NCBI RefSeq assembly: GCF_012972705.2
Contig: NZ_JABCSC020000001.1
Span: 1,178,001-1,242,000 of the forward strand
Direction of reading: 5' to 3'
DNA: 64,000 nucleotides
DNA from: Uliginosibacterium aquaticum
Lineage (GTDB): Bacteria; Pseudomonadota; Gammaproteobacteria; Burkholderiales; Rhodocyclaceae
Made by a program: the position numbers and the translations under genes. How positions within the stretch are numbered: position 1 is the first letter of the stretch; every line of letters begins with the position of its first letter. The notes beneath the pieces are model-generated. The model saw only the letters and a list, made by a program, of their open reading frames with translations. It was not told the origin of the DNA and did not search any database. Below, piece by piece: positions 1-64,000 of the stretch.

Positions 1-1202
1 CGTAGCTGGCGCAGGAAGCTGGCGTCGCGGCTGAGGCGCTTCAGCACCGTTTCGGGTGCTTCACCGGCTTCGATGGCTTCCGCATACGGCTTGCATTCGC
101 GGATCAGGGTTTCGACGATGCGGTGACCGGCGCGCCACTGACCAGCCCAGGCGTTGTCCGCAATGCCTTGCAGCTGGCGGCCGCGTTGCTCCACGGCACG
201 TGTGGCGTATTTCTGCAGACGCGAGTCGAGTGTGGTGACGACCACGAGGCCATCGGTGTAGATGTCATAGTCATTCTTGTCGGCCCAGTCGATGAGCCAG
301 CGCTTGAGCTGGGCGGTGAAGTGCGGGGCTTCGCCGGGCTCCACGCTCTGGCGCTCGAAATCGAGCTTGAGCGGGCGTTTGGCCAATGCTTCGTAGCGAC
401 TGGCGGAGAGCTTGTCCTGGCGCGCCATGAGCTCCAGCACGAGGTTGCGCCGCTCGCGGGCGCGCTCGGGGTTCTGTACCGGGTTGTAGTAGGCCGTACC
501 CTTGAGCATGCCGATCAGGGTGGCGCTTTCGAGCAGATCCAGCTCACGCGCGGGTTTACCGAAGTAGGTGCGCGCGCCCATGTCGATGCCGTAGGCGTTG
601 TAGAGGAAGGGTACTGTGTTGAGATAGGTTTCGAGGATCTGCGGTTTGGTGTACAGCGCCTCGATCTTCAGCGCAGTGATGGCTTCCTTGAGCTTGCGGT
701 TGATGTTCTGGCGGCGGCCGATTTCCTCGGGGAAGAGGTTGCGTGCGAGCTGTTGGGTGATCGTGGAGCCGCCCTGGGTGTCGCCCTGCAAGGTGGCGAG
801 AAAGGCACCTCCCAGCCGATAGAAGTCGATGCCGAAGTGGTCGTAGAAGCGCTTGTCTTCGGTGGCGATCAGGGCGTCGATGACGCGCGGCGAGATGGCG
901 TCCAGCGCAACCCAGTCCCGGTTGCCGCGCTTGAAGCTGGCGAGTTCCTTGCCGTCCAGGGTGAGCACACGGGTGGGCGATTCATCGCGTGCCTTGCGGA
1001 TATCCGAGATGCCTGGGGTGAAGGGGATCAGCAGCAGCGTCCACAGCAAGAGGAGCGCCGGGGGCAGGGCCAGCAGACCGAGGATCTCGCGCCACCCGGG
1101 GTGGCGCAGGCGCTGCAGCAGGCTTTGCAGCCAGGGCGGCAGCCTTGCGTGCAGCTGGGTGATCAGCGAGGTCCAGTTCAGTTCGGGCAGGCGGAGGGGC
1201 AC
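1..1202 (-). CDS. Class A penicillin-binding protein (bifunctional transglycosylase/transpeptidase), 3' end beyond the window
   Basis: Peptidoglycan polymerase of the inner membrane. The reading frame begins at a GTG at 1202; an in-frame stop lies shortly upstream and no ATG intervenes. A short cytoplasmic N-terminus is followed by one membrane anchor (ILGLLALPPALLLLWTLLLI). The GT51 transglycosylase domain then shows its motifs in order: catalytic-Glu motif EDKRFYDHFGID, GGSTITQQLARNLF, RKLKEAITALKIE and KPQILETYLNTV. About 400 codons are in the window, so the C-terminal penicillin-binding transpeptidase domain is inferred, not seen. No convincing Shine-Dalgarno sequence precedes the GTG. 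It resembles PBP1A/PBP1C-type enzymes; the subclass cannot be decided from this part. Confidence 0.88.
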   Translation of the reverse strand, partial: MPLRLPELNWTSLITQLHARLPPWLQSLLQRLRHPGWREILGLLALPPALLLLWTLLLIPFTPGISDIRKARDESPTRVLTLDGKELASFKRGNRDWVALDAISPRVIDALIATEDKRFYDHFGIDFYRLGGAFLATLQGDTQGGSTITQQLARNLFPEEIGRRQNINRKLKEAITALKIEALYTKPQILETYLNTVPFLYNAYGIDMGARTYFGKPARELDLLESATLIGMLKGTAYYNPVQNPERARERRNLVLELMARQDKLSASRYEALAKRPLKLDFERQSVEPGEAPHFTAQLKRWLIDWADKNDYDIYTDGLVVVTTLDSRLQKYATRAVEQRGRQLQGIADNAWAGQWRAGHRIVETLIRECKPYAEAIEAGEAPETVLKRLSRDASFLRQL

Positions 1203-1396
1203 GGCGGTTCGGGCGTTGGATCGGCCTGCGCATTATGCGCGCAAGGCGCCGCGGCAACAGTCCGCCGCTGCTGCCGGCCGGTCGTCGAGATTGGCTTGGT
1301 GCCGCGCAGCCGGCTCAGTGAGCATCACTCCCGAAGCCGCCAGCGGGCTCTTTCAGGTGCTGGCCCGAATTCGTCATATCTCCGGGGAGAGTCATC

Positions 1397-2932
1397 TTGC
1401 ACAAGCCATTGAAGCCCTTGAAAAACTTCCTGCTCCTGGCCGCACTGCTGTTGAGCGCCGGCGCACAGGCAGCCAATACGCCTTTCGAGATCACCGACAA
1501 TATGATGCCCGGCTGGAACCTGGGCAATGCGCTGGATTCCATTGGTGGTGAAACCAACTGGGGTAACCCGAAGACGACCCAGGCCATGATCGATGCGGTG
1601 GCCAAGGCGGGCTTCAAGACCGTGCGCGTGCCGGTGTCCTGGGACGATTACGCCACTGGTAGCGGCTACACGATCAGCAGCACCTGGATGAGCCGGGTGG
1701 AAGAGGTGGTGAATTACGCGCTGAAGAACAATCTGTACGTGATCATCAATGTGCATCACACGCAGAATGGCTGGCTCAACACCACCTACGCCAATGAAGC
1801 TGCAGCTAAGGATCGCCTCAGCAAGTACTGGCAGCAGATCGGCACGCGCTTCAAGGGGTATGGCGACAAGCTGATCTTCGAAACCATGAACGAGCCGCGC
1901 AATGGTGACGACTGGTGGGGCACGGCCGAGACCTTTGCAGTGATCAACAGCCTCAACAAGGCCGCACTGACGACGATCCGCGCCACCGGCGGCAACAACG
2001 CCAAGCGCCTGGTGATGCTGCCGACTTATGCGGCCTCGGCCTATGACCATCAGCTTGACGGCTACACGCTGCCCTCGGACGCGATGATTGCGGTTTCGGT
2101 GCACGGTTATCTGCCCTTTGCCTTCGCGATGGAGGTGCCGGGTACTTCGACCTTTACCGATACGGCTGCCATCGACGGGCTGTTTTCGCGGATCAATACC
2201 CGTTACGTAGCCAAGGGCATCCCGGTGGTGATGGGCGAGTGGGCCAGTACGCACAAAAGCAATCTGGCCGAGCGCATCAAGCATGCCGAGTACTACGTAA
2301 AGGCGGCCGCCAAGGCGCGCGTGCCGGCGCTGGTGTGGGACAACAATGTTTTCTACACCAACAGCGGCACGACGGATGTGATGGGCCTCCTGAACCGCTC
2401 TACGCTCAGCTGGGCTTATCCGGAGTTGATTACCTCGATCATGCGCGGTGCTTCGACCTGGACCTGGAGCAGCAGCGCCTCGTCCGCCGCCTCATCGCAG
2501 GCGGCTTCGTCGGCAGCATCCTCCAGCAAGGCCAGTTCAGCCGCCAGCGCCAGCTCGGTGGCCGCCAGCTCAGCCGCTTCCTCTAGCGCCCGGAGCGCAT
2601 CCTCGGCGGCAGCAGTGTCTTCCGCCGCCTCTTCCGCTGCCGCCTCGTCGAGTGCCGCGGCGAGCAGTGCTGCCGCAGGGGGCGTGGTCGCCAGCTACAC
2701 CATCAACAATGACTGGGGTAGCGGTTACTGCGCCAGTGTGACTGTGCGCAACAGCTCCGCTGCTGCAGTGGTGTGGCGCGCCAGCCTCACCGTGAGTGGT
2801 AAGGTCAGCCAGATGTGGAATGCGAGCTGGCAGCAAAGTGGCAGCACCCTGAGCTTCGCGGGCTCGGGCTGGAACAGTACGCTGGCCGCCGGGGCCAGCC
2901 TGGGCTCCATCGGTTTCTGCGCCACCCGCTGA
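1397..2932 (+). CDS. Secreted GH5 endoglucanase (cellulase) with Ser-rich linker and C-terminal CBM2
   Basis: Hydrolyses beta-1,4-glucan outside the cell. Signal peptide residues 1-25 (cleavage after AGAQA); GH5 TIM barrel about 30-353, with the acid/base Glu166 in NEP and the nucleophile Glu281 in GEW; low-complexity Ser/Ala linker about 356-429; a CBM2-type cellulose-binding module 430-511 with paired Cys near its ends (GYCAS and FCATR) and exposed-type Trp residues. The start is a TTG at 1397, chosen because GGGGAGA lies about 7 nt upstream and the signal peptide begins directly there. A hairpin terminator follows. The gene opens a run of polysaccharide-degrading genes. Family assignment is firm; substrate range within GH5 (cellulose versus other beta-glucans or mannan) is inferred from the CBM2. 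Confidence 0.93.
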   Translation: MHKPLKPLKNFLLLAALLLSAGAQAANTPFEITDNMMPGWNLGNALDSIGGETNWGNPKTTQAMIDAVAKAGFKTVRVPVSWDDYATGSGYTISSTWMSRVEEVVNYALKNNLYVIINVHHTQNGWLNTTYANEAAAKDRLSKYWQQIGTRFKGYGDKLIFETMNEPRNGDDWWGTAETFAVINSLNKAALTTIRATGGNNAKRLVMLPTYAASAYDHQLDGYTLPSDAMIAVSVHGYLPFAFAMEVPGTSTFTDTAAIDGLFSRINTRYVAKGIPVVMGEWASTHKSNLAERIKHAEYYVKAAAKARVPALVWDNNVFYTNSGTTDVMGLLNRSTLSWAYPELITSIMRGASTWTWSSSASSAASSQAASSAASSSKASSAASASSVAASSAASSSARSASSAAAVSSAASSAAASSSAAASSAAAGGVVASYTINNDWGSGYCASVTVRNSSAAAVVWRASLTVSGKVSQMWNASWQQSGSTLSFAGSGWNSTLAAGASLGSIGFCATR

Positions 2933-2954
2933 GGCTTCATCGCCCGATCCGGAA

Positions 2955-2977
2955 GGCTGCCTGCGGGCGGCCTTTTT
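2955..2977 (+). terminator. Rho-independent terminator of the GH5 gene
   Basis: Seven-base stem GGCTGCC/GGCGGCC (one G-U pair), loop TGCG, then five T. It starts 23 nt after the GH5 stop codon. Confidence 0.75.
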
Positions 2978-3180
2978 CGTGATCCGGGCTCTGACCAGAC
3001 GCTGCCGTCTGGCGCTTACCCTGTTCGAATGGACAGGCGGATTTGCGCTTGGCATGTGGCGGTCATAGTCTTTCTGGCGGGAGGCGTTCCGGGGAGCTGC
3101 GTTTGTTCGCCTGGTTCAGGTCTCCCGAGCGCAGGGCTGTTTCGGCAGTCCTGTAAGAAAACCAAAGCAAGGAGACAAGC

Positions 3181-4440
3181 ATGCAATTCAAACACCTGGC
3201 GCTGCTGGCGCTGATGGCGGGCGTTGCGCTGGATGCCAGTGCGGCCAACCGGCCCGCGGGCTACACCACGATCTGTACTGAGGGTAAAACCTGTACGGTG
3301 GCAGCCAATACGATGGTGGCCTATGGCCGCTCCGATCAATTCACCTACAAGGTGCTCTCGGGCAGCTTCGTGTGCGGCGAGGTCACTTTTGGTGCTGGCA
3401 CCAAGGTGGCGGGCGGGACCAACGAGTGCTCGATCAGCAGCACAGCTTCATCCTCAAGCGTGGCCAGCAGCGCCAAGTCCAGCGCAGCCGCGAGCAGTGC
3501 TGCTGCTTCCAGCGCTGCGGTAGCCAGCAGCTCCAAGGCTTCGAGTTCGGCCGTGAGCAGCTCAAAGGCCTCCAGCGCCAGTTCGGCTGCGGCCACCAGC
3601 GCCACGGTGACGCTTTCGGCCTGGCCGGGCTGCCCAGCTTACGTGAACGTGGGGGCCGCAGATACGGTGCCGCTCACCGCGAGCATCACGGTGCCGGCAG
3701 GGACTACTTACGACGGTGGCGGCAGGCGTTTCCAGCTTTCCAACGGTGGGCAGGCCGAGGGCCAGCCGCCGGTGTTCCTGCTGGAGGAGGGGGCCTCGCT
3801 GCGCAATGCGGTGATCGGCAATCTGGCGGCGGACGGCGTGCATTGCGTGGGTAACTGCTCGGTCTACAACGTGTGGTGGGAAGACCTCGGCGAAGATGCG
3901 GCTACCGCCAAGGGGGCATCCGGCACCACCATGCGCGTGGATTGCGGCGGCGCTTTCCTCGGCACCGACAAGACCTTCCAGCACAATGGCCAGGGCACGC
4001 TCCACATCACCCGCTTCGTGGCGGACAACTGGAAGAGCAAGGGCGGCAAGTTCTACCGCTCCTGCGGCGACTGCACCGGCAACAAGGGCCCGCGTACGGT
4101 GATCATCGAGAACTCGCGCATCCACAACCACCAGACCATCGTGGGCGTGAACAGCGCTTACTCGAATGGCTCGCCGGCCGACAAGGCCACCCTGCGTAAC
4201 GTGCTGCTGCTGCGCTGGAACGGCGAGATCGAGGTGTGCTCCACTTTCACGGGGGTGGAGAAGGGATCGGGCTCTTCCAGCGAGAAGGGTGCGGAGTGGA
4301 ACACCAGCACCTGCAACCTCACTGCCGCCGACGTGACCGCCATCGACAAGACCGGTGGCAGCAAGAAGACTGGTATCGCCCCCGGCAATGGTCCGGATCC
4401 GGCACCGGTCAATCGTATCCAGGAAAACTGGAACTATTGA
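3181..4440 (+). CDS. Secreted pectate lyase, family PL3, with a small N-terminal module and Ser/Ala linker
   Basis: Cleaves polygalacturonate by Ca-dependent beta-elimination, outside the cell. Signal peptide about 1-21 (LDASA). Residues 23-85 form a small Cys-containing module I cannot name. A Ser/Ala linker spans about 86-141. The catalytic beta-helix spans about 145-419, with family motifs VFLLEEGASLRNAVIG, ADGVHCVGNC, VWWEDLGEDA, FQHNGQGT and KFYRSCGDC. AAGGAGA about 8 nt before the ATG supports the start. It is flanked by two hairpin terminators and looks monocistronic, 248 nt downstream of the GH5 gene and in the same orientation. The linker resembles those of the GH5 and GH6 enzymes nearby, which suggests a shared secretion or assembly history. 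Confidence 0.93.
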   Translation: MQFKHLALLALMAGVALDASAANRPAGYTTICTEGKTCTVAANTMVAYGRSDQFTYKVLSGSFVCGEVTFGAGTKVAGGTNECSISSTASSSSVASSAKSSAAASSAAASSAAVASSSKASSSAVSSSKASSASSAAATSATVTLSAWPGCPAYVNVGAADTVPLTASITVPAGTTYDGGGRRFQLSNGGQAEGQPPVFLLEEGASLRNAVIGNLAADGVHCVGNCSVYNVWWEDLGEDAATAKGASGTTMRVDCGGAFLGTDKTFQHNGQGTLHITRFVADNWKSKGGKFYRSCGDCTGNKGPRTVIIENSRIHNHQTIVGVNSAYSNGSPADKATLRNVLLLRWNGEIEVCSTFTGVEKGSGSSSEKGAEWNTSTCNLTAADVTAIDKTGGSKKTGIAPGNGPDPAPVNRIQENWNY

Positions 4441-4465
4441 TCCCCAGTCTGTAGCCCTCATCCTC

Positions 4466-4491
4466 AAAGCCCGCCTTTCGGCGGGCTTTTT
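4466..4491 (+). terminator. Rho-independent terminator of the pectate lyase gene
   Basis: Ten-base stem AAAGCCCGCC/GGCGGGCTTT with a TTTC loop and a following T run, 26 nt after the stop codon. Confidence 0.88.
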
Positions 4492-4814
4492 GCTTCAAGG
4501 GCTGGGCAGGCACTGCGGCGAGATGCCGGACACGAAATATTCGACAGCCCGACTGCAAGGCGATCAGGCGCTGTCGCCTGCCGTGTCATTGCGGCGCCCG
4601 GAGCGGGCCGCAGTCGATTGCTTGTCTGCATGGACTCGATAGAAGAGCGTCGGCACGCTCTGGCCTACACTGGCGGGCCACCTTGCTGTGGAGATCCTGC
4701 CAGGCAGGGAACTTTGCCCCGTGGTGTGGGCCTGATCCCAGGCCGGAGTGCTCCGGCAAGTGATACCGCCGATTTTTTCATTGCTTGAATCTTTCCCCAG
4801 AGGAGTGCGTGACC
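4492..4814. other. Intergenic stretch upstream of the MBL-fold lipoprotein gene
   Basis: About 320 nt with no credible gene. The only clear signal is AGGAG at 4801-4805, the ribosome binding site of the next gene. A promoter is expected here because the preceding gene ends in a strong terminator, but I see no clear -35/-10 pair. Confidence 0.5.
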
Positions 4815-5765
4815 ATGAAGAACCGACCGTTTTCTGCAGGCTGGACCGTGCTGGGTGCGGCCCTGATAAGTGTGTTCCTGTCGGCCTGCGCCAGCAGCGT
4901 GCCGCGCGCGACGCCGGTGGCCGAGGGGGTGACGCGGGTGGAGCTTGGCAAGGTTGGCGTCACGATGCTGAGCGATGGCCAGGGCGCGCGCGTGCTGGAC
5001 GCGAACTTCGTGCGCAATGCTTCGCTGGCCGAGGTGCAGGCCGATCTGCAGGCGGCCGGCCTGCCGACGGACAAGCTGGACGTGCCTTACAACTCGCTGG
5101 TGGTCGATGTGGGTGCGCAGCGCGTGCTCTTTGATACCGGCAACGGCGAGTTTGGCGGCGCTGGCAGTGGCAAGCTGCTGGAGAATATGAGCAAGGCGGG
5201 CATCGATCCGAAGTCGATCACGGCCGTGGTGATTTCCCACTTCCACGGCGATCACATCAATGGCCTGCGCAACAAGGCCGGCCAGGTGGTGTTCCCGAAT
5301 GCGAAGATCTATGTGCCGACACCGGAATGGAACTGGTGGATGGACGAGGCACGCTACACCGCCACGCCTGAGGCCTCGCGCGGCGGTCTGAATACCGCAC
5401 GGCGCGTGTTCGGGCCGCTGGCTGGCAGCGTGATCCGCTTCGAGCCGGGCAAGGAAGTGCTGCCGGGCGTGCGCTCGATTGCAGCCTTTGGCCACACGCC
5501 GGGGCATACCGTGTTCATGATCGAAGGCGGTTCGCGCAAGCTGCTGTACTGGGCCGATACCACCAATGTCTCGATGTTCGTGCGCAACCCCGAGTGGGCC
5601 GTGATGTTCGATATGGATGCCGAGGCGGCCAAGGCCACGCGGCGTCGCATTGCCGATCTGGCGATTGCCGAGAATGCACTGGTGGCGGGTTTCCACCTGA
5701 CCAGCCCCGGTGTGGGAACGCTGAGCGTGCGTGGCAAGGGTTACGACTTCACGCCGCTGAAGTGA
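4815..5765 (+). CDS. Metallo-beta-lactamase-fold hydrolase, predicted lipoprotein
   Basis: Zinc hydrolase of the MBL superfamily. Counted from the ATG at 4815 it has 316 residues. The signal sequence ends in the lipobox FLSAC (Cys25), so it is probably anchored to a membrane on the periplasmic side. The Zn signature HFHGDH is at residues 142-147, with later metal ligands expected in GHTPGH, ADTTN and GFH. The pattern recalls lactonase- and methyl-parathion-hydrolase-like MBL proteins, but the substrate is unknown. AGGAG sits 9 nt before the ATG; an in-frame TTG at 4785 would place charged residues ahead of the signal peptide and is less likely. It sits between pectate lyase and GH6 genes; a link to polysaccharide use is only positional. 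Confidence 0.85.
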   Translation: MKNRPFSAGWTVLGAALISVFLSACASSVPRATPVAEGVTRVELGKVGVTMLSDGQGARVLDANFVRNASLAEVQADLQAAGLPTDKLDVPYNSLVVDVGAQRVLFDTGNGEFGGAGSGKLLENMSKAGIDPKSITAVVISHFHGDHINGLRNKAGQVVFPNAKIYVPTPEWNWWMDEARYTATPEASRGGLNTARRVFGPLAGSVIRFEPGKEVLPGVRSIAAFGHTPGHTVFMIEGGSRKLLYWADTTNVSMFVRNPEWAVMFDMDAEAAKATRRRIADLAIAENALVAGFHLTSPGVGTLSVRGKGYDFTPLK

Positions 5766-5789
5766 TCCTGGGTTTGCGAGGACGCATGA

Positions 5790-5817
5790 AAAAGCCCGCC
5801 GGCTGGCGGGCTTTTTT
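5790..5817. terminator. Bidirectional rho-independent terminator between convergent genes
   Basis: Stem AAAAGCCCGCC/GGCGGGCTTTT with a GGCT loop, A run on the left and T run on the right. It can stop the MBL gene (plus strand) and the GH6 gene (minus strand). Confidence 0.88.
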
Positions 5818-5860
5818 ATGGGCGAAGCTGTTTGCCCATCGTCTTGCCTGCGTGTGGTTT

Positions 5861-7522
5861 TTACAGTGCCGGCCAGGCGTTGCGAACCAGCATCATGAAC
5901 TGATCGTGGAACCAGTGGCCGGCGTGTGGTGCATTCTGCAGCGCATCAACATTGCCGCTGCCGCACATCACGTCAAAGCGCTTGCCTTCGGAGTTGGCGC
6001 TGGTGGCGGAGCTGTCGCTGGTGCCGTCGGACTCACCCGGGCCCTTGACCCAGTAGTAGGCGTCCAGATAGCTGCGCGAAGCGTCCGGTGCAGCCTTCGG
6101 GCGCGCACCAACACCGGTGTTGCGCACATTGCACCAGTTGCCGCGATGGTTGCGCAGATCGATACGCATGTTGTCGACGTCAGCCGCGGCGGCGGTCGGG
6201 CGCAGTGCGCTGCCCCAGCCGTTGCGACCGGTGTCGATCATGAAGCCAAGGCCCGAGGGGAAGCCGGCAGCCACGAATTCGGCGCGCAGCTTGTCGACAT
6301 AGCTCAGCTCGTCGACCATGTAGTTCCACTCGTAGAAGGCCGTGGTGCCACCGGTGTTGACGACATCGGCGGTGCCATTGAAGAAGGGCTCGTCCAGCGG
6401 GGTGTAGTTCGCAACGTTGGTCACGAAGCCACGGATCACCGAGAGATCACCATTCCTGATGCCGCCGACCCAGGTTTTGAAGTAGCTCACGGCACGGGCG
6501 CGGTTGTTGTCCCAGCCGAGCCAGCCGGAGTGGGCGATGTCCAGATACTGATAAACGTTGGACAGCGTTGCGAACTTGCCGACTGCATATTGCACGCCTT
6601 CGACATAGGTGTTGTTGTTCTTCACCGTGACACAGGCCGGGATCGATGCGCCTTCACCGGCATTGGTGACCAGGTTCGGCAGCGAATCCGGCTCGATCAC
6701 CAGGGTGATGCGCAGGCTCTTGTACTCGCTCTTGGCGAAGATGCTGTAGAGCTTGTCGATGTACTGGGTCTTGTACTTGCTCATGCCTCCGGTCGCAGCA
6801 TTCAGCTCGCCGTTGGAGGCGGCCGATGCGCAATCGCGATCCGGCAGGTCATAGACGACGAAGGTGATGGTCATCGCGCCGCCCTTGAGCTTCTGCTGCG
6901 CCAGGGCTTCCTTCAGATGGCCTTCCACGCCGAGACGGCCGCTGTTGAGGGCGCCGCCTTCAATGGCGTCGATACGGTCGATCCAGACCCCGGTGGGGAG
7001 GGACTTCATGGCCGTGGCGATGCGGGCATCGTTGGAGCCGGCGGTGAGCGTGTTCACCGATTGCTGCACGGCGGCAGCGTAGTCCGGATTGACATACATG
7101 CCGGCACCGGCGAACGGATTGCCGGTGGTGACGCCCAGGGCTGCGCTGATGCTGCTGGCCGAGGAACTGGCTGCCGCAGAAGACGTTGCACCGGCCGAAG
7201 AGCTGGCGGCTGCAGACGAGGTATTGCCGGCAGAGGAACTGGCGCCGGTGGAGGACTTGGCTGCGGACGAGGTGTTGCTGCCGGCAGAGGTATTGGCGGA
7301 GGACGTCGCCACGCTGCTCACACTGGAAGAGGGATTGCCCGCTGCGGAAGATGCGCCGGCACTGCCCGTGCTGCTGGTGTTGCCCGCCGACGAAGCGTTG
7401 CCGCTGCTGCTTCCACCGGCACTTCCACCACCGTTGCCACCGCCACCACCGCCGCACGCACTCAGAAGACCTGCGCACAGCAACATGCTCCAGGTCAGGC
7501 TGTTAAGAGACACTTTTTTCAC
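5861..7522 (-). CDS. Glycoside hydrolase family 6 (cellobiohydrolase/endoglucanase), predicted lipoprotein with a long Ser/Ala/Gly linker
   Basis: Inverting cellulase. The catalytic domain (about residues 130-553) shows family motifs: YDLPDRDC (224-231), acid Asp279 in VIEPDSL, AHSGWLGW, DTGRNGWG and GPGESDG. The N-terminus has a lipobox, LLSAC (Cys23), followed by six Gly and a low-complexity linker up to about 127. The enzyme is thus probably lipid-anchored and held away from the membrane, unlike the freely secreted GH5 and PL3 neighbours. The start is a GTG at 7522 with AAGGA about 7 nt upstream. No CBM is visible. A shared bidirectional terminator lies after the stop. Endo- versus exo-action cannot be decided without modelling the active-site loops. 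Confidence 0.92.
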   Translation of the reverse strand: MKKVSLNSLTWSMLLCAGLLSACGGGGGGNGGGSAGGSSSGNASSAGNTSSTGSAGASSAAGNPSSSVSSVATSSANTSAGSNTSSAAKSSTGASSSAGNTSSAAASSSAGATSSAAASSSASSISAALGVTTGNPFAGAGMYVNPDYAAAVQQSVNTLTAGSNDARIATAMKSLPTGVWIDRIDAIEGGALNSGRLGVEGHLKEALAQQKLKGGAMTITFVVYDLPDRDCASAASNGELNAATGGMSKYKTQYIDKLYSIFAKSEYKSLRITLVIEPDSLPNLVTNAGEGASIPACVTVKNNNTYVEGVQYAVGKFATLSNVYQYLDIAHSGWLGWDNNRARAVSYFKTWVGGIRNGDLSVIRGFVTNVANYTPLDEPFFNGTADVVNTGGTTAFYEWNYMVDELSYVDKLRAEFVAAGFPSGLGFMIDTGRNGWGSALRPTAAAADVDNMRIDLRNHRGNWCNVRNTGVGARPKAAPDASRSYLDAYYWVKGPGESDGTSDSSATSANSEGKRFDVMCGSGNVDALQNAPHAGHWFHDQFMMLVRNAWPAL

Positions 7523-7865
7523 TTGGGTTTCCTTGAAAGATATTGCTTGAATCGAGCTCGAAAAGTGTGACGTGCTTCATCCGAGAATGCTTTTGGCATC
7601 GGCTGGAAAGGCTGCTTACGGGGGGCGAACGGCTTTAAGGGTTTTTACCTGATTTGTGGTTTTTGTACGTTGTTTTGTCTGGATTTGCGGGTGTGGGAAA
7701 AGGTTCTGACAAGCCTGTCGTTTCCGGTATTTCTGGTCGCGGTCCGGGCGACTGGGCCGCGCGTGAGCAACAGGGATGACTTTCGGCCTGGGCGATCCGG
7801 TCAATTTTTGCGCGCCAAGGTCGTAAATCCTCCTTGAGGCGGTCGTGCCGGGCTTGGGGGGCGAG
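7523..7865. other. Divergent intergenic region between the GH6 and AbiC-like genes
   Basis: About 340 nt, less GC-rich than the flanks, with no credible gene. It must hold the promoters of both divergent genes. A 10-base perfect palindrome TCGAGCTCGA at about 7552-7561, roughly 30 nt before the GH6 start codon, is the only regulatory-looking motif I can point to. Confidence 0.45.
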
Positions 7866-8969
7866 ATGAAAGAGGTGAGGCAAGTGATGTTCGGGCTGGT
7901 CCGGTCGAACTGGTTCGTGCTGGCCGCTGCCTTGCTCGCAGCCACGCTGCTGATGCTGGCGCTCGGCTATACAGTGTTGGATTACTACCTGAGTCACGCC
8001 GAGGGGCTGGGGGGTTTCGATGGCCCCCAGGATCCGGCCAAGCTGGGCACCCTGGGCGATTTCTTCGGCGGCCTCCTCAACCCGGTGTTTGGCTTTCTCT
8101 CGGTGGTGGGCCTGCTGGTGGCGGTAGTGTTGCAGCGCGAGCAATTGCAGCAGGTCAAGCGCGAGGCGCAGGCGAGCGCACGGGCGGCAGAAAATCAGGC
8201 ATTCGAAAACACCTTCTTCCAGCTCCTGCGCCTGCATCAGGAAATCCTCAATTCAGTGGAGCTGAGCGATCACGAAGGCCTGTTCAGGGGGCGGGCGGCG
8301 ATCCATCGCCTGTACGGCGAGAGTTTTTCCGATTACGACTTGCTCGAGCGCTGCCAGAACTGGGACGAGCGCGAGGAGTTTCTGGCCTGGCTGAACGATT
8401 ACTACGAAGACAACTACATCCGCTTCGGCCACCTCGTGGAGCACTACTATCAGAGCATCGAGAACATCGCGAGCTTCGTGCACCGCCGTGCCATCCGAAA
8501 CAAGGCTTTTTACGCCCGGCTGCTGCGTGGCCAGTTCTCGCAGTACGAGTTGCTGATGATGTTCTTCCATGCGCTGCGCGACGAGGCTTTCGGCCTCAAG
8601 GAGAGCATCGAGGAGTTGTCACTGTTCGAAGGCTTGCGCCCGCAAAACCTGCCCGACTACAGCCTGCTTGCGCTGTACGAGGTACGGGCTTACGGGATCG
8701 GGCTGGTCAAATGGAGTGCCTTGCGCAGCGATGCCGCAAGCCTGCTCTCCGCGGCGAATATCCAGCGCGCCTTGAAGGCGGCAAGCGAAATGATGGAGTC
8801 CTGCCAGGAACGGTTGCTGTCGGTGCGGGCCCGGAAATTCGATCTGGCCGGTGCTGGTCAGGATCATGAAAACGAGTCGGACGAGATTGCCCGGCTGGAA
8901 GTCGAGGTCGGCCGCCTGAGCCGCCTGCACAAGGCTTTGAGCAAGCGCCGGGCAGAGCCTGAGGTTTGA
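7866..8969 (+). CDS. Putative phage abortive infection protein (AbiC-like)
   Basis: Candidate phage-defence membrane protein. Two transmembrane segments lie near the N-terminus (from about FVLAAALLAATLLMLAL, and FGFLSVVGLLVAVVL), followed by a coiled-coil-like stretch (REQLQQVKREAQ) and a cytoplasmic domain beginning ENTFFQLLRLHQEIL, the hallmark of the putative AbiC family. The C-terminus is charged and helical. A GTG at 7845 and an ATG at 7887 are alternative starts; the ATG at 7866 was chosen for the G-rich sequence just before it. The gene stands alone between a divergent cellulase and a convergent ettA, with no transposase or other defence gene nearby. Family call from motif and topology; no mechanism can be read from the sequence. 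Confidence 0.7.
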   Translation: MKEVRQVMFGLVRSNWFVLAAALLAATLLMLALGYTVLDYYLSHAEGLGGFDGPQDPAKLGTLGDFFGGLLNPVFGFLSVVGLLVAVVLQREQLQQVKREAQASARAAENQAFENTFFQLLRLHQEILNSVELSDHEGLFRGRAAIHRLYGESFSDYDLLERCQNWDEREEFLAWLNDYYEDNYIRFGHLVEHYYQSIENIASFVHRRAIRNKAFYARLLRGQFSQYELLMMFFHALRDEAFGLKESIEELSLFEGLRPQNLPDYSLLALYEVRAYGIGLVKWSALRSDAASLLSAANIQRALKAASEMMESCQERLLSVRARKFDLAGAGQDHENESDEIARLEVEVGRLSRLHKALSKRRAEPEV

Positions 8970-9004
8970 GTTGTGCCCCCGGCTTGCGTGCAGGCCGGAC
9001 AAAA

Positions 9005-9029
9005 AAAGCCCGCCGGAGTGGCGGGCTTT
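9005..9029. terminator. Bidirectional rho-independent terminator
   Basis: Stem AAAGCCCGCC/GGCGGGCTTT with a GGAGT loop, lying between the convergent AbiC-like gene and ettA. The longer A run on the left favours termination of the minus-strand gene. Confidence 0.85.
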
Positions 9030-9052
9030 CTGTTGCTGGCGCTTCGAACGGC

Positions 9053-10717
<1,665 letters not shown>

Positions 10718-10731
10718 TTTTTGCCTTTAAG

Positions 10732-10832
10732 GGACTTCCCAGAACCGCTTCCAGCCTTGTCGCGCCTCCTTGCCGTACTACTTGTACTGTCGCTGTGGGC
10801 GACGCCTGGCTGGAAGCGGTTCTGGAAAGTCC
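10732..10832. repeat. Large imperfect inverted repeat upstream of ettA
   Basis: Two 25-base arms (10732-10756 and 10808-10832) are complementary at 24 of 25 positions and contain AACCGCTTCCAGCC / GGCTGGAAGCGGTT. The 51-base centre has further pairing potential (GTCGC/GCGAC; GTAC-TACTT-GTAC). It starts 15 nt from the ettA ATG, so it lies in or next to the leader. It lacks a T run and is not a standard terminator. It may be an intergenic palindromic repeat of the genome. Confidence 0.8.
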
Positions 10833-11016
10833 TTGTTCATGGGGATTGGAAAAACGTAAGGATACCTTGAGGCTGTGCGTCGGGGCATGACGAAACAGGG
10901 GTGCCGCGCGAAAGGCGGGGCTGGGTGGGTCTTCCCTTATTCTGGTGTGGGCCGTCAAGTTTTCCCTGCCATCGTCCGATATCTCTGCTTGGGCTTGAAA
11001 GCCGGAGGAGTACAGC

Positions 11017-12705
11017 ATGCAGGGCAAGGGCGTGTGGGTGACATTCGGCATTTTTCTGGCCCTGCTGGCTAGCTTGGCGGGCTCTTTGGCGAACGGCGCG
11101 CCGGCTTGGCGTTTTGCGCTTGCCGGACTGGTGGTGGGGGTGGTGGGCGCCTGGGGCGCGCAGCGCTTTTCGCGCCGCCTGGGGCGCAGCGATGCGATTG
11201 CCTCCGCGCTAGCCGGGATGAGCGCCGATGGTGATCTGACGCGGCGCGTGGACGAGGGTGAGGGGGATTCCGGGCGGGCCGCTGCGGCGGTGAATCGCTT
11301 CGTTGCAGGCATGCAGGGGATGCTGGGCAAGATCGTGCAGGATGCGCAGCGGGTCAGCGAGTCCTGCCTGGTGCTCCAGCAGGAAACAGACGGTGTGCTG
11401 GCGGCAGGGGCTACGCAGTCCGCCGCGGCGCAATCGGCCGGCGCGGCTATCGTGCGCATGCGCGAGCAGACGCTGGCCGCCAGTGCAGAAGTGGGCGAGG
11501 CGGGAGAGCTGGCGATGAAGGCCTGTGCGCTGGCCGAGGAGGGCGACCGCACGGTGCGTGAAGCACAGCTACAGATCCAGTCGCTGGCCCAGTCGGCGGT
11601 GCATTCTGCGCAGCGTGTGACGCACCTGGGCGATCTGAGCCAGGAGATCGCCCGCATGATCGCCGAGATTCACGAGATCGCGGATCAGACCAATCTGCTG
11701 GCCCTCAATGCGGCCATCGAGGCGGCACGCGCCGGTGAGCAGGGGCGTGGCTTTGCGGTGGTGGCCGATGAGGTGCGCAAACTGGCCGAACGCACGACGC
11801 GGGTGACGGCCGACATTACCGGCATCACCGATGGCATGCGTGCCGACACGGCCGAGGCCATTGCGGTCATCACCCAGAGCAGTGATCAGGCGCGGGACGG
11901 GGCGCAGTGTGCCCAGCGCGCAGCGGAGGCACTGTCGGCCATCTTCGTGGGGGCGCAACGGACCCGCGATCAGGTGCAGCGCATCGTGCATGACATGGGC
12001 TCGCAGGTGTCGGCTTGCCAGGCTCTGGAGGCAGAGGCGCAGCAGATCGTTCGCCTGGCGCAGGAGAACGAACGGCGGGTTGGCGTGGCGGCGACGCATC
12101 GGCGCATGCTTGAGCAACTGGCGGCGAGCATGCGCGAGGTGGAAGAGGTCTACAAGATCGGTGCGGAAGGCGAAGTTGCAATGCGTGAGCATCGCGAAAC
12201 GCCGGAAGTGGCGCGCGAGGCAGCGCGGCAGATCGGGGCGGCACTGGAGCGTGCCCTTGCGGACAAGCGCATCAGCCTCGATCAGCTCTTCGACGAGCAA
12301 TACCTGCCCATTCAAGGCACCGATCCGCAGAAGTTCCACACCGCCTTCGACACGCTGACGGACGAGATCTTCCCGGCGATCCAGGAACCCTTGCTGGAGC
12401 GCTATCCACACATCGTGTATGCCGGTGCGGTGGATAGGCGCGGCTACTTCCCGACGCACAACAAGCGCTTTAGCCAGGCCCTGACCGGCGACCGCGTGCG
12501 CGACATGGTCAATAACCGCACCAAGCGCATTTTCAGTGATCGTGTTGGCAGCCGTTGCGGTGCGCACGAACTGGATTTCCTGACACAGACTTACCGGCGC
12601 GATACGGGCGAGGTGATGTACGACATTTCTGCGCCCATCTACGTGGCGGGCCGCCACTGGGGCGGCTTCCGTATTGGCTTCCGCGCCCACGGGATGAGCA
12701 AGTGA
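11017..12705 (+). CDS. Methyl-accepting chemotaxis protein with a C-terminal Cache-like domain
   Basis: Chemoreceptor signalling to CheA/CheW. Two hydrophobic segments close to the N-terminus (about 8-25 and 33-51) are separated by only a few residues, so there is no periplasmic sensor domain. A helical region leads to the conserved hairpin tip [41 protein letters not shown]. Instead of ending after the signalling bundle, the protein continues with a domain of about 140 residues ([48 protein letters not shown]) that resembles a Cache/PAS-type sensor and would be cytoplasmic. GGAGGAG 8 nt before the ATG fixes the start. No che genes are nearby. Confidence 0.9.
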
Positions 12706-12790
12706 TGATGGCCTGATTGGCGGTTTGCCCAGGTCTTTGCGGCAGGCTTAGCAAGCTTGCACTCGCTCAGCCTGCCTTGCCAAGTTTCGT

Positions 12791-14437
12791 TCAGGCTTCG
12801 TTCGGTGCTGGGGCCGAGGCGGGCGTGGGCTCGGCCGGGCGGGCCGACCACACGCTATCTTCCGCGCCGAGGCGCACCCGCCGGGCGGTGGCGCGTGCCA
12901 TCCATACGAGGCCCAGGCCACCGGCCAGCGCGGTGAGGTCCACGCCCAGGGCGGCGAGGCTGCTGCTGGCCCACAGGCCGAGGCCGGGAATCAGCCAGGC
13001 CAGCAGGGTGGTGAGCGGGATGCAGAAGGTGGCCAGCGCGGCCAACCACAGCAGGGGCACCACGGCGCGGCCGGCGCCACGCCAGAAGGCCCAGGCGAGG
13101 CTGGCGAAGAACACGCCGTAATACACATACCAGTGCCAGGCATTCAGGTCGGCGACATGGCCGTGCAGCCATTTGGCGCAGGCAATCGTCAGCGAGACGC
13201 CGGCGATGCAGCCGATGCACACGCCCACCGTGGCCGAAGCCAGGAGGCGCGTATCCAGGCGCTGGCCGGGCAGGGCTTCGCTCTGGCGCTGTTTCTTGCG
13301 GCGCGACTCGATCCACAGCAGGTTGCCGCTGTAGAACAGCCAGGCGCCGGCCAGGGCGAGCAGGAAGTACATCCAGCGCACCGGCGTGCCGCCGAAGGTG
13401 GCGAAGTGCAGGGCGAAGAAGCTGGAGAGGGTGGTGTTGGCTGCGTCCTGCGTGCCGGGCAGGAAGTCTCGGCTCAAAACCTTGCCGTTCCAAGGGTCCA
13501 GCGCCACGAAGCCGCCCATGGCGCGCGGGGCCAGTGCAGCGGGATCACTGCCCCACACTCGCACCATGGCGCGCGGGCCGGCGAGATTCACGTATTGCAG
13601 CGAATTGGGCTCGAAGCCGGGCGAGAGCGCCTGGGCGCGCTCGAGCAGCGAGACGGGCGGGAGCATGTCAGCCGGGTCGCGCGGGGCTGGTTTGGCGGCC
13701 GGACGCTGCTGGTTGAAGGCGCTGGCGAGGCGGCCGCTGTGGAGGTACTTGTCCTGCAGGGCGTAGAGGCCGTCGTGGTAGGCGAAGACCACGGCGGTGA
13801 TGGCCATCACGATGTGAAAGGGCAGGCTGATGATGCCGACCACATTGTGCGCGTCCAGCCACATGCGCTTGAGGTTCTTGCCCAGGCGCAGGGCGAAGAA
13901 GTCCTTCACCAGGGTCGGTAGTAGCACGATCACGCCGGACACCAGGGCCAGCGCGTAGAGCGCGGCGACGACGCCCATCAGCCAGCGGTTGGGGTCGGTA
14001 TCGAAGGGCAGGCCGACCACCCGGTGCAGGATGTCGATGAACTCGGCGAGCTGCGAGGGCTGGCTTTCGCTGACGAGGGCATTGCCTTCGGCATCCAGCG
14101 TGGCGCTGTAGTGGCGACCATTGAGGGGGTCGTGATCGTCCTGGCCTTCTTCGCGCTCCACCCAGCTCAGGCGGGCAGGCTCATGCTCGGTGGGTTTGAG
14201 ATTCAGCTGGAAGCCCTTGGCCGCGCCCGGATGGGTGGCGAGGGTGCGGGCGATTAGGGCGGGCGTATCCGCGAGCGGGACTTCGATAGCGGCAACAGGC
14301 GCAGCGGCCCAGCGGGCCAGCGGCTCCTTGAAGACGGTCAGCGCCCCGGCATAGAACGCGATGAACAGCGCCATGCCGGTGAGGATGCCGGTCCAGGTAT
14401 GAACGGTTTTGTAGATGCGGATGTAGTCGCTGCGCAT
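12791..14437 (-). CDS. PepSY-associated transmembrane protein of the siderophore locus
   Basis: Inner-membrane protein of the PepSY_TM type, probably acting in reduction or release of iron from imported siderophore; that role comes from family context. There are 548 residues with an N-terminal TM (WTGILTGMALFIAFYAGALTVF), a PepSY-like periplasmic part, the conserved HRVVGLPFDTDPNRWLMG and WLDAHNVVGIISLPFHIVMA segments with His residues suited to haem or metal, and further C-terminal TMs. It is the last gene of the operon receptor / DUF3325 / DUF3649 / PepSY, 18 nt after the preceding stop. The C-terminal tail is Pro/Ala-rich. Confidence 0.88.
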   Translation of the reverse strand: MRSDYIRIYKTVHTWTGILTGMALFIAFYAGALTVFKEPLARWAAAPVAAIEVPLADTPALIARTLATHPGAAKGFQLNLKPTEHEPARLSWVEREEGQDDHDPLNGRHYSATLDAEGNALVSESQPSQLAEFIDILHRVVGLPFDTDPNRWLMGVVAALYALALVSGVIVLLPTLVKDFFALRLGKNLKRMWLDAHNVVGIISLPFHIVMAITAVVFAYHDGLYALQDKYLHSGRLASAFNQQRPAAKPAPRDPADMLPPVSLLERAQALSPGFEPNSLQYVNLAGPRAMVRVWGSDPAALAPRAMGGFVALDPWNGKVLSRDFLPGTQDAANTTLSSFFALHFATFGGTPVRWMYFLLALAGAWLFYSGNLLWIESRRKKQRQSEALPGQRLDTRLLASATVGVCIGCIAGVSLTIACAKWLHGHVADLNAWHWYVYYGVFFASLAWAFWRGAGRAVVPLLWLAALATFCIPLTTLLAWLIPGLGLWASSSLAALGVDLTALAGGLGLVWMARATARRVRLGAEDSVWSARPAEPTPASAPAPNEA

Positions 14438-14455
14438 GATGTACAGGAGAGAAGG

Positions 14456-14752
14456 TCAGGCCGGGCGGGCCAGAAGCAGCGTGGCGAAGACCAGCAGGTT
14501 GGCCCCGCCCAGCCACAGCCAGGCACGCAGGCCGCTGCTGAAGAAAAAGCAGCCACTGAGTACGCCCAGCCAGATCGGGGTGACCAGCCACATCGCGAAC
14601 TGGGCCCGCGTGCCGGGCGCGAGGCCGGCAGTGGCGAGTATCAGCAGGCCACTGCAGCCCATGGCGAGGGTGAAGCCGAGGAGTGCGCCAGCGAGCGATT
14701 TTGCAATCCAGTCGCGGCGGATTGGAGCGGGCTTGGAGCTTGTCGTCGTCAT
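14456..14752 (-). CDS. Small membrane protein of siderophore loci (DUF3649-like)
   Basis: 98 residues when started at the ATG at 14752 (MTTTSSKPAPIRR), one base after the upstream gene's stop; an in-frame ATG at 14776 would overlap that gene and is less likely. Three hydrophobic segments are visible (LAGALLGFTLAMGCSGLLIL; FAMWLVTPIWLGVLSGCFFF; WLWLGGANLLVFATLLL). Small proteins of this pattern sit beside TonB-dependent siderophore receptors and PepSY_TM proteins and are annotated as iron uptake proteins; the biochemical role is unknown. Translational coupling with its neighbours is likely. Confidence 0.75.
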   Translation of the reverse strand: MTTTSSKPAPIRRDWIAKSLAGALLGFTLAMGCSGLLILATAGLAPGTRAQFAMWLVTPIWLGVLSGCFFFSSGLRAWLWLGGANLLVFATLLLARPA

Positions 14753-14753
14753 G

Positions 14754-15026
14754 TCAGCGGCTTTCCTTGCGAGCAATGAGTGCCCCCAGATAGGGCAGCA
14801 GCACGAAGGCCAGCATCAGCCAGGTGAGCAGCACAAAAACAGCCACCACGCTGTGCAGGGCCTGGCCAAGTGCGATCAGGGCCGCCACCAGCAGGGCCGC
14901 CCCGGCCAGGCGGGCGGGGCGGGCAGCCAGCGCGCTGGCGCGCCAGCGCTGGTGGGGCGAGGCGAGATGAATGGCGAAGCTGCCCGCCAGGGCGAGCAGC
15001 AGGCCTGAGAGCAGCCACCCCAGCAT
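14754..15026 (-). CDS. Small membrane protein of siderophore loci (DUF3325-like)
   Basis: 90 residues, three predicted TM helices (MLGWLLSGLLLALAGSFAIH; AGAALLVAALIALGQALHS; VVAVFVLLTWLMLAFVLLP). Its ATG shares a base with the receptor stop codon (TGATG), a sign of translational coupling. The pattern and position fit the DUF3325 proteins found between siderophore receptors and PepSY_TM proteins. Function is unknown beyond the association with iron uptake. Confidence 0.75.
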   Translation of the reverse strand: MLGWLLSGLLLALAGSFAIHLASPHQRWRASALAARPARLAGAALLVAALIALGQALHSVVAVFVLLTWLMLAFVLLPYLGALIARKESR

Positions 15027-17521
15027 CAGAAGTCCACCGTGGCTGAGAGCTTGTAGGTACGCGGTGCGCCGAGGGTGGCGAAGCCTTCACCGAAGCGGCC
15101 GGACCAGTAGTTCTCATCGGTCAGGTTCTCGACGGCAAAACGCAGCACCACTGGCTTGCTGAAGGCCGAGAGCGCGTAGTTGGCGCCGGCATCCCAGCGG
15201 GTCCACGACGGCAACTCAAGCTTGTTGGCGGCATCGAGATACTGGGCGCTGGTGTAGGTGACACGCCCGTTCAGCGTCAGCCCGCTGATCCAGGGCAGAT
15301 CCCATTCGCTGCCGAGGTTGGCGGTCCAGGCCGGCACGCCCGGCGCCTTCTTGCCATCGTTGGCGGCGGTCGCGGCACGCACTTGCTCACCCACGGTGTA
15401 GGCGGCACCACCGAGCATGCGGACCTGACGGCTCAGCTGACCGGCGATGGTCCACTCGAAGCCCTGGTTCTTCTGCTCGCCATCCAGTGCCAGGGTGGGG
15501 CGCGAGGCGCTGGTGGCAACGGAAATCGTGGACGGCTTGAGGATGCTGAACAGGCTGAAGGTGTTGATGAAGCTGCCGTGCTCCCACTTCACGCCCACTT
15601 CCTTCTGGCGCGTCTTGTACGGTGCGAGTGTTTCGCCCTCGTTGGCATACACCGAGGACACGACGACGCCCGGGCTCAGGCCTTCAATGTAGTTTGCATA
15701 CAGCGAGACTTCAGGCCCCCAGGGCTTCACGACCAGACCCAGCATCGGCGTGATGGCGCTCTCTTCGTAGGCGGTGGGCGTGGCCATCTTCTGCTTGACG
15801 CTCTGCGAGCGGGCGCCGAGGGTCAGCAGGGTGCTGTCTTCGAACAGGCTCAGGGTGTCGGCGAGTGCCAGGCTGGAGTAGATGTTGTCGGCCGAGCGGG
15901 CGACGGCGCCGTGGGCGCCGGCAATGGTCGGATTGGTCTTCGGGTCGTAGATGTTGGTGACGTAGCTGGCGCTGGTGTTCACCGGGGCGAGGCCGGTGGT
16001 GGTGTGTTGCTGGGCAAAGCTGGCGACCATCTGGTGGGCGATGCTGCCGGTGCTGAAGCTGCTGCGCAGGCCGGTTTCCCCCGAGCTCGAGCGGGTATAG
16101 CCAGCCTGGTTGTAGGTCTGGCCGGTGGCATTGCCATTGGCATTGGTCAGTACGACACGGGTGCCGTTGATGAAACCATCGTAGTTGTAGTTGGCGGTGC
16201 CCAGGGCCGCGTAGGCGGAGAGGCCGCGGGTAAGTTCCACCTCGCCGCGCAGCATGGCGCCATCGGTACGCTGGTGGGCGTAGGTGCCGCGCAGGGCGTT
16301 CTTGCTGGTATCCGGCGCATCGATGACGCGCCCCAGGGTGCTGAAGCCGACCATCAGCGGGCTGCCGTCGGACTGGTTCTGGTGAGCCGAGTAGGCGTCC
16401 AGTTCCATCTTCCAGCGCTCACCCCGGTAGTCGAGGCCCAGGGAAGAGAAGTTGTCGCGCTTCTTCTGGTCTTCGAGCGTGGTTTCGCCATAGCCCAGTG
16501 AGCCGTTAAAGCGCACGCCGAGGCGCTTCTCCGCGCCGAAACGACGTCCGATGTCGGCGGCTTGTGTCAGATGCGAGCTAGATGCGTAGCTGGTGGTGAG
16601 GCGGGTCAGATCCTGGTCGGTGGCGCGCTTGGTCACCAGATTGACCACCCCGCCCACGGCGCCGCTCGGGGCAATGCCCGAGAGCATGGCGGCCGGACCT
16701 TTGAAGACTTCGACGCGCTCGACGAATTCGGTCGGCACATGGGCGCCGGGCAGCATGCCGTACATGCCGTTGAAGGCGAGTTCCGAGGAGTTGATCTCGA
16801 AACCGCGGATGGTGATGTTCTCGGCATTGTGGCCGTCGCTGGTGGTGAAGCGCACCGAGGGATCATTGCGCAGCACTTCGCCGACGGTGGCGGCCTGCTG
16901 GTCGGCAATTGCCTGGGCGGTGTAAGCCGTGACGTTGAAGGGGGCGTCCATCACGTCGACGTTGCCCAGCACGCCGAGCTTGGCGCCACGCGCCACCTGG
17001 CCGCCCGCATAGGACGCCGGCAGGTCGGTGGGGGATACGGTGGTGCCGGTGACCTTGACCGCAGCCAGGGTGACTTCGCCGGACGGGCGCGAACCCTGTT
17101 CGGCGGGCTTGACCAGGATGTAGCTGCCATTGCCCTGACGGCTGGCGTTCAGACCCTGGCCACGCAAGAGTTCGGCAAAGCCCTGCTCGACGCTGAAGAT
17201 GCCGGACAGGCCGCGGCTGCTGCGGCCTTGCAGCAGACTGGCATCCGCGCTGAACTCGACGCCGGCGATGGCGGCAAAGCTGTTCAGCACCCGATCCAGC
17301 GGGCCGGCCTGGATGTTGTAGTTGCGCGCCGCGCTGGCGGCGGGCACTGTGCTCTGGGCGTAGGCCAGGGGTGTGGTGACGCCGACGGCACCGAGCACCA
17401 GACCTGTCATCAGGGCGCTGCGCACGGCGCTGGCGGTGCCGCTCGGGGCAAAGCTGGCGAGGCCCTGCTTACGCGGCAGAGCGCGTTGCGCAGAAGAGGG
17501 AAGGGAGGCGTGTTTGGCCAT
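15026..17521 (-). CDS. TonB-dependent siderophore receptor with N-terminal signalling (STN) domain
   Basis: Outer-membrane ferric-siderophore transporter and transducer, 831 residues. A long N-region with a hydrophobic core ends near AYAQS (about residue 55). An STN domain (about 66-118, YNIQAGPLDRVLNSFAAIAG) should contact FecR in the periplasm. The plug follows, with DVMDAPFNVTAYT, VGEVLRNDPSV, ITIRGFEI and VERVEVFKGPAAMLSG, then a 22-strand-type barrel ending in the expected Phe (ATVDF). The STN domain, together with adjacent fecR and fecI, points to ligand-induced self-transcription. It heads an operon with three membrane proteins. The siderophore type is not predictable here. Confidence 0.95.
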   Translation of the reverse strand: MAKHASLPSSAQRALPRKQGLASFAPSGTASAVRSALMTGLVLGAVGVTTPLAYAQSTVPAASAARNYNIQAGPLDRVLNSFAAIAGVEFSADASLLQGRSSRGLSGIFSVEQGFAELLRGQGLNASRQGNGSYILVKPAEQGSRPSGEVTLAAVKVTGTTVSPTDLPASYAGGQVARGAKLGVLGNVDVMDAPFNVTAYTAQAIADQQAATVGEVLRNDPSVRFTTSDGHNAENITIRGFEINSSELAFNGMYGMLPGAHVPTEFVERVEVFKGPAAMLSGIAPSGAVGGVVNLVTKRATDQDLTRLTTSYASSSHLTQAADIGRRFGAEKRLGVRFNGSLGYGETTLEDQKKRDNFSSLGLDYRGERWKMELDAYSAHQNQSDGSPLMVGFSTLGRVIDAPDTSKNALRGTYAHQRTDGAMLRGEVELTRGLSAYAALGTANYNYDGFINGTRVVLTNANGNATGQTYNQAGYTRSSSGETGLRSSFSTGSIAHQMVASFAQQHTTTGLAPVNTSASYVTNIYDPKTNPTIAGAHGAVARSADNIYSSLALADTLSLFEDSTLLTLGARSQSVKQKMATPTAYEESAITPMLGLVVKPWGPEVSLYANYIEGLSPGVVVSSVYANEGETLAPYKTRQKEVGVKWEHGSFINTFSLFSILKPSTISVATSASRPTLALDGEQKNQGFEWTIAGQLSRQVRMLGGAAYTVGEQVRAATAANDGKKAPGVPAWTANLGSEWDLPWISGLTLNGRVTYTSAQYLDAANKLELPSWTRWDAGANYALSAFSKPVVLRFAVENLTDENYWSGRFGEGFATLGAPRTYKLSATVDF

Positions 17522-17693
17522 GCTGCGGTCCTTTCGGTTCGGAAATATTGAGTGGCTTCATCAGGTATTCCGAACGAGATCGCGAAACCCTCAATGCCAG
17601 GCTGAAATTTTTTTCGCCGCGGAGAATGGCGGGTGCGCAACCCAGGGCTGGGGACGCGTTCCTGCCCTTGCCCCGGGGCTGCCAATCCGCGCC

Positions 17694-18710
17694 TCAGCTC
17701 GCCTGCAGGGTGACCCAGTAGCGGGTGCGATAGACCGGCACGAGGGGCAGGGCCAGTGCAAGGTTCTGCAGGGCGCGATCGGTGTCGCGCAGGGAGAACA
17801 CGCCGCTCACGCGCAGCTCCGCTACGGCCGGATCGCAGCGCAGCAGGCCCGGCCGGTAGCGGGCGAGTTCGGCGACGAAGTCCGCCACACGCATGTTCTC
17901 GGCCAGCAGTACGCCATTGCGCCAGGCCGCCGCGCTTTCCTGTACCGGTGTGAGGGGCGCGATCCGGGTGGCGGAATAGTGGCTGCCTTCGCCGGCGCTG
18001 ATACGGATAGCCAGGTCCGGTATGCGGCGGCTGCGCAGCTCCACCGCGCCTTCGAACACGGCGACCTGCGAGGCGCTTTCGTCCTGCCGTACGCTGAAAC
18101 GGGTGCCCAGCGCTTCGATGCGACCATGCCGGCCGTGCACCCGGAAAGGGCGGTGCACGCTGGCCGGGTCCGGCGCCGTGGTGATCAGGATTTCGCCCGC
18201 GTGCAGCACGATGCGGCGCTCCTGCGCATCGAAGCGCACATCGATCCGGGTGGCGGTGGCCAGCACGATCGAGGTGCCATCCGCCAGCCAGATCTCGCGG
18301 ATCTCGCCCGTGGCGGTGGCGTAGTCCGCCGTGCCGAGTTGCCAGGTGTCGGTGCTGTGCAGCAGGCTGGCAGCGCCGCCCGCTACGATGGCCAGGCCGA
18401 ACAGGCGGCGCAGGGTCGTGCGCTTCTGCCAGGCCTGATCTGCGGGCTCGCGCAGCACATGATGGGCGAGCTCGGGCGGCAGGCCGTCGAGCTTGTCCTC
18501 GAAGATCTGCAGTTCCTGCCAGGCACGTTCATGATCGGGGTGGGCGGCCCGCCACTGTGCGCAGGCAGCCTTATCCTCCGCACGGGCGTCTTCCGACCAC
18601 AAACGGGCCATCCATTCGGCCGCTTTGGCGACGATGGCCGGGTTCAGGGCGGTGGCGTCGGGGGCGGCCGGGGCGTTCATCGGTGTGCGCGGGTCAGGCG
18701 TTTTGGGCAT
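17694..18710 (-). CDS. fecR: FecR-family anti-sigma/sigma regulator
   Basis: Inner-membrane relay between the receptor STN domain and the FecI sigma factor. 338 residues: an N-terminal cytoplasmic region with the FecR signature WMARLWSED...W(R)AAHPDHERAWQEL, one TM (LFGLAIVAGGAASLL), a periplasmic FecR domain (GEIREIWLADGTSIVLATAT; FRVHGRHGRIEALGTRFSVR; VFEGAVELRS) and a C-terminal STN-like part (RPGLLRCDPAVAELRVSGVF). Its first ATG (18710) overlaps the end of fecI by 17 nt; an in-frame ATG at 18680 would leave a 13-nt gap and is an alternative start. The 172 nt between fecR and the receptor gene probably hold the FecI-dependent promoter. Confidence 0.93.
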   Translation of the reverse strand: MPKTPDPRTPMNAPAAPDATALNPAIVAKAAEWMARLWSEDARAEDKAACAQWRAAHPDHERAWQELQIFEDKLDGLPPELAHHVLREPADQAWQKRTTLRRLFGLAIVAGGAASLLHSTDTWQLGTADYATATGEIREIWLADGTSIVLATATRIDVRFDAQERRIVLHAGEILITTAPDPASVHRPFRVHGRHGRIEALGTRFSVRQDESASQVAVFEGAVELRSRRIPDLAIRISAGEGSHYSATRIAPLTPVQESAAAWRNGVLLAENMRVADFVAELARYRPGLLRCDPAVAELRVSGVFSLRDTDRALQNLALALPLVPVYRTRYWVTLQAS

Positions 18711-19227
18711 GCAGCGCGCGGTGGCAGGCGATCAGCCCGGTGGCGATGTATTTCTCGACTGAAGAGACTGAAACCTCCAGTCGCTCGGCAATCTCGCGAT
18801 AGCTCAGGCCATCTAGCCGGCACATGAGGAGCGCCATGCGCGCCTTGGGGGCGAGGCCATGCAGGATCGCATCGATCTCGACCAGGGCTTCAATGACCAG
18901 CGCGCGGGCTTCTTCGGAAGGCGCCTGCTGTTCCGGCAGGAGGGCGAGAGCCTCCAGATAGGCCGCTTCAATCTGGCGGCGGCGATACAGATCGATGATC
19001 AGACCGTTGGCAATCTGGCTCAAGTGGCGACGGGATTCATCCTGCTGCGGCATGTGCCCGCTGCTGAGGAGGCGCAGATAGGTGTCGTGGGCCAGATCGG
19101 CGGCATCGAAGGCATTGCCGAGTTTCTTGCGCAGCCAGCCTCGCAGCCAGCCATGGTGCTCGGTGTAGAGCGCCTCGATTTGCCGGTGGAATGCAAAATC
19201 AGCGATGGATGCAGCGGTGGCGGACAC
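18694..19227 (-). CDS. fecI: FecI-family ECF sigma factor
   Basis: Extracytoplasmic-function sigma factor, 177 residues, expected to transcribe the downstream receptor operon when FecR is stimulated. Region 2 is LYTEHHGWLRGWLRKKLGN, then ADLAHDTYLRLL; region 4 HTH is DGLSYREIAERLEVSVSSVEKYI. The start is a GTG at 19227 with GGGAG about 7 nt upstream. A strong Fur box lies about 50-70 nt upstream, so iron repression probably acts here and the receptor is controlled through the cascade. Confidence 0.94.
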   Translation of the reverse strand: MSATAASIADFAFHRQIEALYTEHHGWLRGWLRKKLGNAFDAADLAHDTYLRLLSSGHMPQQDESRRHLSQIANGLIIDLYRRRQIEAAYLEALALLPEQQAPSEEARALVIEALVEIDAILHGLAPKARMALLMCRLDGLSYREIAERLEVSVSSVEKYIATGLIACHRALHAQNA

Positions 19228-19276
19228 GGCGGACTCCCTGTGCCCGAGGATTGGTATCGGGCATGATGAATCAAAT

Positions 19277-19295
19277 GAGAATGATTATCATTTTA
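19277..19295. promoter_or_regulatory. Fur box upstream of fecI
   Basis: The 19-mer reads TAAAATGATAATCATTCTC on the minus strand and matches the Fur consensus GATAATGATAATCATTATC at 16 of 19 positions. It lies 50 nt upstream of the fecI start codon, in the promoter region. Confidence 0.88.
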
Positions 19296-19335
19296 TACAT
19301 ATCCAGTGAGGGCGGTAAAGCGTTTTGCCCGGCAC

Positions 19336-19363
19336 AAAAAAAGGCCCGGTCTGAGCCGGGCCT
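19336..19363 (-). terminator. Rho-independent terminator downstream of the bactofilin gene
   Basis: Stem GGCCCGG/CCGGGCC with a 6-base loop and, read on the minus strand, a run of seven T. It lies about 170 nt past the bactofilin stop; no gene intervenes that I trust. Confidence 0.75.
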
Positions 19364-19532
19364 GAAGTAGTGAGCAGTGTGGTGGCTTGAGGCAGCCAGC
19401 TGACCTGAGGAGGAAGGACAGGCCGCCGGACGGCTTCAAGCACGGTTCAGCAAACTGGCGGGCGCACCGCAGCGCCTTGCAGCGAACGCTGCGGCGGACG
19501 TCGCCCACCCGTTTGTCGAACATCCGGCGGCA

Positions 19533-20144
19533 TCAGGCCGCCGAAGTGATCAATGCGCTGATTTTCGGGCGATCAGCCTCCTTTCCTGAGTTGCGGGTTT
19601 CGGTTGAGCGGGCGTGTTCCAGTGCCTGCACGTCACCGCTGATCTGGCCGCCGGCTTCGATGAGCAGACTGCCGTAGCGGATCGTGCCGCGCACGCGGCC
19701 GGTGGCGTGGATGACGAGCTTGTCGCGGGCAGTCAGGTCGCCCTCGAAGTGGCCGTGGATTTCGGCGACATCGATGCCGACCTTGCCGGAGAAGGCGCCT
19801 TTCTCGGCAATGCGTAGCACGCGGCTATCCATGGTGGCTTCGACGCGGCCCTCGACGATCAGGGTGTCGCAATCCAGAATTTCGGCGCCCTTGAGCTTGA
19901 CCTCGGGACCAACGACCAGGCGGCTGGGCGATTCGGTGTCTGCTGCCGGGGCGGGTGTATGGCGGGTGTCCGGGCTGCTGCTGGTCTGCGCGGCGAGCTG
20001 AGCGGCCTGGGTGGCGTTCAGTTCGGCCGCGTCGCGCAGGCGGTTCTGCGGCTGGAGCGCCGGATAGGCCCCGGGCGTGTGGGTGACGCGGGGCTGGCGC
20101 TCCGCTGCGGCTTCGGAACTGCGGGGCAGGGCTTTATGGAACAT
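19533..20144 (-). CDS. Bactofilin (polymer-forming cytoskeletal protein)
   Basis: Beta-helical scaffold protein that polymerises without nucleotide. 203 residues: a disordered Pro/Ala/Thr-rich N-terminus (1-73), a central DUF583/bactofilin beta-helix (about 75-175; VVGPEVKLKGAEILDCDTLI, VEGRVEA, GHFEGDLTARDKLVI, TGRVRGTIRYGSLLIEAGGQ ISGDV) and a short charged tail. Bactofilins organise stalks, cell curvature, motility or cell-wall enzymes; which applies here is unknown. No peptidase gene of the usual bactofilin partner type adjoins it. The upstream region (20145-20377) is AT-rich and probably contains its promoter. Confidence 0.9.
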   Translation of the reverse strand: MFHKALPRSSEAAAERQPRVTHTPGAYPALQPQNRLRDAAELNATQAAQLAAQTSSSPDTRHTPAPAADTESPSRLVVGPEVKLKGAEILDCDTLIVEGRVEATMDSRVLRIAEKGAFSGKVGIDVAEIHGHFEGDLTARDKLVIHATGRVRGTIRYGSLLIEAGGQISGDVQALEHARSTETRNSGKEADRPKISALITSAA

Positions 20145-20377
20145 CTGGTCTCCTTCGTGAGCGGGGCGGCCTTCAAGGAGCGAAGCGCCGACAAGGAGAT
20201 ACAGTGCAGAGGCCGTGCCAGATTCAACTAATCATTATTAATCAACGGTTTGTTTGTTATTTGTGAGATCTCGTCCGGGCCTCGGGTGTCGCCTTGCAGC
20301 GACAGCTTTTCGGGCCGCTGCGGGCAAAGCCCCTTGCCGCCGGGCGAGGCACTGTCGCGAATCGGCGACAGCCTGGA

Positions 20378-21769
20378 TCAGGCCTGCCCGGCCGGATCTG
20401 TGGCGTCCTTGAAGGCGCTTGCTTCAAGGTGGTGGCGGGCGAGCAGGCGGTAGAACTCGGTGCGGTTACGCCGGGCGAGCCGGGCAGCCTGGGCAACCTT
20501 GCCGTCGGTGAGGCGCAGCAGGCGAACGAGGTAGTCACGCTCGAAGCGCTGGCGGGCTTCCTCGAAGGATTCGATGGCGCCGCCCTCATCCTGCAGCGCA
20601 CGCTGGACCAGCGCGGCGGGGATCACCGGGGTAGTGGAAAGGGCTACGGTCTGCTCGACGACGTTCAGCAACTGGCGCACGTTGCCGGGCCAGGGCGCCG
20701 CCAGCAGCAGCGCCATGGCTTCCGGCGAATAGGTGGTGACGGCACGTTTGTAGCGCGCGGCGAGGCGCAACAGGAAGTGCTGGGCGAGCAGCGGAATGTC
20801 TTCACGGCGCTCGGCCAGCGAGGGGAGGGCAAGGCTGACGACATTCAGGCGGTAGTACAGATCGTCGCGGAAACGCCCTTCGCTACGTGCGACATGTAGA
20901 TCGCGATGGGTGGCGGAGAGGATGCGTACATCGATCGGCAGGCTGCGCGTGGCGCCAACCGGGCGTACTTCGCGCTCCTCCAGCACACGCAGCAGTTTGA
21001 CCTGGAGGGGCGTGGGCATGTCGCCGATCTCGTCGAGGAAGAGCGTGCCGCCGCGCGCGGACTGGAACAGCCCGTCGTGGTCGCGATGGGCGCCGGTGAA
21101 GGCGCCTTTGACATGGCCGAAGAGCTCGGATTCGAGCAGGTGCTCGGGGATCGCCCCGCAGTTGATGGCCACGAAGGGTTTGCCGGCGCGCGGGCTGGCC
21201 TGGTGGATGGCGCGTGCGAGCAGCTCCTTGCCGGCACCGCTGGGGCCGCTGATGAAGATGCTGACTTCGCTGGCGGCGACCAGCTCGGCCTGGCGCAGAA
21301 AGTCTTCCATCAGCGTGCTGCGGGTGAGGATCTCGCTGCGCCAGGCCGCCGGTTTGCGCGATTCACCCGCATCGCCCGAGCGGCCGATGGCGCGGCGGAT
21401 CTGCGCGATCAACTCGCCCGCGTCGTAAGGCTTGGTGAGATAACCGGACACACCGCGCTGGGTGGCTTCGATGGCCTCCGGGATATTGCCATGGGCGGTC
21501 AGCACGATCACCGGTAGCGAGAGATGCTGCTGGCGCACCGCGTCGAAGAGGGCTAGCCCGTCCATGCCGGCCATGCGCAGATCGGTGACGATGATGTCCG
21601 GCCGCTGCGCGGCGATTGCCGCCAAGGCTGCCGGGCCGCTGTCGGCACAGCGGATGGCAAAGCCGCTGGCCTTGAGGCGGATGGAGAGCAGGCGCAGCAG
21701 GTCGGGGTCGTCGTCAACCAGCAACACGCGGGTGTTGGCAGTTTCGGGGGCGGTGGGGGTCTGAGTCAT
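20378..21769 (-). CDS. glrR: Sigma-54-dependent response regulator (GlrR/QseF-like)
   Basis: NtrC-family activator, 463 residues. Receiver domain 14-128 with phospho-acceptor Asp63 (VTDLRMAG) and Lys113 (LTKPYD); AAA+ domain with Walker A GPSGAGKE (175-182), the sigma-54 contact loop GAFTGA (222-227) and Walker B LFLDEIGD; a C-terminal Fis-type HTH (GKVAQAARLARRNRTEFYRLL). It is the last gene of a kinase / lipoprotein / regulator operon and overlaps the preceding gene by ATGA. In enterobacteria GlrR activates sigma-54 promoters linked to envelope stress (such as glmY); the target here is not visible. Confidence 0.9.
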   Translation of the reverse strand: MTQTPTAPETANTRVLLVDDDPDLLRLLSIRLKASGFAIRCADSGPAALAAIAAQRPDIIVTDLRMAGMDGLALFDAVRQQHLSLPVIVLTAHGNIPEAIEATQRGVSGYLTKPYDAGELIAQIRRAIGRSGDAGESRKPAAWRSEILTRSTLMEDFLRQAELVAASEVSIFISGPSGAGKELLARAIHQASPRAGKPFVAINCGAIPEHLLESELFGHVKGAFTGAHRDHDGLFQSARGGTLFLDEIGDMPTPLQVKLLRVLEEREVRPVGATRSLPIDVRILSATHRDLHVARSEGRFRDDLYYRLNVVSLALPSLAERREDIPLLAQHFLLRLAARYKRAVTTYSPEAMALLLAAPWPGNVRQLLNVVEQTVALSTTPVIPAALVQRALQDEGGAIESFEEARQRFERDYLVRLLRLTDGKVAQAARLARRNRTEFYRLLARHHLEASAFKDATDPAGQA

Positions 21770-22284
21770 TTGGCTTTCGGGCGTTCCTGCATTTTCAGCT
21801 CGATCTCGCGCAAGGCGTCGAGCTTCTGGCGCATCTGTTCATTGCCTGCCTGCGCCTCGCGCAGCTTCTGCTGGCTGCTGGCCTGGGCGTCGTCGAGGCG
21901 GCGGATGTCCTGCAGCATGGGCAGCAAGAGTTGCGCCAGCGGGTGATTGCGGCCGCGGCCATTGGCGTCTGAGGGGGGAAGATCCAGCAGTGCGAGGGCA
22001 CGCGCGCGGTCGCCCGGCGGGCTGGGGGCAATGGCGTGAAACAGGGCGAGCTGCAGGCGCCGTTCTTCGCTGCGCTTGCTGGCGTAGTGTTTTTGCAGGC
22101 TTTCGGCTTCGGCCGCGAGCTCGGCCGGGTTCATGGCGCGGATCCGGCTGCTCTGCTGGAGGAGGTCGAGATCCGCTTCGCTGCTGGCCTGAAGCAGGCC
22201 AACATGCCTGAGTTCGGTGGTGCTGCAGGCGCTGGTGAGCAAGGCGAGCGCGCCGGCGAGCAGCAGGCTGGAGAGGGCTTTCAT
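21766..22284 (-). CDS. qseG: QseG-like lipoprotein of the GlrK/GlrR operon
   Basis: 172-residue predicted outer-membrane lipoprotein with lipobox LTSAC (Cys20) and a helical, Gln/Arg/Leu-rich body with a coiled-coil-like C-terminus (QKLREAQAGNEQMRQKLDAL). Position between the histidine kinase and the sigma-54 regulator, with four-base ATGA overlaps on both sides, matches glrK-qseG-glrR. In that system the lipoprotein interacts with the kinase sensor part. Assignment rests on synteny, since such lipoproteins diverge quickly. Confidence 0.75.
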   Translation of the reverse strand: MKALSSLLLAGALALLTSACSTTELRHVGLLQASSEADLDLLQQSSRIRAMNPAELAAEAESLQKHYASKRSEERRLQLALFHAIAPSPPGDRARALALLDLPPSDANGRGRNHPLAQLLLPMLQDIRRLDDAQASSQQKLREAQAGNEQMRQKLDALREIELKMQERPKAK

Positions 22285-23735
22285 GCTGGAGACCCGGTGA
22301 GCGGCAGGCGGACGCAGGCGCGCGTGCCCTGGGGGGAGTTGGGGTGTAGCGAAACTTCGCCGCCATGCAGGGCGACGAGCTCATGCACGATGGACAGGCC
22401 TAGGCCGCTGCCCTTGACCGGGCTACCTTGCGGTGCCGGCCCCTGAACAAATGCTTCGAACATGCCGGGGGCCAGCTCGAGCGGAATGCCGGGGCCTTCG
22501 TCGCAGACTTCGATGCAGATCTGGCCGGCCCCCGCGCTGCTGCGGATGAGCACGCTGCTGCCTGGCGGGGCGTATTTGAGGGCGTTGGAGAGCAGGTTGT
22601 CGAGGATCACGCGGAGCTTCTCGCGGTCCGCCTGTAAGTTCAGCGCATCGCCTTCGCTGGCGATGCGGATGCTGCGGGCCGCGGCGGCGAGTTTGTGGTC
22701 GGCAATGAGCAGGGCAATGAGTTCTGTCAGCGCGATCTGCTCGCGGCGCAGATCGCCCGGCGCAAAGCGCAGGCCGCTGTAATCGAGCAGGTTTTCGATC
22801 AGCTTGCGCAGGCGCTGGCAGTTGCTGGCGAGGATCTGCACGACTTCGAGCTGCTCGGTGTTGAGCGGGCCGGTCACCTTGTCGAGCAGCAGCGCGGTGC
22901 CTTCATGCAGGGCGGTGAGCGGCGTCTTGAGTTCGTGCGAGACATGGTGGAGAAGGCGGGTCTTCTGCGCGTCGAGTGCCTGCAGGCGCGTGCGCAACCA
23001 GTCCAGACGCTGGCCGAGGAGGGCCATGTCGCGCGGGCCGGTGACACGGATCGGGGTGTCGAAACGCCCTTCGCCGAGCCCGCGCATGGCTTCCTCGATC
23101 TGGCGGAAGGGGCGCCGGATCAGGGCGGTGATGCCCAGCGCCAGGAGCAGGCTGATCGGGATCAGGATCCACAAGCGCTGCAGTAACTGGCGGCGGGCTG
23201 CTGCCGCTTCGATCCGCAGTGATTGGATGTCAGCCTCGATGCGGGCGTCGGCCTGGTTGATGATGAGGCTGGCGCTGTCATTCATGGCCGCGAAGGCTTT
23301 GAGCAAAGCCGGGCCGCGGTCCTGGCTCAGTTCTGCTGGCTGCAGGCTTTGCCAGATGCTCTCTTCTGCCGTGCGCAGGGCATCAAGGCTGCTGCCGAGA
23401 TCGAGCGCGTCGGCATGCTGCTGGAGGCGTTCGGCGGTTTCGCTGAAGGCTGTGCGCTGGCGGGCATAGGTGCCGAGCCCGGCTTCGTCGCCGAGTACCA
23501 ATTGCTGGCGGGCGAGGCGCTCCAGGGCGGTGAGATGTTCGCCGAGGGCACGGCTTTCGCGGGTGATGGTCGTGGCGCGGGTGATCGCGCTTTCGCTGCG
23601 CTGGCTGAGCTGGGCGAGCGAGAAATAGGCGCCGAACAAGGCCAGCACTGCAGGCAGGGCGACCAGTACGAAACCGAGTAGCAGCAGCTTGGGAAGGGAG
23701 AGCGGATAGGGCAGGCGCATCGGGCACGGGTACAA
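22281..23735 (-). CDS. glrK: Sensor histidine kinase (GlrK/QseE-like)
   Basis: 484 residues. TM1 about 16-38, a periplasmic helical domain of about 145 residues, TM2 about 188-205, a HAMP domain, and a HisKA domain with His267 in VSHELKTPLTA. The HATPase_c domain has the N box (ILDNLLSNALKYAP), G1 (DEGPGI) and G2 (GSGLGLSIV). An in-frame ATG at 23720 (MRLPYPLSL) could be the true start. It heads the kinase-lipoprotein-regulator operon. The phosphate acceptor should be Asp63 of the GlrR-like partner. Confidence 0.9.
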   Translation of the reverse strand: MYPCPMRLPYPLSLPKLLLLGFVLVALPAVLALFGAYFSLAQLSQRSESAITRATTITRESRALGEHLTALERLARQQLVLGDEAGLGTYARQRTAFSETAERLQQHADALDLGSSLDALRTAEESIWQSLQPAELSQDRGPALLKAFAAMNDSASLIINQADARIEADIQSLRIEAAAARRQLLQRLWILIPISLLLALGITALIRRPFRQIEEAMRGLGEGRFDTPIRVTGPRDMALLGQRLDWLRTRLQALDAQKTRLLHHVSHELKTPLTALHEGTALLLDKVTGPLNTEQLEVVQILASNCQRLRKLIENLLDYSGLRFAPGDLRREQIALTELIALLIADHKLAAAARSIRIASEGDALNLQADREKLRVILDNLLSNALKYAPPGSSVLIRSSAGAGQICIEVCDEGPGIPLELAPGMFEAFVQGPAPQGSPVKGSGLGLSIVHELVALHGGEVSLHPNSPQGTRACVRLPLTGSPA

Positions 23736-23803
23736 AGCAGCCCCTGTTTGTACCTGCGTTGCTGGCGCAGGTTCCCCTCGGGGCGACGGAAGGCCGCTGC
23801 GCG

Positions 23804-24361
23804 TCAGGCGAGTGTTAGCCCGGCCGCCTGCAGGCGACGAGTGTGAAAGCTGGCCCGGTAGCGGGCGCCGAGCCCGCTGAAGTTCAGTGCGGGCAGGGCA
23901 CCATGCAGGGTGCTCAGTGGCAGGGGGCGGATCTGGATCAGGGCGTCATTGCGCAACAGGCATTGCAGCTGGCGCTTGAAGGCATGCTGGGCCGCCAGTG
24001 GCAGGCTGGCAGACGCCATGCGCCGCACGAAATGGCTCCAGCGGGTCTGCATTGCGCGGCGCAAGGAATCGAGGGCAGCATCGTTGAGATCGAGCTGCCA
24101 GTTCTGCTCCAGCATGGCTACCAGCAGCACGCTGGTAGGGCGTACATCGTGATGAACCCAGCTATTAACCAGATGTAGGCGCCCGCTGCGGGTGCGGTTG
24201 TGCCAGTGCCGGCTGGTGATGCGGACCACATCGGCCTGCGGTTGTGGGCCAGGCTGGCCGGCGAAGAGCAGCAGGTAGGGGCTGTCGGCATCGAACGGAT
24301 TGTCGTGCTGGCGCAGGCACAGCAGGGTGTCGAGGTAGAGAAGGCTGGTGGGGGCTGACAT
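23804..24361 (-). CDS. Hypothetical protein
   Basis: 185 residues from the ATG at 24361 (MSAPTSLLYLDTLLCL). I do not recognise a family. The protein has no signal peptide or TM segment, is rich in Leu, Arg and His, and contains RITSRHWHNRTRSGRLHLVNSWVH-like and MQTRWSHFVRRMASASLPLA-like patches. The open frame extends upstream to 24646, but that part (Arg/Ser/Pro-rich) looks like non-coding read-through. It lies alone between the kinase gene and a divergent LacI regulator. Reality as a gene is supported mainly by a long open frame with no better competitor. Confidence 0.55.
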   Translation of the reverse strand: MSAPTSLLYLDTLLCLRQHDNPFDADSPYLLLFAGQPGPQPQADVVRITSRHWHNRTRSGRLHLVNSWVHHDVRPTSVLLVAMLEQNWQLDLNDAALDSLRRAMQTRWSHFVRRMASASLPLAAQHAFKRQLQCLLRNDALIQIRPLPLSTLHGALPALNFSGLGARYRASFHTRRLQAAGLTLA

Positions 24362-24661
24362 GGCCGTGATTATGCCCGCGAGGAGCCGTCCGGCGCTTGG
24401 TCGGGAGGCAAGGGCACTCGGCCAGTTTGCTCCGCTCGCTGAGCATTCGGGCTTGTTTTCGGTAGCAGGACGCAGTTTGCTCGAAGATGTCGAAAAAAGC
24501 GTTTCAACACAGATGATCTGGCCGGGTTTGGAACGGCTTCGGTGCGTGCAGGAACGATGCGTCAGGCGGCTTTTCGCGCCATAATCGCCGAAATAATGCC
24601 CTCGTACGGCGCATGGCATTGCTTCAATGCGCGCGCGGTTGGGCAAGAGAAAGGGAAGAGG

Positions 24662-25735
24662 ATGAATTCAGCGGCAGACAAGCGGGTGACTTTGGCTGAC
24701 GTGGCCAAGCTGGCAGGTGTTTCGAAGCAGACCGTGTCGCGCGTGGTGAATGGCAGCGAACACGTGACCGAGGACACGCGCACCCGCGTGCTCCAGTGCA
24801 TCGACACCCTCGGCTTCCGCCCCAGTGCGCTGGCACGCCAGTTGAGCACCGGCCGCAGCCAGACCATCGGTGTCGTGAGCAATGGCGGCCAGGGCTATCT
24901 GGTTTCTGGCGTGGCGTACCTCGGTATGGTGCGCCAGGCCGACAAGATGGGCTATGCGCTGCTGATCAAGGAAATGACCGATTTCAGCAGCGGCAGCATC
25001 CGTACCATGCTGGATTATCTGATCGAGCGTCAGGTGGACGGCGTGATCTGGGCGGGCCCCGAAATCGGCGACAGCCATGCCTGGCTGGATACTTTCGATG
25101 CTGCCAGCCTGCCGATGCCGCTGGTGGCCATCAATGCCAAGCCGCGTCCCGGCGTGGATACCGTGAGTTTTGACAATTTCGAAGCGGGGCGCGTGGCGAC
25201 CCGCCACCTGCTGAGCCTGGGGCGCAAGAACATTGGCCATATTGCTGGCCCGACCAATCGCTGGGTGTCGCAGCAGCGCGTTGAAGGCTGGAAGGCGGCA
25301 CTGGCTGAAGCCGGCACGAGCGAGATGGCCCGCAACGTGGTGGAGGGCGACTGGGATGTGCATACCGGCGGCCCCGGTCTGCGCCGCCTGCTGGAAATCT
25401 GTCCGAAGCTGGATGCGGTTTTCGTGGGCAGCGACCGGATGGCAATCGGTGTACTTGCCGAAGCCCACAAGCTGGGTTTGCGTGTGCCGGAAGACCTTGC
25501 CGTGATGGGCGTGGATAACTTGCCCGAGAGCGCCTACCTGATCCCGCCACTGACCTCCATGACGCAGGACACGCCGCGCATGGCCGAGGTGGCGCTACGC
25601 CTTCTGGTGCGGCGCATCTGCGAGCGCCGCGGCGAGCCTTACCCGGAAGCCTGTGCGATTCCCGAGAACCCGCTTCTTACGCACGATCTGGTGGTGCGCC
25701 AGAGCACCCTGTGTGGCAAGCTGGCGAGCAAATAG
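24662..25735 (+). CDS. LacI-family transcriptional regulator
   Basis: 357 residues. N-terminal HTH RVTLADVAKLAGVSKQTVSR with hinge helix PSALARQL; periplasmic-binding-protein-like effector domain from about residue 65 (TIGVVSNGGQGY), with GSDRMAIGVL and VMGVDNLPESAYLIPPLTS typical of sugar-responsive members. The ATG at 24662 is preceded by a GA-rich Shine-Dalgarno stretch (GGGAAGAGG); the open frame extends 40 codons upstream, which is not part of the family. No sugar transport or catabolic genes adjoin it, so the effector and targets are unknown; the distant GH5/PL3/GH6 genes are a possible but unproven regulon. Confidence 0.92.
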   Translation: MNSAADKRVTLADVAKLAGVSKQTVSRVVNGSEHVTEDTRTRVLQCIDTLGFRPSALARQLSTGRSQTIGVVSNGGQGYLVSGVAYLGMVRQADKMGYALLIKEMTDFSSGSIRTMLDYLIERQVDGVIWAGPEIGDSHAWLDTFDAASLPMPLVAINAKPRPGVDTVSFDNFEAGRVATRHLLSLGRKNIGHIAGPTNRWVSQQRVEGWKAALAEAGTSEMARNVVEGDWDVHTGGPGLRRLLEICPKLDAVFVGSDRMAIGVLAEAHKLGLRVPEDLAVMGVDNLPESAYLIPPLTSMTQDTPRMAEVALRLLVRRICERRGEPYPEACAIPENPLLTHDLVVRQSTLCGKLASK

Positions 25736-25754
25736 TCCGTTTACCTGGACAAGC

Positions 25755-25779
25755 AAAAGCCCGGTTGAACCGGGCTTTT
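25755..25779 (+). terminator. Rho-independent terminator after the LacI regulator
   Basis: Ten-base stem AAAAGCCCGG/CCGGGCTTTT, loop TTGAA. It can also serve the convergent acyltransferase-like gene. Confidence 0.88.
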
Positions 25780-25811
25780 GCGTTTCTGGCGGGGTGGTCA
25801 AAGGCCGGGAC

Positions 25812-26486
25812 TCAGCTTTCGCTTCTAGTGGCCTGCAAACGTGTGAGCTGCTTGCGACTGAGGCAGAGCAGGAGCCGTTTGGCGTCCGTTTGTTTGCCCA
25901 GGCGCTTGAAGCCGAGCTGGCTGCAATAGAAGCCGGCATGGCTGCGCGGGCATTCGGCGAGGATATCGGTGCTGTCCCAGTCCGCAACGGTACTGGCAAG
26001 CGCCTGGATCATCGGGCGAGCGAGCTGCTCGGGCGCAATGTGCTGGTCAAAGGCGAGTCGCTCGACTTCGACCAGGCGTGCGCCCCGTGCGCGCAGCGCG
26101 TCGAGTGCCGGGCGGTGCAGCAGGTCCAACTGCAGGCCGGCGGGGTTGTCGCGGCGCAGGCAGATCACGCCCTGAGCGCGCTGCCGGCGTGGGCTGATAT
26201 GAAGCGCCAGCGCCACAACGCGTTCGAGTTCGGGGGCTGGCAATCGATCAAGGGGAGGATGCTGCGGCTGCAACTGCTCCAGCAGGCGGCGGGCTTGTTC
26301 CAGCTGCCAATGGCTGGCGGCGAGGCCTATGCGCAGGGTGCTGCCAGCTACTTCCAGACAGGTTTCAAAGGCCAACTCGCGCAGGGCTTCGAAAAGGTAG
26401 ATCTGCTCCGGGGCGTGCCGGTCCGGGTTGGAGAGGCGCGAGCGGAGCGGTTTCGCAGCAGTCGAATCGGGTCGAACCGTGGCCAC
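25812..26486 (-). CDS. GNAT-fold acyltransferase candidate (FeeM/N-acyl amino acid synthase-like)
   Basis: 224 residues. The N-terminal half (to about 85) is helical and unrecognised. The C-terminal half has a pattern seen in FeeM-like N-acyl amino acid synthases and related acyl-ACP-using transferases: QGVICLRRDN, LDALRARGARLVEVERLAFD, then ILAECPRSHAGFYCSQLGFKRLG. The family usually makes N-acylated amino acids or acts beside exosortase systems; neither is visible nearby. The GTG start at 26486 lacks a clear Shine-Dalgarno sequence, so an inner start is possible. The assignment rests on short motifs only. The 190 nt upstream are strikingly AT-rich for this genome. Confidence 0.5.
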   Translation of the reverse strand: MATVRPDSTAAKPLRSRLSNPDRHAPEQIYLFEALRELAFETCLEVAGSTLRIGLAASHWQLEQARRLLEQLQPQHPPLDRLPAPELERVVALALHISPRRQRAQGVICLRRDNPAGLQLDLLHRPALDALRARGARLVEVERLAFDQHIAPEQLARPMIQALASTVADWDSTDILAECPRSHAGFYCSQLGFKRLGKQTDAKRLLLCLSRKQLTRLQATRSES

Positions 26487-26617
26487 GATGGTCTGGGTCT
26501 AAGTAATTGGTTATATGCCGAAAGTACTATAGTTGCCGAATTTGACCATTATATGTATGTGGCCTATCTTGACTAGCGCCTTTTGAGCTTTTTCCAGCCT
26601 GAAACCGGTAAAAAGCT

Positions 26618-26654
26618 GAAAAGCCCGCCCGGATTCCTCCGGACGGGCTCTTTT
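26618..26654 (-). terminator. Rho-independent terminator of acnB
   Basis: Long hairpin AGCCCGCCCGGA/TCCGGACGGGCT (one mismatch, small loop), flanked by AAAA on its left, which reads as a T run on the minus strand. It begins about 22 nt beyond the acnB stop. Confidence 0.85.
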
Positions 26655-26676
26655 CAGGGATGAACGCGACAGGCGA

Positions 26677-29286
26677 TCAGACCTTCACTTCGTCGGCCAC
26701 TTCCTTGTATTCGCTGATCTGATCGAAGTTCATGTAGCGATAGATCTTGCCGGCGTCGGCATTGATCACGCCCATGTCAGCGTGGTACTCGGCAACGGTG
26801 GGCAGGCGGCCCAGCTTGGAGGCAATCGCCGCGACTTCGGCCGAGGACAGGAACACGTTGGTGTTCTTGCCCAAGCGGTTGGGGAAGTTGCGCGTCGAGG
26901 TCGACACCACGGTTGCGCCTTCGCGAACCTGCGCCTGGTTGCCCATGCACAGCGAGCAGCCCGGCATTTCGGTGCGCGCACCGGCCGAGCCGAAGACGCC
27001 GTAGTGGCCTTCCTTGGTCAGCTCGGAAGCGTCCATCTTGGTCGGCGGGGCGACCCACAGCTTGACCGGGATGTCGCGCTTGCCTTCGAGTAGCTTGGAG
27101 GCGGCGCGGAAGTGGCCGATATTGGTCATGCACGAACCGATGAAGACTTCATCGATCTTGGTGCCGGCCAACTCGGACAGCGGCTTGGCATCGTCCGGAT
27201 CGTTCGGGCAGCACAGGATGGGTTCCTTGATGTCGGCCAGATCGATTTCGATGACATGAGCGTATTCGGCATTCGCATCCGGTGCCAGCAATTCGCCATT
27301 GGCGATCCAGTCTTCCATCTTCTGGATGCGGCGCTCCAGGGTGCGCTTGTCGGCGTAGTTGTCGGCGATCATGTTCTTCAACAGCACGATGTTGGAGCGC
27401 ATGTACTCGACGATAGGGGCCTTGTTCAGACGCACCGTGCAACCGGCAGCAGAACGTTCGGCGGAGGCATCCGACAATTCAAAAGCCTGTTCCACCTTCA
27501 GATCCGGCAGACCTTCGATTTCCAGGATGCGACCCGAGAATTCGTTGATCTTGCCGGCCTTGGCGACCGTCAGCAGGCCTTGCTTGATGCCGTACATGGG
27601 GATGGCATGCACCAGGTCACGCAGGGTGACGCCGCGCTTCTGCGCTTCGTCCAGCGATCCCTTGAAGCGCACCAGCACCGATTCCGGCATGTCCAGCGGC
27701 ATGACGCCAGTGGCCGCGGCAAACGCCACCAGACCGGAGCCGGCTGGGAAGCTGATCCCGACCGGGAAGCGGGTGTGGCTGTCGCCGCCGGTGCCGACGG
27801 TGTCGGGCAGCAGCATGCGGTTCAGCCAGCTGTGGATCACGCCATCACCCGGGCGCAGGGCGATGCCGCCACGGTTGGAGATGAATTTGGGCAACTCACG
27901 ATGGGTCTTCACATCGACCGGCTTCGGATAGGCGGCAGTGTGGCAGAAGGACTGCATCACCAGATCGGCCGAGAAGCCCAGACATGCCAGATCCTTGAGC
28001 TCGTCGCGGGTCATCGGGCCGGTGGTGTCTTGCGAGCCGACCGAGGTCATCTTGGGTTCGCAGTAGGTGCCGGGGCGCATGCCGGTGCCCTCAGGCAGGC
28101 CACAGGCGCGGCCGACCATCTTCTGCGCCAGGGTGTAGCCCTTGCCGGTGTCGGCGGGCACTTGCGGCAGGCGGAACAGGGTGGATACGGGCAGGCCGAG
28201 GAACTCACGCGCCTTGCCGGTCAGGCTGCGGCCGATGATGAGGTTGATACGGCCGCCGGCGCGCACTTCGTCGAGCAGCACGAGGGTCTTGAGTTGCGAT
28301 TCGGCGATGGTGGCGCCGCCCTTGGTAGCGGTGACCTTACCGGTCGCGTGGTCGACCTTTAGTTCGATCTCGTCGCCCATGTCCATCTTGGCCACGTCGA
28401 TTTCGATGGGCAGGGCGCCTGCATCTTCCTGGGTGTTGAAGAAGATCGGAGCGATCTTGCCACCGAGGCAGACGCCACCGAACTTCTTGTTCGGCACGAA
28501 GGGGATGTCTTCTCCGGTCCACCACAGTACGGAATTCGTGGCGGACTTACGCGAGGAGCCGGTGCCGACCACGTCACCCACGTAGGCGACGAGATTACCC
28601 TTGGCGGCGAGGTCCTGGATCATCTTGATCGGGCCGCGCTTGCCGTCTTCTTCCGGGGTGATGCCGGCACGGGTGTTCTTGAGCATGGCCAGCGCATGCA
28701 GGGGGATGTCCGGGCGGCTCCAGGCGTCAGGTGCCGGGGACAGATCGTCGGTATTGGTTTCGCCAGTCACCTTCAGCACGGTCAGCTTGATGCTGGCGGG
28801 GAACTCGGGGCGGGTGGTAAACCACTCGGCTTCGGCCCAGCTCTTGATCACGTCCTGCGCTACGGCATTGCCGGCCTTGGCCTTCTCGGCGACGTCGTGG
28901 AAGAAATCGAACATCAGCAGGGTGGTCTTCAGTGCCGCGCCGGCAATAGGGGCCAGTGCTGCGTCGTCGAGCAGGTCGATCAGCGGCTTGACGTTATAGC
29001 CGCCGACCATGGTGCCGAGCAGTTCGGTGGCCTTGGCCTTGGAGATCAGCGGGCAGGCCACATCGCCATGGGCGACGGCAGCCAGGAAGGAGGCCTTGAC
29101 CTGTGCGGCATCATCCACGCCAGGCGGTACGCGGTGAGTGATCAGGTCGACGAGGAAAGCTTCTTCGCCGGCCGGCGGGTTCTTCAGCAGCTCAATCAAA
29201 TCGGCCGTTTGCTTGGCGTCCAGCGCAAGGGGCGGGATACCGAGGGCGGCGCGTTCGGCGGCGTGTTGGCGGTAGGCTACTAGCAC
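26677..29286 (-). CDS. acnB: Aconitate hydratase B (bifunctional aconitase / 2-methylisocitrate dehydratase)
   Basis: Converts citrate to isocitrate in the TCA cycle with a [4Fe-4S] cluster. 869 residues, the usual AcnB length, with the AcnB-type domain order (HEAT-like N-terminus, swivel domain, then catalytic domains). Cluster-ligand regions are visible at [10 protein letters not shown] and [11 protein letters not shown]; substrate-site segments [20 protein letters not shown] and [18 protein letters not shown] are intact. The start is a GTG with AGGAGG 8 nt upstream. It is followed by a strong terminator and preceded by a REP-like palindrome separating it from the CitE-like gene. Confidence 0.98.
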
Positions 29287-29304
29287 GGTCTTTCCTCCTG
29301 ATTT

Positions 29305-29358
29305 TGTAGAAGCGGCCTCTGGCCGCGAATCCGCTCGCGGCCAGAGGCCGCTTCTACA
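29305..29358. repeat. REP-like perfect palindrome between acnB and the CitE-like gene
   Basis: Two 24-base arms (29305-29328 and 29335-29358) are perfectly complementary around a 6-base loop. The core GTAGAAGCGGC(CT)...GCCGCGA closely resembles repetitive extragenic palindromes known from Pseudomonas and Xanthomonas. It lies between two genes of the same orientation, 19 nt upstream of the acnB start and 8 nt past the end of the CitE-like gene, so it would sit in the intercistronic RNA. Confidence 0.88.
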
Positions 29359-29366
29359 GGTTTGGG

Positions 29367-30374
29367 TTACGCGAATAAACGTTTCAATACTTCATCTTGC
29401 AAGGTGATGCCGGTGGTGCGTGCCCGTTTGAGCACACTCCAGTAATAGCGATAGGACGCCCTGTCGTGCAGGCGATCCTGATGGCGGATCGGTCCCCAAC
29501 TGGCGTCCTGGGCGGCGAGGATGATTTCGCCGGCCGTCCCGACTTCTGCTTCGCTGGGTTGCATGCCGCGTAGGATGGGCTCGATCTGGTTGGGATGAAT
29601 GCTCCACATGCGCAGGAAACCAGCCTCCATGCGTGCGCGGCGGGCATCGTTTTCGATCACGGCCATGTCCACCAGTTCGGTGCACACGTTGTGGCTAGGA
29701 AGCACGCCATGTGCCAGGGCTGCGCTGACGATGCGGCTCTTGGCGCTGATGATCAGCGGGTGTTCGAACTGGCCGGGGCTCCGCATAGCGCTGGCTGGAA
29801 TCGCCCCGTGATGAGCGCTGACGAAATCCATCAGGCCGAAGTCCAGAGTTTCGACACCGGGCAGGGCGGCAATCTCCCACACCTGGTGCAGCGCACCGTG
29901 GGTTTCGATCAGTACGTGCAAGGGGATTTCGCGTTCAAGCCCGCCTTGCTGCGCGACTTCGCGCAGGGCAGCCAGCACGCGCTCCACGTCAGAGACGCCG
30001 CGCACCTTGGGCAGGACGAGATAAGCCAGGCGGGGGCCTGCGAGGCCGACGATCTGTTCCAGGTCGGTGCGCCAGGCACTGTGGGTGATGTCGTGAATGC
30101 GTGCGCCGATGCGTTGGAAATGGTTATCGCTGCTCATGATGAGTGCGGCAATCATCTCGGCGTGTTCGCGCTCGGCACCGGCGGGAGCGCCATCTTCGCA
30201 ATCACAGGTGATGTCGAAGACGGCGCCTCGCTCGGCTTGCAAGGCCATGGCCTTGCGCATGGTTTTCTCGCTGCCGGCGAAATGCTCGACAACGGGAATC
30301 CGGGGCAGTGGACTGCCCTCTGGATAGAGCACGGCATCCGGGGGCAGGGGGCTGCGGCTGGATGCGATGCTCAT
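29367..30374 (-). CDS. HpcH/HpaI aldolase / citrate lyase beta-subunit (CitE)-like protein
   Basis: 335-residue TIM-barrel C-C lyase of the CitE/CLYBL type. Metal- and CoA-thioester-site motifs are visible: [45 protein letters not shown] and [10 protein letters not shown]. The citrate lyase alpha and gamma genes are absent, so it is not a citrate lyase complex subunit; malyl-CoA, citramalyl-CoA or similar thioester cleavage is more likely. It lies between mdh (27 nt upstream) and acnB in what looks like one leftward unit. Such a gene often sits in this TCA block in Betaproteobacteria. Confidence 0.88.
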
Positions 30375-30401
30375 TGGGCTCTCTGTTGCTGCTGGAGGTG
30401 A

Positions 30402-31394
30402 TCAGCCAAGCAGGTCGGCAACGCCGGCACGCTCTTCTTCGAGTTCCTTCAGGGTGAAGTTCATCTTTTCACGCGAGAAGTCGTCAATTTCCAGGCCTTC
30501 GACACGCTTATATTCACCGTTGGCAGTGATGACCGGCACGCCGTAGATGATGCCAGCCGGGATGCCGTAGGAGCCATCAGACTCGACGCCCATGGTGACC
30601 CATTCGCCATTGGAGCCGAGGAACCAGTCGTGCATGTGGTCAATTGCGGCGTTTGCTGCCGAGGCTGCGGAGGACAGGCCGCGGGCTTCGATGATGGCGG
30701 CGCCGCGCTTGCCGACGGTGGGCAGGAAGGTGTCGCGATTCCAGGCTTCGTCGTTGATCAGGGCCTTCACGCTGTCACCGTTGCTGGTGACGAAGCGGTA
30801 GTCGGCATACATGGTCGGGCTGTGGTTGCCCCACACGATCAGGTTCTTCAGGCTGGAAACCGGGCGACCGGTCTTGCCGGAGAGTTGCGACAGGGCACGG
30901 TTGTGGTCCAGGCGCAGCATAGCGGTGAAGTTCTTGGCCGGCACGCGACCGAACTTCTTGGCGCTTTCCTTGGCGATGTAGGCGTTGGTGTTGCAGGGGT
31001 TGCCTACCACCAGGACGCGGCAATCCGGATCTGCGTACTGGCCGATGGCGGCGCCTTGCACGGTGAAGATCTTGGCGTTTTCGGCGAGCAGGTCCTTGCG
31101 CTCCATGCCGGGGCCGCGCGGGCGAGCGCCGACGAGCAGAGCGGCCTGGGTGTCCTTGAAGGCCACGGCCGGATCGTCAGTGGCGATCACGCCAGCCAAT
31201 AGCGGGAAAGCACAGTCTTCCAGTTCCATGATTACGCCGGCCAGCGCCTTCTGGGCTTGCGGCAGATCGAGCAGTTGCAGGATGACCGGCTGGTCTTTGC
31301 CGAGCATTTCGCCCGAAGCAATACGGAACAGCAGGCTGTAACCGATCTGACCGGCAGCGCCGGTAACGGTGACACGGATGGGCGACTTGGACAT
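30402..31394 (-). CDS. mdh: Malate dehydrogenase
   Basis: NAD-dependent oxidation of malate to oxaloacetate. 330 residues, of the cytosolic/type-2 MDH kind. NAD motif [15 protein letters not shown]; substrate-binding [14 protein letters not shown] mobile loop; catalytic pair in [10 protein letters not shown] and [13 protein letters not shown] (His of GNHS). First gene of the leftward unit mdh / CitE-like / acnB. It diverges from gntR across a 200-nt region that contains the candidate GntR operator, so control by that regulator is plausible. Confidence 0.98.
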
Positions 31395-31497
31395 GCGGGG
31401 CTCCTTGTAGCTGTAGGGCTGTTTGTAAGCGCTGATCGCGCTGCGTCTCGTTGGGGTTGCGGGTGTGCTGCCTGTTATGTGCTGCGGTATTTGCGCT

Positions 31498-31511
31498 GGA
31501 GTTTATACTCC
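31498..31511. promoter_or_regulatory. Short inverted repeat in the mdh-gntR intergenic region
   Basis: GGAGTTTATACTCC: GGAGT and ACTCC arms around TTAT. It lies about 100 nt from the mdh start, in the divergent promoter region. Possible operator for mdh; no direct support. Confidence 0.4.
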
Positions 31512-31538
31512 GAGTGCCGGTGTGTCAAAAGCTAACTT

Positions 31539-31556
31539 ATGTCTTATATAAGATAT
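31539..31556. promoter_or_regulatory. Candidate operator palindrome upstream of gntR
   Basis: ATGTCTTATATAAGATAT: the inner 12 bases TCTTATATAAGA are a perfect palindrome, and the 18-mer has only one mismatched pair. It ends 38 nt before the gntR ATG and overlaps TATA-like sequence that could be a -10 element. Position and dyad symmetry fit autoregulation by the adjacent GntR protein. Confidence 0.65.
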
Positions 31557-31594
31557 AGAATAGGATATGGACGAAGTGGGTCATTTGTGCTTGA

Positions 31595-32332
31595 ATGATC
31601 GTTATGGCACACGAATCGCCAACTTTCAGCCCCTTGTACCGACAGATCAAGAATCTAATCGTTCAGGCGCTTGACTCGGGGGAATGGCTTCCCGGGCAAA
31701 CGATCCCGAGCGAGCAGGAGCTTGCGCTGCGCTTTGGTGTGAGTCAGGGCACCGTACGCAAGGCCGTTGATGAGTTGGCGGCCGAGAACATCCTTGTGCG
31801 CCGCCAGGGTAAGGGCACGTTCGTGTCCACTCATCAGGATCCGCGCGCTGTATTCCGCTTTCTGCGTCTGAAGGCCGTCAATGGCGGTCCGGTGCTGCCC
31901 AAGAGTCAGCCGCTCGAATGTCTGCGCGGCAAGGCTGGGCAGGAGGCTGCCCGCAACCTTGGTATCGAACCTGGTAGCCAGATCTTCATCGTGCGTCGGG
32001 TGCTGAAATTTGACGGCAAGCCGGTGGTGATCGATGAAATGTACTTGCCGGGCGATGTTTTTCAGGGCTTAAGCCTGGAAATGCTCAAGGAATGGCAAGG
32101 CTCGCTCTACAGTCTGTTTGAATCCCGTTTCGGTGTGCGCATGGTGCGCGCGACCGAGAAGATTCGTGCTGTTTCGGCTGACCGTGCGGTGGCTGACGTT
32201 CTGAATGTACAGGAGAGCACGCCCCTGCTTTCCGTAGAGCGACTGGCGTATACCTACGGTGACAAGCCGGTGGAGTGGAGACGCGGCCTGTACTCGACCG
32301 CTGAACACTTCTATATAAATGAACTGAGTTGA
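31595..32332 (+). CDS. GntR-family (HutC-type, UTRA) transcriptional regulator of the TCA block
   Basis: 245 residues. N-terminal winged HTH (PLYRQIKNLIVQALDSGEWLP; ALRFGVSQGTVRKAVDELAAENILVRRQGKGTFV), then a UTRA effector domain (VRRVLKFDGKPVVIDEMYLPG; VRATEKIRAVSADRAVADVL; YTYGDKPVEWRRGLYSTAEHFY). It is transcribed into sdhC with only 59 nt between, and diverges from mdh, so it probably controls the succinate dehydrogenase operon and perhaps mdh. The ATG at 31607 (MAHESPT) is an alternative start. Confidence 0.93.
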   Translation: MIVMAHESPTFSPLYRQIKNLIVQALDSGEWLPGQTIPSEQELALRFGVSQGTVRKAVDELAAENILVRRQGKGTFVSTHQDPRAVFRFLRLKAVNGGPVLPKSQPLECLRGKAGQEAARNLGIEPGSQIFIVRRVLKFDGKPVVIDEMYLPGDVFQGLSLEMLKEWQGSLYSLFESRFGVRMVRATEKIRAVSADRAVADVLNVQESTPLLSVERLAYTYGDKPVEWRRGLYSTAEHFYINELS

Positions 32333-32391
32333 TTGACAGGGCGGTGCCGCGCGCAACGGTGCCGGATTCATATAAAAGAGAGGTGCGCACG

Positions 32392-32796
32392 ATGGCAGAA
32401 GCTACAGTCAGGAAGGCAAGGCCCAAGCATCTGAATCTCATGCAGATCAGATTGCCCTTGCCCGGGTTTGTGTCGATTCTTCACCGGATCAGCGGGATTG
32501 GTTTGTTCCTCTGTCTGCCTGTGTTGATCGCATTGTTCGGTGCCAGTCTTGGTACGCCGGAGCAGCTTGAGTGCTATCGCCAGGCGATGGCCTTCACGCT
32601 GCTGGGCCTGCCAGTAGTCAAGCTTTTGCTGCTGGGCCTGCTGTGGGCCTATCTGCATCACTTCTGTGCCGGCATTCGCTTCCTGCTACTGGATATGCAT
32701 ATTGGCATCGAACTCGCCCCGGCCCGCGCCAGCGCAATGGCTGTGCTGGTGATCAGCCTTTCTCTGACCGCTTTTCTGGGGGTGCTGACATGGTGA
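32392..32796 (+). CDS. sdhC: Succinate dehydrogenase cytochrome b556 subunit
   Basis: Membrane anchor of complex II carrying haem b and part of the quinone site. 134 residues from the ATG at 32392 (MAEATVRKARPKHLNL), preceded by GAGAGG; the open frame extends further upstream but that part is not SdhC-like. Three TM helices. The conserved LHRISGIGLF and the haem-ligand-type His in YLHHFCAGIRFLLLDMH are visible. Its stop overlaps the sdhD start by 7 nt. Confidence 0.95.
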   Translation: MAEATVRKARPKHLNLMQIRLPLPGFVSILHRISGIGLFLCLPVLIALFGASLGTPEQLECYRQAMAFTLLGLPVVKLLLLGLLWAYLHHFCAGIRFLLLDMHIGIELAPARASAMAVLVISLSLTAFLGVLTW

Positions 32797-33137
32797 AGCG
32801 TCTGGTAGTGGGTGCCCACTACGGTTTTCGCGACTGGCTGGTCCAGCGCGTGACCGGAACCGTGATGGCCTTCTTTACGGTCTACATGCTGGTCCGGATT
32901 GCCGCGCTACCGGCCTGGGATAACGCTGCCTGGCGTGCCCTGATGAGCGGCGGATTTACCAAGTTCGTGACCTTCCTGTTCGCTTTGTCGCTGTTCTTCC
33001 ATGCCTGGATTGGTGTGCGCGACATCTGGATGGATTACGTCAAGCCGATCAGCGTGCGTCTGACCCTGCACGCCATCACCCTTTTGGCCCTTACCGGATA
33101 TGCCGGCTGGGTCGCTCAGATCCTGTGGAGGCTGTAA
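32790..33137 (+). CDS. sdhD: Succinate dehydrogenase hydrophobic membrane anchor subunit
   Basis: 115 residues from the ATG at 32790 (MVKRLVVGAHYGFRDW), overlapping sdhC by 7 nt. Three TM helices. Conserved RVTGTVMAFFTVYMLV and HAWIGVRDIWMDYVKP include the His and the Asp-Tyr pair expected near the haem and quinone sites. The sdhA start codon follows its TAA directly. Confidence 0.94.
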   Translation: MVKRLVVGAHYGFRDWLVQRVTGTVMAFFTVYMLVRIAALPAWDNAAWRALMSGGFTKFVTFLFALSLFFHAWIGVRDIWMDYVKPISVRLTLHAITLLALTGYAGWVAQILWRL

Positions 33138-34910
33138 GTGAAAGTCGCCAAGCGTACGTTTGATGCAGTAATCGTCGGTGCTGGTGGCGCCGGCATGCGT
33201 GCTGCGGTGACTCTGGCTGAATCTGGCCTGAAGACCGCAGTGATCTCCAAGGTGTTCCCGACCCGCTCGCATACCGTTGCAGCGCAGGGTGGGGTTTCCG
33301 CTTCGCTGGGTAACTCCGAGCCGGATCACTGGACCTGGCACATGTATGACACCGTCAAGGGTTCCGACTGGCTCGGTGACCAGGACGCGATCGAGTTCAT
33401 GTGCAAGCAGGCGCCGCAAGTGGTGGTCGAGCTTGAGCACTATGGCATGCCGTTTGACCGCACCGATGAGGGCAAGATCTATCAGCGCCCCTTCGGTGGC
33501 CACATGTCGAATTTCGGCGAAAAGCCGGTGCGTCGCGCCTGTGCGGCGGCTGACCGCACAGGTCATGCCATGCTGCATGCGCTGTATCAGCGCAATGTGC
33601 GCGCCAACACCCAGTTCTTCGTCGAATGGCTGGCGCTGGATATGCTGCGCGCACCCGATGGTCGCGTGCTGGGCGTGATCGCGATGGAGATGGAAACGGG
33701 TGAAATCACCGTGTTCCAGGCCAAGGCGACCTTATTTGCCACGGGTGGTGCTGGTCGTATCTATTACTCATCGACCAACGCCTTCATCAATACCGGTGAC
33801 GGCGTGGGCATGGCGGCGCGTGCCGGTATCCCGCTGGAAGATATGGAATTCTGGCAGTTCCATCCGACCGGGGTGGCCGGTGCGGGCGTGCTGATCACCG
33901 AAGGCGTGCGCGGCGAAGGCGGCATTCTGCGCAATGCTTCGGGCGAGCGCTTCATGGAACGCTACGCACCGAATGCCAAGGATCTGGCTTCGCGTGACGT
34001 GGTCTCGCGCGCCATGGTTACCGAGATCAATGAAGGTCGCGGCTGTGGTACCAACAAGGACCATGTGCTGCTCGACATCACCCACCTTGATGCCGACGTG
34101 ATCAACAAGCGTCTGCCGGGGATCCGCGAGATCTCGATCCAGTTCGCCGGAACCGACCCGATTAAGGCGCCGATCCCTGTGGTGCCGACCTGTCACTACC
34201 AGATGGGTGGCATCCCGACCAACTACCGTGGTGAAGTCGTTGCCAACGGCGAGCCTGTTGCCGGCTTCTATGCCGCAGGTGAATGCGCTTGTGCGTCGGT
34301 GCATGGTGCAAATCGTCTGGGTACTAACTCGCTGCTTGATTTGCTGGTCTTCGGCAAGAGCTCCGGCGAGTCGATGATCGATTTCATCAAGAACGAACCT
34401 GCTGCCATGCCGGAAATTCCGCAAGGCGAGATCGACAAGGCGCTGGCACGCGTCAATCGTCTGAACACGCAGACCCATGGCGCCGACGTGCACGAGACGC
34501 GTCTGGCCATGCAGCGCACCATGCAGGCGCACGCCGGCGTGTTCCGCTTCAAAGACATGCTCGCTCAGGGCGTGGACAAGATCCTGGAGATCGAGAAGCA
34601 GGTGCTGCAGACCGAGATCAAGGACAAGTCGCAGGTCTGGAACACAGCCCGTATCGAGGCGCTGGAGCTGGAGAACCTGATCGAAGTGGCCAAGGCCACC
34701 ATGATCTCGGCTAATGCCCGTACCGAGTCGCGTGGCGCCCATGTGCGCGACGATGCGCCGGACACTCCGGAACATCCGAATGGTCGTGACGACGCGAACT
34801 GGCTCAAGCACACGCTGTGGCACCGCGAAGGCAATCGCCTGGAGTACAAGCCGGTGAACCTGAAACCGCTGACTGTCGAGAGCGTTGCGCTCAAGACGCG
34901 CTCTTACTGA
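33138..34910 (+). CDS. sdhA: Succinate dehydrogenase flavoprotein subunit
   Basis: 590 residues, standard length. FAD motif VIVGAGGAGMRAAV (11-24); His45 in RSHTVAAQGG is the covalent FAD attachment site, which SdhE flavinylates; substrate-binding and active-site regions (HPTGVAGAGVLITEGVRGEGG; VPTCHYQMGG; HGANRLGTNSLLDLLVFGK). It starts with GTG immediately after the sdhD stop, with GGAGG upstream. Oxidises succinate to fumarate on the cytoplasmic face of complex II. Confidence 0.98.
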   Translation: MKVAKRTFDAVIVGAGGAGMRAAVTLAESGLKTAVISKVFPTRSHTVAAQGGVSASLGNSEPDHWTWHMYDTVKGSDWLGDQDAIEFMCKQAPQVVVELEHYGMPFDRTDEGKIYQRPFGGHMSNFGEKPVRRACAAADRTGHAMLHALYQRNVRANTQFFVEWLALDMLRAPDGRVLGVIAMEMETGEITVFQAKATLFATGGAGRIYYSSTNAFINTGDGVGMAARAGIPLEDMEFWQFHPTGVAGAGVLITEGVRGEGGILRNASGERFMERYAPNAKDLASRDVVSRAMVTEINEGRGCGTNKDHVLLDITHLDADVINKRLPGIREISIQFAGTDPIKAPIPVVPTCHYQMGGIPTNYRGEVVANGEPVAGFYAAGECACASVHGANRLGTNSLLDLLVFGKSSGESMIDFIKNEPAAMPEIPQGEIDKALARVNRLNTQTHGADVHETRLAMQRTMQAHAGVFRFKDMLAQGVDKILEIEKQVLQTEIKDKSQVWNTARIEALELENLIEVAKATMISANARTESRGAHVRDDAPDTPEHPNGRDDANWLKHTLWHREGNRLEYKPVNLKPLTVESVALKTRSY

Positions 34911-34930
34911 TTGCCGGGAGCTGAAGAAAA

Positions 34931-35638
34931 ATGACCCGTACCGTCAAATTCAAGATCTATCGCTACGATCCGGACAAGGACGCAGCACCCTACATGCAGG
35001 ACCTCTCTGTCGAACTCGATCCGTCTGACCGCAAGCTGCTCGACGCGCTTGTGAAGATCAAGGCGCTGGATGACTCGATGTCCTATCGCCGTTCCTGCCG
35101 CGAAGGCGTGTGTGGTTCGGACGCCATGAACATCAACGGCAAGAATGGTCTGGCCTGCCTGACCGATATCGACAGTCTCGCGCAGCCGATCACGCTGCGT
35201 CCGCTGCCCGGTCTGCCGGTGATCCGCGACTTGATTGTGGATATGACCCAGTTCTTCAAGCAGTACCACTCGATCAAGCCGTACGTGGTGAACAACTCGC
35301 CGGCGCCCGAGAAAGAGCGTCTGCAGACGCCGGATGAGCGCGAAGAGCTCAACGGCCTCTACGAGTGCATCCTGTGCGCTTGCTGCTCGACGAGCTGCCC
35401 GAGCTTCTGGTGGAACCCCGACAAATTCGTGGGTCCAGCCGGTCTGCTGGCTGCTTACCGTTTCATCGCCGATACGCGCGACGAAGCCACCAACGAGCGC
35501 CTGGACAACCTTGAAGATCCGTATCGCCTGTTCCGTTGCCACACCATCATGAACTGCGTGGATGTGTGTCCGAAGCATCTGAACCCGACCAAGGCCATCG
35601 GCAAGATCAAGGAATTGATGTTGTCGCGGGCAGTCTGA
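34931..35638 (+). CDS. sdhB: Succinate dehydrogenase iron-sulfur subunit
   Basis: 235 residues. The [2Fe-2S] ligands are in SCREGVCGSDAMNINGKNGLAC (positions 56, 61, 64 as Asp, and 76). The [4Fe-4S] and [3Fe-4S] ligands are in CILCACCSTSCPSFWW and CHTIMNCVDVCPKHLNP. GGGAG lies upstream of the ATG. It passes electrons from SdhA to the membrane anchor. The next frame, sdhE, opens 3 nt after its stop. Confidence 0.98.
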   Translation: MTRTVKFKIYRYDPDKDAAPYMQDLSVELDPSDRKLLDALVKIKALDDSMSYRRSCREGVCGSDAMNINGKNGLACLTDIDSLAQPITLRPLPGLPVIRDLIVDMTQFFKQYHSIKPYVVNNSPAPEKERLQTPDEREELNGLYECILCACCSTSCPSFWWNPDKFVGPAGLLAAYRFIADTRDEATNERLDNLEDPYRLFRCHTIMNCVDVCPKHLNPTKAIGKIKELMLSRAV

Positions 35639-35641
35639 TCG

Positions 35642-35950
35642 ATGGCACAACACAAGGCACTGCGCGAGAAGATCAAATGGCGGGCCCGGCGTGGCTTGCT
35701 GGAGATTGACCTGTTCTTCACGCGCTTTGCCGCGACGGAACTCGACAAGCTCGACGAGGCCCAACTGCTCGACCTGCAGGATCTCTTGACCTGCGATGAC
35801 CACGAATTGTGGGCCATGCTCAACGGCAAGCAGGAATGTACGGTCGAGAAGTGGAAAAACATGGTGGCGCTGCTCAGGCAGAGCGCACCGGACCTACCCT
35901 TAGCAGCACCAACAGAAGCACCTACACGTTCTACAGAAGGGAAAGCAGGC
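35642..35950 (+). CDS. sdhE: SdhE (FAD assembly factor) domain, no stop codon, in frame with gltA
   Basis: SdhE promotes covalent flavinylation of SdhA. About 80 residues match the family: [21 protein letters not shown] with the RGxxE motif, then [24 protein letters not shown]. The frame does not stop after the expected 85-90 codons. It continues through a Pro/Thr/Ala-rich stretch of about 24 residues ([20 protein letters not shown]) straight into the gltA ATG at 35951, giving a 536-residue ORF that ends at 37252. A TAG at 35901-35903, where SdhE would normally end, lies one frame away, so either a real fusion or a one-base sequence error is possible. Confidence 0.88.
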
Positions 35951-37252
35951 ATGACTACACAGAAAACCGCGACGCTGGGCTTCAATGGCCAGTCTTACGA
36001 GTTTCCGGTGCTCTCCGGCAGCATCGGTCCGGATGTCATTGACATCCGCACGCTCTATGGCAAGACCGGTGCCTTTACCTTCGACCCAGGCTTCATGTCG
36101 ACGGCTGCGTGCAAGTCCTCGATCACTTACATCGATGGCGATAAGGGCGAGCTGCTGTATCGCGGCTATCCGATCGAACAACTCGCAGTGAACTGCGACT
36201 ATCTCGAAACCTGCTACTTGCTCAAGCATGGCGAGCTGCCGAGCAAGACACAGTACGACGAGTTCGTGAAGACCGTGCGTGATCACACCATGGTGCACGA
36301 ACAACTGACCCGCCTGTATCAAGGTTTTCGCCGCGATGCACACCCGATGGCGATTCTGGTTGGCATGGTCGGCTCGCTGTCGGCCTACTACCAAGATTCT
36401 CTGGATATCACCAACCCGGAGCACCGTACCGTTGCTGCAATGCGTTTGATCGCCAAGCTGCCGACGATCACCGCGATGGCCTACAAGTACACGATCGGCG
36501 AACCCTTCATGTACCCGCGTAATGATCTGGACTACTCCAGCAACTTCCTGCATATGATGTTCGCCACGCCGTGCGAGAAGTACGAGCCGAACCCGGTGCT
36601 GGCCCGTGCGCTGGATCGCATCCTGATCCTGCACGCCGATCACGAGCAGAACGCCTCCACCTCCACCGTGCGCCTGTCCGGCTCCTCGGGTGCCAACCCC
36701 TTCGCCTGTATCGCCGCCGGTATCGCCTGTCTGTGGGGTCCGGCACACGGCGGCGCCAACGAAGCCTGTCTGGTGATGCTGGAAGACATCATGAAGCAGG
36801 GTGGTGTCGAGAAGATCGGTGAGTTCATCGCCCAGGTGAAGGACAAGAACTCCAACGTCAAGCTGATGGGCTTCGGTCACCGCGTCTACAAGAACTACGA
36901 CCCGCGCGCCAAGCTGATGCGTGAAACCTGCCATGAAGTGCTGAATGAACTGGGCCTGCAGGACGATCCGATGTTCAAGCTGGCGATGGCTCTGGAAAAG
37001 ATCGCGCTGGAAGACGAGTATTTCGTGTCCCGCAAGCTCTACCCGAACGTCGACTTCTACTCCGGCATCGTGCAGAAGGCCATGGGCATCCCCGTGTCGC
37101 TCTTTACCGGCATCTTCGCGATGGCCCGCACCATCGGCTGGATTGCCCAGTGGAACGAAATGATCGGCGATCCGGAGCAGAAGATTGGTCGTCCGCGTCA
37201 GCTTTACACCGGCGCACCGCAGCGCGATGTGAAGCCGATGGCATTCCGTTAA
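35951..37252 (+). CDS. gltA: Citrate synthase
   Basis: Condenses oxaloacetate and acetyl-CoA. 433 residues from the ATG at 35951 ([20 protein letters not shown]), which is the usual hexameric type-II start. AGAAGGGAAAGC upstream is an acceptable ribosome binding site. Active-site segments are intact: [36 protein letters not shown], and the C-terminal RPRQLYTG. The same frame is open upstream through the whole of sdhE, so the protein may also be made with an N-terminal SdhE extension. Within the operon it follows sdhCDAB and precedes odhA by 65 nt. Confidence 0.97.
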
Positions 37253-37317
37253 GCCAAGAACACCGCCCGAGAACCGGGGGTCACCAGCAGCCCCCGCAGA
37301 GATAAAGGCCATCCAAG

Positions 37318-40167
37318 ATGAGACAGTACCAGCTCAATTCCTACCTGTTCGGCAGCAATGCGCCGTTCATTGAAGAGCTCTACGAGACTTACCTCGAGAA
37401 CCCCTCGAACGTGCCGGATCAATGGCGCGACTATTTCGATTCGCTGCAGAACCTGCCGGGTGCAAGTCGTGATGTGGCTCATGCACCCGTCATCGCTTCG
37501 TTTGCGCAGATTGCCAAGCAGGGTAAGCCGCTGTCGGCGGCTGTCACTACGCCGGGTGTGGCCGACAAGCGTCAGATCAGCGTGCTGCAGATGATCAACG
37601 CCTACCGCTTCCTTGGTAACCGCTGGGCACAGATCGATCCGCTTAAGCGCCAGGAGCGCCCCTCGATTGCCGAGCTGGAGCCGTCCTATTACGGCTTCAC
37701 CGAAGCGGATCTCTCCACCAGCTTCAACATCGGCTCCTTCCAGTTTCAGGAAAAGAGCCAGGCATCCCTGCGCGAGATTCTCGACGCTGCCCGCCAGACC
37801 TACTGTGGCACGTTGGCAGTCGAGTACATGTACATGGCCGACGTACAGCAGAAGCGCTGGATCCAGAGCCGTCTGGAGCCGATCCGCTCGACGCCGTCCT
37901 TCGATGTGCCGACCAAGAAGCGCATCCTCGAGCGCCTGACCGCAGCGGAAACCCTGGAAAAGTATCTCCATACCCGTTACGTCGGCCAGAAGCGTTTCTC
38001 GCTGGAAGGCGGCGATACGGCGATCGTGGCGATGGATACCTTCATCAACACCGCTGGCTCGCTGGGCGTGCAGGAAATCGTGATTGGCATGGCCCACCGC
38101 GGCCGCCTCAATGTGCTGGTCAATGTGCTGGGCAAGGCGCCCAAGATGCTGTTCGAAGAGTTTGAAGGCAAGCATGCTTCCGACCTGTCGGCTGGTGACG
38201 TGAAGTACCACATGGGCTTCTCCAGCGACGTGAACACTGCTGGTGGCCCGGTGCACCTGACTCTGGCCTTCAATCCTTCTCACCTTGAGATCGTGAATCC
38301 GGTGGTGCAGGGCTCCGTCTATGCGCGCCAGACCCGCCGCAATGACGTCAGCAAGAGCCAGGTGGTGCCGCTGCTGATCCACGGTGATGCTGCAGTGGCT
38401 GGCCAGGGCATCAACCAGGAACTGCTCAACTTCAGCCAGACTCGTGGTTACGGCACGGGTGGCGCAGTGCATCTGGTGATCAACAACCAGATCGGCTTCA
38501 CGACTTCGGATCCGCGCGATTCGCGTTCCTCGATCTACTGCACCGACATCTTCAAGATGGGCGAGTGCCCGATCTTCCACGTCAATGCAGACGATCCGGA
38601 AGCGGTGGCGCTGGCTTGCCAGTTGGCCGTCGAATTCCGCCAGACCTTCAAGAAGGATGTTGTCATCGATCTGTTGTGCTATCGCAAGCTCGGTCACAAC
38701 GAAGCGGATGAGCCGATGGTCACCCAGCCGCTGATGTACAAGAAGATCGCTCAGCATCCGGGTACGCGCAAGCTGTACGCCGACAAGCTGGTCGGGCAGG
38801 GGGTAATCAGTGCAGACGAGCCGGACAAGATGATCGCTGAATACCGCGAGCATCTGGATCGTGGCGAGCTGCTTTACAACCCGGTGCTTTCCGGCCATAG
38901 CCGGAAGTTCGCTCAGGACTGGACGCCCTTCATCAAGAAGGAATACACGGATGATGCCAAGACTGGCGTGCCGATGACCGAGCTGAAGCGTCTGGCCAAG
39001 CGTCTGGTCGATGTGCCGGCTGATTTCACCCTGCATTCCCGCGTCTCCAACATCATTGAGGCCCGCAAGGCTATGGGTGATGGCAGTCAGCCGCTGGACT
39101 GGGGGATGGCCGAAAACCTCGCCTACGCGTCGCTGGTGGCGCAAGGCTACGGCGTGCGCATCTCTGGTCAGGATTGCGGGCGTGGCACTTTCTTCCACCG
39201 CCATGCCGTACTGCACGATCAGAACCGCGAAAAGTGGGACGACGGCAATCTTGTGCCGCTGGCCAATATCCAACCCGAACAGGCGCCCTTCGTGGTGATC
39301 GACTCGGTGCTGTCCGAATCCGGCATCCTGGGTTTCGAATATGGCTACGCCACGGCCGAGCCGAACCAGCTCGTCGTGTGGGAAGCCCAGTTTGGTGACT
39401 TCGGCAATTGCGCCCAAGTCGTGATCGACCAGTTCATCGCGTCCGGCGAAGCCAAGTGGGGGCGTCAGGCTGGCATCACCATGCTGCTGCCGCATGGTTA
39501 CGAAGGTCAGGGCCCGGAGCACTCATCTGGTCGTCTGGAGCGTTACATGCAGCTGTGTGCCGAGAACAACTGGCAGGTTTGCGTGCCTTCCACTCCGGCC
39601 CAGATCTTCCACCTCTTGCGTCGCCAGATGGTGCGTCCGCTGCGCAAACCCTTGGTGGTCATGACACCAAAATCGCTGTTGCGCCACAAGGATGCCATCT
39701 CCTCACTGGACGACCTGGCCAATGGCAGCTTCCAGACCGTGATTGGCGAAGTCGACAAGTTCGATGCCAAGAAGGTCAAGCGCGTAGTGGTGTGCTCCGG
39801 CAAGCTCTATTACGAGCTGCTGGCCGAGCGCCGCGCCAAGGATCTGAAGGACACTGTCATCGTGCGTCTGGAGCAGCTGTATCCTTTCCCCAACGATGCA
39901 TTTGCACTTGAGCTGGCGAAGTACCCGAATGCCAAGGAAGTGGTGTGGTGTCAGGAAGAGCCGCGCAACCAGGGCGCCTGGTATTGGATCGCCTCGCGTC
40001 AGCACCTGACCCGCTCGATGGGCAGCAAGCACACCCTGTATCTGGTGAGCCGTCCGGCTTCGGCTTCGCCGGCCGTGGGCTACTACGCGGTGCACAATGC
40101 CCAGCAGCGCGAAGTGGTGGAAGGTGCCTTCGGCAAACTCGGACAAGACCTGGCTCCGCGCTCCTGA
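37318..40167 (+). CDS. odhA: 2-oxoglutarate dehydrogenase E1 component
   Basis: Thiamine-diphosphate-dependent decarboxylase of the 2-oxoglutarate dehydrogenase complex; 949 residues, normal length. N-terminal E2-binding helix (SYLFGSNAPFIEELYETYLENP); MAHRGRLNVLVNVLGK; the ThDP motif GDAAVAGQG...NNQIGFTTS; YRKLGHNEADEP; C-terminal GYEGQGPEHSSGRLER and EPRNQGAW. An AAAGG-type ribosome binding site lies upstream of the ATG. Second step of the gltA-odhA-odhB-lpd run. Confidence 0.98.
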   Translation: MRQYQLNSYLFGSNAPFIEELYETYLENPSNVPDQWRDYFDSLQNLPGASRDVAHAPVIASFAQIAKQGKPLSAAVTTPGVADKRQISVLQMINAYRFLGNRWAQIDPLKRQERPSIAELEPSYYGFTEADLSTSFNIGSFQFQEKSQASLREILDAARQTYCGTLAVEYMYMADVQQKRWIQSRLEPIRSTPSFDVPTKKRILERLTAAETLEKYLHTRYVGQKRFSLEGGDTAIVAMDTFINTAGSLGVQEIVIGMAHRGRLNVLVNVLGKAPKMLFEEFEGKHASDLSAGDVKYHMGFSSDVNTAGGPVHLTLAFNPSHLEIVNPVVQGSVYARQTRRNDVSKSQVVPLLIHGDAAVAGQGINQELLNFSQTRGYGTGGAVHLVINNQIGFTTSDPRDSRSSIYCTDIFKMGECPIFHVNADDPEAVALACQLAVEFRQTFKKDVVIDLLCYRKLGHNEADEPMVTQPLMYKKIAQHPGTRKLYADKLVGQGVISADEPDKMIAEYREHLDRGELLYNPVLSGHSRKFAQDWTPFIKKEYTDDAKTGVPMTELKRLAKRLVDVPADFTLHSRVSNIIEARKAMGDGSQPLDWGMAENLAYASLVAQGYGVRISGQDCGRGTFFHRHAVLHDQNREKWDDGNLVPLANIQPEQAPFVVIDSVLSESGILGFEYGYATAEPNQLVVWEAQFGDFGNCAQVVIDQFIASGEAKWGRQAGITMLLPHGYEGQGPEHSSGRLERYMQLCAENNWQVCVPSTPAQIFHLLRRQMVRPLRKPLVVMTPKSLLRHKDAISSLDDLANGSFQTVIGEVDKFDAKKVKRVVVCSGKLYYELLAERRAKDLKDTVIVRLEQLYPFPNDAFALELAKYPNAKEVVWCQEEPRNQGAWYWIASRQHLTRSMGSKHTLYLVSRPASASPAVGYYAVHNAQQREVVEGAFGKLGQDLAPRS

Positions 40168-40203
40168 GCGCAGCAGCACGGATAAAAACTGGAGAATCAG
40201 AAC

Positions 40204-41460
40204 ATGATCATCGAAGTCAAAGTGCCGCAACTGTCGGAATCCGTTTCCGAAGCGACCCTGGTGAGCTGGCACGCAGTTGAAGGCCAGGCTGTGAAGCGCG
40301 ACCAGAACCTGATCGATATTGAAACCGACAAGGTGGTGCTGGAAACACCGGCCCCGGCCGATGGCGTGATCGTCAAGATCGTCAAGGGCAATGGCTCCAC
40401 CGTTGTGAGTGGCGAATTGATTGCTCACATCGACACTGAAGCCAAGGCTGGTGCCGTGGCTCCGGCCGCCGCAGCAGCGCCTGCCGCTCCGGCAGCTACC
40501 GCGCCGGCTGCTGCTGCAGCGGCCGCCTCCGGTAGCGGCCCGGCCGCCCGCAAGATCCTCGCTGAGAAGGGCGTGGATCCCTCCGCGGTACAAGGGTCCG
40601 GCCCTGGCGGCCGTGTGACCAAGGCGGATGCCCTGGGCGTGAGCAAGCCTGCTACGGGCAGCTCGGTTTCCGCCCCGGCGGTGGTCGCTCCGGCCGCAGC
40701 TTCAACTGCCGCTCTGCCGCAACCGCCTGTGCCGCCGGCCGTTGAAGCCGTACTCTCCGATCGCCCGGAGGAGCGCGTGCCGATGAGCCGCCTGCGTGCC
40801 CGCGTGGCGGAGCGCCTGCTGCAATCGCAAGCTACCAACGCCATCCTGACGACCTTCAACGAAGTGAACATGGCTCCGGTCATGGAGCTGCGCAAGAAGT
40901 ACGTCGAGAAGTTCGAAAAGGAACACGGCATCAAGCTCGGCTTCATGTCCTTCTTCGTCAAGGCCGCAGTCGCCGCGCTGAAGAAGTACCCGGTGCTGAA
41001 CGCCTCTGTCGATGGCAATGACATCGTCTATCACGGCTATTTCGACATCGGTATTGCGGTCGGTTCGCCGCGTGGTCTGGTGGTGCCGATTCTGCGCAAT
41101 GCCGACCAGCTGTCGATTGCACAGATCGAGAAGAAGATTGCCGAATTCGGTGCCAAGGCCAAGGAGGGCAAGCTCTCCATGGAAGATCTCTCCGGCGGCA
41201 CCTTCTCCATCTCCAACGGTGGCGTGTTCGGCTCGATGCTTTCGACCCCGATCATCAACCCGCCACAGTCCGCGATTCTCGGCATCCATGCCACCAAGGA
41301 TCGCCCGGTGGTTGAAAACGGTCAGATCGTGATCCGCCCGATCAACTACCTCGCCATGTCCTATGACCATCGCATCATCGATGGCCGCGAGGCGGTACTG
41401 GGTCTGGTGGCGATGAAGGAAGCGCTGGAAGATCCGGCCCGTCTGCTGCTGGATATCTGA
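40204..41460 (+). CDS. odhB: 2-oxoglutarate dehydrogenase E2 (dihydrolipoyllysine-residue succinyltransferase)
   Basis: 418 residues. One lipoyl domain (1-77) with lipoyl Lys43 in ETDKVVLE; an Ala/Pro-rich hinge (about 79-107); a peripheral subunit-binding domain ([28 protein letters not shown]); a second Ala/Pro hinge; and the catalytic acyltransferase domain (about 190-418) ending with the active-site His389 and Asp393 in DHRIIDG. It lies 36 nt after odhA and forms the core of the complex. Confidence 0.98.
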
Positions 41461-41520
41461 TAACGGCGAATGCTTCGGGGCTGGTGCTCCGGAGCTTTAC
41501 CCAAGGAATAAGGAATTCAC

Positions 41521-42945
41521 ATGAGCCAAGAATTCGACGTCGTAGTCATCGGTGGTGGTCCCGCCGGTTACGTGGCCGCCATCCGTGCTTCTCAGCTGGG
41601 CCTGAAGACCGCCTGCTGTGAATCCGAGGCCTATGCCGACCCCAAGGGTGAGCCGCGTCTGGGCGGCACCTGCCTGAACGTGGGTTGTATTCCGTCCAAG
41701 GCCCTGCTGCACTCGTCCGAACTGTACGATCAGGCGACTCACTCGTTTGTCATGCACGGCATCAAGGCCGATAACGTGACCATCGATGTGCCCTCGATGA
41801 TCAAGCGCAAGGACAATATCGTCACCCAGCTGGTTACCGGCATCAAAGGCCTGTTCAAGAAGTACAAGGTTACCTTCATTCCTGGGCATGGCAGTTTCGT
41901 GGCCAATGCGGATGGCAAGTGGCAGGTGAAGATCGGTGAAGAAATCGTGACCGCCACCCACGTCATCGTGGCGACCGGTTCGCACGCGCGCCATCTGCCA
42001 GGTATCCCGGTGGACCAGCAATTGGTGGTCGACAACATCGGTGCGCTGAATATCTCCGGCGTACCCAAGCGCCTCGGCGTGATCGGTGCTGGTGTGATCG
42101 GCCTCGAAATGAGCTCGGTGTGGAAGCGCCTCGGCTCCGAAGTCACCATCCTCGAAGCTATGCCGGATTTCCTTGCGGCGGCTGATGCCAACGTGGCCAA
42201 GGAAGCCTGGAAGATCTTCACCAGCAAGCAAGGCCTGAACATCCAGATGGGTGTGCAGATCAAGGAAGTGACCCCCAAGAAGAAGAGCGTTGTCATCAAG
42301 TACGAAAACGATGACGGTGATCAGACCTTGGAAGTCGACAAGCTCATCGTGGCTGTGGGCCGTGTGCCCAACACCGCAGGCCTGAACGCCGAAGCCGTGG
42401 GCCTCGCGCTCGACGAGCGCGGCCGGATTGCCGTGGATCACCACTGCGCCACTAATCTGCCGAACGTCTGGGCGGTGGGCGACGTGGTGCCCGGCCCGAT
42501 GCTGGCGCACAAGGGCATGGAAGAAGGCGTGATGGTGGCTGAGCGTATCGCGGGTCAGGGCACCACCCTGAACCACGACACGATTCCCTGGGTCATCTAC
42601 ACCCATCCGGAAATCGCCTGGGTCGGCAAGACCGAGCAGGAGCTCAAGGCTGGCAACGTGCCCTACAAGCAAGGGCAGATTCCTTTCCTGGCTAACGGGC
42701 GCGCGCTCGGTCAGGGTGACACCACCGGCTTCGTCAAGGTGCTGGCGCATGCTGAAACCGACCAGATCCTGGGCGTGCACATCATCGGCACCAATGCCTC
42801 CGAATTGATTGCCGAAGCTGTGGTGACCATGGAGTTTGCCGGCGCCGCCGAAGATCTGGCGCGTACCTGCCATGCGCACCCGACCCTGTCGGAAGCCATG
42901 CATGAGGCAGCTCTCGCAGTCGACAAGCGTTCTTTGCACTTCTAA
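41521..42945 (+). CDS. lpdA: Dihydrolipoyl dehydrogenase (E3)
   Basis: 474 residues. FAD motif VVIGGGPAGYVAAIRA; redox disulfide Cys51/Cys56 in GGTCLNVGCIPSK; NAD motif GVIGAGVIGLEMSSVW; and the C-terminal catalytic His-Glu pair in CHAHPTLSEAMHEA. It reoxidises the lipoyl arm of E2. Last TCA gene of the rightward run, followed by a strong hairpin terminator. With odhA and odhB adjacent, its main partner is the 2-oxoglutarate complex. Confidence 0.98.
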   Translation: MSQEFDVVVIGGGPAGYVAAIRASQLGLKTACCESEAYADPKGEPRLGGTCLNVGCIPSKALLHSSELYDQATHSFVMHGIKADNVTIDVPSMIKRKDNIVTQLVTGIKGLFKKYKVTFIPGHGSFVANADGKWQVKIGEEIVTATHVIVATGSHARHLPGIPVDQQLVVDNIGALNISGVPKRLGVIGAGVIGLEMSSVWKRLGSEVTILEAMPDFLAAADANVAKEAWKIFTSKQGLNIQMGVQIKEVTPKKKSVVIKYENDDGDQTLEVDKLIVAVGRVPNTAGLNAEAVGLALDERGRIAVDHHCATNLPNVWAVGDVVPGPMLAHKGMEEGVMVAERIAGQGTTLNHDTIPWVIYTHPEIAWVGKTEQELKAGNVPYKQGQIPFLANGRALGQGDTTGFVKVLAHAETDQILGVHIIGTNASELIAEAVVTMEFAGAAEDLARTCHAHPTLSEAMHEAALAVDKRSLHF

Positions 42946-42966
42946 AAGATTGCACTGAGCTTAAGC

Positions 42967-43004
42967 GAAGGGCAAAGGCCAAAACCTTTGCCCTTCTTCG
43001 TTTT
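42967..43004 (+). terminator. Rho-independent terminator at the end of the sdh-gltA-odh-lpd run
   Basis: Perfect 12-base stem GAAGGGCAAAGG/CCTTTGCCCTTC with a CCAAAA loop, then TTCGTTTT. It lies 21 nt past the lpdA stop. Confidence 0.88.
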
Positions 43005-43113
43005 GCAGTGAAGTTCGCATACATGTCGCCGAACGAGATTTGCAGGAGCCTTCTGTAGCGCTTCCCCTGCACAGAGCAAACCTTCCAGAGGCTGGAATTA
43101 CCGAGGCAAGAGC

Positions 43114-44229
43114 ATGGACTCACATCAGATCCTCAACGTCCCAGAATTCGGCGTGCGCGATGCCTACGACGCCTTGCTCGGTATGCGCGGCTATAAGGCT
43201 GACGCAGCCCAATTGCGCGCGATTTCCCGCTTGCAGCAGCTTTACTCAGAGCTGTTGAGCTTCAAGGCGCAGCGCCGCACGACTTTGCGCAAGCTCTTCA
43301 TTCATCCGGATCTGCCGCGCAGCGTTTTCATGTGGGGCGGGGTGGGGCGGGGCAAGAGCTTCATCATGGATTGCTTCTTCGACGCCGTCCCCTACAAGCG
43401 CAAGCGCCGGGTGCACTTTCATGCCTTCATGCACGAGATGCACGCCCAGTTGCGTGCGCATCAGAACGAGGATGACCCACTCGCCCGGGTGGCCGAAGAC
43501 ATCGCGAAGCAGACGCGCCTGTTGTGCTTCGACGAGTTCCACGTTTCCGACATCGCCGATGCGATGATTCTCGGCCGTCTCTTGCAGGCGCTGTTCGAGC
43601 GCGGCGTGGTGTTCGTGATGACCTCCAACTACCCGCCGGATGGACTCTATCCGAACGGTCTGCAGCGCCAGAATTTCCTGCCGACCATTGCTTTGATCAA
43701 GCAGCAGTTCGACGTGGTTGAGGTCGATGACGGTACCGACTACCGCCTGCGCAGTCTTGAATCCATGAATATCTTCATTACGCCGGCAGACGAAGCAGCC
43801 CAGCGCGAGCTGGCTGGGCACTTTGGCAAGATGGCGGGTACGCCCGGCAGCCCCGGCGAAATCACGGTACTGGAGCGCAAGCTGCCGGTGCGAAGGGTTG
43901 CGCCCGGCGTGGTGTGGTTCGATTTCGCTACTTTGTGCGGTGGCCCGCGCTCGCAGAACGATTACCTGGATATCGCCCGCGAATATCACACAGTACTACT
44001 GTCGAATGTGCCGGTGATGACCCGGGAACAAGGCAACGAAGCCCGACGTTTCACCTGGCTGATCGATGTGCTCTACGAAGCGCGGGTGAAGCTGATCGTC
44101 AGCGCAGCGACTGAGGCCGCCGAGCTCTATCGCGAAGGTCCCAATGCTCAGGAATTTCCGCGTACCGTGTCACGCCTGATCGAGATGCGCTCGCGCGAAT
44201 ATCTGGCCGAGCCGCACCGGGCAGGCTGA
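43114..44229 (+). CDS. zapE: Cell division protein ZapE (AFG1-like ATPase)
   Basis: 371-residue P-loop ATPase. Walker A GGVGRGKS (75-82), Walker B LLCFDEF, sensor-like FVMTSNYPPDGLYPNGLQR, and a C-terminal FTWLIDVLYEARVKLIVSA region. ZapE acts at the Z ring at late constriction and is related to mitochondrial AFG1. It follows the odh-lpd genes, as usual in this bacterial group, but a terminator separates it, so it probably has its own promoter in 43005-43113. Confidence 0.95.
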   Translation: MDSHQILNVPEFGVRDAYDALLGMRGYKADAAQLRAISRLQQLYSELLSFKAQRRTTLRKLFIHPDLPRSVFMWGGVGRGKSFIMDCFFDAVPYKRKRRVHFHAFMHEMHAQLRAHQNEDDPLARVAEDIAKQTRLLCFDEFHVSDIADAMILGRLLQALFERGVVFVMTSNYPPDGLYPNGLQRQNFLPTIALIKQQFDVVEVDDGTDYRLRSLESMNIFITPADEAAQRELAGHFGKMAGTPGSPGEITVLERKLPVRRVAPGVVWFDFATLCGGPRSQNDYLDIAREYHTVLLSNVPVMTREQGNEARRFTWLIDVLYEARVKLIVSAATEAAELYREGPNAQEFPRTVSRLIEMRSREYLAEPHRAG

Positions 44230-44254
44230 ACGCCTGTCACGGTACTCGGGGTCT

Positions 44255-45685
44255 TCAGTCCTCACCGACCCACAGATCAGCGTTCGGCAGCTCTGCTGCA
44301 GTGGTCTGGAAGGTCGGTTCCAGGCCTTTCGCCTGCTGTGCTTCGTAATCCTTGAGCGAATCCAGTGCGGGCTTTTGCAGGAACAGGATGGCTACGATAT
44401 TGAGCCAGGCCATGATGCCTACGCCGATATCGCCCAGCGTCCAGGCCAGATCAGCCGAGCGCACAGCACCATACAGACAGGCGGCCAGCGATGCCGCTTT
44501 CAGCACGAACAGCAGCCAGGGACGCCCCACCTTGCGGTTGATGTAGGCCACATTGGTCTCTGCAATGTAGTAGTAAGCGACGATGGTCGTGAAGGCGAAG
44601 AAGAACAGCGCTCCGGCCACGAAGATGCTGCCGAAGCCGGGTAGCACGGACTCCACTGCGGCCTGGGTGAAGGCCGGGCCGACTTCGGTGCCGGGTAGGG
44701 CGTTTCTCAGCATCGTGCCGTCCAGGCCTTTCACGTTGTAGAGACCGGTAATCAGCAGCATGAAGGCGGTGGCCGAGCAGACGAAGAGCGTATCGACGTA
44801 GATCGAGAAGGCCTGCACGATGCCCTGTTTGGCTGGGTGGCTCACTTCCGCCGCCGCCGCCGGGTGCGGGCCGCTGCCCTGGCCGGCTTCGTTGGAGAAC
44901 ACGCCGCGCTTCACGCCCCACTGGATGGCTGAGCCGAGCATGGCCCCGAAGGCGGCGTCGGCCCCGAAGGCGCTGCTGAAGATGAGGGTCAGCACGCCCG
45001 GCAGCTTTTCGATGTTGAGGCCGATGACCACGCAGGCGATCAGGATGTAACCGAGCGCCATGAACGGCACCACGATCTCGGCGAAGCGTGCGATGCGTTT
45101 TACGCCGCCAAAGATGATCAGGCCCAGCAGCACCACGATGATGGCAGCCGACACTTCCGGCGCAATGCCCAGCGAGTTCTTGAGGCCGGAGGCGATGCTG
45201 TTGGCTTGCACGCCCGGCAGCAGGAAGCCCATCGAGATGATGGTGGCGAGTGCGAAGACCCAAGCGTACTTCTTCCAGCCGAGCCCTTTTTCGATGTAAT
45301 AGGCCGGGCCACCGCGATAAAGGCCGTCGTTCTGTTCCTTGTAGATCTGGCCGAGGGTGGACTCAATGTAAGCCGTGGAGGCGCCGAGGAAAGCCGTCAT
45401 CCACATCCAGAACACCGCCCCAGGGCCACCGTAGGCGATGGCTGCCGCCACGCCGGCGATGTTGCCGGTGCCTACTCGACCTGAGAGTGACATGGCCAGT
45501 GCCTGGAAGGAAGATACGCCGGCGTCCGAGCCTTTACCGTCGAACATCAGGCGGAACATTTCACCGATGTGGCGAACCTGCATGAAACGGGTGCGGACTG
45601 AAAAATAGAGGCCCACGCCCAGGCACAGGAAGACCAGGGCTGGGCTCCAGATGATGCTGTTGATCTGATTGACGATGGCTTCCAT
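44255..45685 (-). CDS. AGCS-family sodium:alanine/glycine symporter
   Basis: 476-residue inner-membrane transporter from the ATG at 45685 (MEAIVNQINSIIWSPALVF); GGAG lies just upstream. The open frame extends to 45880 but that part is Arg/His-rich and not membrane-like. About 11 TM helices and family signatures SLSGRVGTGNIAGVAAAIAY, FLGASTAYIESTLGQIYKE and GVFSNEAGQGSGPHPAAAA are visible. Imports small neutral amino acids with Na+. Convergent with zapE (25 nt between stops); no transport partner needed. Confidence 0.95.
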   Translation of the reverse strand: MEAIVNQINSIIWSPALVFLCLGVGLYFSVRTRFMQVRHIGEMFRLMFDGKGSDAGVSSFQALAMSLSGRVGTGNIAGVAAAIAYGGPGAVFWMWMTAFLGASTAYIESTLGQIYKEQNDGLYRGGPAYYIEKGLGWKKYAWVFALATIISMGFLLPGVQANSIASGLKNSLGIAPEVSAAIIVVLLGLIIFGGVKRIARFAEIVVPFMALGYILIACVVIGLNIEKLPGVLTLIFSSAFGADAAFGAMLGSAIQWGVKRGVFSNEAGQGSGPHPAAAAEVSHPAKQGIVQAFSIYVDTLFVCSATAFMLLITGLYNVKGLDGTMLRNALPGTEVGPAFTQAAVESVLPGFGSIFVAGALFFFAFTTIVAYYYIAETNVAYINRKVGRPWLLFVLKAASLAACLYGAVRSADLAWTLGDIGVGIMAWLNIVAILFLQKPALDSLKDYEAQQAKGLEPTFQTTAAELPNADLWVGED

Positions 45686-45907
45686 GTGCGGAACTCCATG
45701 ACGAGAAGTGTTGAGTGAGCAGACCGGCGCAGGCGTTTGAACAGGCATGCGGAACGGTATGGAAAGCGGTGCATGGTGCCGCAATTTTTGTGCGCAGATC
45801 AAGGAATTACGGCGATTTCGTGCGCGCTCATCTCGGGTCTGTGGCTTTTGATGCCTTGGGTGTCTGTGGCGGGGTATCATGCCAGCCCCCCTCGAAGTGC
45901 CTTTTCC

Positions 45908-47584
45908 ATGATTTTCGTAAAAAACGTGACGCTGCGCCGTGGCGTCAAGGTCGTGCTCGACCGCGCCTCAGTCAATTTCGCGCCCGGTGAAAAGATCGGT
46001 CTGGTTGGCCGCAATGGCGCCGGCAAGTCCTCCTTCTTCGGTCTGCTCAATGGCACGCTGCATGAAGACAGCGGCGAGTTCTCGATTCCCACCCAGTGGC
46101 AGATGGCCCAGGTGGCGCAGGACATGCCGGAGACCGAGCAGAGCGCGACCGACTTCGTGATCGAGGGCGACAGCGTGCTGCTTGCTGCACGCGCGGAAGT
46201 CGCTGCTGCCGAGGCGAGTGATGACGGCATGGCCATGGCTCATGCCTACATGGCGCTCAACGATGCCGGCGAGCATGATGCGGCTTCGCGCGCCCAGGCC
46301 CTGATTCTTGGCCTCGGTTTCTCTACCGCCCAGCTCGATCAGCCGGTGAACAGCTTCTCTGGCGGCTGGCGCATGCGTCTGCAACTGGCGCGCGCCCTGA
46401 TGTGTCCCTCGGATCTACTGCTGCTGGATGAACCGACCAATCACCTGGATCTGGACGCGCTGGTGTGGCTCGAAGCTTGGCTCAAGCGCTATGCCGGCAC
46501 CATGGTGGTGATCAGCCACGACCGCGAGTTCCTCGATGCGGTGACCCAGGTGACGGTGCACGTCGACAACGCGAAGCTCGTGCGCTACGGCGGCAACTAC
46601 AGCCGCTTCGAGGAAATGCGTGCAGAACAGATGCTGCTGCAGCAAGCGGCGCTGGCCAAGCAGGCGGACAAGATTGCCCACCTGCAAAAGTTCATCGACC
46701 GCTTCAAGGCCAAAGCCAGCAAGGCCAAGCAGGCACAGAGCCGGGTCAAGGCGCTGGAGCGCATGGAAAAAGTCGCTCCGGTGCTTGCGGACGCGGAATT
46801 CACCTTTGAATTCAAGGAACCGAACAATGTGCCGAACCCGATGCTGTCGATGCTGGACGCCAGCTTCGGCTACCCGCCGGCGGAAGACGCGCCCGCTGGC
46901 ACGCCGCCCACCACCATCGTGCGCAACATCAACCGCTCGGTGCTGGCCGGCCAGCGCATCGGCATCCTGGGTGCCAACGGCCAGGGCAAATCCACCCTGG
47001 TGAAGACTGTGGCCCATGCACTCATCCCCACGCATGGCGAGATCAGCGAGGGCAAGGGTCTGAACATCGGCTACTTCGCCCAGCAGGAGCTGGACGTGCT
47101 GGATCCCGAAGCGTCGCCCTTGTTGCACATGGTGCGCCTGGCTCAGAGCCTGCCTGCCAATCTAAGGGGCGGGCAGGGGACCGGCGAACAGGCCTTGCGC
47201 ACCTATCTCGGCACCTTCAATTTCGGCGGCGAGATGGTGCACCAGCCGGTCGGCACCATGAGCGGTGGCGAGAAAGCGCGCCTGGTGCTGTGCATGATCG
47301 TGTGGCAGCGCCCCAACCTGTTGCTGCTCGATGAGCCGACCAATCACCTGGATCTCACCACGCGCGATGCACTCGGTGTGGCACTCAATGAGTTTGAGGG
47401 CACGGTGATGCTGGTGAGCCACGACCGGGCGTTATTGAGATCCGTGTGCGACGAGTTCTGGCTGGTCTCCAAGGGCCGTGTCGAACCCTTCGACGGCGAT
47501 CTGGAGGACTACCAGCAGTTCCTGCTCGATGAAGCGCGCCGGGTGCGCGAAGAGGCGGCGGCTGCGCTCAAGAAGGGTAAGTGA
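45908..47584 (+). CDS. ABC-F family ATPase (YheS/Uup-like)
   Basis: 558 residues from the ATG at 45908 (MIFVKNVTLRRGVKVVLDRA). Two ABC domains: GRNGAGKSS, FSGGWRMRLQLARAL, DEPTNHLDLD; then GANGQGKSTL, MSGGEKARLVL, DEPTNHLDLT. The linker between them (RFKAKASKAKQAQSRVKALERM) is the basic ribosome-facing arm. The FSGGWRMR signature fits YheS better than EttA. No membrane domain, so it is a translation factor or ribosome-protection type protein, not a transporter. It ends at a bidirectional terminator shared with ycaO. Confidence 0.93.
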   Translation: MIFVKNVTLRRGVKVVLDRASVNFAPGEKIGLVGRNGAGKSSFFGLLNGTLHEDSGEFSIPTQWQMAQVAQDMPETEQSATDFVIEGDSVLLAARAEVAAAEASDDGMAMAHAYMALNDAGEHDAASRAQALILGLGFSTAQLDQPVNSFSGGWRMRLQLARALMCPSDLLLLDEPTNHLDLDALVWLEAWLKRYAGTMVVISHDREFLDAVTQVTVHVDNAKLVRYGGNYSRFEEMRAEQMLLQQAALAKQADKIAHLQKFIDRFKAKASKAKQAQSRVKALERMEKVAPVLADAEFTFEFKEPNNVPNPMLSMLDASFGYPPAEDAPAGTPPTTIVRNINRSVLAGQRIGILGANGQGKSTLVKTVAHALIPTHGEISEGKGLNIGYFAQQELDVLDPEASPLLHMVRLAQSLPANLRGGQGTGEQALRTYLGTFNFGGEMVHQPVGTMSGGEKARLVLCMIVWQRPNLLLLDEPTNHLDLTTRDALGVALNEFEGTVMLVSHDRALLRSVCDEFWLVSKGRVEPFDGDLEDYQQFLLDEARRVREEAAAALKKGK

Positions 47585-47601
47585 CAGCGCTGTTGTCGCC
47601 C

Positions 47602-47631
47602 ATAAAAAAAGCGCCTTTGGCGCTTTTTTTA
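47602..47631. terminator. Bidirectional rho-independent terminator
   Basis: AAAAAAAGCGCC / GGCGCTTTTTTT with a TTT loop, symmetrical A and T runs, between the convergent ABC-F and ycaO genes. Confidence 0.92.
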
Positions 47632-47646
47632 TGTCTTGAACGCTGC

Positions 47647-49368
47647 TTACTTCAGCTTCTGCACCTTGGCGTAAGCCTCCAGCAGCTTGCCGTGCATCAC
47701 GCAGCCCTCCAGATTCATCCCCGCCGAGGGCGTGCCGAAGAAGCGCAGCTCGCCGCTGAGCGTCACCATGGCCAGCTCCAGGGTTTCCTTGCCGTAGAGG
47801 CCCAGCAGGGCTTCCATGTAGCGCTCGTCGTCGTCCAGGCGCAGCAGGTTCTCGATGCAGCTATAGACGCGGCGACGCGCCGGGTTGATCTGGGAGAAGT
47901 TGCTCACCCACAGCAGGCCCGCGTCCACGGCTTCTTCATCGCCGATGGCGAGTGCCAGCAGGCACTTGAGTTCGCCCACACGCAGGTCGGCCCACAGGCT
48001 GTCCGGATCGGCGGCCAGACCGATGAGGGCGGCGACCGGCTTCTGTTCGTCCAGATCGATGTCGTTCAGCGCTTCGAGCAGCTCGGCACATTGCGGCTCG
48101 GTGAGGTCCTGCCAGTGCAGGATGCTCGGGCGCAGTTCGTTGCCGATGCTGTTGTTGTCGAAATCAAGCTCGTCCAGCGGGTAGATCTCGGACATGCCCG
48201 GCACGATGATGCGGCAGGTATACACGCCTAGATGCGTGAAGTCCGCGATCAGGATGTCGTGACCGGCAGCGTGGATGATGGCGGCGAGGCGCTCGAAATC
48301 TTCTGCCGTGCTGCCGGCGAAGTTCCAGTCACAGAAGGCGAAGTCCGGCGTGTTGGCGAGGAAGTTCCAGTGCACCGTGCCGGAGGAGTCCACAAAGTGG
48401 ATCTCGATGTTGGGCACCGAGGCCACGTCCTCGAGGTCGTGGCTGGCGGCCGGGAAGCCGTCGAGCGCGGCGAGCGCGCGGCCCTGCAGCAGTTCGGTCA
48501 GCGCCCGCTCCAGCGCCACTTCGAAGCGCGGATGGGCGCCGAAGCTCACGAATACGCCCTGATCGTGCGGGTTCAGCAGGGTCACGTTGATGACCGGGTA
48601 TTCGCCGCCGAGCGAGGCGTCACGCACCAGAATGCCGAAACCGGCCTCGCGCAGGCCCTGGATGCCGGCGGCAATGGCCGGGTAGCGGGCAATCACTTCT
48701 GCCGGCACTTCCGGCAGGCACAGGCCCTCGCGGATGACCTTGAATTTCACATGGCGCTCAAGGATTTCGGACAGGGCCTGGGCGCGGGCTTCGGTCGGCG
48801 TATTGCCGGCCGACATGCCGTTGCTCACGTACAGGTTGGAGATGATGTTGACCGGCATGAACACGGTTTCACCATCGCGCTGGCGCAGGTAGGGAATCGT
48901 GCAGATGCCGCGCTCCAGATTGCCGGTGTTCATATCCACCAGGGCTTCGGAGTCGATTTCGCCATCCGGGTTGTATAACGCCTGCAGTTCCGGCGTCAGG
49001 ATTCCTTCGGGCCATTCCCACTCGTCGTGGGTGGCGAACCATTTTTCCTGCGGATAGTGGGCGAACTGGCCGCTGGCGTTGGCTTCACCGAGGTAGTAGT
49101 GCGACCAGAAATAGTTGCAGGAGAGGCGCTCGAAGAACTCGCCGAGGGCGCTGGCGCGGGCGGCGAGCTGGGTCGCACCCTTGCCGTTGGTGTAGAGCAG
49201 GGGGCAATCCGCTTCGCGCAGGTGCACCGACCATACGCCTTCCACCGGGTTGAGCCAGCTGTGTTCCTCGGCACGGAAGCCCACTGCGGCAAGCTTGGCC
49301 TGCAGGGTGGCGATGGTGGTTTCGAGGGAGGCATCCTTGCCAGGGATGAAGTGTTCGGGAGAATTCAT
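47647..49368 (-). CDS. ycaO: YcaO-domain protein (RimO-associated ribosomal protein S12 methylthiolation factor type)
   Basis: 573 residues from the ATG at 49368 (MNSPEHFIPGKDASLET). Full-length YcaO ATP-binding domain (GATQLAARASALGEFFERLSC; ARAQALSEILERHVKFKVI; FGAHPRFEVALERALTELLQGR) plus the C-terminal extension of the E. coli YcaO type, so it is not a peptide-cyclodehydratase of a RiPP cluster. No precursor peptide, dehydrogenase or rimO gene is nearby. E. coli YcaO is linked to beta-methylthiolation of ribosomal protein S12. The frame is open up to 49695 but the extra N-terminus is unlike the family. Confidence 0.93.
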   Translation of the reverse strand: MNSPEHFIPGKDASLETTIATLQAKLAAVGFRAEEHSWLNPVEGVWSVHLREADCPLLYTNGKGATQLAARASALGEFFERLSCNYFWSHYYLGEANASGQFAHYPQEKWFATHDEWEWPEGILTPELQALYNPDGEIDSEALVDMNTGNLERGICTIPYLRQRDGETVFMPVNIISNLYVSNGMSAGNTPTEARAQALSEILERHVKFKVIREGLCLPEVPAEVIARYPAIAAGIQGLREAGFGILVRDASLGGEYPVINVTLLNPHDQGVFVSFGAHPRFEVALERALTELLQGRALAALDGFPAASHDLEDVASVPNIEIHFVDSSGTVHWNFLANTPDFAFCDWNFAGSTAEDFERLAAIIHAAGHDILIADFTHLGVYTCRIIVPGMSEIYPLDELDFDNNSIGNELRPSILHWQDLTEPQCAELLEALNDIDLDEQKPVAALIGLAADPDSLWADLRVGELKCLLALAIGDEEAVDAGLLWVSNFSQINPARRRVYSCIENLLRLDDDERYMEALLGLYGKETLELAMVTLSGELRFFGTPSAGMNLEGCVMHGKLLEAYAKVQKLK

Positions 49369-49491
49369 GGCGAGGTGCCGGGTGGAGAGGGGGAGCGCAT
49401 CATACAGGGCCACACCCCGGGCGTCCGGAAAAGCTCTGTGTCCTAGGGCCTGGCCACCTACAATCGGAATTCCTTTATCCGGAGCTTTGCC

Positions 49492-50286
49492 ATGCTGCGT
49501 CTGATTCTTGCACTGCTGTGTTGTGCGTTCGCCCTGCCGCTGGCGGCCCAGCAGCAGATGGAGATCATTGCGCTGCGCCATCGCCTGCCCGAGCAGGTGC
49601 TGCCAACCCTGCAGCCCTTGCTGGAGCCTGGTGGCAGCCTGTCGGCCATGAGCGGCAAACTCATTGTGCGCACCACGCCTGCCAATCTGGCCCAATTGCG
49701 GCGAGCGCTGGAAGCCATCGATACGCCGGTGCGGCGCTTGCTGATTTCAGTGCGCCAGGGCGGCAGCCAGAGCCGTGAGGAGACTTATGTGGGGGCCGAT
49801 GGCCGGGTGGTGATCCGCAACGGTGAAGTAGGTGGCGCCGTGCGCGCCGGCGCAGAGGTGGGCAGCCGGGATCGGCGCGAGAACATTGTCTCCCAGGTGC
49901 AGACCGTGGAAGACGGCGAGGCCTTCATTCAGCTCGGCCAGTCCGTGCCGCAGCCGGTCACGCAGGTGGTGCAGGGGCCGGGTGGCACGACGGTGACGCG
50001 CACCACCCAGTACGTGAGTGCTGGCAGCGGCTTCGCTGCGCGGCCGCGCCTGGCAGGTGACAATGTGACGGTGTCGATCGCACCGCAGAGCCAGCGCATC
50101 TCGGGGGGCGGGAGAGTGTCCGGCAGCGGGCTGACGACCACGGTCAGCGGCAAACTCGGGCAGTGGATCCCGCTCGGCGGCATCAACCAGCAGAGCGAAA
50201 CATCCGGTCATGGGCTGACGAGTTATGAGCGTGGGCGCAGTGAAACGAGCAGTGAGTACTGGATCCGGGTCGAGTCGCTGGACTGA
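49492..50286 (+). CDS. Small secretin-like periplasmic protein
   Basis: 264 residues. Signal peptide about 1-19 (LRLILALLCCAFALPLAA). Residues 20-90 resemble a secretin N-domain (IIALRHRLPEQVLPTLQPLL, LIVRTTPANLAQLRRALEAID), and the C-terminal part has secretin-like short strands (LTTTVSGKLGQWIPLGGI). It is far shorter than a real secretin and lacks an obvious outer-membrane beta-barrel lip. No type II or IV pilus genes adjoin it. It could be an accessory or degenerate secretin; I cannot assign a function. It is convergent with a HAD gene. Confidence 0.75.
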   Translation: MLRLILALLCCAFALPLAAQQQMEIIALRHRLPEQVLPTLQPLLEPGGSLSAMSGKLIVRTTPANLAQLRRALEAIDTPVRRLLISVRQGGSQSREETYVGADGRVVIRNGEVGGAVRAGAEVGSRDRRENIVSQVQTVEDGEAFIQLGQSVPQPVTQVVQGPGGTTVTRTTQYVSAGSGFAARPRLAGDNVTVSIAPQSQRISGGGRVSGSGLTTTVSGKLGQWIPLGGINQQSETSGHGLTSYERGRSETSSEYWIRVESLD

Positions 50287-50307
50287 GCGCGGGGGCAAGT
50301 CTACTGC

Positions 50308-50381
50308 GCGACGCAAGCTCGACACTCCGGTGCTCAACGTATCCACATACGTTTCCGCTCCTCATGTCGATCTTGCATCGC
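50308..50381. repeat. Imperfect 74-nt palindrome between convergent genes
   Basis: Outer 17-base arms pair with two mismatches (GCGACGCAAGCTCGACA versus GCGATGCAAGATCGACA read from the other strand). The centre is ACGTAT-CCAC-ATACGT, a perfect 6-base inverted repeat. No T run. It sits exactly between two convergent stop codons, so it may work as a transcription barrier or be a mobile palindromic repeat. Confidence 0.65.
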
Positions 50382-50384
50382 TCG

Positions 50385-51047
50385 CTACGATTTTCCACCC
50401 GCGCTGGTTTGGATGCGCCGCAAGCCGCGGCGCAGCTGGCGGGCGTTGCGTAGCTGCAGGTCCACCCATAGCGGGCGCGGCGCGGCATGTGGCGTGATCC
50501 ACACCGTGCGCATGCCCAGGCAATGTGCCGGGCGCAGGTTCATGGCCGTGTCTTCCACCATGATGCAGCGCGAGGCCGGCACCTTGAGCCGGCGCAGTAC
50601 GGCGCGATAGGCGCGGATCTGCGGTTTGGGCTGGTAGCCCAGGTCTTCCACGGCGAAGCTGCCATCCATCACATGATCCAGGCCAGTCAGGCGCAGCACC
50701 TCGTCGACATAGCTGCGTGGCGCGTTCGAGAAAATGTACTTGCGCCCGGGCAAGCGGCGCAGGCTGGCCAGCAGGGCGCGGTCGAAGACCAGCATGGCGC
50801 CCAGATCCGGAAACTGATGGGTGGCGGCGAGGAAATCGGCCGGGCGCTCGGCGTGGTTGCGCACCATGCCGCGCAGGGTGGCGCCGAAGCGGCTCCAGTA
50901 ATGCATGCGCAGGGCACTGGCCTCTTCGTGGCTGAGGTCGAGGCGACGGGCAAGGTAGGTCGTCATGGCCCGGTTGATGTGCGGAAAGATGTGCACGCCG
51001 GCGTTGTGCAGGGTGTTGTCGAGATCGAACAGCCAGACGGGAGTCAT
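50385..51047 (-). CDS. HAD-family pyrimidine 5'-nucleotidase-like phosphatase
   Basis: 220 residues. HAD motif I DLDNTL with nucleophile Asp; motif II Ser in YIFSNAPRSY; motif III Lys in GYQPKPQ; motif IV MVEDTAMNL. The cap sequence (NRAMTTYLARRLDLS, HYWSRFGATLRGM) matches the SDT1/pyrimidine 5'-nucleotidase branch, which dephosphorylates UMP/CMP-like nucleotides. Start ATG at 51047. Divergent from the CHASE-GGDEF gene. Confidence 0.88.
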   Translation of the reverse strand: MTPVWLFDLDNTLHNAGVHIFPHINRAMTTYLARRLDLSHEEASALRMHYWSRFGATLRGMVRNHAERPADFLAATHQFPDLGAMLVFDRALLASLRRLPGRKYIFSNAPRSYVDEVLRLTGLDHVMDGSFAVEDLGYQPKPQIRAYRAVLRRLKVPASRCIMVEDTAMNLRPAHCLGMRTVWITPHAAPRPLWVDLQLRNARQLRRGLRRIQTSAGGKS

Positions 51048-51154
51048 GCGCGAGCCTTGCGAAAGTGAGTCCTGATTGTATTGCCCTGTCGGGTTTGTGT
51101 GCGGTTGTATGCATAGCGTCTGCCTAGGCTGGAAGCTGGATTCATCCGTCTTCC

Positions 51155-53971
51155 ATGCTGGCTGTCATGAGAACCTTGCTGCATCTGCCCGTACCCGCCA
51201 TGCCCGCGCTGCTGCGCTGGCGGGCCCTGGTGCCGGCGGTCATTTTTGGCTGCGGGGTGCTGGCCAGTGTCGGGCTGTGGCAGGCCCAGCAGCAGCAGCA
51301 GGCGGCCCAGCGCCAGGCTGCGTTTGATTTCCTGCTGAGCAAGTTCGTGCGCCAGCTGGATGCGCACTTTGCTGCTTCAACTCAGGTGCTGCGGGGCGTG
51401 GCAGGCTATTTTGCAGCCAGCCGCGAGGTGGATCGCACCGGCTTCCGGCACTACGTGGCAGTACTGCGTCTGGGGGATCGCTATCCCGGCATCCAGGGGG
51501 TTGGTTTTGCGCAATTGCTTGCACCGGAGCAACTGGCCCGACACGAGGCCCGGGTGCGTGCCGAGGGGTTTCCGAATTACGGCGTACGCCCGGCAGCTGC
51601 GCGCAGCTTCTACACCAGCATCCTGTTTCTGGAGCCTTTTGACTGGCGCAATCAGCGTGCTTTTGGTTTTGACATGTTTACCAATCCGGTGCGTCGGGAG
51701 GCCATGGCACGTGCCCGTGATAGCGGACAGGTCGCGCTCTCCGGGCGCGTCCATCTGGAGCAGGAAACCGATGAGGATGTGCAGGCCGGCGTGCTGCTCT
51801 ATGTGCCGGTTTACCGTGAAGGCGAAGGTGGGCTGGATGTGGCGCAGCGGCGTGAGAGCCTGCAGGGCTGGGCCTTTGCGCCGCTGCGTATGAAAGATCT
51901 AGTGGGGCGCCTCTTGGCGCGCGAGTTGCCGGAGCTGCAGACACAACTGGCCCTCGAACTCTACGACAGCGCTACGGCGGATCCGGAGCAGCTCTTGTAC
52001 CGCTCTGAGCGCTGGGCTGGGGCGAGCAGCGAGCACTATGTCAGCACGCTCACGCTGCAGGTGGCGGGGCGAAGCTGGAGTTTGCGGGCGCACTCACTGC
52101 CTGGCTTCGAAGAGGGCGGCAAGGGCTTGCACGGGCGCGGCATGCTGCTCCTCGGCACGCTGGCCAGTGCACTGCTGGCCAGCCTGGTGGGGCTGATCCT
52201 CACCAGCCATGTGCGTACCGTCGAAGCCTTGCAGGAAAGTGCCGAGGTTCAGCAACAGCTGAGCCAGAGTCAGGCCGAACTGCAGAGCGTGTTCGACACC
52301 TCGGGCGTGGGCATGCTGCAGGTGGATACCTTCGGCGTGGTGCGGCGGGTGAACCAGCGCATGGCCGAGATGTTTGGCCGGGTACGCGAAGGCATGCCGG
52401 GCATGCCGTACGAGAATCTGGTGCCGCCAGAAGACCGTGAGCGGGTGCGCCAGCGGATTGCGGAGCTGGTGAGCAGTGAGATGCGCGAGCTCAATATCGA
52501 ACGGCGCTACTGCCGTGCCGACGGCACAAGTTTCTGGGGCATGCTTTCGGCGCGACGCCTGCTCGATCGGCAGGGCGGCACTATCGGCCTGGTCGGGGTG
52601 ATCGTGGACATCACCGCGCGGCGCAACGCCGAACTGCGCCTGACGCAATCCGAGCAGCGCTACCGCACGCTCACCGAGAGCATGCAGGATGTGGTGTGGT
52701 GCGTGGATCCGGTCGATATGCGAATCACTTATTGCAGCCCCTCGCTGCGGGCGCTGTGCGGCTTCAGCGCTGAGGATGCGCTGTTTGGCGGGTTAGCCAT
52801 GCTGTTCGGGGCGCGGCGTGCGGAATGGCTGCAGGCGCGCTGGCGCGAGCGCGTGGAGTGCTATCGCCGCGGCGAGGTGGAGGCTGGGCATGCCTGGCTG
52901 GATGAACTGGAGCACCTGTGCGCGCTGGGTGAGGCGGTGCCGGTGGAACTGAGCAGTTGTTGCATGGTGGACCCGGAGGGGGGAGCCCTGCTGCTGCGCT
53001 GCGTGACGCGCAACATCAGTGAGCGCAAGCGCCATGAGCAGGCTCAGCGCGTGGCAGCGGTAGCTTTCGAGTCGCACGAGAGCATGCTGGTGACCAATGC
53101 GGCTGGCGTCATCATCAAGGTGAATCAGGCTTTCTGCGACCTCACCGGCTTCAGTTCCGAGGAGGTGCTCGGCAAGACCCCGCGCTTGCTCCACTCTGGT
53201 CGTCACGATGCCGAGTTCTATGCCGAGATGTGGCGCTGCATCAACAACTCCGGCTTCTGGCAGGGCGAGATCTGGAATCGCCACAAGGATGGTCGCGTCT
53301 ATCCGGTGTGGCTCACCATCACTGCCGTGCGCGACGAGGAAGGGCGTACCACGCATTACGTCGGCAGTTCCTTCGACATTACGCGCCAGGTGCAGCACCA
53401 GAGCGAGATCCGTAACCTGGCCTTCTACGACCCGCTCACCGGGCTGGCCAATCGCCGCCTGTTCACCGACCGCCTCGGCCATGCCTTTGCCAAGAGCGGA
53501 CGCAGCAAGCTCTTCGGTGCCGTGCTCTACATCGATCTGGATCGCTTCAAGGAAGTGAATGACTCTCTGGGCCATGCCGAAGGGGATCGCCTGCTGGAAC
53601 TGGTGGCTGATCGCATTTCTACCAATGTGCGTGAGGGCGACACGGTGGCCCGCTTTGGCGGGGACGAGTTCGTAGTGTTGCTCGAAGACGTGGGCGAGAC
53701 CCGCGAAGAGGCGCTGAGCGTGGTGATCGCCGTAGCCGAGAAGCTGCGTCAGGCGCTGGCAACTCCTTACCACCTGCACGGTGCCCAGCCGGGTGAGCAT
53801 GTGTGCTCGTCGAGCATTGGCGTGGCGGTGTTCCGCGGCTCACAGGAGGAAATGGAGTCGGTGCTGCTGCGCGCGGACCGGGCGCTCTACGCGGCCAAGG
53901 ACGGAGGGCGCAATGCGGTATGTGTAGGGGAGGGTTGCGAGGAGGAGGAAGGAACCCGTCATCAGGACTGA
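51155..53971 (+). CDS. CHASE-PAS-GGDEF membrane diguanylate cyclase
   Basis: 938 residues. TM1 about 24-42; a periplasmic CHASE domain about 75-300 (HYVAVLRLGDRYPGIQGVGF; FYTSILFLEPFDWRNQRAFG; VYREGEGG); TM2 about 330-350; three PAS domains (about 370-490, 500-630, 640-760); and a C-terminal GGDEF domain with the intact active site GGDEF at 835-839 and an inhibitory I-site REGD five residues before it. It should make c-di-GMP in response to a periplasmic ligand. There is no EAL domain. The in-frame ATG at 51167 (MRTLLHL) is an alternative start. Confidence 0.94.
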   Translation: MLAVMRTLLHLPVPAMPALLRWRALVPAVIFGCGVLASVGLWQAQQQQQAAQRQAAFDFLLSKFVRQLDAHFAASTQVLRGVAGYFAASREVDRTGFRHYVAVLRLGDRYPGIQGVGFAQLLAPEQLARHEARVRAEGFPNYGVRPAAARSFYTSILFLEPFDWRNQRAFGFDMFTNPVRREAMARARDSGQVALSGRVHLEQETDEDVQAGVLLYVPVYREGEGGLDVAQRRESLQGWAFAPLRMKDLVGRLLARELPELQTQLALELYDSATADPEQLLYRSERWAGASSEHYVSTLTLQVAGRSWSLRAHSLPGFEEGGKGLHGRGMLLLGTLASALLASLVGLILTSHVRTVEALQESAEVQQQLSQSQAELQSVFDTSGVGMLQVDTFGVVRRVNQRMAEMFGRVREGMPGMPYENLVPPEDRERVRQRIAELVSSEMRELNIERRYCRADGTSFWGMLSARRLLDRQGGTIGLVGVIVDITARRNAELRLTQSEQRYRTLTESMQDVVWCVDPVDMRITYCSPSLRALCGFSAEDALFGGLAMLFGARRAEWLQARWRERVECYRRGEVEAGHAWLDELEHLCALGEAVPVELSSCCMVDPEGGALLLRCVTRNISERKRHEQAQRVAAVAFESHESMLVTNAAGVIIKVNQAFCDLTGFSSEEVLGKTPRLLHSGRHDAEFYAEMWRCINNSGFWQGEIWNRHKDGRVYPVWLTITAVRDEEGRTTHYVGSSFDITRQVQHQSEIRNLAFYDPLTGLANRRLFTDRLGHAFAKSGRSKLFGAVLYIDLDRFKEVNDSLGHAEGDRLLELVADRISTNVREGDTVARFGGDEFVVLLEDVGETREEALSVVIAVAEKLRQALATPYHLHGAQPGEHVCSSSIGVAVFRGSQEEMESVLLRADRALYAAKDGGRNAVCVGEGCEEEEGTRHQD

Positions 53972-54050
53972 CTCATCGGTTTCTGCCGCCTGTGCCGGAG
54001 CGGCACTTGGGCGCTTTCCTGCGCAGCCATTCCCCTGAAGTGTGTAGTTC

Positions 54051-54923
54051 TCAGCGATGGAACTGGATCACTGCGCGGCCATCTTCGATCTGCTTGGGGG
54101 CTGCTTTCCAGGCATGGCCGAAAACCAGCTCCAGGGTGAGGGGAAGGCGACCATCCTGCCGAGTTTGCTCCAGCGCGGCACGGGCGGCTTGCCAGCCTGC
54201 CTTGCCGGCGAGGCCACGCGGGCGGTTGGTGGCGGCATTGGTGGCGCCCGCCGCGCGCAGGTCACGGAAGATCGCGTCGGCATCCGGGTAGGTGAGCGTG
54301 AGGCGCTGCATGTCCATCACCGGGTCGGCAAAGCCCGCCTGCACCAGGCAATCGCCCAGGTCGTGCATGTCGATGAAGCGATGGACGCGCTCCCCTTTGT
54401 CGCTATCGAGCGCGCCGCGCAATTCGCGCAGCGTGTCCGGCCCCAGTGTGGCAAACATCAGCAGGCCGCCCACTTCCAGCACGCGGTGACATTCCTTGAT
54501 GGCTGGCAGCGGATCGCTCAACCAGCTCAGCAGCAGATTGCTCCACACCAGTTGGGTGCTGGCACGCGCCAGCGGGAGGTGCTGGGCATCGGCGCAGATG
54601 AGTTGCGGGCCGGTGCTTTTGCCGAAGAGGCGCTGCAACAGGCCGCGTTGCGGGCGGGCCAGATCGAGCCGGGGCAGGGCGAAGTCCAGTCCGATGCAGG
54701 AGGCCTCGGGATAGCGCTGGGCCAGCATGGGCAGATCCGCACCATGGCCGCAGCCCAGATCGAGGATGCGGCTTGGCGTGAGGCGGATGTAATCGAGGCG
54801 CTCAGCCATGCGGCTGCTGACTTCGCGGGCGAGAAAATCGCCTTGTGCAGCCTGCGGCGCCGAGGCTGCAAAGCGGCGGCGCAACAGGGCTTGATCGAGG
54901 GCGAAATCAGTGGATGTGGGCAT
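54051..54923 (-). CDS. bioC: Malonyl-[ACP] O-methyltransferase BioC
   Basis: Methylates malonyl-ACP so that fatty acid synthesis can build the pimeloyl chain of biotin. 290 residues. SAM-binding motif I ILDLGCGHGADL, motif post-I CIGLDFALPRLDLA, later LVWSNLLLSWLSDPLPAIKECHRVL, typical of BioC. bioB lies 1.6 kb away on the same strand, with an antiporter gene between them. The start lies only 12 nt from the hairpin of the upstream terminator, so its promoter must be very compact or it depends on read-through. Confidence 0.92.
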   Translation of the reverse strand: MPTSTDFALDQALLRRRFAASAPQAAQGDFLAREVSSRMAERLDYIRLTPSRILDLGCGHGADLPMLAQRYPEASCIGLDFALPRLDLARPQRGLLQRLFGKSTGPQLICADAQHLPLARASTQLVWSNLLLSWLSDPLPAIKECHRVLEVGGLLMFATLGPDTLRELRGALDSDKGERVHRFIDMHDLGDCLVQAGFADPVMDMQRLTLTYPDADAIFRDLRAAGATNAATNRPRGLAGKAGWQAARAALEQTRQDGRLPLTLELVFGHAWKAAPKQIEDGRAVIQFHR

Positions 54924-54934
54924 GGCGAAAAATG

Positions 54935-54963
54935 AAAAAGGCGGGCAGCCTGCGCTGCCCGCC
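54935..54963 (-). terminator. Rho-independent terminator of the NhaD-type antiporter gene
   Basis: Perfect ten-base stem GGCGGGCAGC/GCTGCCCGCC, loop CTGC, followed on the minus strand by five T. It lies 24 nt beyond the antiporter stop and 12 nt before the bioC start codon. Confidence 0.88.
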
Positions 54964-54986
54964 TTGAGTTTAATACGCGAGCCGAC

Positions 54987-56324
54987 TCAGTGCTCAGCGG
55001 CTGCGGTGCTAGCCGGTGCAACTTCCTTGTGCGGCGCATGCGGATGCCAGCCGACCACGGCCATCATCACGGCGAAACCAACCACATAGGCCAGCACTAC
55101 ATGCCAGCCGTGGCGCAGCCACTTGCCGGCCGAGCGCGCTTCCGGGTACATGTTGGAGAGCGCTACGCCCGCGGAGGAGCCGAACCACAGCATGGAGCCG
55201 CCGAAGCCCACGCAGTAGGCCAGTACGCCCCAGTCGAAGCCACCCTGGCGGATCGCCAGTGCGGTGAGCGGGATGTTGTCGAACACCGAGGAGACGAAAC
55301 CCAGGCCCAGGGCGCTCATCCAGGAGGCCGGCGGCAGGGCTTCGACCGGCATCATTGACGCAATCACGACCAGTGAGAGCAGGAAGACCGAGCCCTTGAA
55401 GGTTTCCGGCATCAACTCCCAGTCGTGGCGGCGCACCGGGATGGTAATCAGGATGGCCACCCACACGGCGACGCCGATGAAGGGGAAGCTGTCCGAGATG
55501 TCGGCATAGTGAAGGTTCACGATGATGTTGGTGCCCATTGCCAGCAACAGGATGGTGGCAACGATGCCAACGCGAGCCCAATCGATCTTGGTATGGGCGT
55601 GAGCATTCTTGAGGATCGGCGAGTAGGCGTGCTGCTGCTTGGCACCGAAGTAGCCAATGATCAGCAGGGCGACACCGGCGGCCACGTAAGCATGCAGCAC
55701 GTCGGCCGGCGAGATGCCGTCGATCCACATCATGGTGGTGGTGGTATCGCCGACCACGCTGCCCGAGCCACCGGCATTCGAGGCGGCTACGATGGCGGCT
55801 AGGTAGCCGATGTGCACTTTGCCCTTGAACAGCTGGTGAGCCATCGCACCGCCGATCAATGCAGCCGCGATGTTGTCGAGGAAGCTGGAGAGTACGAAGA
55901 CCATTACCAGCATCACGAAGCCGCCCTTCCAGTCGTCCGGCAGGTATTTGGGTAGCACCACCGGCACATGGCTCTTCTCGAAGTGGCGGGCGAGCAGGGC
56001 GAAGCCCATCAAGAGGCACAGCAGATTGGCCAGGGTGACCCATTCATGCGCCAGATGTAGGCCCAGCCCTGCGAAGCCGGCGCCGAACTTGAAGCCGGTG
56101 AACACCAGCTTGTAGACGGTAACGGTCGCCAGCCCGCTGAGCGCGACTTGCAATGTGTAGTGGTGGAAGAGGGCCACGCCGAGCAGGGTGGCGGCGAAAA
56201 TGAAGAACTCCAGTGGGATGCCGGCAATGGCCGGGCCGCCAGCCGCGAAAGCAGCAGGCGAGGCCAGCAACAGGGCCAGTGGCGAGAGAAGGCGTGACAG
56301 CTTTGACTTGAGCATGATGGACAC
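54987..56324 (-). CDS. NhaD-type sodium:proton antiporter / ion-transporter-superfamily permease
   Basis: 445-residue inner-membrane protein. N-terminal cleavable or TM segment (LLSPLALLLASPAAFA), then about 11-12 TM helices. Family motifs FVLSSFLDNIAAALIGG and VSSVFDNIPLTALAI are the paired half-repeat ion sites; NAGGSGSVVGDTTTTMMW and FGGSMLWFGSSAGVALSNMYPE follow. These fit NhaD-like Na+/H+ antiporters, though related ArsB or organic-anion permeases share the fold. It lies between bioB and bioC without an evident link to biotin. Confidence 0.85.
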   Translation of the reverse strand: MSIMLKSKLSRLLSPLALLLASPAAFAAGGPAIAGIPLEFFIFAATLLGVALFHHYTLQVALSGLATVTVYKLVFTGFKFGAGFAGLGLHLAHEWVTLANLLCLLMGFALLARHFEKSHVPVVLPKYLPDDWKGGFVMLVMVFVLSSFLDNIAAALIGGAMAHQLFKGKVHIGYLAAIVAASNAGGSGSVVGDTTTTMMWIDGISPADVLHAYVAAGVALLIIGYFGAKQQHAYSPILKNAHAHTKIDWARVGIVATILLLAMGTNIIVNLHYADISDSFPFIGVAVWVAILITIPVRRHDWELMPETFKGSVFLLSLVVIASMMPVEALPPASWMSALGLGFVSSVFDNIPLTALAIRQGGFDWGVLAYCVGFGGSMLWFGSSAGVALSNMYPEARSAGKWLRHGWHVVLAYVVGFAVMMAVVGWHPHAPHKEVAPASTAAAEH

Positions 56325-56528
56325 GGGTGACTGGAAGGTAGGCGGAGTACAGCAAAAACGGGGCCTGCTGCAGTTTTCTCGCTGATGGCGTGCAATGGCG
56401 GGCTTCCAGCGCGCGGCCGGAAGCGTTTCATTGTCGTTATTGTCGTGATCGCGACATTCTAGGGGCTGCGTGAAGCATTCCCCAAGCTGAGGTTATCCGC
56501 AGTGTACGTCAGGCTTTGCTTGTGCTTG

Positions 56529-57521
56529 TCAGACAGCCTGAATGCCTAGTCTGGCAAACAAACCTGCGTCGCGATCCGCGTCCGGGTTGTCCGTCGTGAG
56601 CAGGCGGTCACCCGAGAAGATCGAATTGGCGCCGGCGAGGTAACACAGGGCCTGGGTTTCGTCGCTCATCTGCTGGCGGCCGGCCGAGAGGCGCACATAG
56701 CTTGTCGGCATGGTGATGCGGGCGACCGCGATGGTGCGCACGAATTCGATCGGGTCCAGCGCCGGCACTTCGGCCAGCGGCGTGCCAGCAATTGGCACTA
56801 GGCCATTGATTGGCACCGATTCTGGCGCCGGATTCAGGTTGGCGAGCTGGGCGATCAGCACGGCGCGGGCGCGGCGGTTTTCACCGAGGCCGACGATGCC
56901 ACCGGCACAGACCTTGATGCCCTGGCTGCGCACCTTGTCGATGGTGTCCAGGCGGTCATCGATGGTGTGGGTGGTGACGATCTCGGAGTAGAACTCGCGG
57001 GCCGTGTCCAGATTATGGTTGTAGTAATCCAGCCCAGCCGCTTTCAGGCGTTCGGCCTGGCCATCCTTGAGCATGCCGAGGGTCACACAGGTTTCGAGGC
57101 CCAGCTTCTTCACCTCGCTGACCATCTCCAGCACCGGCTCCAGATCCTTTTCCTTCGGGCTGCGCCAGGCGGCGCCCATGCAGAAGCGGCTGGCGCCCTT
57201 GTCCTTGGCGGCCTGGGCCATTTTCAGTACTTCCTCGAGACTCATCAGCGGCTCGGCTTCGAGACCGGTCTTGTAGCGCTTCGATTGCGAGCAGTAGCTG
57301 CAGTCTTCCGAGCAGCCGCCGGTCTTGATGGACAGAAGGGTCGAGCGCTGCACGGCGTTGGCATCGAAGTGCTTACGATGCACTTCCTGAGCGCGGAAGA
57401 TCAGGTCGGCAAAGGGCAGCTCGAACAGTTCGGCCACCGCATCCGTGCTCCATTCTCCTTCGCGGACTTCGGCGGAACGATGAAAGGAGATCTTGTGCTC
57501 GGCGGGGGAACAGGAATTCAT
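56529..57521 (-). CDS. bioB: Biotin synthase
   Basis: Radical-SAM enzyme inserting sulfur into dethiobiotin. 330 residues from the ATG at 57521 ([10 protein letters not shown]). SAM-cluster cysteines 70, 74 and 77 ([13 protein letters not shown]); [32 protein letters not shown]; and the [2Fe-2S] ligand region near RLSAGRQQM. The last gene of biotin synthesis; bioC is also in the window. Its ATG overlaps the ATG of comF on the other strand within a single CATG. Confidence 0.97.
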
Positions 57522-58296
57522 GGGGCTGACCTTCGTGAAAACAGCCGGCGATGATCCGGGAGAAGTCGCAGGCTTGTCAAACCGCATCATCCATGCGGCA
57601 AGGTACGGATCAAGTGTCTTGCGCGGCTTGTGGCCGCAGACCTGCTTCGTGTGCGGGGAGCGGGCGGGGCGGCAGCCGCTGTGCCCGGCCTGTGCGGCGC
57701 AGGTGCGCGCTTTGCCGGCTCCGGGCTGCCCCTGCTGCGCCTTGCCGATGCCTGTCGCGGGCGTGCTGTGCGGGCGCTGCCAGCGCCGTCCGCCGCATTT
57801 TGATGCCACCCATGCGCCCTTCATCTACAGCCATCCGCTGCGTGAAATGGTGCTGGCGCTCAAGCATGGCCAAGGCTTTGGCCTCACGGGCTGGATGGTG
57901 CAGGCGCTGGCCGGCGCAGGCCGGGGCGTAGCGGCGGATTGCCTGCTGCCGATGCCCTTGCATCGCCGGCGCCTGGCCGAGCGTGGCTTCAATCAGGCCA
58001 TGGAACTGGCGCGCGGGCTTGGCCGCGAACTGGGGCTGCCAGTGCGGGCACAGGTCCTGTTGCGGGATGTGGATACGCGCCAGCTGGCCGGCTTGCGGCA
58101 GCGCGAGCGGCGCCGCTGCGTGCGCGGTGCCTTCCGCTGCGTGGCGGATCTGAGCGGGCTGCATGTGCTGGTGGTGGATGACGTAATGACCAGCGGCGCT
58201 ACGCTGGACGAAGTGGCTCGCAGCCTCAAGCAGGCCGGCGCGGCCCGGGTGACGAATCTGGTGCTGGCCAGAACGCTCAGGGAGCGGCCGGACTGA
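57520..58296 (+). CDS. comF: ComF-family phosphoribosyltransferase-like protein
   Basis: 258 residues from the ATG at 57520; the true start may lie further in, since the first 30 residues are not family-like. Zn-finger-like cysteines [17 protein letters not shown] and CPCCALP...CGRCQ, the LKHGQGFGL region, then the PRTase PRPP loop [17 protein letters not shown]. ComF proteins help take up single-stranded DNA during transformation; others are uncharacterised. AGGA precedes the ATG at 57520. It diverges from bioB with no intergenic space if both starts are right. Confidence 0.9.
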
Positions 58297-58375
58297 GCAA
58301 GGCCCACTCAGCCGCTTTTGCCTGCGGACTTGTAGCGGGAGCGTCCAAGCCGTGCAGCGTGGACGTGATGTCTCC

Positions 58376-59908
58376 TCAGCCCTTCTTGTCCTGCGCCATG
58401 CCTACCGTATAGGTCGTGCAGCGGTTACGGCCGTTGTGCTTGGAGTGGTAGAGCGCCTGGTCGGCGAAGTCGGCGAGCTGTTCGGCGCTTTCGGCACCCG
58501 AAATGATGGACGCCACGCCGAAGCTGGAGGTGATCACCGGTTGCGGATCCAGTGGCAATGATGAGCCGACCTCGGCCTTGACCCGCTCGCGGATGCGCTC
58601 GGCAACCTGCCAGGCTTGCTCGGCGTCGGCCCCGGGCAGGGCGACACAGAACTCCTCACCGCCGTAGCGGCAGACGATATCCGTGTCGCGCGCCGAGGCG
58701 AGCAGGATGCTGGCGAATTTCTGGATCACCTTGTCGCCGATGGCGTGGCCGTAGTTGTCATTGACCGACTTGAACTTGTCGATGTCCGCCATGATGAAGG
58801 CCAGCGGCAGATCGCGTTCGCGGGCTTCGGCGAACAGGCGCTCGAACTCGGGGAAGAAGGAGCGGCGGTTGCGTGCGCCGGTCATCGGGTCGACGTTGGC
58901 GAGGCGGTACAGCTCGCGGTTCTGTACTTCGAGCTGCTCCTTGGATTCGGAGAGGTCGGCCATCAGTGCCACGAGCTGGCGGTTGGCTTCGTCAAGCTCG
59001 GTCACATCGTTGAAGGAGACCATGCAGCCGCGCACCGCGTTCTTGGCGTCGAGCACCGGCGAGGCATTCACGACCAGGCGATGCACCTTGCCATCACCGT
59101 CGGTGGCCTCAAAGATGGCGGTTTCGGAGCGTGTCTTGCTGCGGAAACAGTCTTCCCAGGGCGGGATGGCATCAATGTGCTCAAGGCCCATGCGCAGCCA
59201 GGGAAAACTCTCCAGGCAGCGGCCGGTAACGAGTGTGGTGTCGTCTGGCAGGAGTTTTTCGAAGCTGCTGTTAGCCATCACGATGCGTTGTTTGGCGTCC
59301 AGCACCACCACGGCTTCGCTCATGGCATCGAAGGCCATCTGCACGCGTTCGGGCACGGCGGCAGAGGGGTCGAGGTGAATCAGGGTGCGGCGCAGGTAGA
59401 AGTAATAGATCACGCTGCCGGCGAGCGAGAACAGGAGGATCAGCTTGATGGCTGGGGTAAAGAAGGCGAAGAGGCCTTTGTCGAGGGGAGTGAAAGCCAC
59501 CTCGACCTGACCCCAGTGAGCGTCTTCACCCCGGCTGGCGGAGCCGATCGATACGGCAAAGCGGCTGCGTCCGGTTTCCTGCGCATCGCCCTGCACCCAT
59601 AGCAGTTCGTGCTGGGGCGTGGCGACGAGCAGACGGCTGTCTGCCGTACGTACGCCGATGCTCTGCAGGGCCGGATCGCGGCGCAGGAGTTCGGGCAGGA
59701 TCTGGCTGATCCGCTCGCGCTCATCGTGCATCAGCAGCGAGGCAACCTGGATCGCGATGTTCTCAGCGAACTGGCGTCGGGCCTGGGCCGCCTGGCGGGC
59801 CGGGTCGGGAAATACGCCGAGCAGCAGATCGAGCGCCAGCAGCAGGGTGACGGCCAGCGAGAGCAGGCCGAGGCTGATCCGCGCGGTAGGGCCAAGGGTG
59901 AGTTTCAA
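58376..59908 (-). CDS. PAS-GGDEF diguanylate cyclase, coupled to the giant surface protein gene
   Basis: 510 residues. TM1 about 11-33, a periplasmic region of about 120 residues, TM2 about 152-170, a PAS domain (about 190-320, MAFDAMSEAVVVLDAKQRIV), a short coiled coil, and a GGDEF domain with GGEEF at 416-420 and an I-site RDTD five residues upstream. It should synthesise c-di-GMP. The start is a TTG overlapping the stop of the upstream gene as TTGA, which points to translational coupling. c-di-GMP made here could control display or synthesis of the surface protein encoded just before. Confidence 0.92.
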   Translation of the reverse strand: MKLTLGPTARISLGLLSLAVTLLLALDLLLGVFPDPARQAAQARRQFAENIAIQVASLLMHDERERISQILPELLRRDPALQSIGVRTADSRLLVATPQHELLWVQGDAQETGRSRFAVSIGSASRGEDAHWGQVEVAFTPLDKGLFAFFTPAIKLILLFSLAGSVIYYFYLRRTLIHLDPSAAVPERVQMAFDAMSEAVVVLDAKQRIVMANSSFEKLLPDDTTLVTGRCLESFPWLRMGLEHIDAIPPWEDCFRSKTRSETAIFEATDGDGKVHRLVVNASPVLDAKNAVRGCMVSFNDVTELDEANRQLVALMADLSESKEQLEVQNRELYRLANVDPMTGARNRRSFFPEFERLFAEARERDLPLAFIMADIDKFKSVNDNYGHAIGDKVIQKFASILLASARDTDIVCRYGGEEFCVALPGADAEQAWQVAERIRERVKAEVGSSLPLDPQPVITSSFGVASIISGAESAEQLADFADQALYHSKHNGRNRCTTYTVGMAQDKKG

Positions 59909-62900
59909 TCTGTGATGTCCATCATCAGGAGGGGCTCTCCGCGCCTTGGCTGCAGCGGCTCGGGTTCGAGTCCCAGGGTGGTGGTTTCAGCCTCTTCCTC
60001 TTCAACTGCACGCTTTCTGTTGCGCCCGAGGATGGGTAAGGGGTCGACCGTGCGCCAGGCCGGCACCGAGGCCATCAGGGCCGTGATCAGGCCCGCGGCC
60101 CGACCGGCCCACCACACCACGCCGGCGGTCAGCGCTGCGGCTGCAGCCTGGCCGGCCTGGCTGGGTGACAGGCGCAGCAATTGATCAAGGTGGTCAGCGT
60201 CCGGCGGCGTGACCGCCACCACCAGCGTCTCGCTGACCAATGGGTTATGTCCGCCGGTTTCACCCTGGCTGATACGGCGCAGCAGAGCCAGCGCTTCTTC
60301 TTCGCCAAGCAGGGCGAAGTTGGCGGGCTCTTCAATGTTGTTGGCGGCAAGCGGGTTCAGGAGTTGATAGGCCTGCTCATCGTCTGGCGTGATTTCAATG
60401 ACGGCACTGCCGCCATCGCTCAGTGCAGCGCCGCCGCTCGATACCGGGATCGGTTCCGGAGGGGGCGCCGCTTCATCTGGTACAACCGGCTCGGGCGCGA
60501 TGACCTGGGGCGGGTCCGGATCTGTGACCGGTGCTTGCGGTGCCGGGTCGGTGACGATGCTCACCAGTTGCAATTGCAGGCTGGTGTTGCTGCTGAGGCC
60601 GCCCGCGTCGGTGGTACTGAGGCTCAGGCTGGCCTGCCCGGTGAAGCTGCTGCTGGCCTGATAGCGCAGGCTGGCCAGGGTGGTGTTGAGATCGCTCTGG
60701 CTGCCGCTGAGCGTGAGTTGGGCGCTGCCGTTGGCGCCTGCCGCGATGCGGGCGCTGCCGCTGAGGCTGACACTGAGGCTGCCCTGGTCAACGCTCAGTG
60801 AGACTTCGCTGATGTTGCCTTCCGGATCGCTGAGGCTGACCCCCGCCAGCGGCAGGCTGCTGCCGGCGAGTCCGCTGGCGGATGCCGGCGCCGTGATGCC
60901 GGGGGCTTCATTGATATTCACCAGGCTGATGGTGAAGGCCTGACTGCTGGCCGAGCCATCGCTGCTCCGGGCGAGCACCGTGATGCTGTGGCTGCTGACG
61001 GCTTCGAAGTCGAGCAGGGCGGCGTTGGCGACGCTGACGACGCCGCTCGTGGCATCGATGGCAAAGCGTCCGCCGGCGTCGTCGCTGAGGCTGTAGCGGA
61101 TGCTGTCGCTGGCGTCGGCGTCCACCGCGTTGGCGGTGATCCCCACGAAGGTGCCGGCGCCGGCATTTTCACTCACGCTGTTGGTGGTGGCATTGCTGTC
61201 GCTGAGCGGGCCGATGTCGAATTCATCCACGTCTGCAAGCTGGATCGTGAAACTCTGGCTGCTGCTCGAGCCATCGGCTGAAGTTGCGAGTACGGTGATG
61301 GTGTGACGGCTGGCGGCCTCGAAGTCGAGCAGGGCGGCGTTGGCGACGCTGATGACGCCGCTTGTGGCATCGATGGCAAAGCGCCCGCCGGCGTCATCGC
61401 TGAGGCTGTAGCTGACGCTGTTGTGGCTGGCATCAGCGTCCGTGGCGGAGGCACTGAGCCCGACCGTGCTGCCGCTGGCCGCGTTTTCGCTCACCAGATT
61501 GGCGGCGGCGTTGCTGTCCGTGACGGCGCCGAGGTCGAACTCGTCACTGTCCGCGAGGTTGATCGTGTAACTCTGGCTGCTGCTTGAACCATCGGCCGAG
61601 GTGGCGAGCACGGTGATGCTGTGGCTGCTGGCGGACTCGAAGTCGATCAGGCTGCTGTTGGCCACCGTCACGACGCCGCTCGCGGCATCGATGGCAAAGC
61701 GCCCGCCGGCATCATTGCTCAAGGTGTAGGTGATGGCGTTGTTGCTGCCGTCGGCATCCGAAGCCGAGGCGGTGATGCCGACGGCTGTGCCATTGGCCGC
61801 ATTCTCGGTGAGGCTGTTGGCGCTGGCGTCCGTGTCCGTGAGCGGGCTGACATCGAACTCGTCGGCATCGGCCACCGTGATCACGAAGGCGCGGGTGCTG
61901 CTGGAGCCATCCGCGCTGCTGGCGAGCACGCTGACGAAGTGGCTGCTGGCGCTCTCGTAATCGAGCAGGCTGGCGTTGGCGAGGGTCACTACGCCGGTGC
62001 TCGCATCGATGGTGAAGAGCCCGCCGGCGTCGCTGGTCAGCGAATAGGTGATGGCATTGTTGCTGCCATCGGCATCGCTGGCATGCGCGGTGACGCCAAC
62101 CACGCTGCCATTGCTGGCTGCTTCGCTGATGCTGTTGGCACTGGTGTCGCTGTCATTGGGCTGAGTGACATCGAACTCGTCGACATCCAGGAGGGTGATC
62201 ACAAAGTTCTGGGTGCTGGTGGAGCCATCTGCGCTTGTGGCGCGTACGGTAACGGTATGGCTGCTGGCCGTTTCAAAGTCGATCAGGGCCGGGTTGGCAA
62301 CCCGGATTACTCCGCCGTCACTGGTGATCGAGAAGCGCCCTCCGGCGTTGTCGAGCAGCGTATAGCTGACGCCGTTGTTGCTCGCATCCGCATCGCTGGC
62401 AAAGGTGCTGATACCGACCGTACTGTTGGCTGCGGCATTTTCGCTGATGCTGTTGGAGGCCGGATCGGTATCCGTGATGCTGCCAACATTAAATTCATCG
62501 ATGTCAGCGACGCTGACTGACAGGCTCTGGCTGTCGGTGTTGAGTCCGTCCGAGGCCTGCACGATCACTTCATAGACATTGTTGTGGTCTGCATCGGCCG
62601 GGGCTTCGGCATCTGGTGCAGCGACAAAGCGCAGCACGCCGGTGCTGGCGTCGATCGAGAACCGGGCAGCATCCGCGCCACCGATGATGCTGTAGCTGAT
62701 GCTGCTGCTTGCATCGGAGTCAGTGGCGACGATCGTGGTGACAGCTGTGTTGTTCTCCGCTGTGGCGAGTGCCGCCGTGGTGCCGCCGCCATCGCTGGTG
62801 ATGGTGGGCGCGTTGTCGTTGCTGTCGGTGAGCGTGATGATGAAGCTCTGGCTGCTGGTGGAGCCGTCGCTGCTGGTGGCGAGTACGGTGATGCTGTGGC

Positions 62901-64000
62901 TGCTGGCGAGCTCGAAGTCCAGCCCGGCCGAGTTGGCCACGCTCACCACGCCGGTGCTGGCGTCGATGCTGAAGAGGCCACCGGCGTCGCTGGTGAGCGC
63001 GTAGCTGATGCTGTTGTTGCTGCCGTCTGCGTCGCTGGCATGGGCCGTGATGCCGATGGCGCTGCCGTTGGCGGCATGCTCGGTGATGCTGTTGGCCGCG
63101 GCATTGCTGTCGGAGATGGCTCCGACATTGAATTCATCGATGTCCGTGAGCGCAATCGTGAAACTCTGACTGCTGGTGGAGCCATCGGCCGAAGTGGCGA
63201 GCACGGTGATGGTGTGGCTGGTGGCCGATTCGTAATCGAGCAGAGCGCTGTCGGCCACGCTGACAAGCCCCGTCGTGGCATCAATGGCGAAGCGTCCGCC
63301 GGCATCATCGCTGAGGCTGTAGTTGATGGTGTTGCTGCTGGCATCCGCGTCCGAGGCGTTGGCCGTGATGCCGACGACTGTGCCGTTGGCGGCGTCTTCC
63401 GTGATCTGGTTCTGCGCTCCGTTGCTGTCCGTTACCGCGCTGATGCTGAACTCGTTGGCATCGGCCAGGTGGATGGTGAAGCTGGCGCTGCTGCTTGAGC
63501 CATCCGCAGAACTGGCCTGGACCGTGATGTTGTGGCTGCTGGTGGTTTCGAAATCCAGTCCCGCTCCGTTGGCGACGGTCACGACACCCGTGCTGGCATC
63601 AATCGTGAAGAGGCCCCCGGCATCATCGCTGAGCGAGTAGCTGATGCTGTTGTTGCTGGCGTCCTGATCGAGGGCGCGGGCGGTGATGCCGACCAGGCTG
63701 CCGTTGGCCGCATTTTCCGTTACCAGATTGCTGGCCAGGTTGAAGTCGACCGGTGCGCTGACATCGAACTCGTCGGCGTCCGTCAGCGTGATCGTGAAAC
63801 TCGTGCTGCTGCTCGAGCCATCGCTGGAATTCGCGCGTACGGTGATGGCATAACTGGTGGCGCTTTCGTAATCGAGGCGGCTGCCGTCCAGCACACTGAT
63901 CACGCCAGTGCTGGCGTCAATCGCAAAGCGCCCGTCAGCGTTGTCCGTGAGGGCGTAGCTGATGCTGTTGTTGCTGCCGTCGGCATCGCTGGCCTGGGCG
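59905..64000 (-). CDS. Giant cadherin-repeat surface protein, 5' end beyond the window
   Basis: Over 1360 residues are in the window; the frame is still open at 64000. It is built of tandem cadherin-like repeats of 106 residues (each with DxDEF, ENAANGS, SDADxSNNxI, FxIDxxTGVV, LDFExASSHxITV and SADGSSSSQSF), with one variant copy (DSNDNAPTITSDGGGT). After the repeats come a different Ig-like module (about GISLSDPEG-type), a Pro/Asp-rich stretch, and a C-terminus with a membrane segment (AAALTAGVVWWAGRAAGLITAL) and PAWRTVDPLPILG. That C-terminal pattern recurs in large bacterial cadherin-type adhesins. Acidic, Ser/Ala-rich and nearly free of Cys. Probable role is adhesion; the N-terminal export signal is not visible. 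Confidence 0.9.
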   Translation of the reverse strand, partial: AQASDADGSNNSISYALTDNADGRFAIDASTGVISVLDGSRLDYESATSYAITVRANSSDGSSSSTSFTITLTDADEFDVSAPVDFNLASNLVTENAANGSLVGITARALDQDASNNSISYSLSDDAGGLFTIDASTGVVTVANGAGLDFETTSSHNITVQASSADGSSSSASFTIHLADANEFSISAVTDSNGAQNQITEDAANGTVVGITANASDADASSNTINYSLSDDAGGRFAIDATTGLVSVADSALLDYESATSHTITVLATSADGSTSSQSFTIALTDIDEFNVGAISDSNAAANSITEHAANGSAIGITAHASDADGSNNSISYALTSDAGGLFSIDASTGVVSVANSAGLDFELASSHSITVLATSSDGSTSSQSFIITLTDSNDNAPTITSDGGGTTAALATAENNTAVTTIVATDSDASSSISYSIIGGADAARFSIDASTGVLRFVAAPDAEAPADADHNNVYEVIVQASDGLNTDSQSLSVSVADIDEFNVGSITDTDPASNSISENAAANSTVGISTFASDADASNNGVSYTLLDNAGGRFSITSDGGVIRVANPALIDFETASSHTVTVRATSADGSTSTQNFVITLLDVDEFDVTQPNDSDTSANSISEAASNGSVVGVTAHASDADGSNNAITYSLTSDAGGLFTIDASTGVVTLANASLLDYESASSHFVSVLASSADGSSSTRAFVITVADADEFDVSPLTDTDASANSLTENAANGTAVGITASASDADGSNNAITYTLSNDAGGRFAIDAASGVVTVANSSLIDFESASSHSITVLATSADGSSSSQSYTINLADSDEFDLGAVTDSNAAANLVSENAASGSTVGLSASATDADASHNSVSYSLSDDAGGRFAIDATSGVISVANAALLDFEAASRHTITVLATSADGSSSSQSFTIQLADVDEFDIGPLSDSNATTNSVSENAGAGTFVGITANAVDADASDSIRYSLSDDAGGRFAIDATSGVVSVANAALLDFEAVSSHSITVLARSSDGSASSQAFTISLVNINEAPGITAPASASGLAGSSLPLAGVSLSDPEGNISEVSLSVDQGSLSVSLSGSARIAAGANGSAQLTLSGSQSDLNTTLASLRYQASSSFTGQASLSLSTTDAGGLSSNTSLQLQLVSIVTDPAPQAPVTDPDPPQVIAPEPVVPDEAAPPPEPIPVSSGGAALSDGGSAVIEITPDDEQAYQLLNPLAANNIEEPANFALLGEEEALALLRRISQGETGGHNPLVSETLVVAVTPPDADHLDQLLRLSPSQAGQAAAAALTAGVVWWAGRAAGLITALMASVPAWRTVDPLPILGRNRKRAVEEEEAETTTLGLEPEPLQPRRGEPLLMMDITD
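61219..63766 (-). repeat. Exact 318-bp coding repeats in the cadherin-type gene
   Basis: The DEF codon block recurs at 63766, 63448, 63130, 62491, 62173, 61855, 61537 and 61219. Neighbouring spacings are 318 bp each, except 639 bp across the variant copy. Similar DNA between copies makes the region prone to recombination and to assembly collapse. Confidence 0.9.

Follow-up and report, generated by a model that had tools for sequence, protein, structure and literature searches.

An open frame joining the complex II assembly factor SdhE to citrate synthase in Uliginosibacterium aquaticum and several relatives

The sdhE-gltA locus

The window, by which we mean the whole stretch of 64,000 nucleotides analysed here, comes from Uliginosibacterium aquaticum and holds a gene cluster of the order sdhAB-sdhE-gltA-sucAB-lpd, in which the neighbouring genes were named by reading their translations. 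SdhE is usually a small helper that acts transiently in the maturation of a respiratory enzyme. Translation shows that in the window sdhE is joined to gltA in one uninterrupted frame of 536 codons with a terminal stop, and the original prediction, which described this frame as SdhE, a linker and a complete citrate synthase, was confirmed by that translation together with Pfam and NCBIfam searches. The features of the locus, in window coordinates, are:

33138..34910, plus strand: sdhA, the flavoprotein subunit with the motif SHTVAAQGG and the presumed substrate of SdhE (named from its translation)
34931..35638, plus strand: sdhB, ending three bases ahead of the start of the fused frame
35642..37252, plus strand: fused sdhE-gltA frame, 536 codons plus stop
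35669..35881, plus strand: SdhE (Sdh5, PF03937) domain, residues 10-80 (Pfam, structure match)
35690..35704, plus strand: RGLLE, the RGxxE motif of SdhE, residues 17-21
35882..35950, plus strand: linker of 23 residues (81-103), rich in Pro, Ala, Thr and Glu
35936..35942, plus strand: GAAGGGA, resembling a ribosome-binding site, ahead of the internal gltA start and within the fused frame
35951..37252, plus strand: gltA, coding for citrate synthase when read from its internal ATG (Pfam, NCBIfam)
36089..37198, plus strand: citrate synthase domain (PF00285), residues 150-519 (Pfam)
37318..40167, plus strand: sucA, downstream in the same cluster

Genes read from their translations as sucB and lpd also lie downstream of the fused gene. 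Upstream of the sdh genes is a gene for a GntR-like regulator (31595-32332), adjoined by a divergent malate dehydrogenase-like gene on the minus strand (30402-31394), both likewise named from their translations. Long open frames also run on the minus strand opposite gltA (35900-37312, 470 codons) and opposite sucA (37249-39522, 757 codons); these probably mirror the codon bias of the coding DNA on the other strand.

Pfam recognised both parts of the translated frame: the Sdh5 match spans residues 10-80 (65.4 bits against a cut-off of 27, E = 4.4e-18) and the Citrate_synt match residues 150-519 (E = 1.1e-137). The NCBIfam citrate synthase model TIGR01798 matched residues 117-530 with 773.6 bits (cut-off 485.15), covering positions 2-412 of its 412. 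The NCBIfam SdhE equivalog NF008130 reached 27.5 bits at residues 9-80, under its cut-off of 120, a shortfall that denies the domain the NCBI equivalog label and not Pfam PF03937 membership. We aligned fused proteins with citrate synthases (alignment A3, 24 rows) and, separately, 28 SdhE rows (A4). H331, H334, H369 and D420 are invariant throughout the 24 rows, and we take the catalytic His/His/Asp to be among them by homology with the E. coli enzyme. The best solved relative of the citrate synthase part is 4xgh (PDB match, E = 2.1e-224).

A structure predicted for the SdhE domain by itself (mean pLDDT 83.0) has five helices, as in the five-helix SdhE fold, and resembles 6c12_D and 1x6i_A (TM 0.79 for each, both E below 0.001) as well as 6b58 (E = 4.5e-3). 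In a model of the full-length fusion (mean pLDDT 72.8), residues 77-106 fall below 50, consistent with a disordered linker; confidence in this model is low as well for the SdhE part and for certain segments of the citrate synthase. His45, within the SHTVAAQGG of SdhA, is presumably the FAD-linking histidine, by analogy with H44 of FrdA. The RGxxE motif is intact in the fused SdhE domain; passages of PMC5773532 report contact between G16 of this motif in SdhE and the FAD-linking histidine of FrdA, and reduced flavinylation when G16 is mutated.

Occurrence of the fused frame

The original prediction had allowed that one extra base in the linker might account for the open frame, ahead of an out-of-frame TAG at 35901-35903; this TAG and the second start at 35951 are present in the sequence at those coordinates. 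In a sample of eight genomes of the genus, including the window's own (G000), five carry the fused open frame (G000, G007, G004, G005 and G002) and three have separate sdhE and gltA (G001, G003 and G006). Both Pfam domains were detected in all five fused genomes, and their linkers, counted from a common serine codon to the gltA ATG, are 69, 63, 51, 48 and 54 nt long, all divisible by three. Four further genomes thus share the open frame with linkers that differ from that of the window, which contradicts the extra-base explanation. The TAG at 35901 and the out-of-frame linker of G001 are what a sequencing or assembly error in the window has in its favour, and against this shared frame we consider such an error extremely improbable. 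Relatives with the linker out of frame, as an extra base would lead one to expect, are represented by G001, within the fused clade, but G007 and G004, nearest to the window in the tree, stay in frame. In G002, a run of N in sdhB (L054, about 121-391), just upstream of the fused gene, marks an assembly gap.

PF03937 gave a single match in each of the eight genus genomes, so that in the fused species the search found no SdhE besides the fused domain. A second, free SdhE was not found in the fused genomes by this search, and the idea that another copy has taken over the role was rejected on the same count.

To place the fusion more widely, we surveyed the family, the order and the class. The family survey covered 395 genomes, 373 of them with a match, and retained the best-scoring matches only; outside the genus, every full-span alignment among the matches listed contains at least one stop. 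The order survey, run in the same way on 349 genomes (340 with a match), gave one further open full-span frame among the matches listed, in a genome of another family (G465, L063:1483-3123). This frame has both Pfam domains; its linker, at about 40 residues, is longer, and GGAGG precedes the gltA ATG. In G419, the only other genome examined from the genus and family of G465, an sdhE stop precedes gltA. The second case is apparently a separate, independent merger, with the caution that G465 is a single MAG-like assembly of about 480 contigs, with a completeness of 87% and a contamination of 5%. In the class survey of 360 genomes, at an E cut-off of 1e-222 under which distant fusions would be missed, five had a match and only the window was fused.

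Candidates for further fusions were also followed up. Among the matches listed we chose by eye nine genomes in which the citrate synthase frame is long and open but no match spans both parts (G449, G684, G713, G283, G319, G159, G708, G547 and G509). None of them contains a fusion hidden by a long linker: in eight the SdhE match is in a different frame from citrate synthase, and G159, where the frame is shared, has a stop between the two. G035 was likewise rejected, sdhE and gltA lying in different frames. The original statement that the two genes are adjacent and separate in most relatives was right among the genomes examined.

These results support a genuine gene fusion and not a sequencing artefact. 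As an overall interpretation, fusion stands for five genomes of the genus and for the separate case in another family, with the qualification that the linker of G001 is out of frame. A search of the open-licence PMC literature found no description of an SdhE-citrate synthase fusion, which as far as we have searched is undescribed.

Origin and persistence of the fusion

To see how the two genes came together, we compared the end of sdhE with the start of gltA at 30 loci, a set that leans to full-span matches because best matches were kept; two further loci, with no sdhE match in the stretch fetched, fall outside the 30. In the 25 unfused loci the distance ranges from -89 to +25. Within a series of 12 genomes it is -60 in G034, -57 in G030, -38 in G019 and -30 in G104, then within the genus -22 in G006, -8 in G003 and +1 in G001, with run-through in the five fused genomes. 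The sdhE stop is thus closer to gltA in nearer relatives; short distances also occur outside the genus (G057, -2; G029, +25). Because sdhE directly precedes gltA and its stop approaches gltA in this way, adjacency explains the origin of the fusion.

A tree of six cluster genes has the form (((G000,G007),G004),((G005,G001),G002)),G003. Parts of the data are missing for G002, G005 and G001, and support is uneven: bootstrap values from proteins and nucleotides are 96 and 57 for the six-species clade, 65 and 92 for G005 with G001, and 61 and 66 for that pair with G002. A clade of the five fused genomes without G001 was rejected by nucleotides (AU test, p 0.00026) and not by proteins (p 0.109). G001 (L055) groups inside the fused clade, although its sdhE stop and gltA start share bases (ATGA). 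The G001 linker is similar to the G002 linker, though not in frame, and since G001 is a draft with a coverage of 7, a base error in its linker is possible. An unfused G001 inside the clade, together with the rejection by nucleotides, implies that the cell can do without the fusion or that it was acquired on more than one occasion; either it had a single origin with loss in G001, or it had more than one origin. Between fused genomes gltA dS is 0.81-1.19, so that the fused state, if of single origin, is not recent.

Is the frame maintained by selection? To account for five distinct linker lengths, a minimum of four changes in length is required; the chance that all of them are in frame is about 1/81 at 1/3 each. 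If G001 is included, whose linker has a sixth length and is out of frame, the same arithmetic gives P about 0.045 for four or more of five changes being in frame. When we simulated neutral evolution of the linker with branch lengths from 4-fold sites, all five linkers stayed stop-free with P 0.22-0.83; it is therefore no surprise to find linkers of this length without stops, and their absence proves nothing. Evidence for selection on the fused frame is suggestive only.

Products of the fused gene and their possible role

The internal gltA ATG is kept in all five fused genomes, as is GAAGGG, which lies inside the fused frame and is read there as Glu-Gly. In the six cluster genes GGG accounts for 12 of 248 Gly codons, and because this codon is rare, the constancy of GAAGGG suggests that it acts as a ribosome-binding site. 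SD pairing was calculated at both starts for four of the fused genomes: in G000 and G007 the gltA site pairs more strongly than the sdhE site, in G004 less strongly, and in G005 the result depends on the start chosen. With both signals kept in the fused frame, two products would be expected, the fusion and a plain citrate synthase; from the sequence, translation from both 35642 and 35951, one of the possibilities raised in the original prediction, is the favoured reading. We regard it as very unlikely that the fusion is obligate, the long protein alone being made, citrate synthase activity depending on it and the internal start being silent. In its favour, the long frame is uninterrupted and begins next to sdhB, but conservation of the ATG and of GAAGGG, with its rare Gly codon, in all five fused genomes argues the other way.

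We favour, with a probability of about 0.62 for the explanation as a whole, a genuine fusion with two products, in which an SdhE arm is active on mixed citrate synthase oligomers. The sdhE stop would have shifted up to and then into the ribosome-binding site of gltA, and a subsequent length change would have brought sdhE into frame with gltA. Ribosomes starting at 35642 would make SdhE-linker-citrate synthase, and those starting at 35951 plain citrate synthase. On its flexible linker the SdhE domain may still bind SdhA and promote FAD attachment. The citrate synthase part of the fusion and plain subunits would together form the usual oligomer, in which a fraction of the subunits would carry an SdhE arm, and the tether might bring some benefit.

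Alternatively, the merger may be neutral: sdhE would have lost its stop next to a functioning start of gltA, giving a harmless read-on product with no benefit from the tether. This would be tolerated since gltA can still be translated from its own start and SdhE functions despite the extension. We consider this possible, if on balance doubtful. Several observations agree with it, namely that the internal start signals are kept in five of five fused genomes, that G001 does without the fusion, that the absence of stops is compatible with chance and that a separate merger occurs in one MAG, G465, whose congener G419 has an sdhE stop. However, each sdhE start would then yield a protein of about 60 kDa and not one of about 10 kDa, presumably at a cost, the length changes among the five linkers are all in frame, and the fusion has persisted at a dS of about 1.

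The fusion with two products could also have been selected for the link itself, both physical and stoichiometric, in line with the coupling of complex II assembly to citrate synthase suggested in the original prediction. Arm-bearing oligomers would dock on new SdhA and so tie flavinylation of complex II to the amount or state of the cycle's first enzyme, or they would bring citrate synthase to complex II at the membrane. We think this stronger version unlikely. According to PMC10238741, a proposed Krebs metabolon could contain complex II, and bacterial SdhE complexes dissociate readily.

That the sole SdhE found in a genome is naturally fused to a central enzyme suggests that this factor works, or must work, when tethered. 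The fusion provides a probe, already made, of how SdhE and SdhA bind each other in cells, and a natural test of whether there is any benefit in coupling two enzymes of the cycle. The series of relatives, from separate through nearly touching and overlapping to fused, is a compact record of the merger of neighbouring genes.

Several known systems resemble parts of this arrangement. With SdhE/Sdh5/SDHAF2 (PF03937), the FAD assembly factor of complex II, the fused domain shares family, RGxxE motif and predicted fold; it is present in one copy and adjoins sdhAB, so that its SdhA partner is encoded upstream in the window too. The solved SdhE relatives that we found are, however, small free proteins of about 80-125 residues, whereas SdhE in the window is the N-terminal domain of an enzyme. 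With GltA (TIGR01798) the window protein shares the full-length citrate synthase domain, but when translated from the first start it additionally carries the SdhE domain and the linker. The conserved internal ATG in a longer frame recalls Cas11b within cas8b, as described in PMC11899642, and sdhE-gltA has an element like a ribosome-binding site ahead of its own. There the short product serves the same complex, whereas sdhE-gltA, whose internal start is predicted from sequence, joins the maturation factor of one enzyme to another enzyme.
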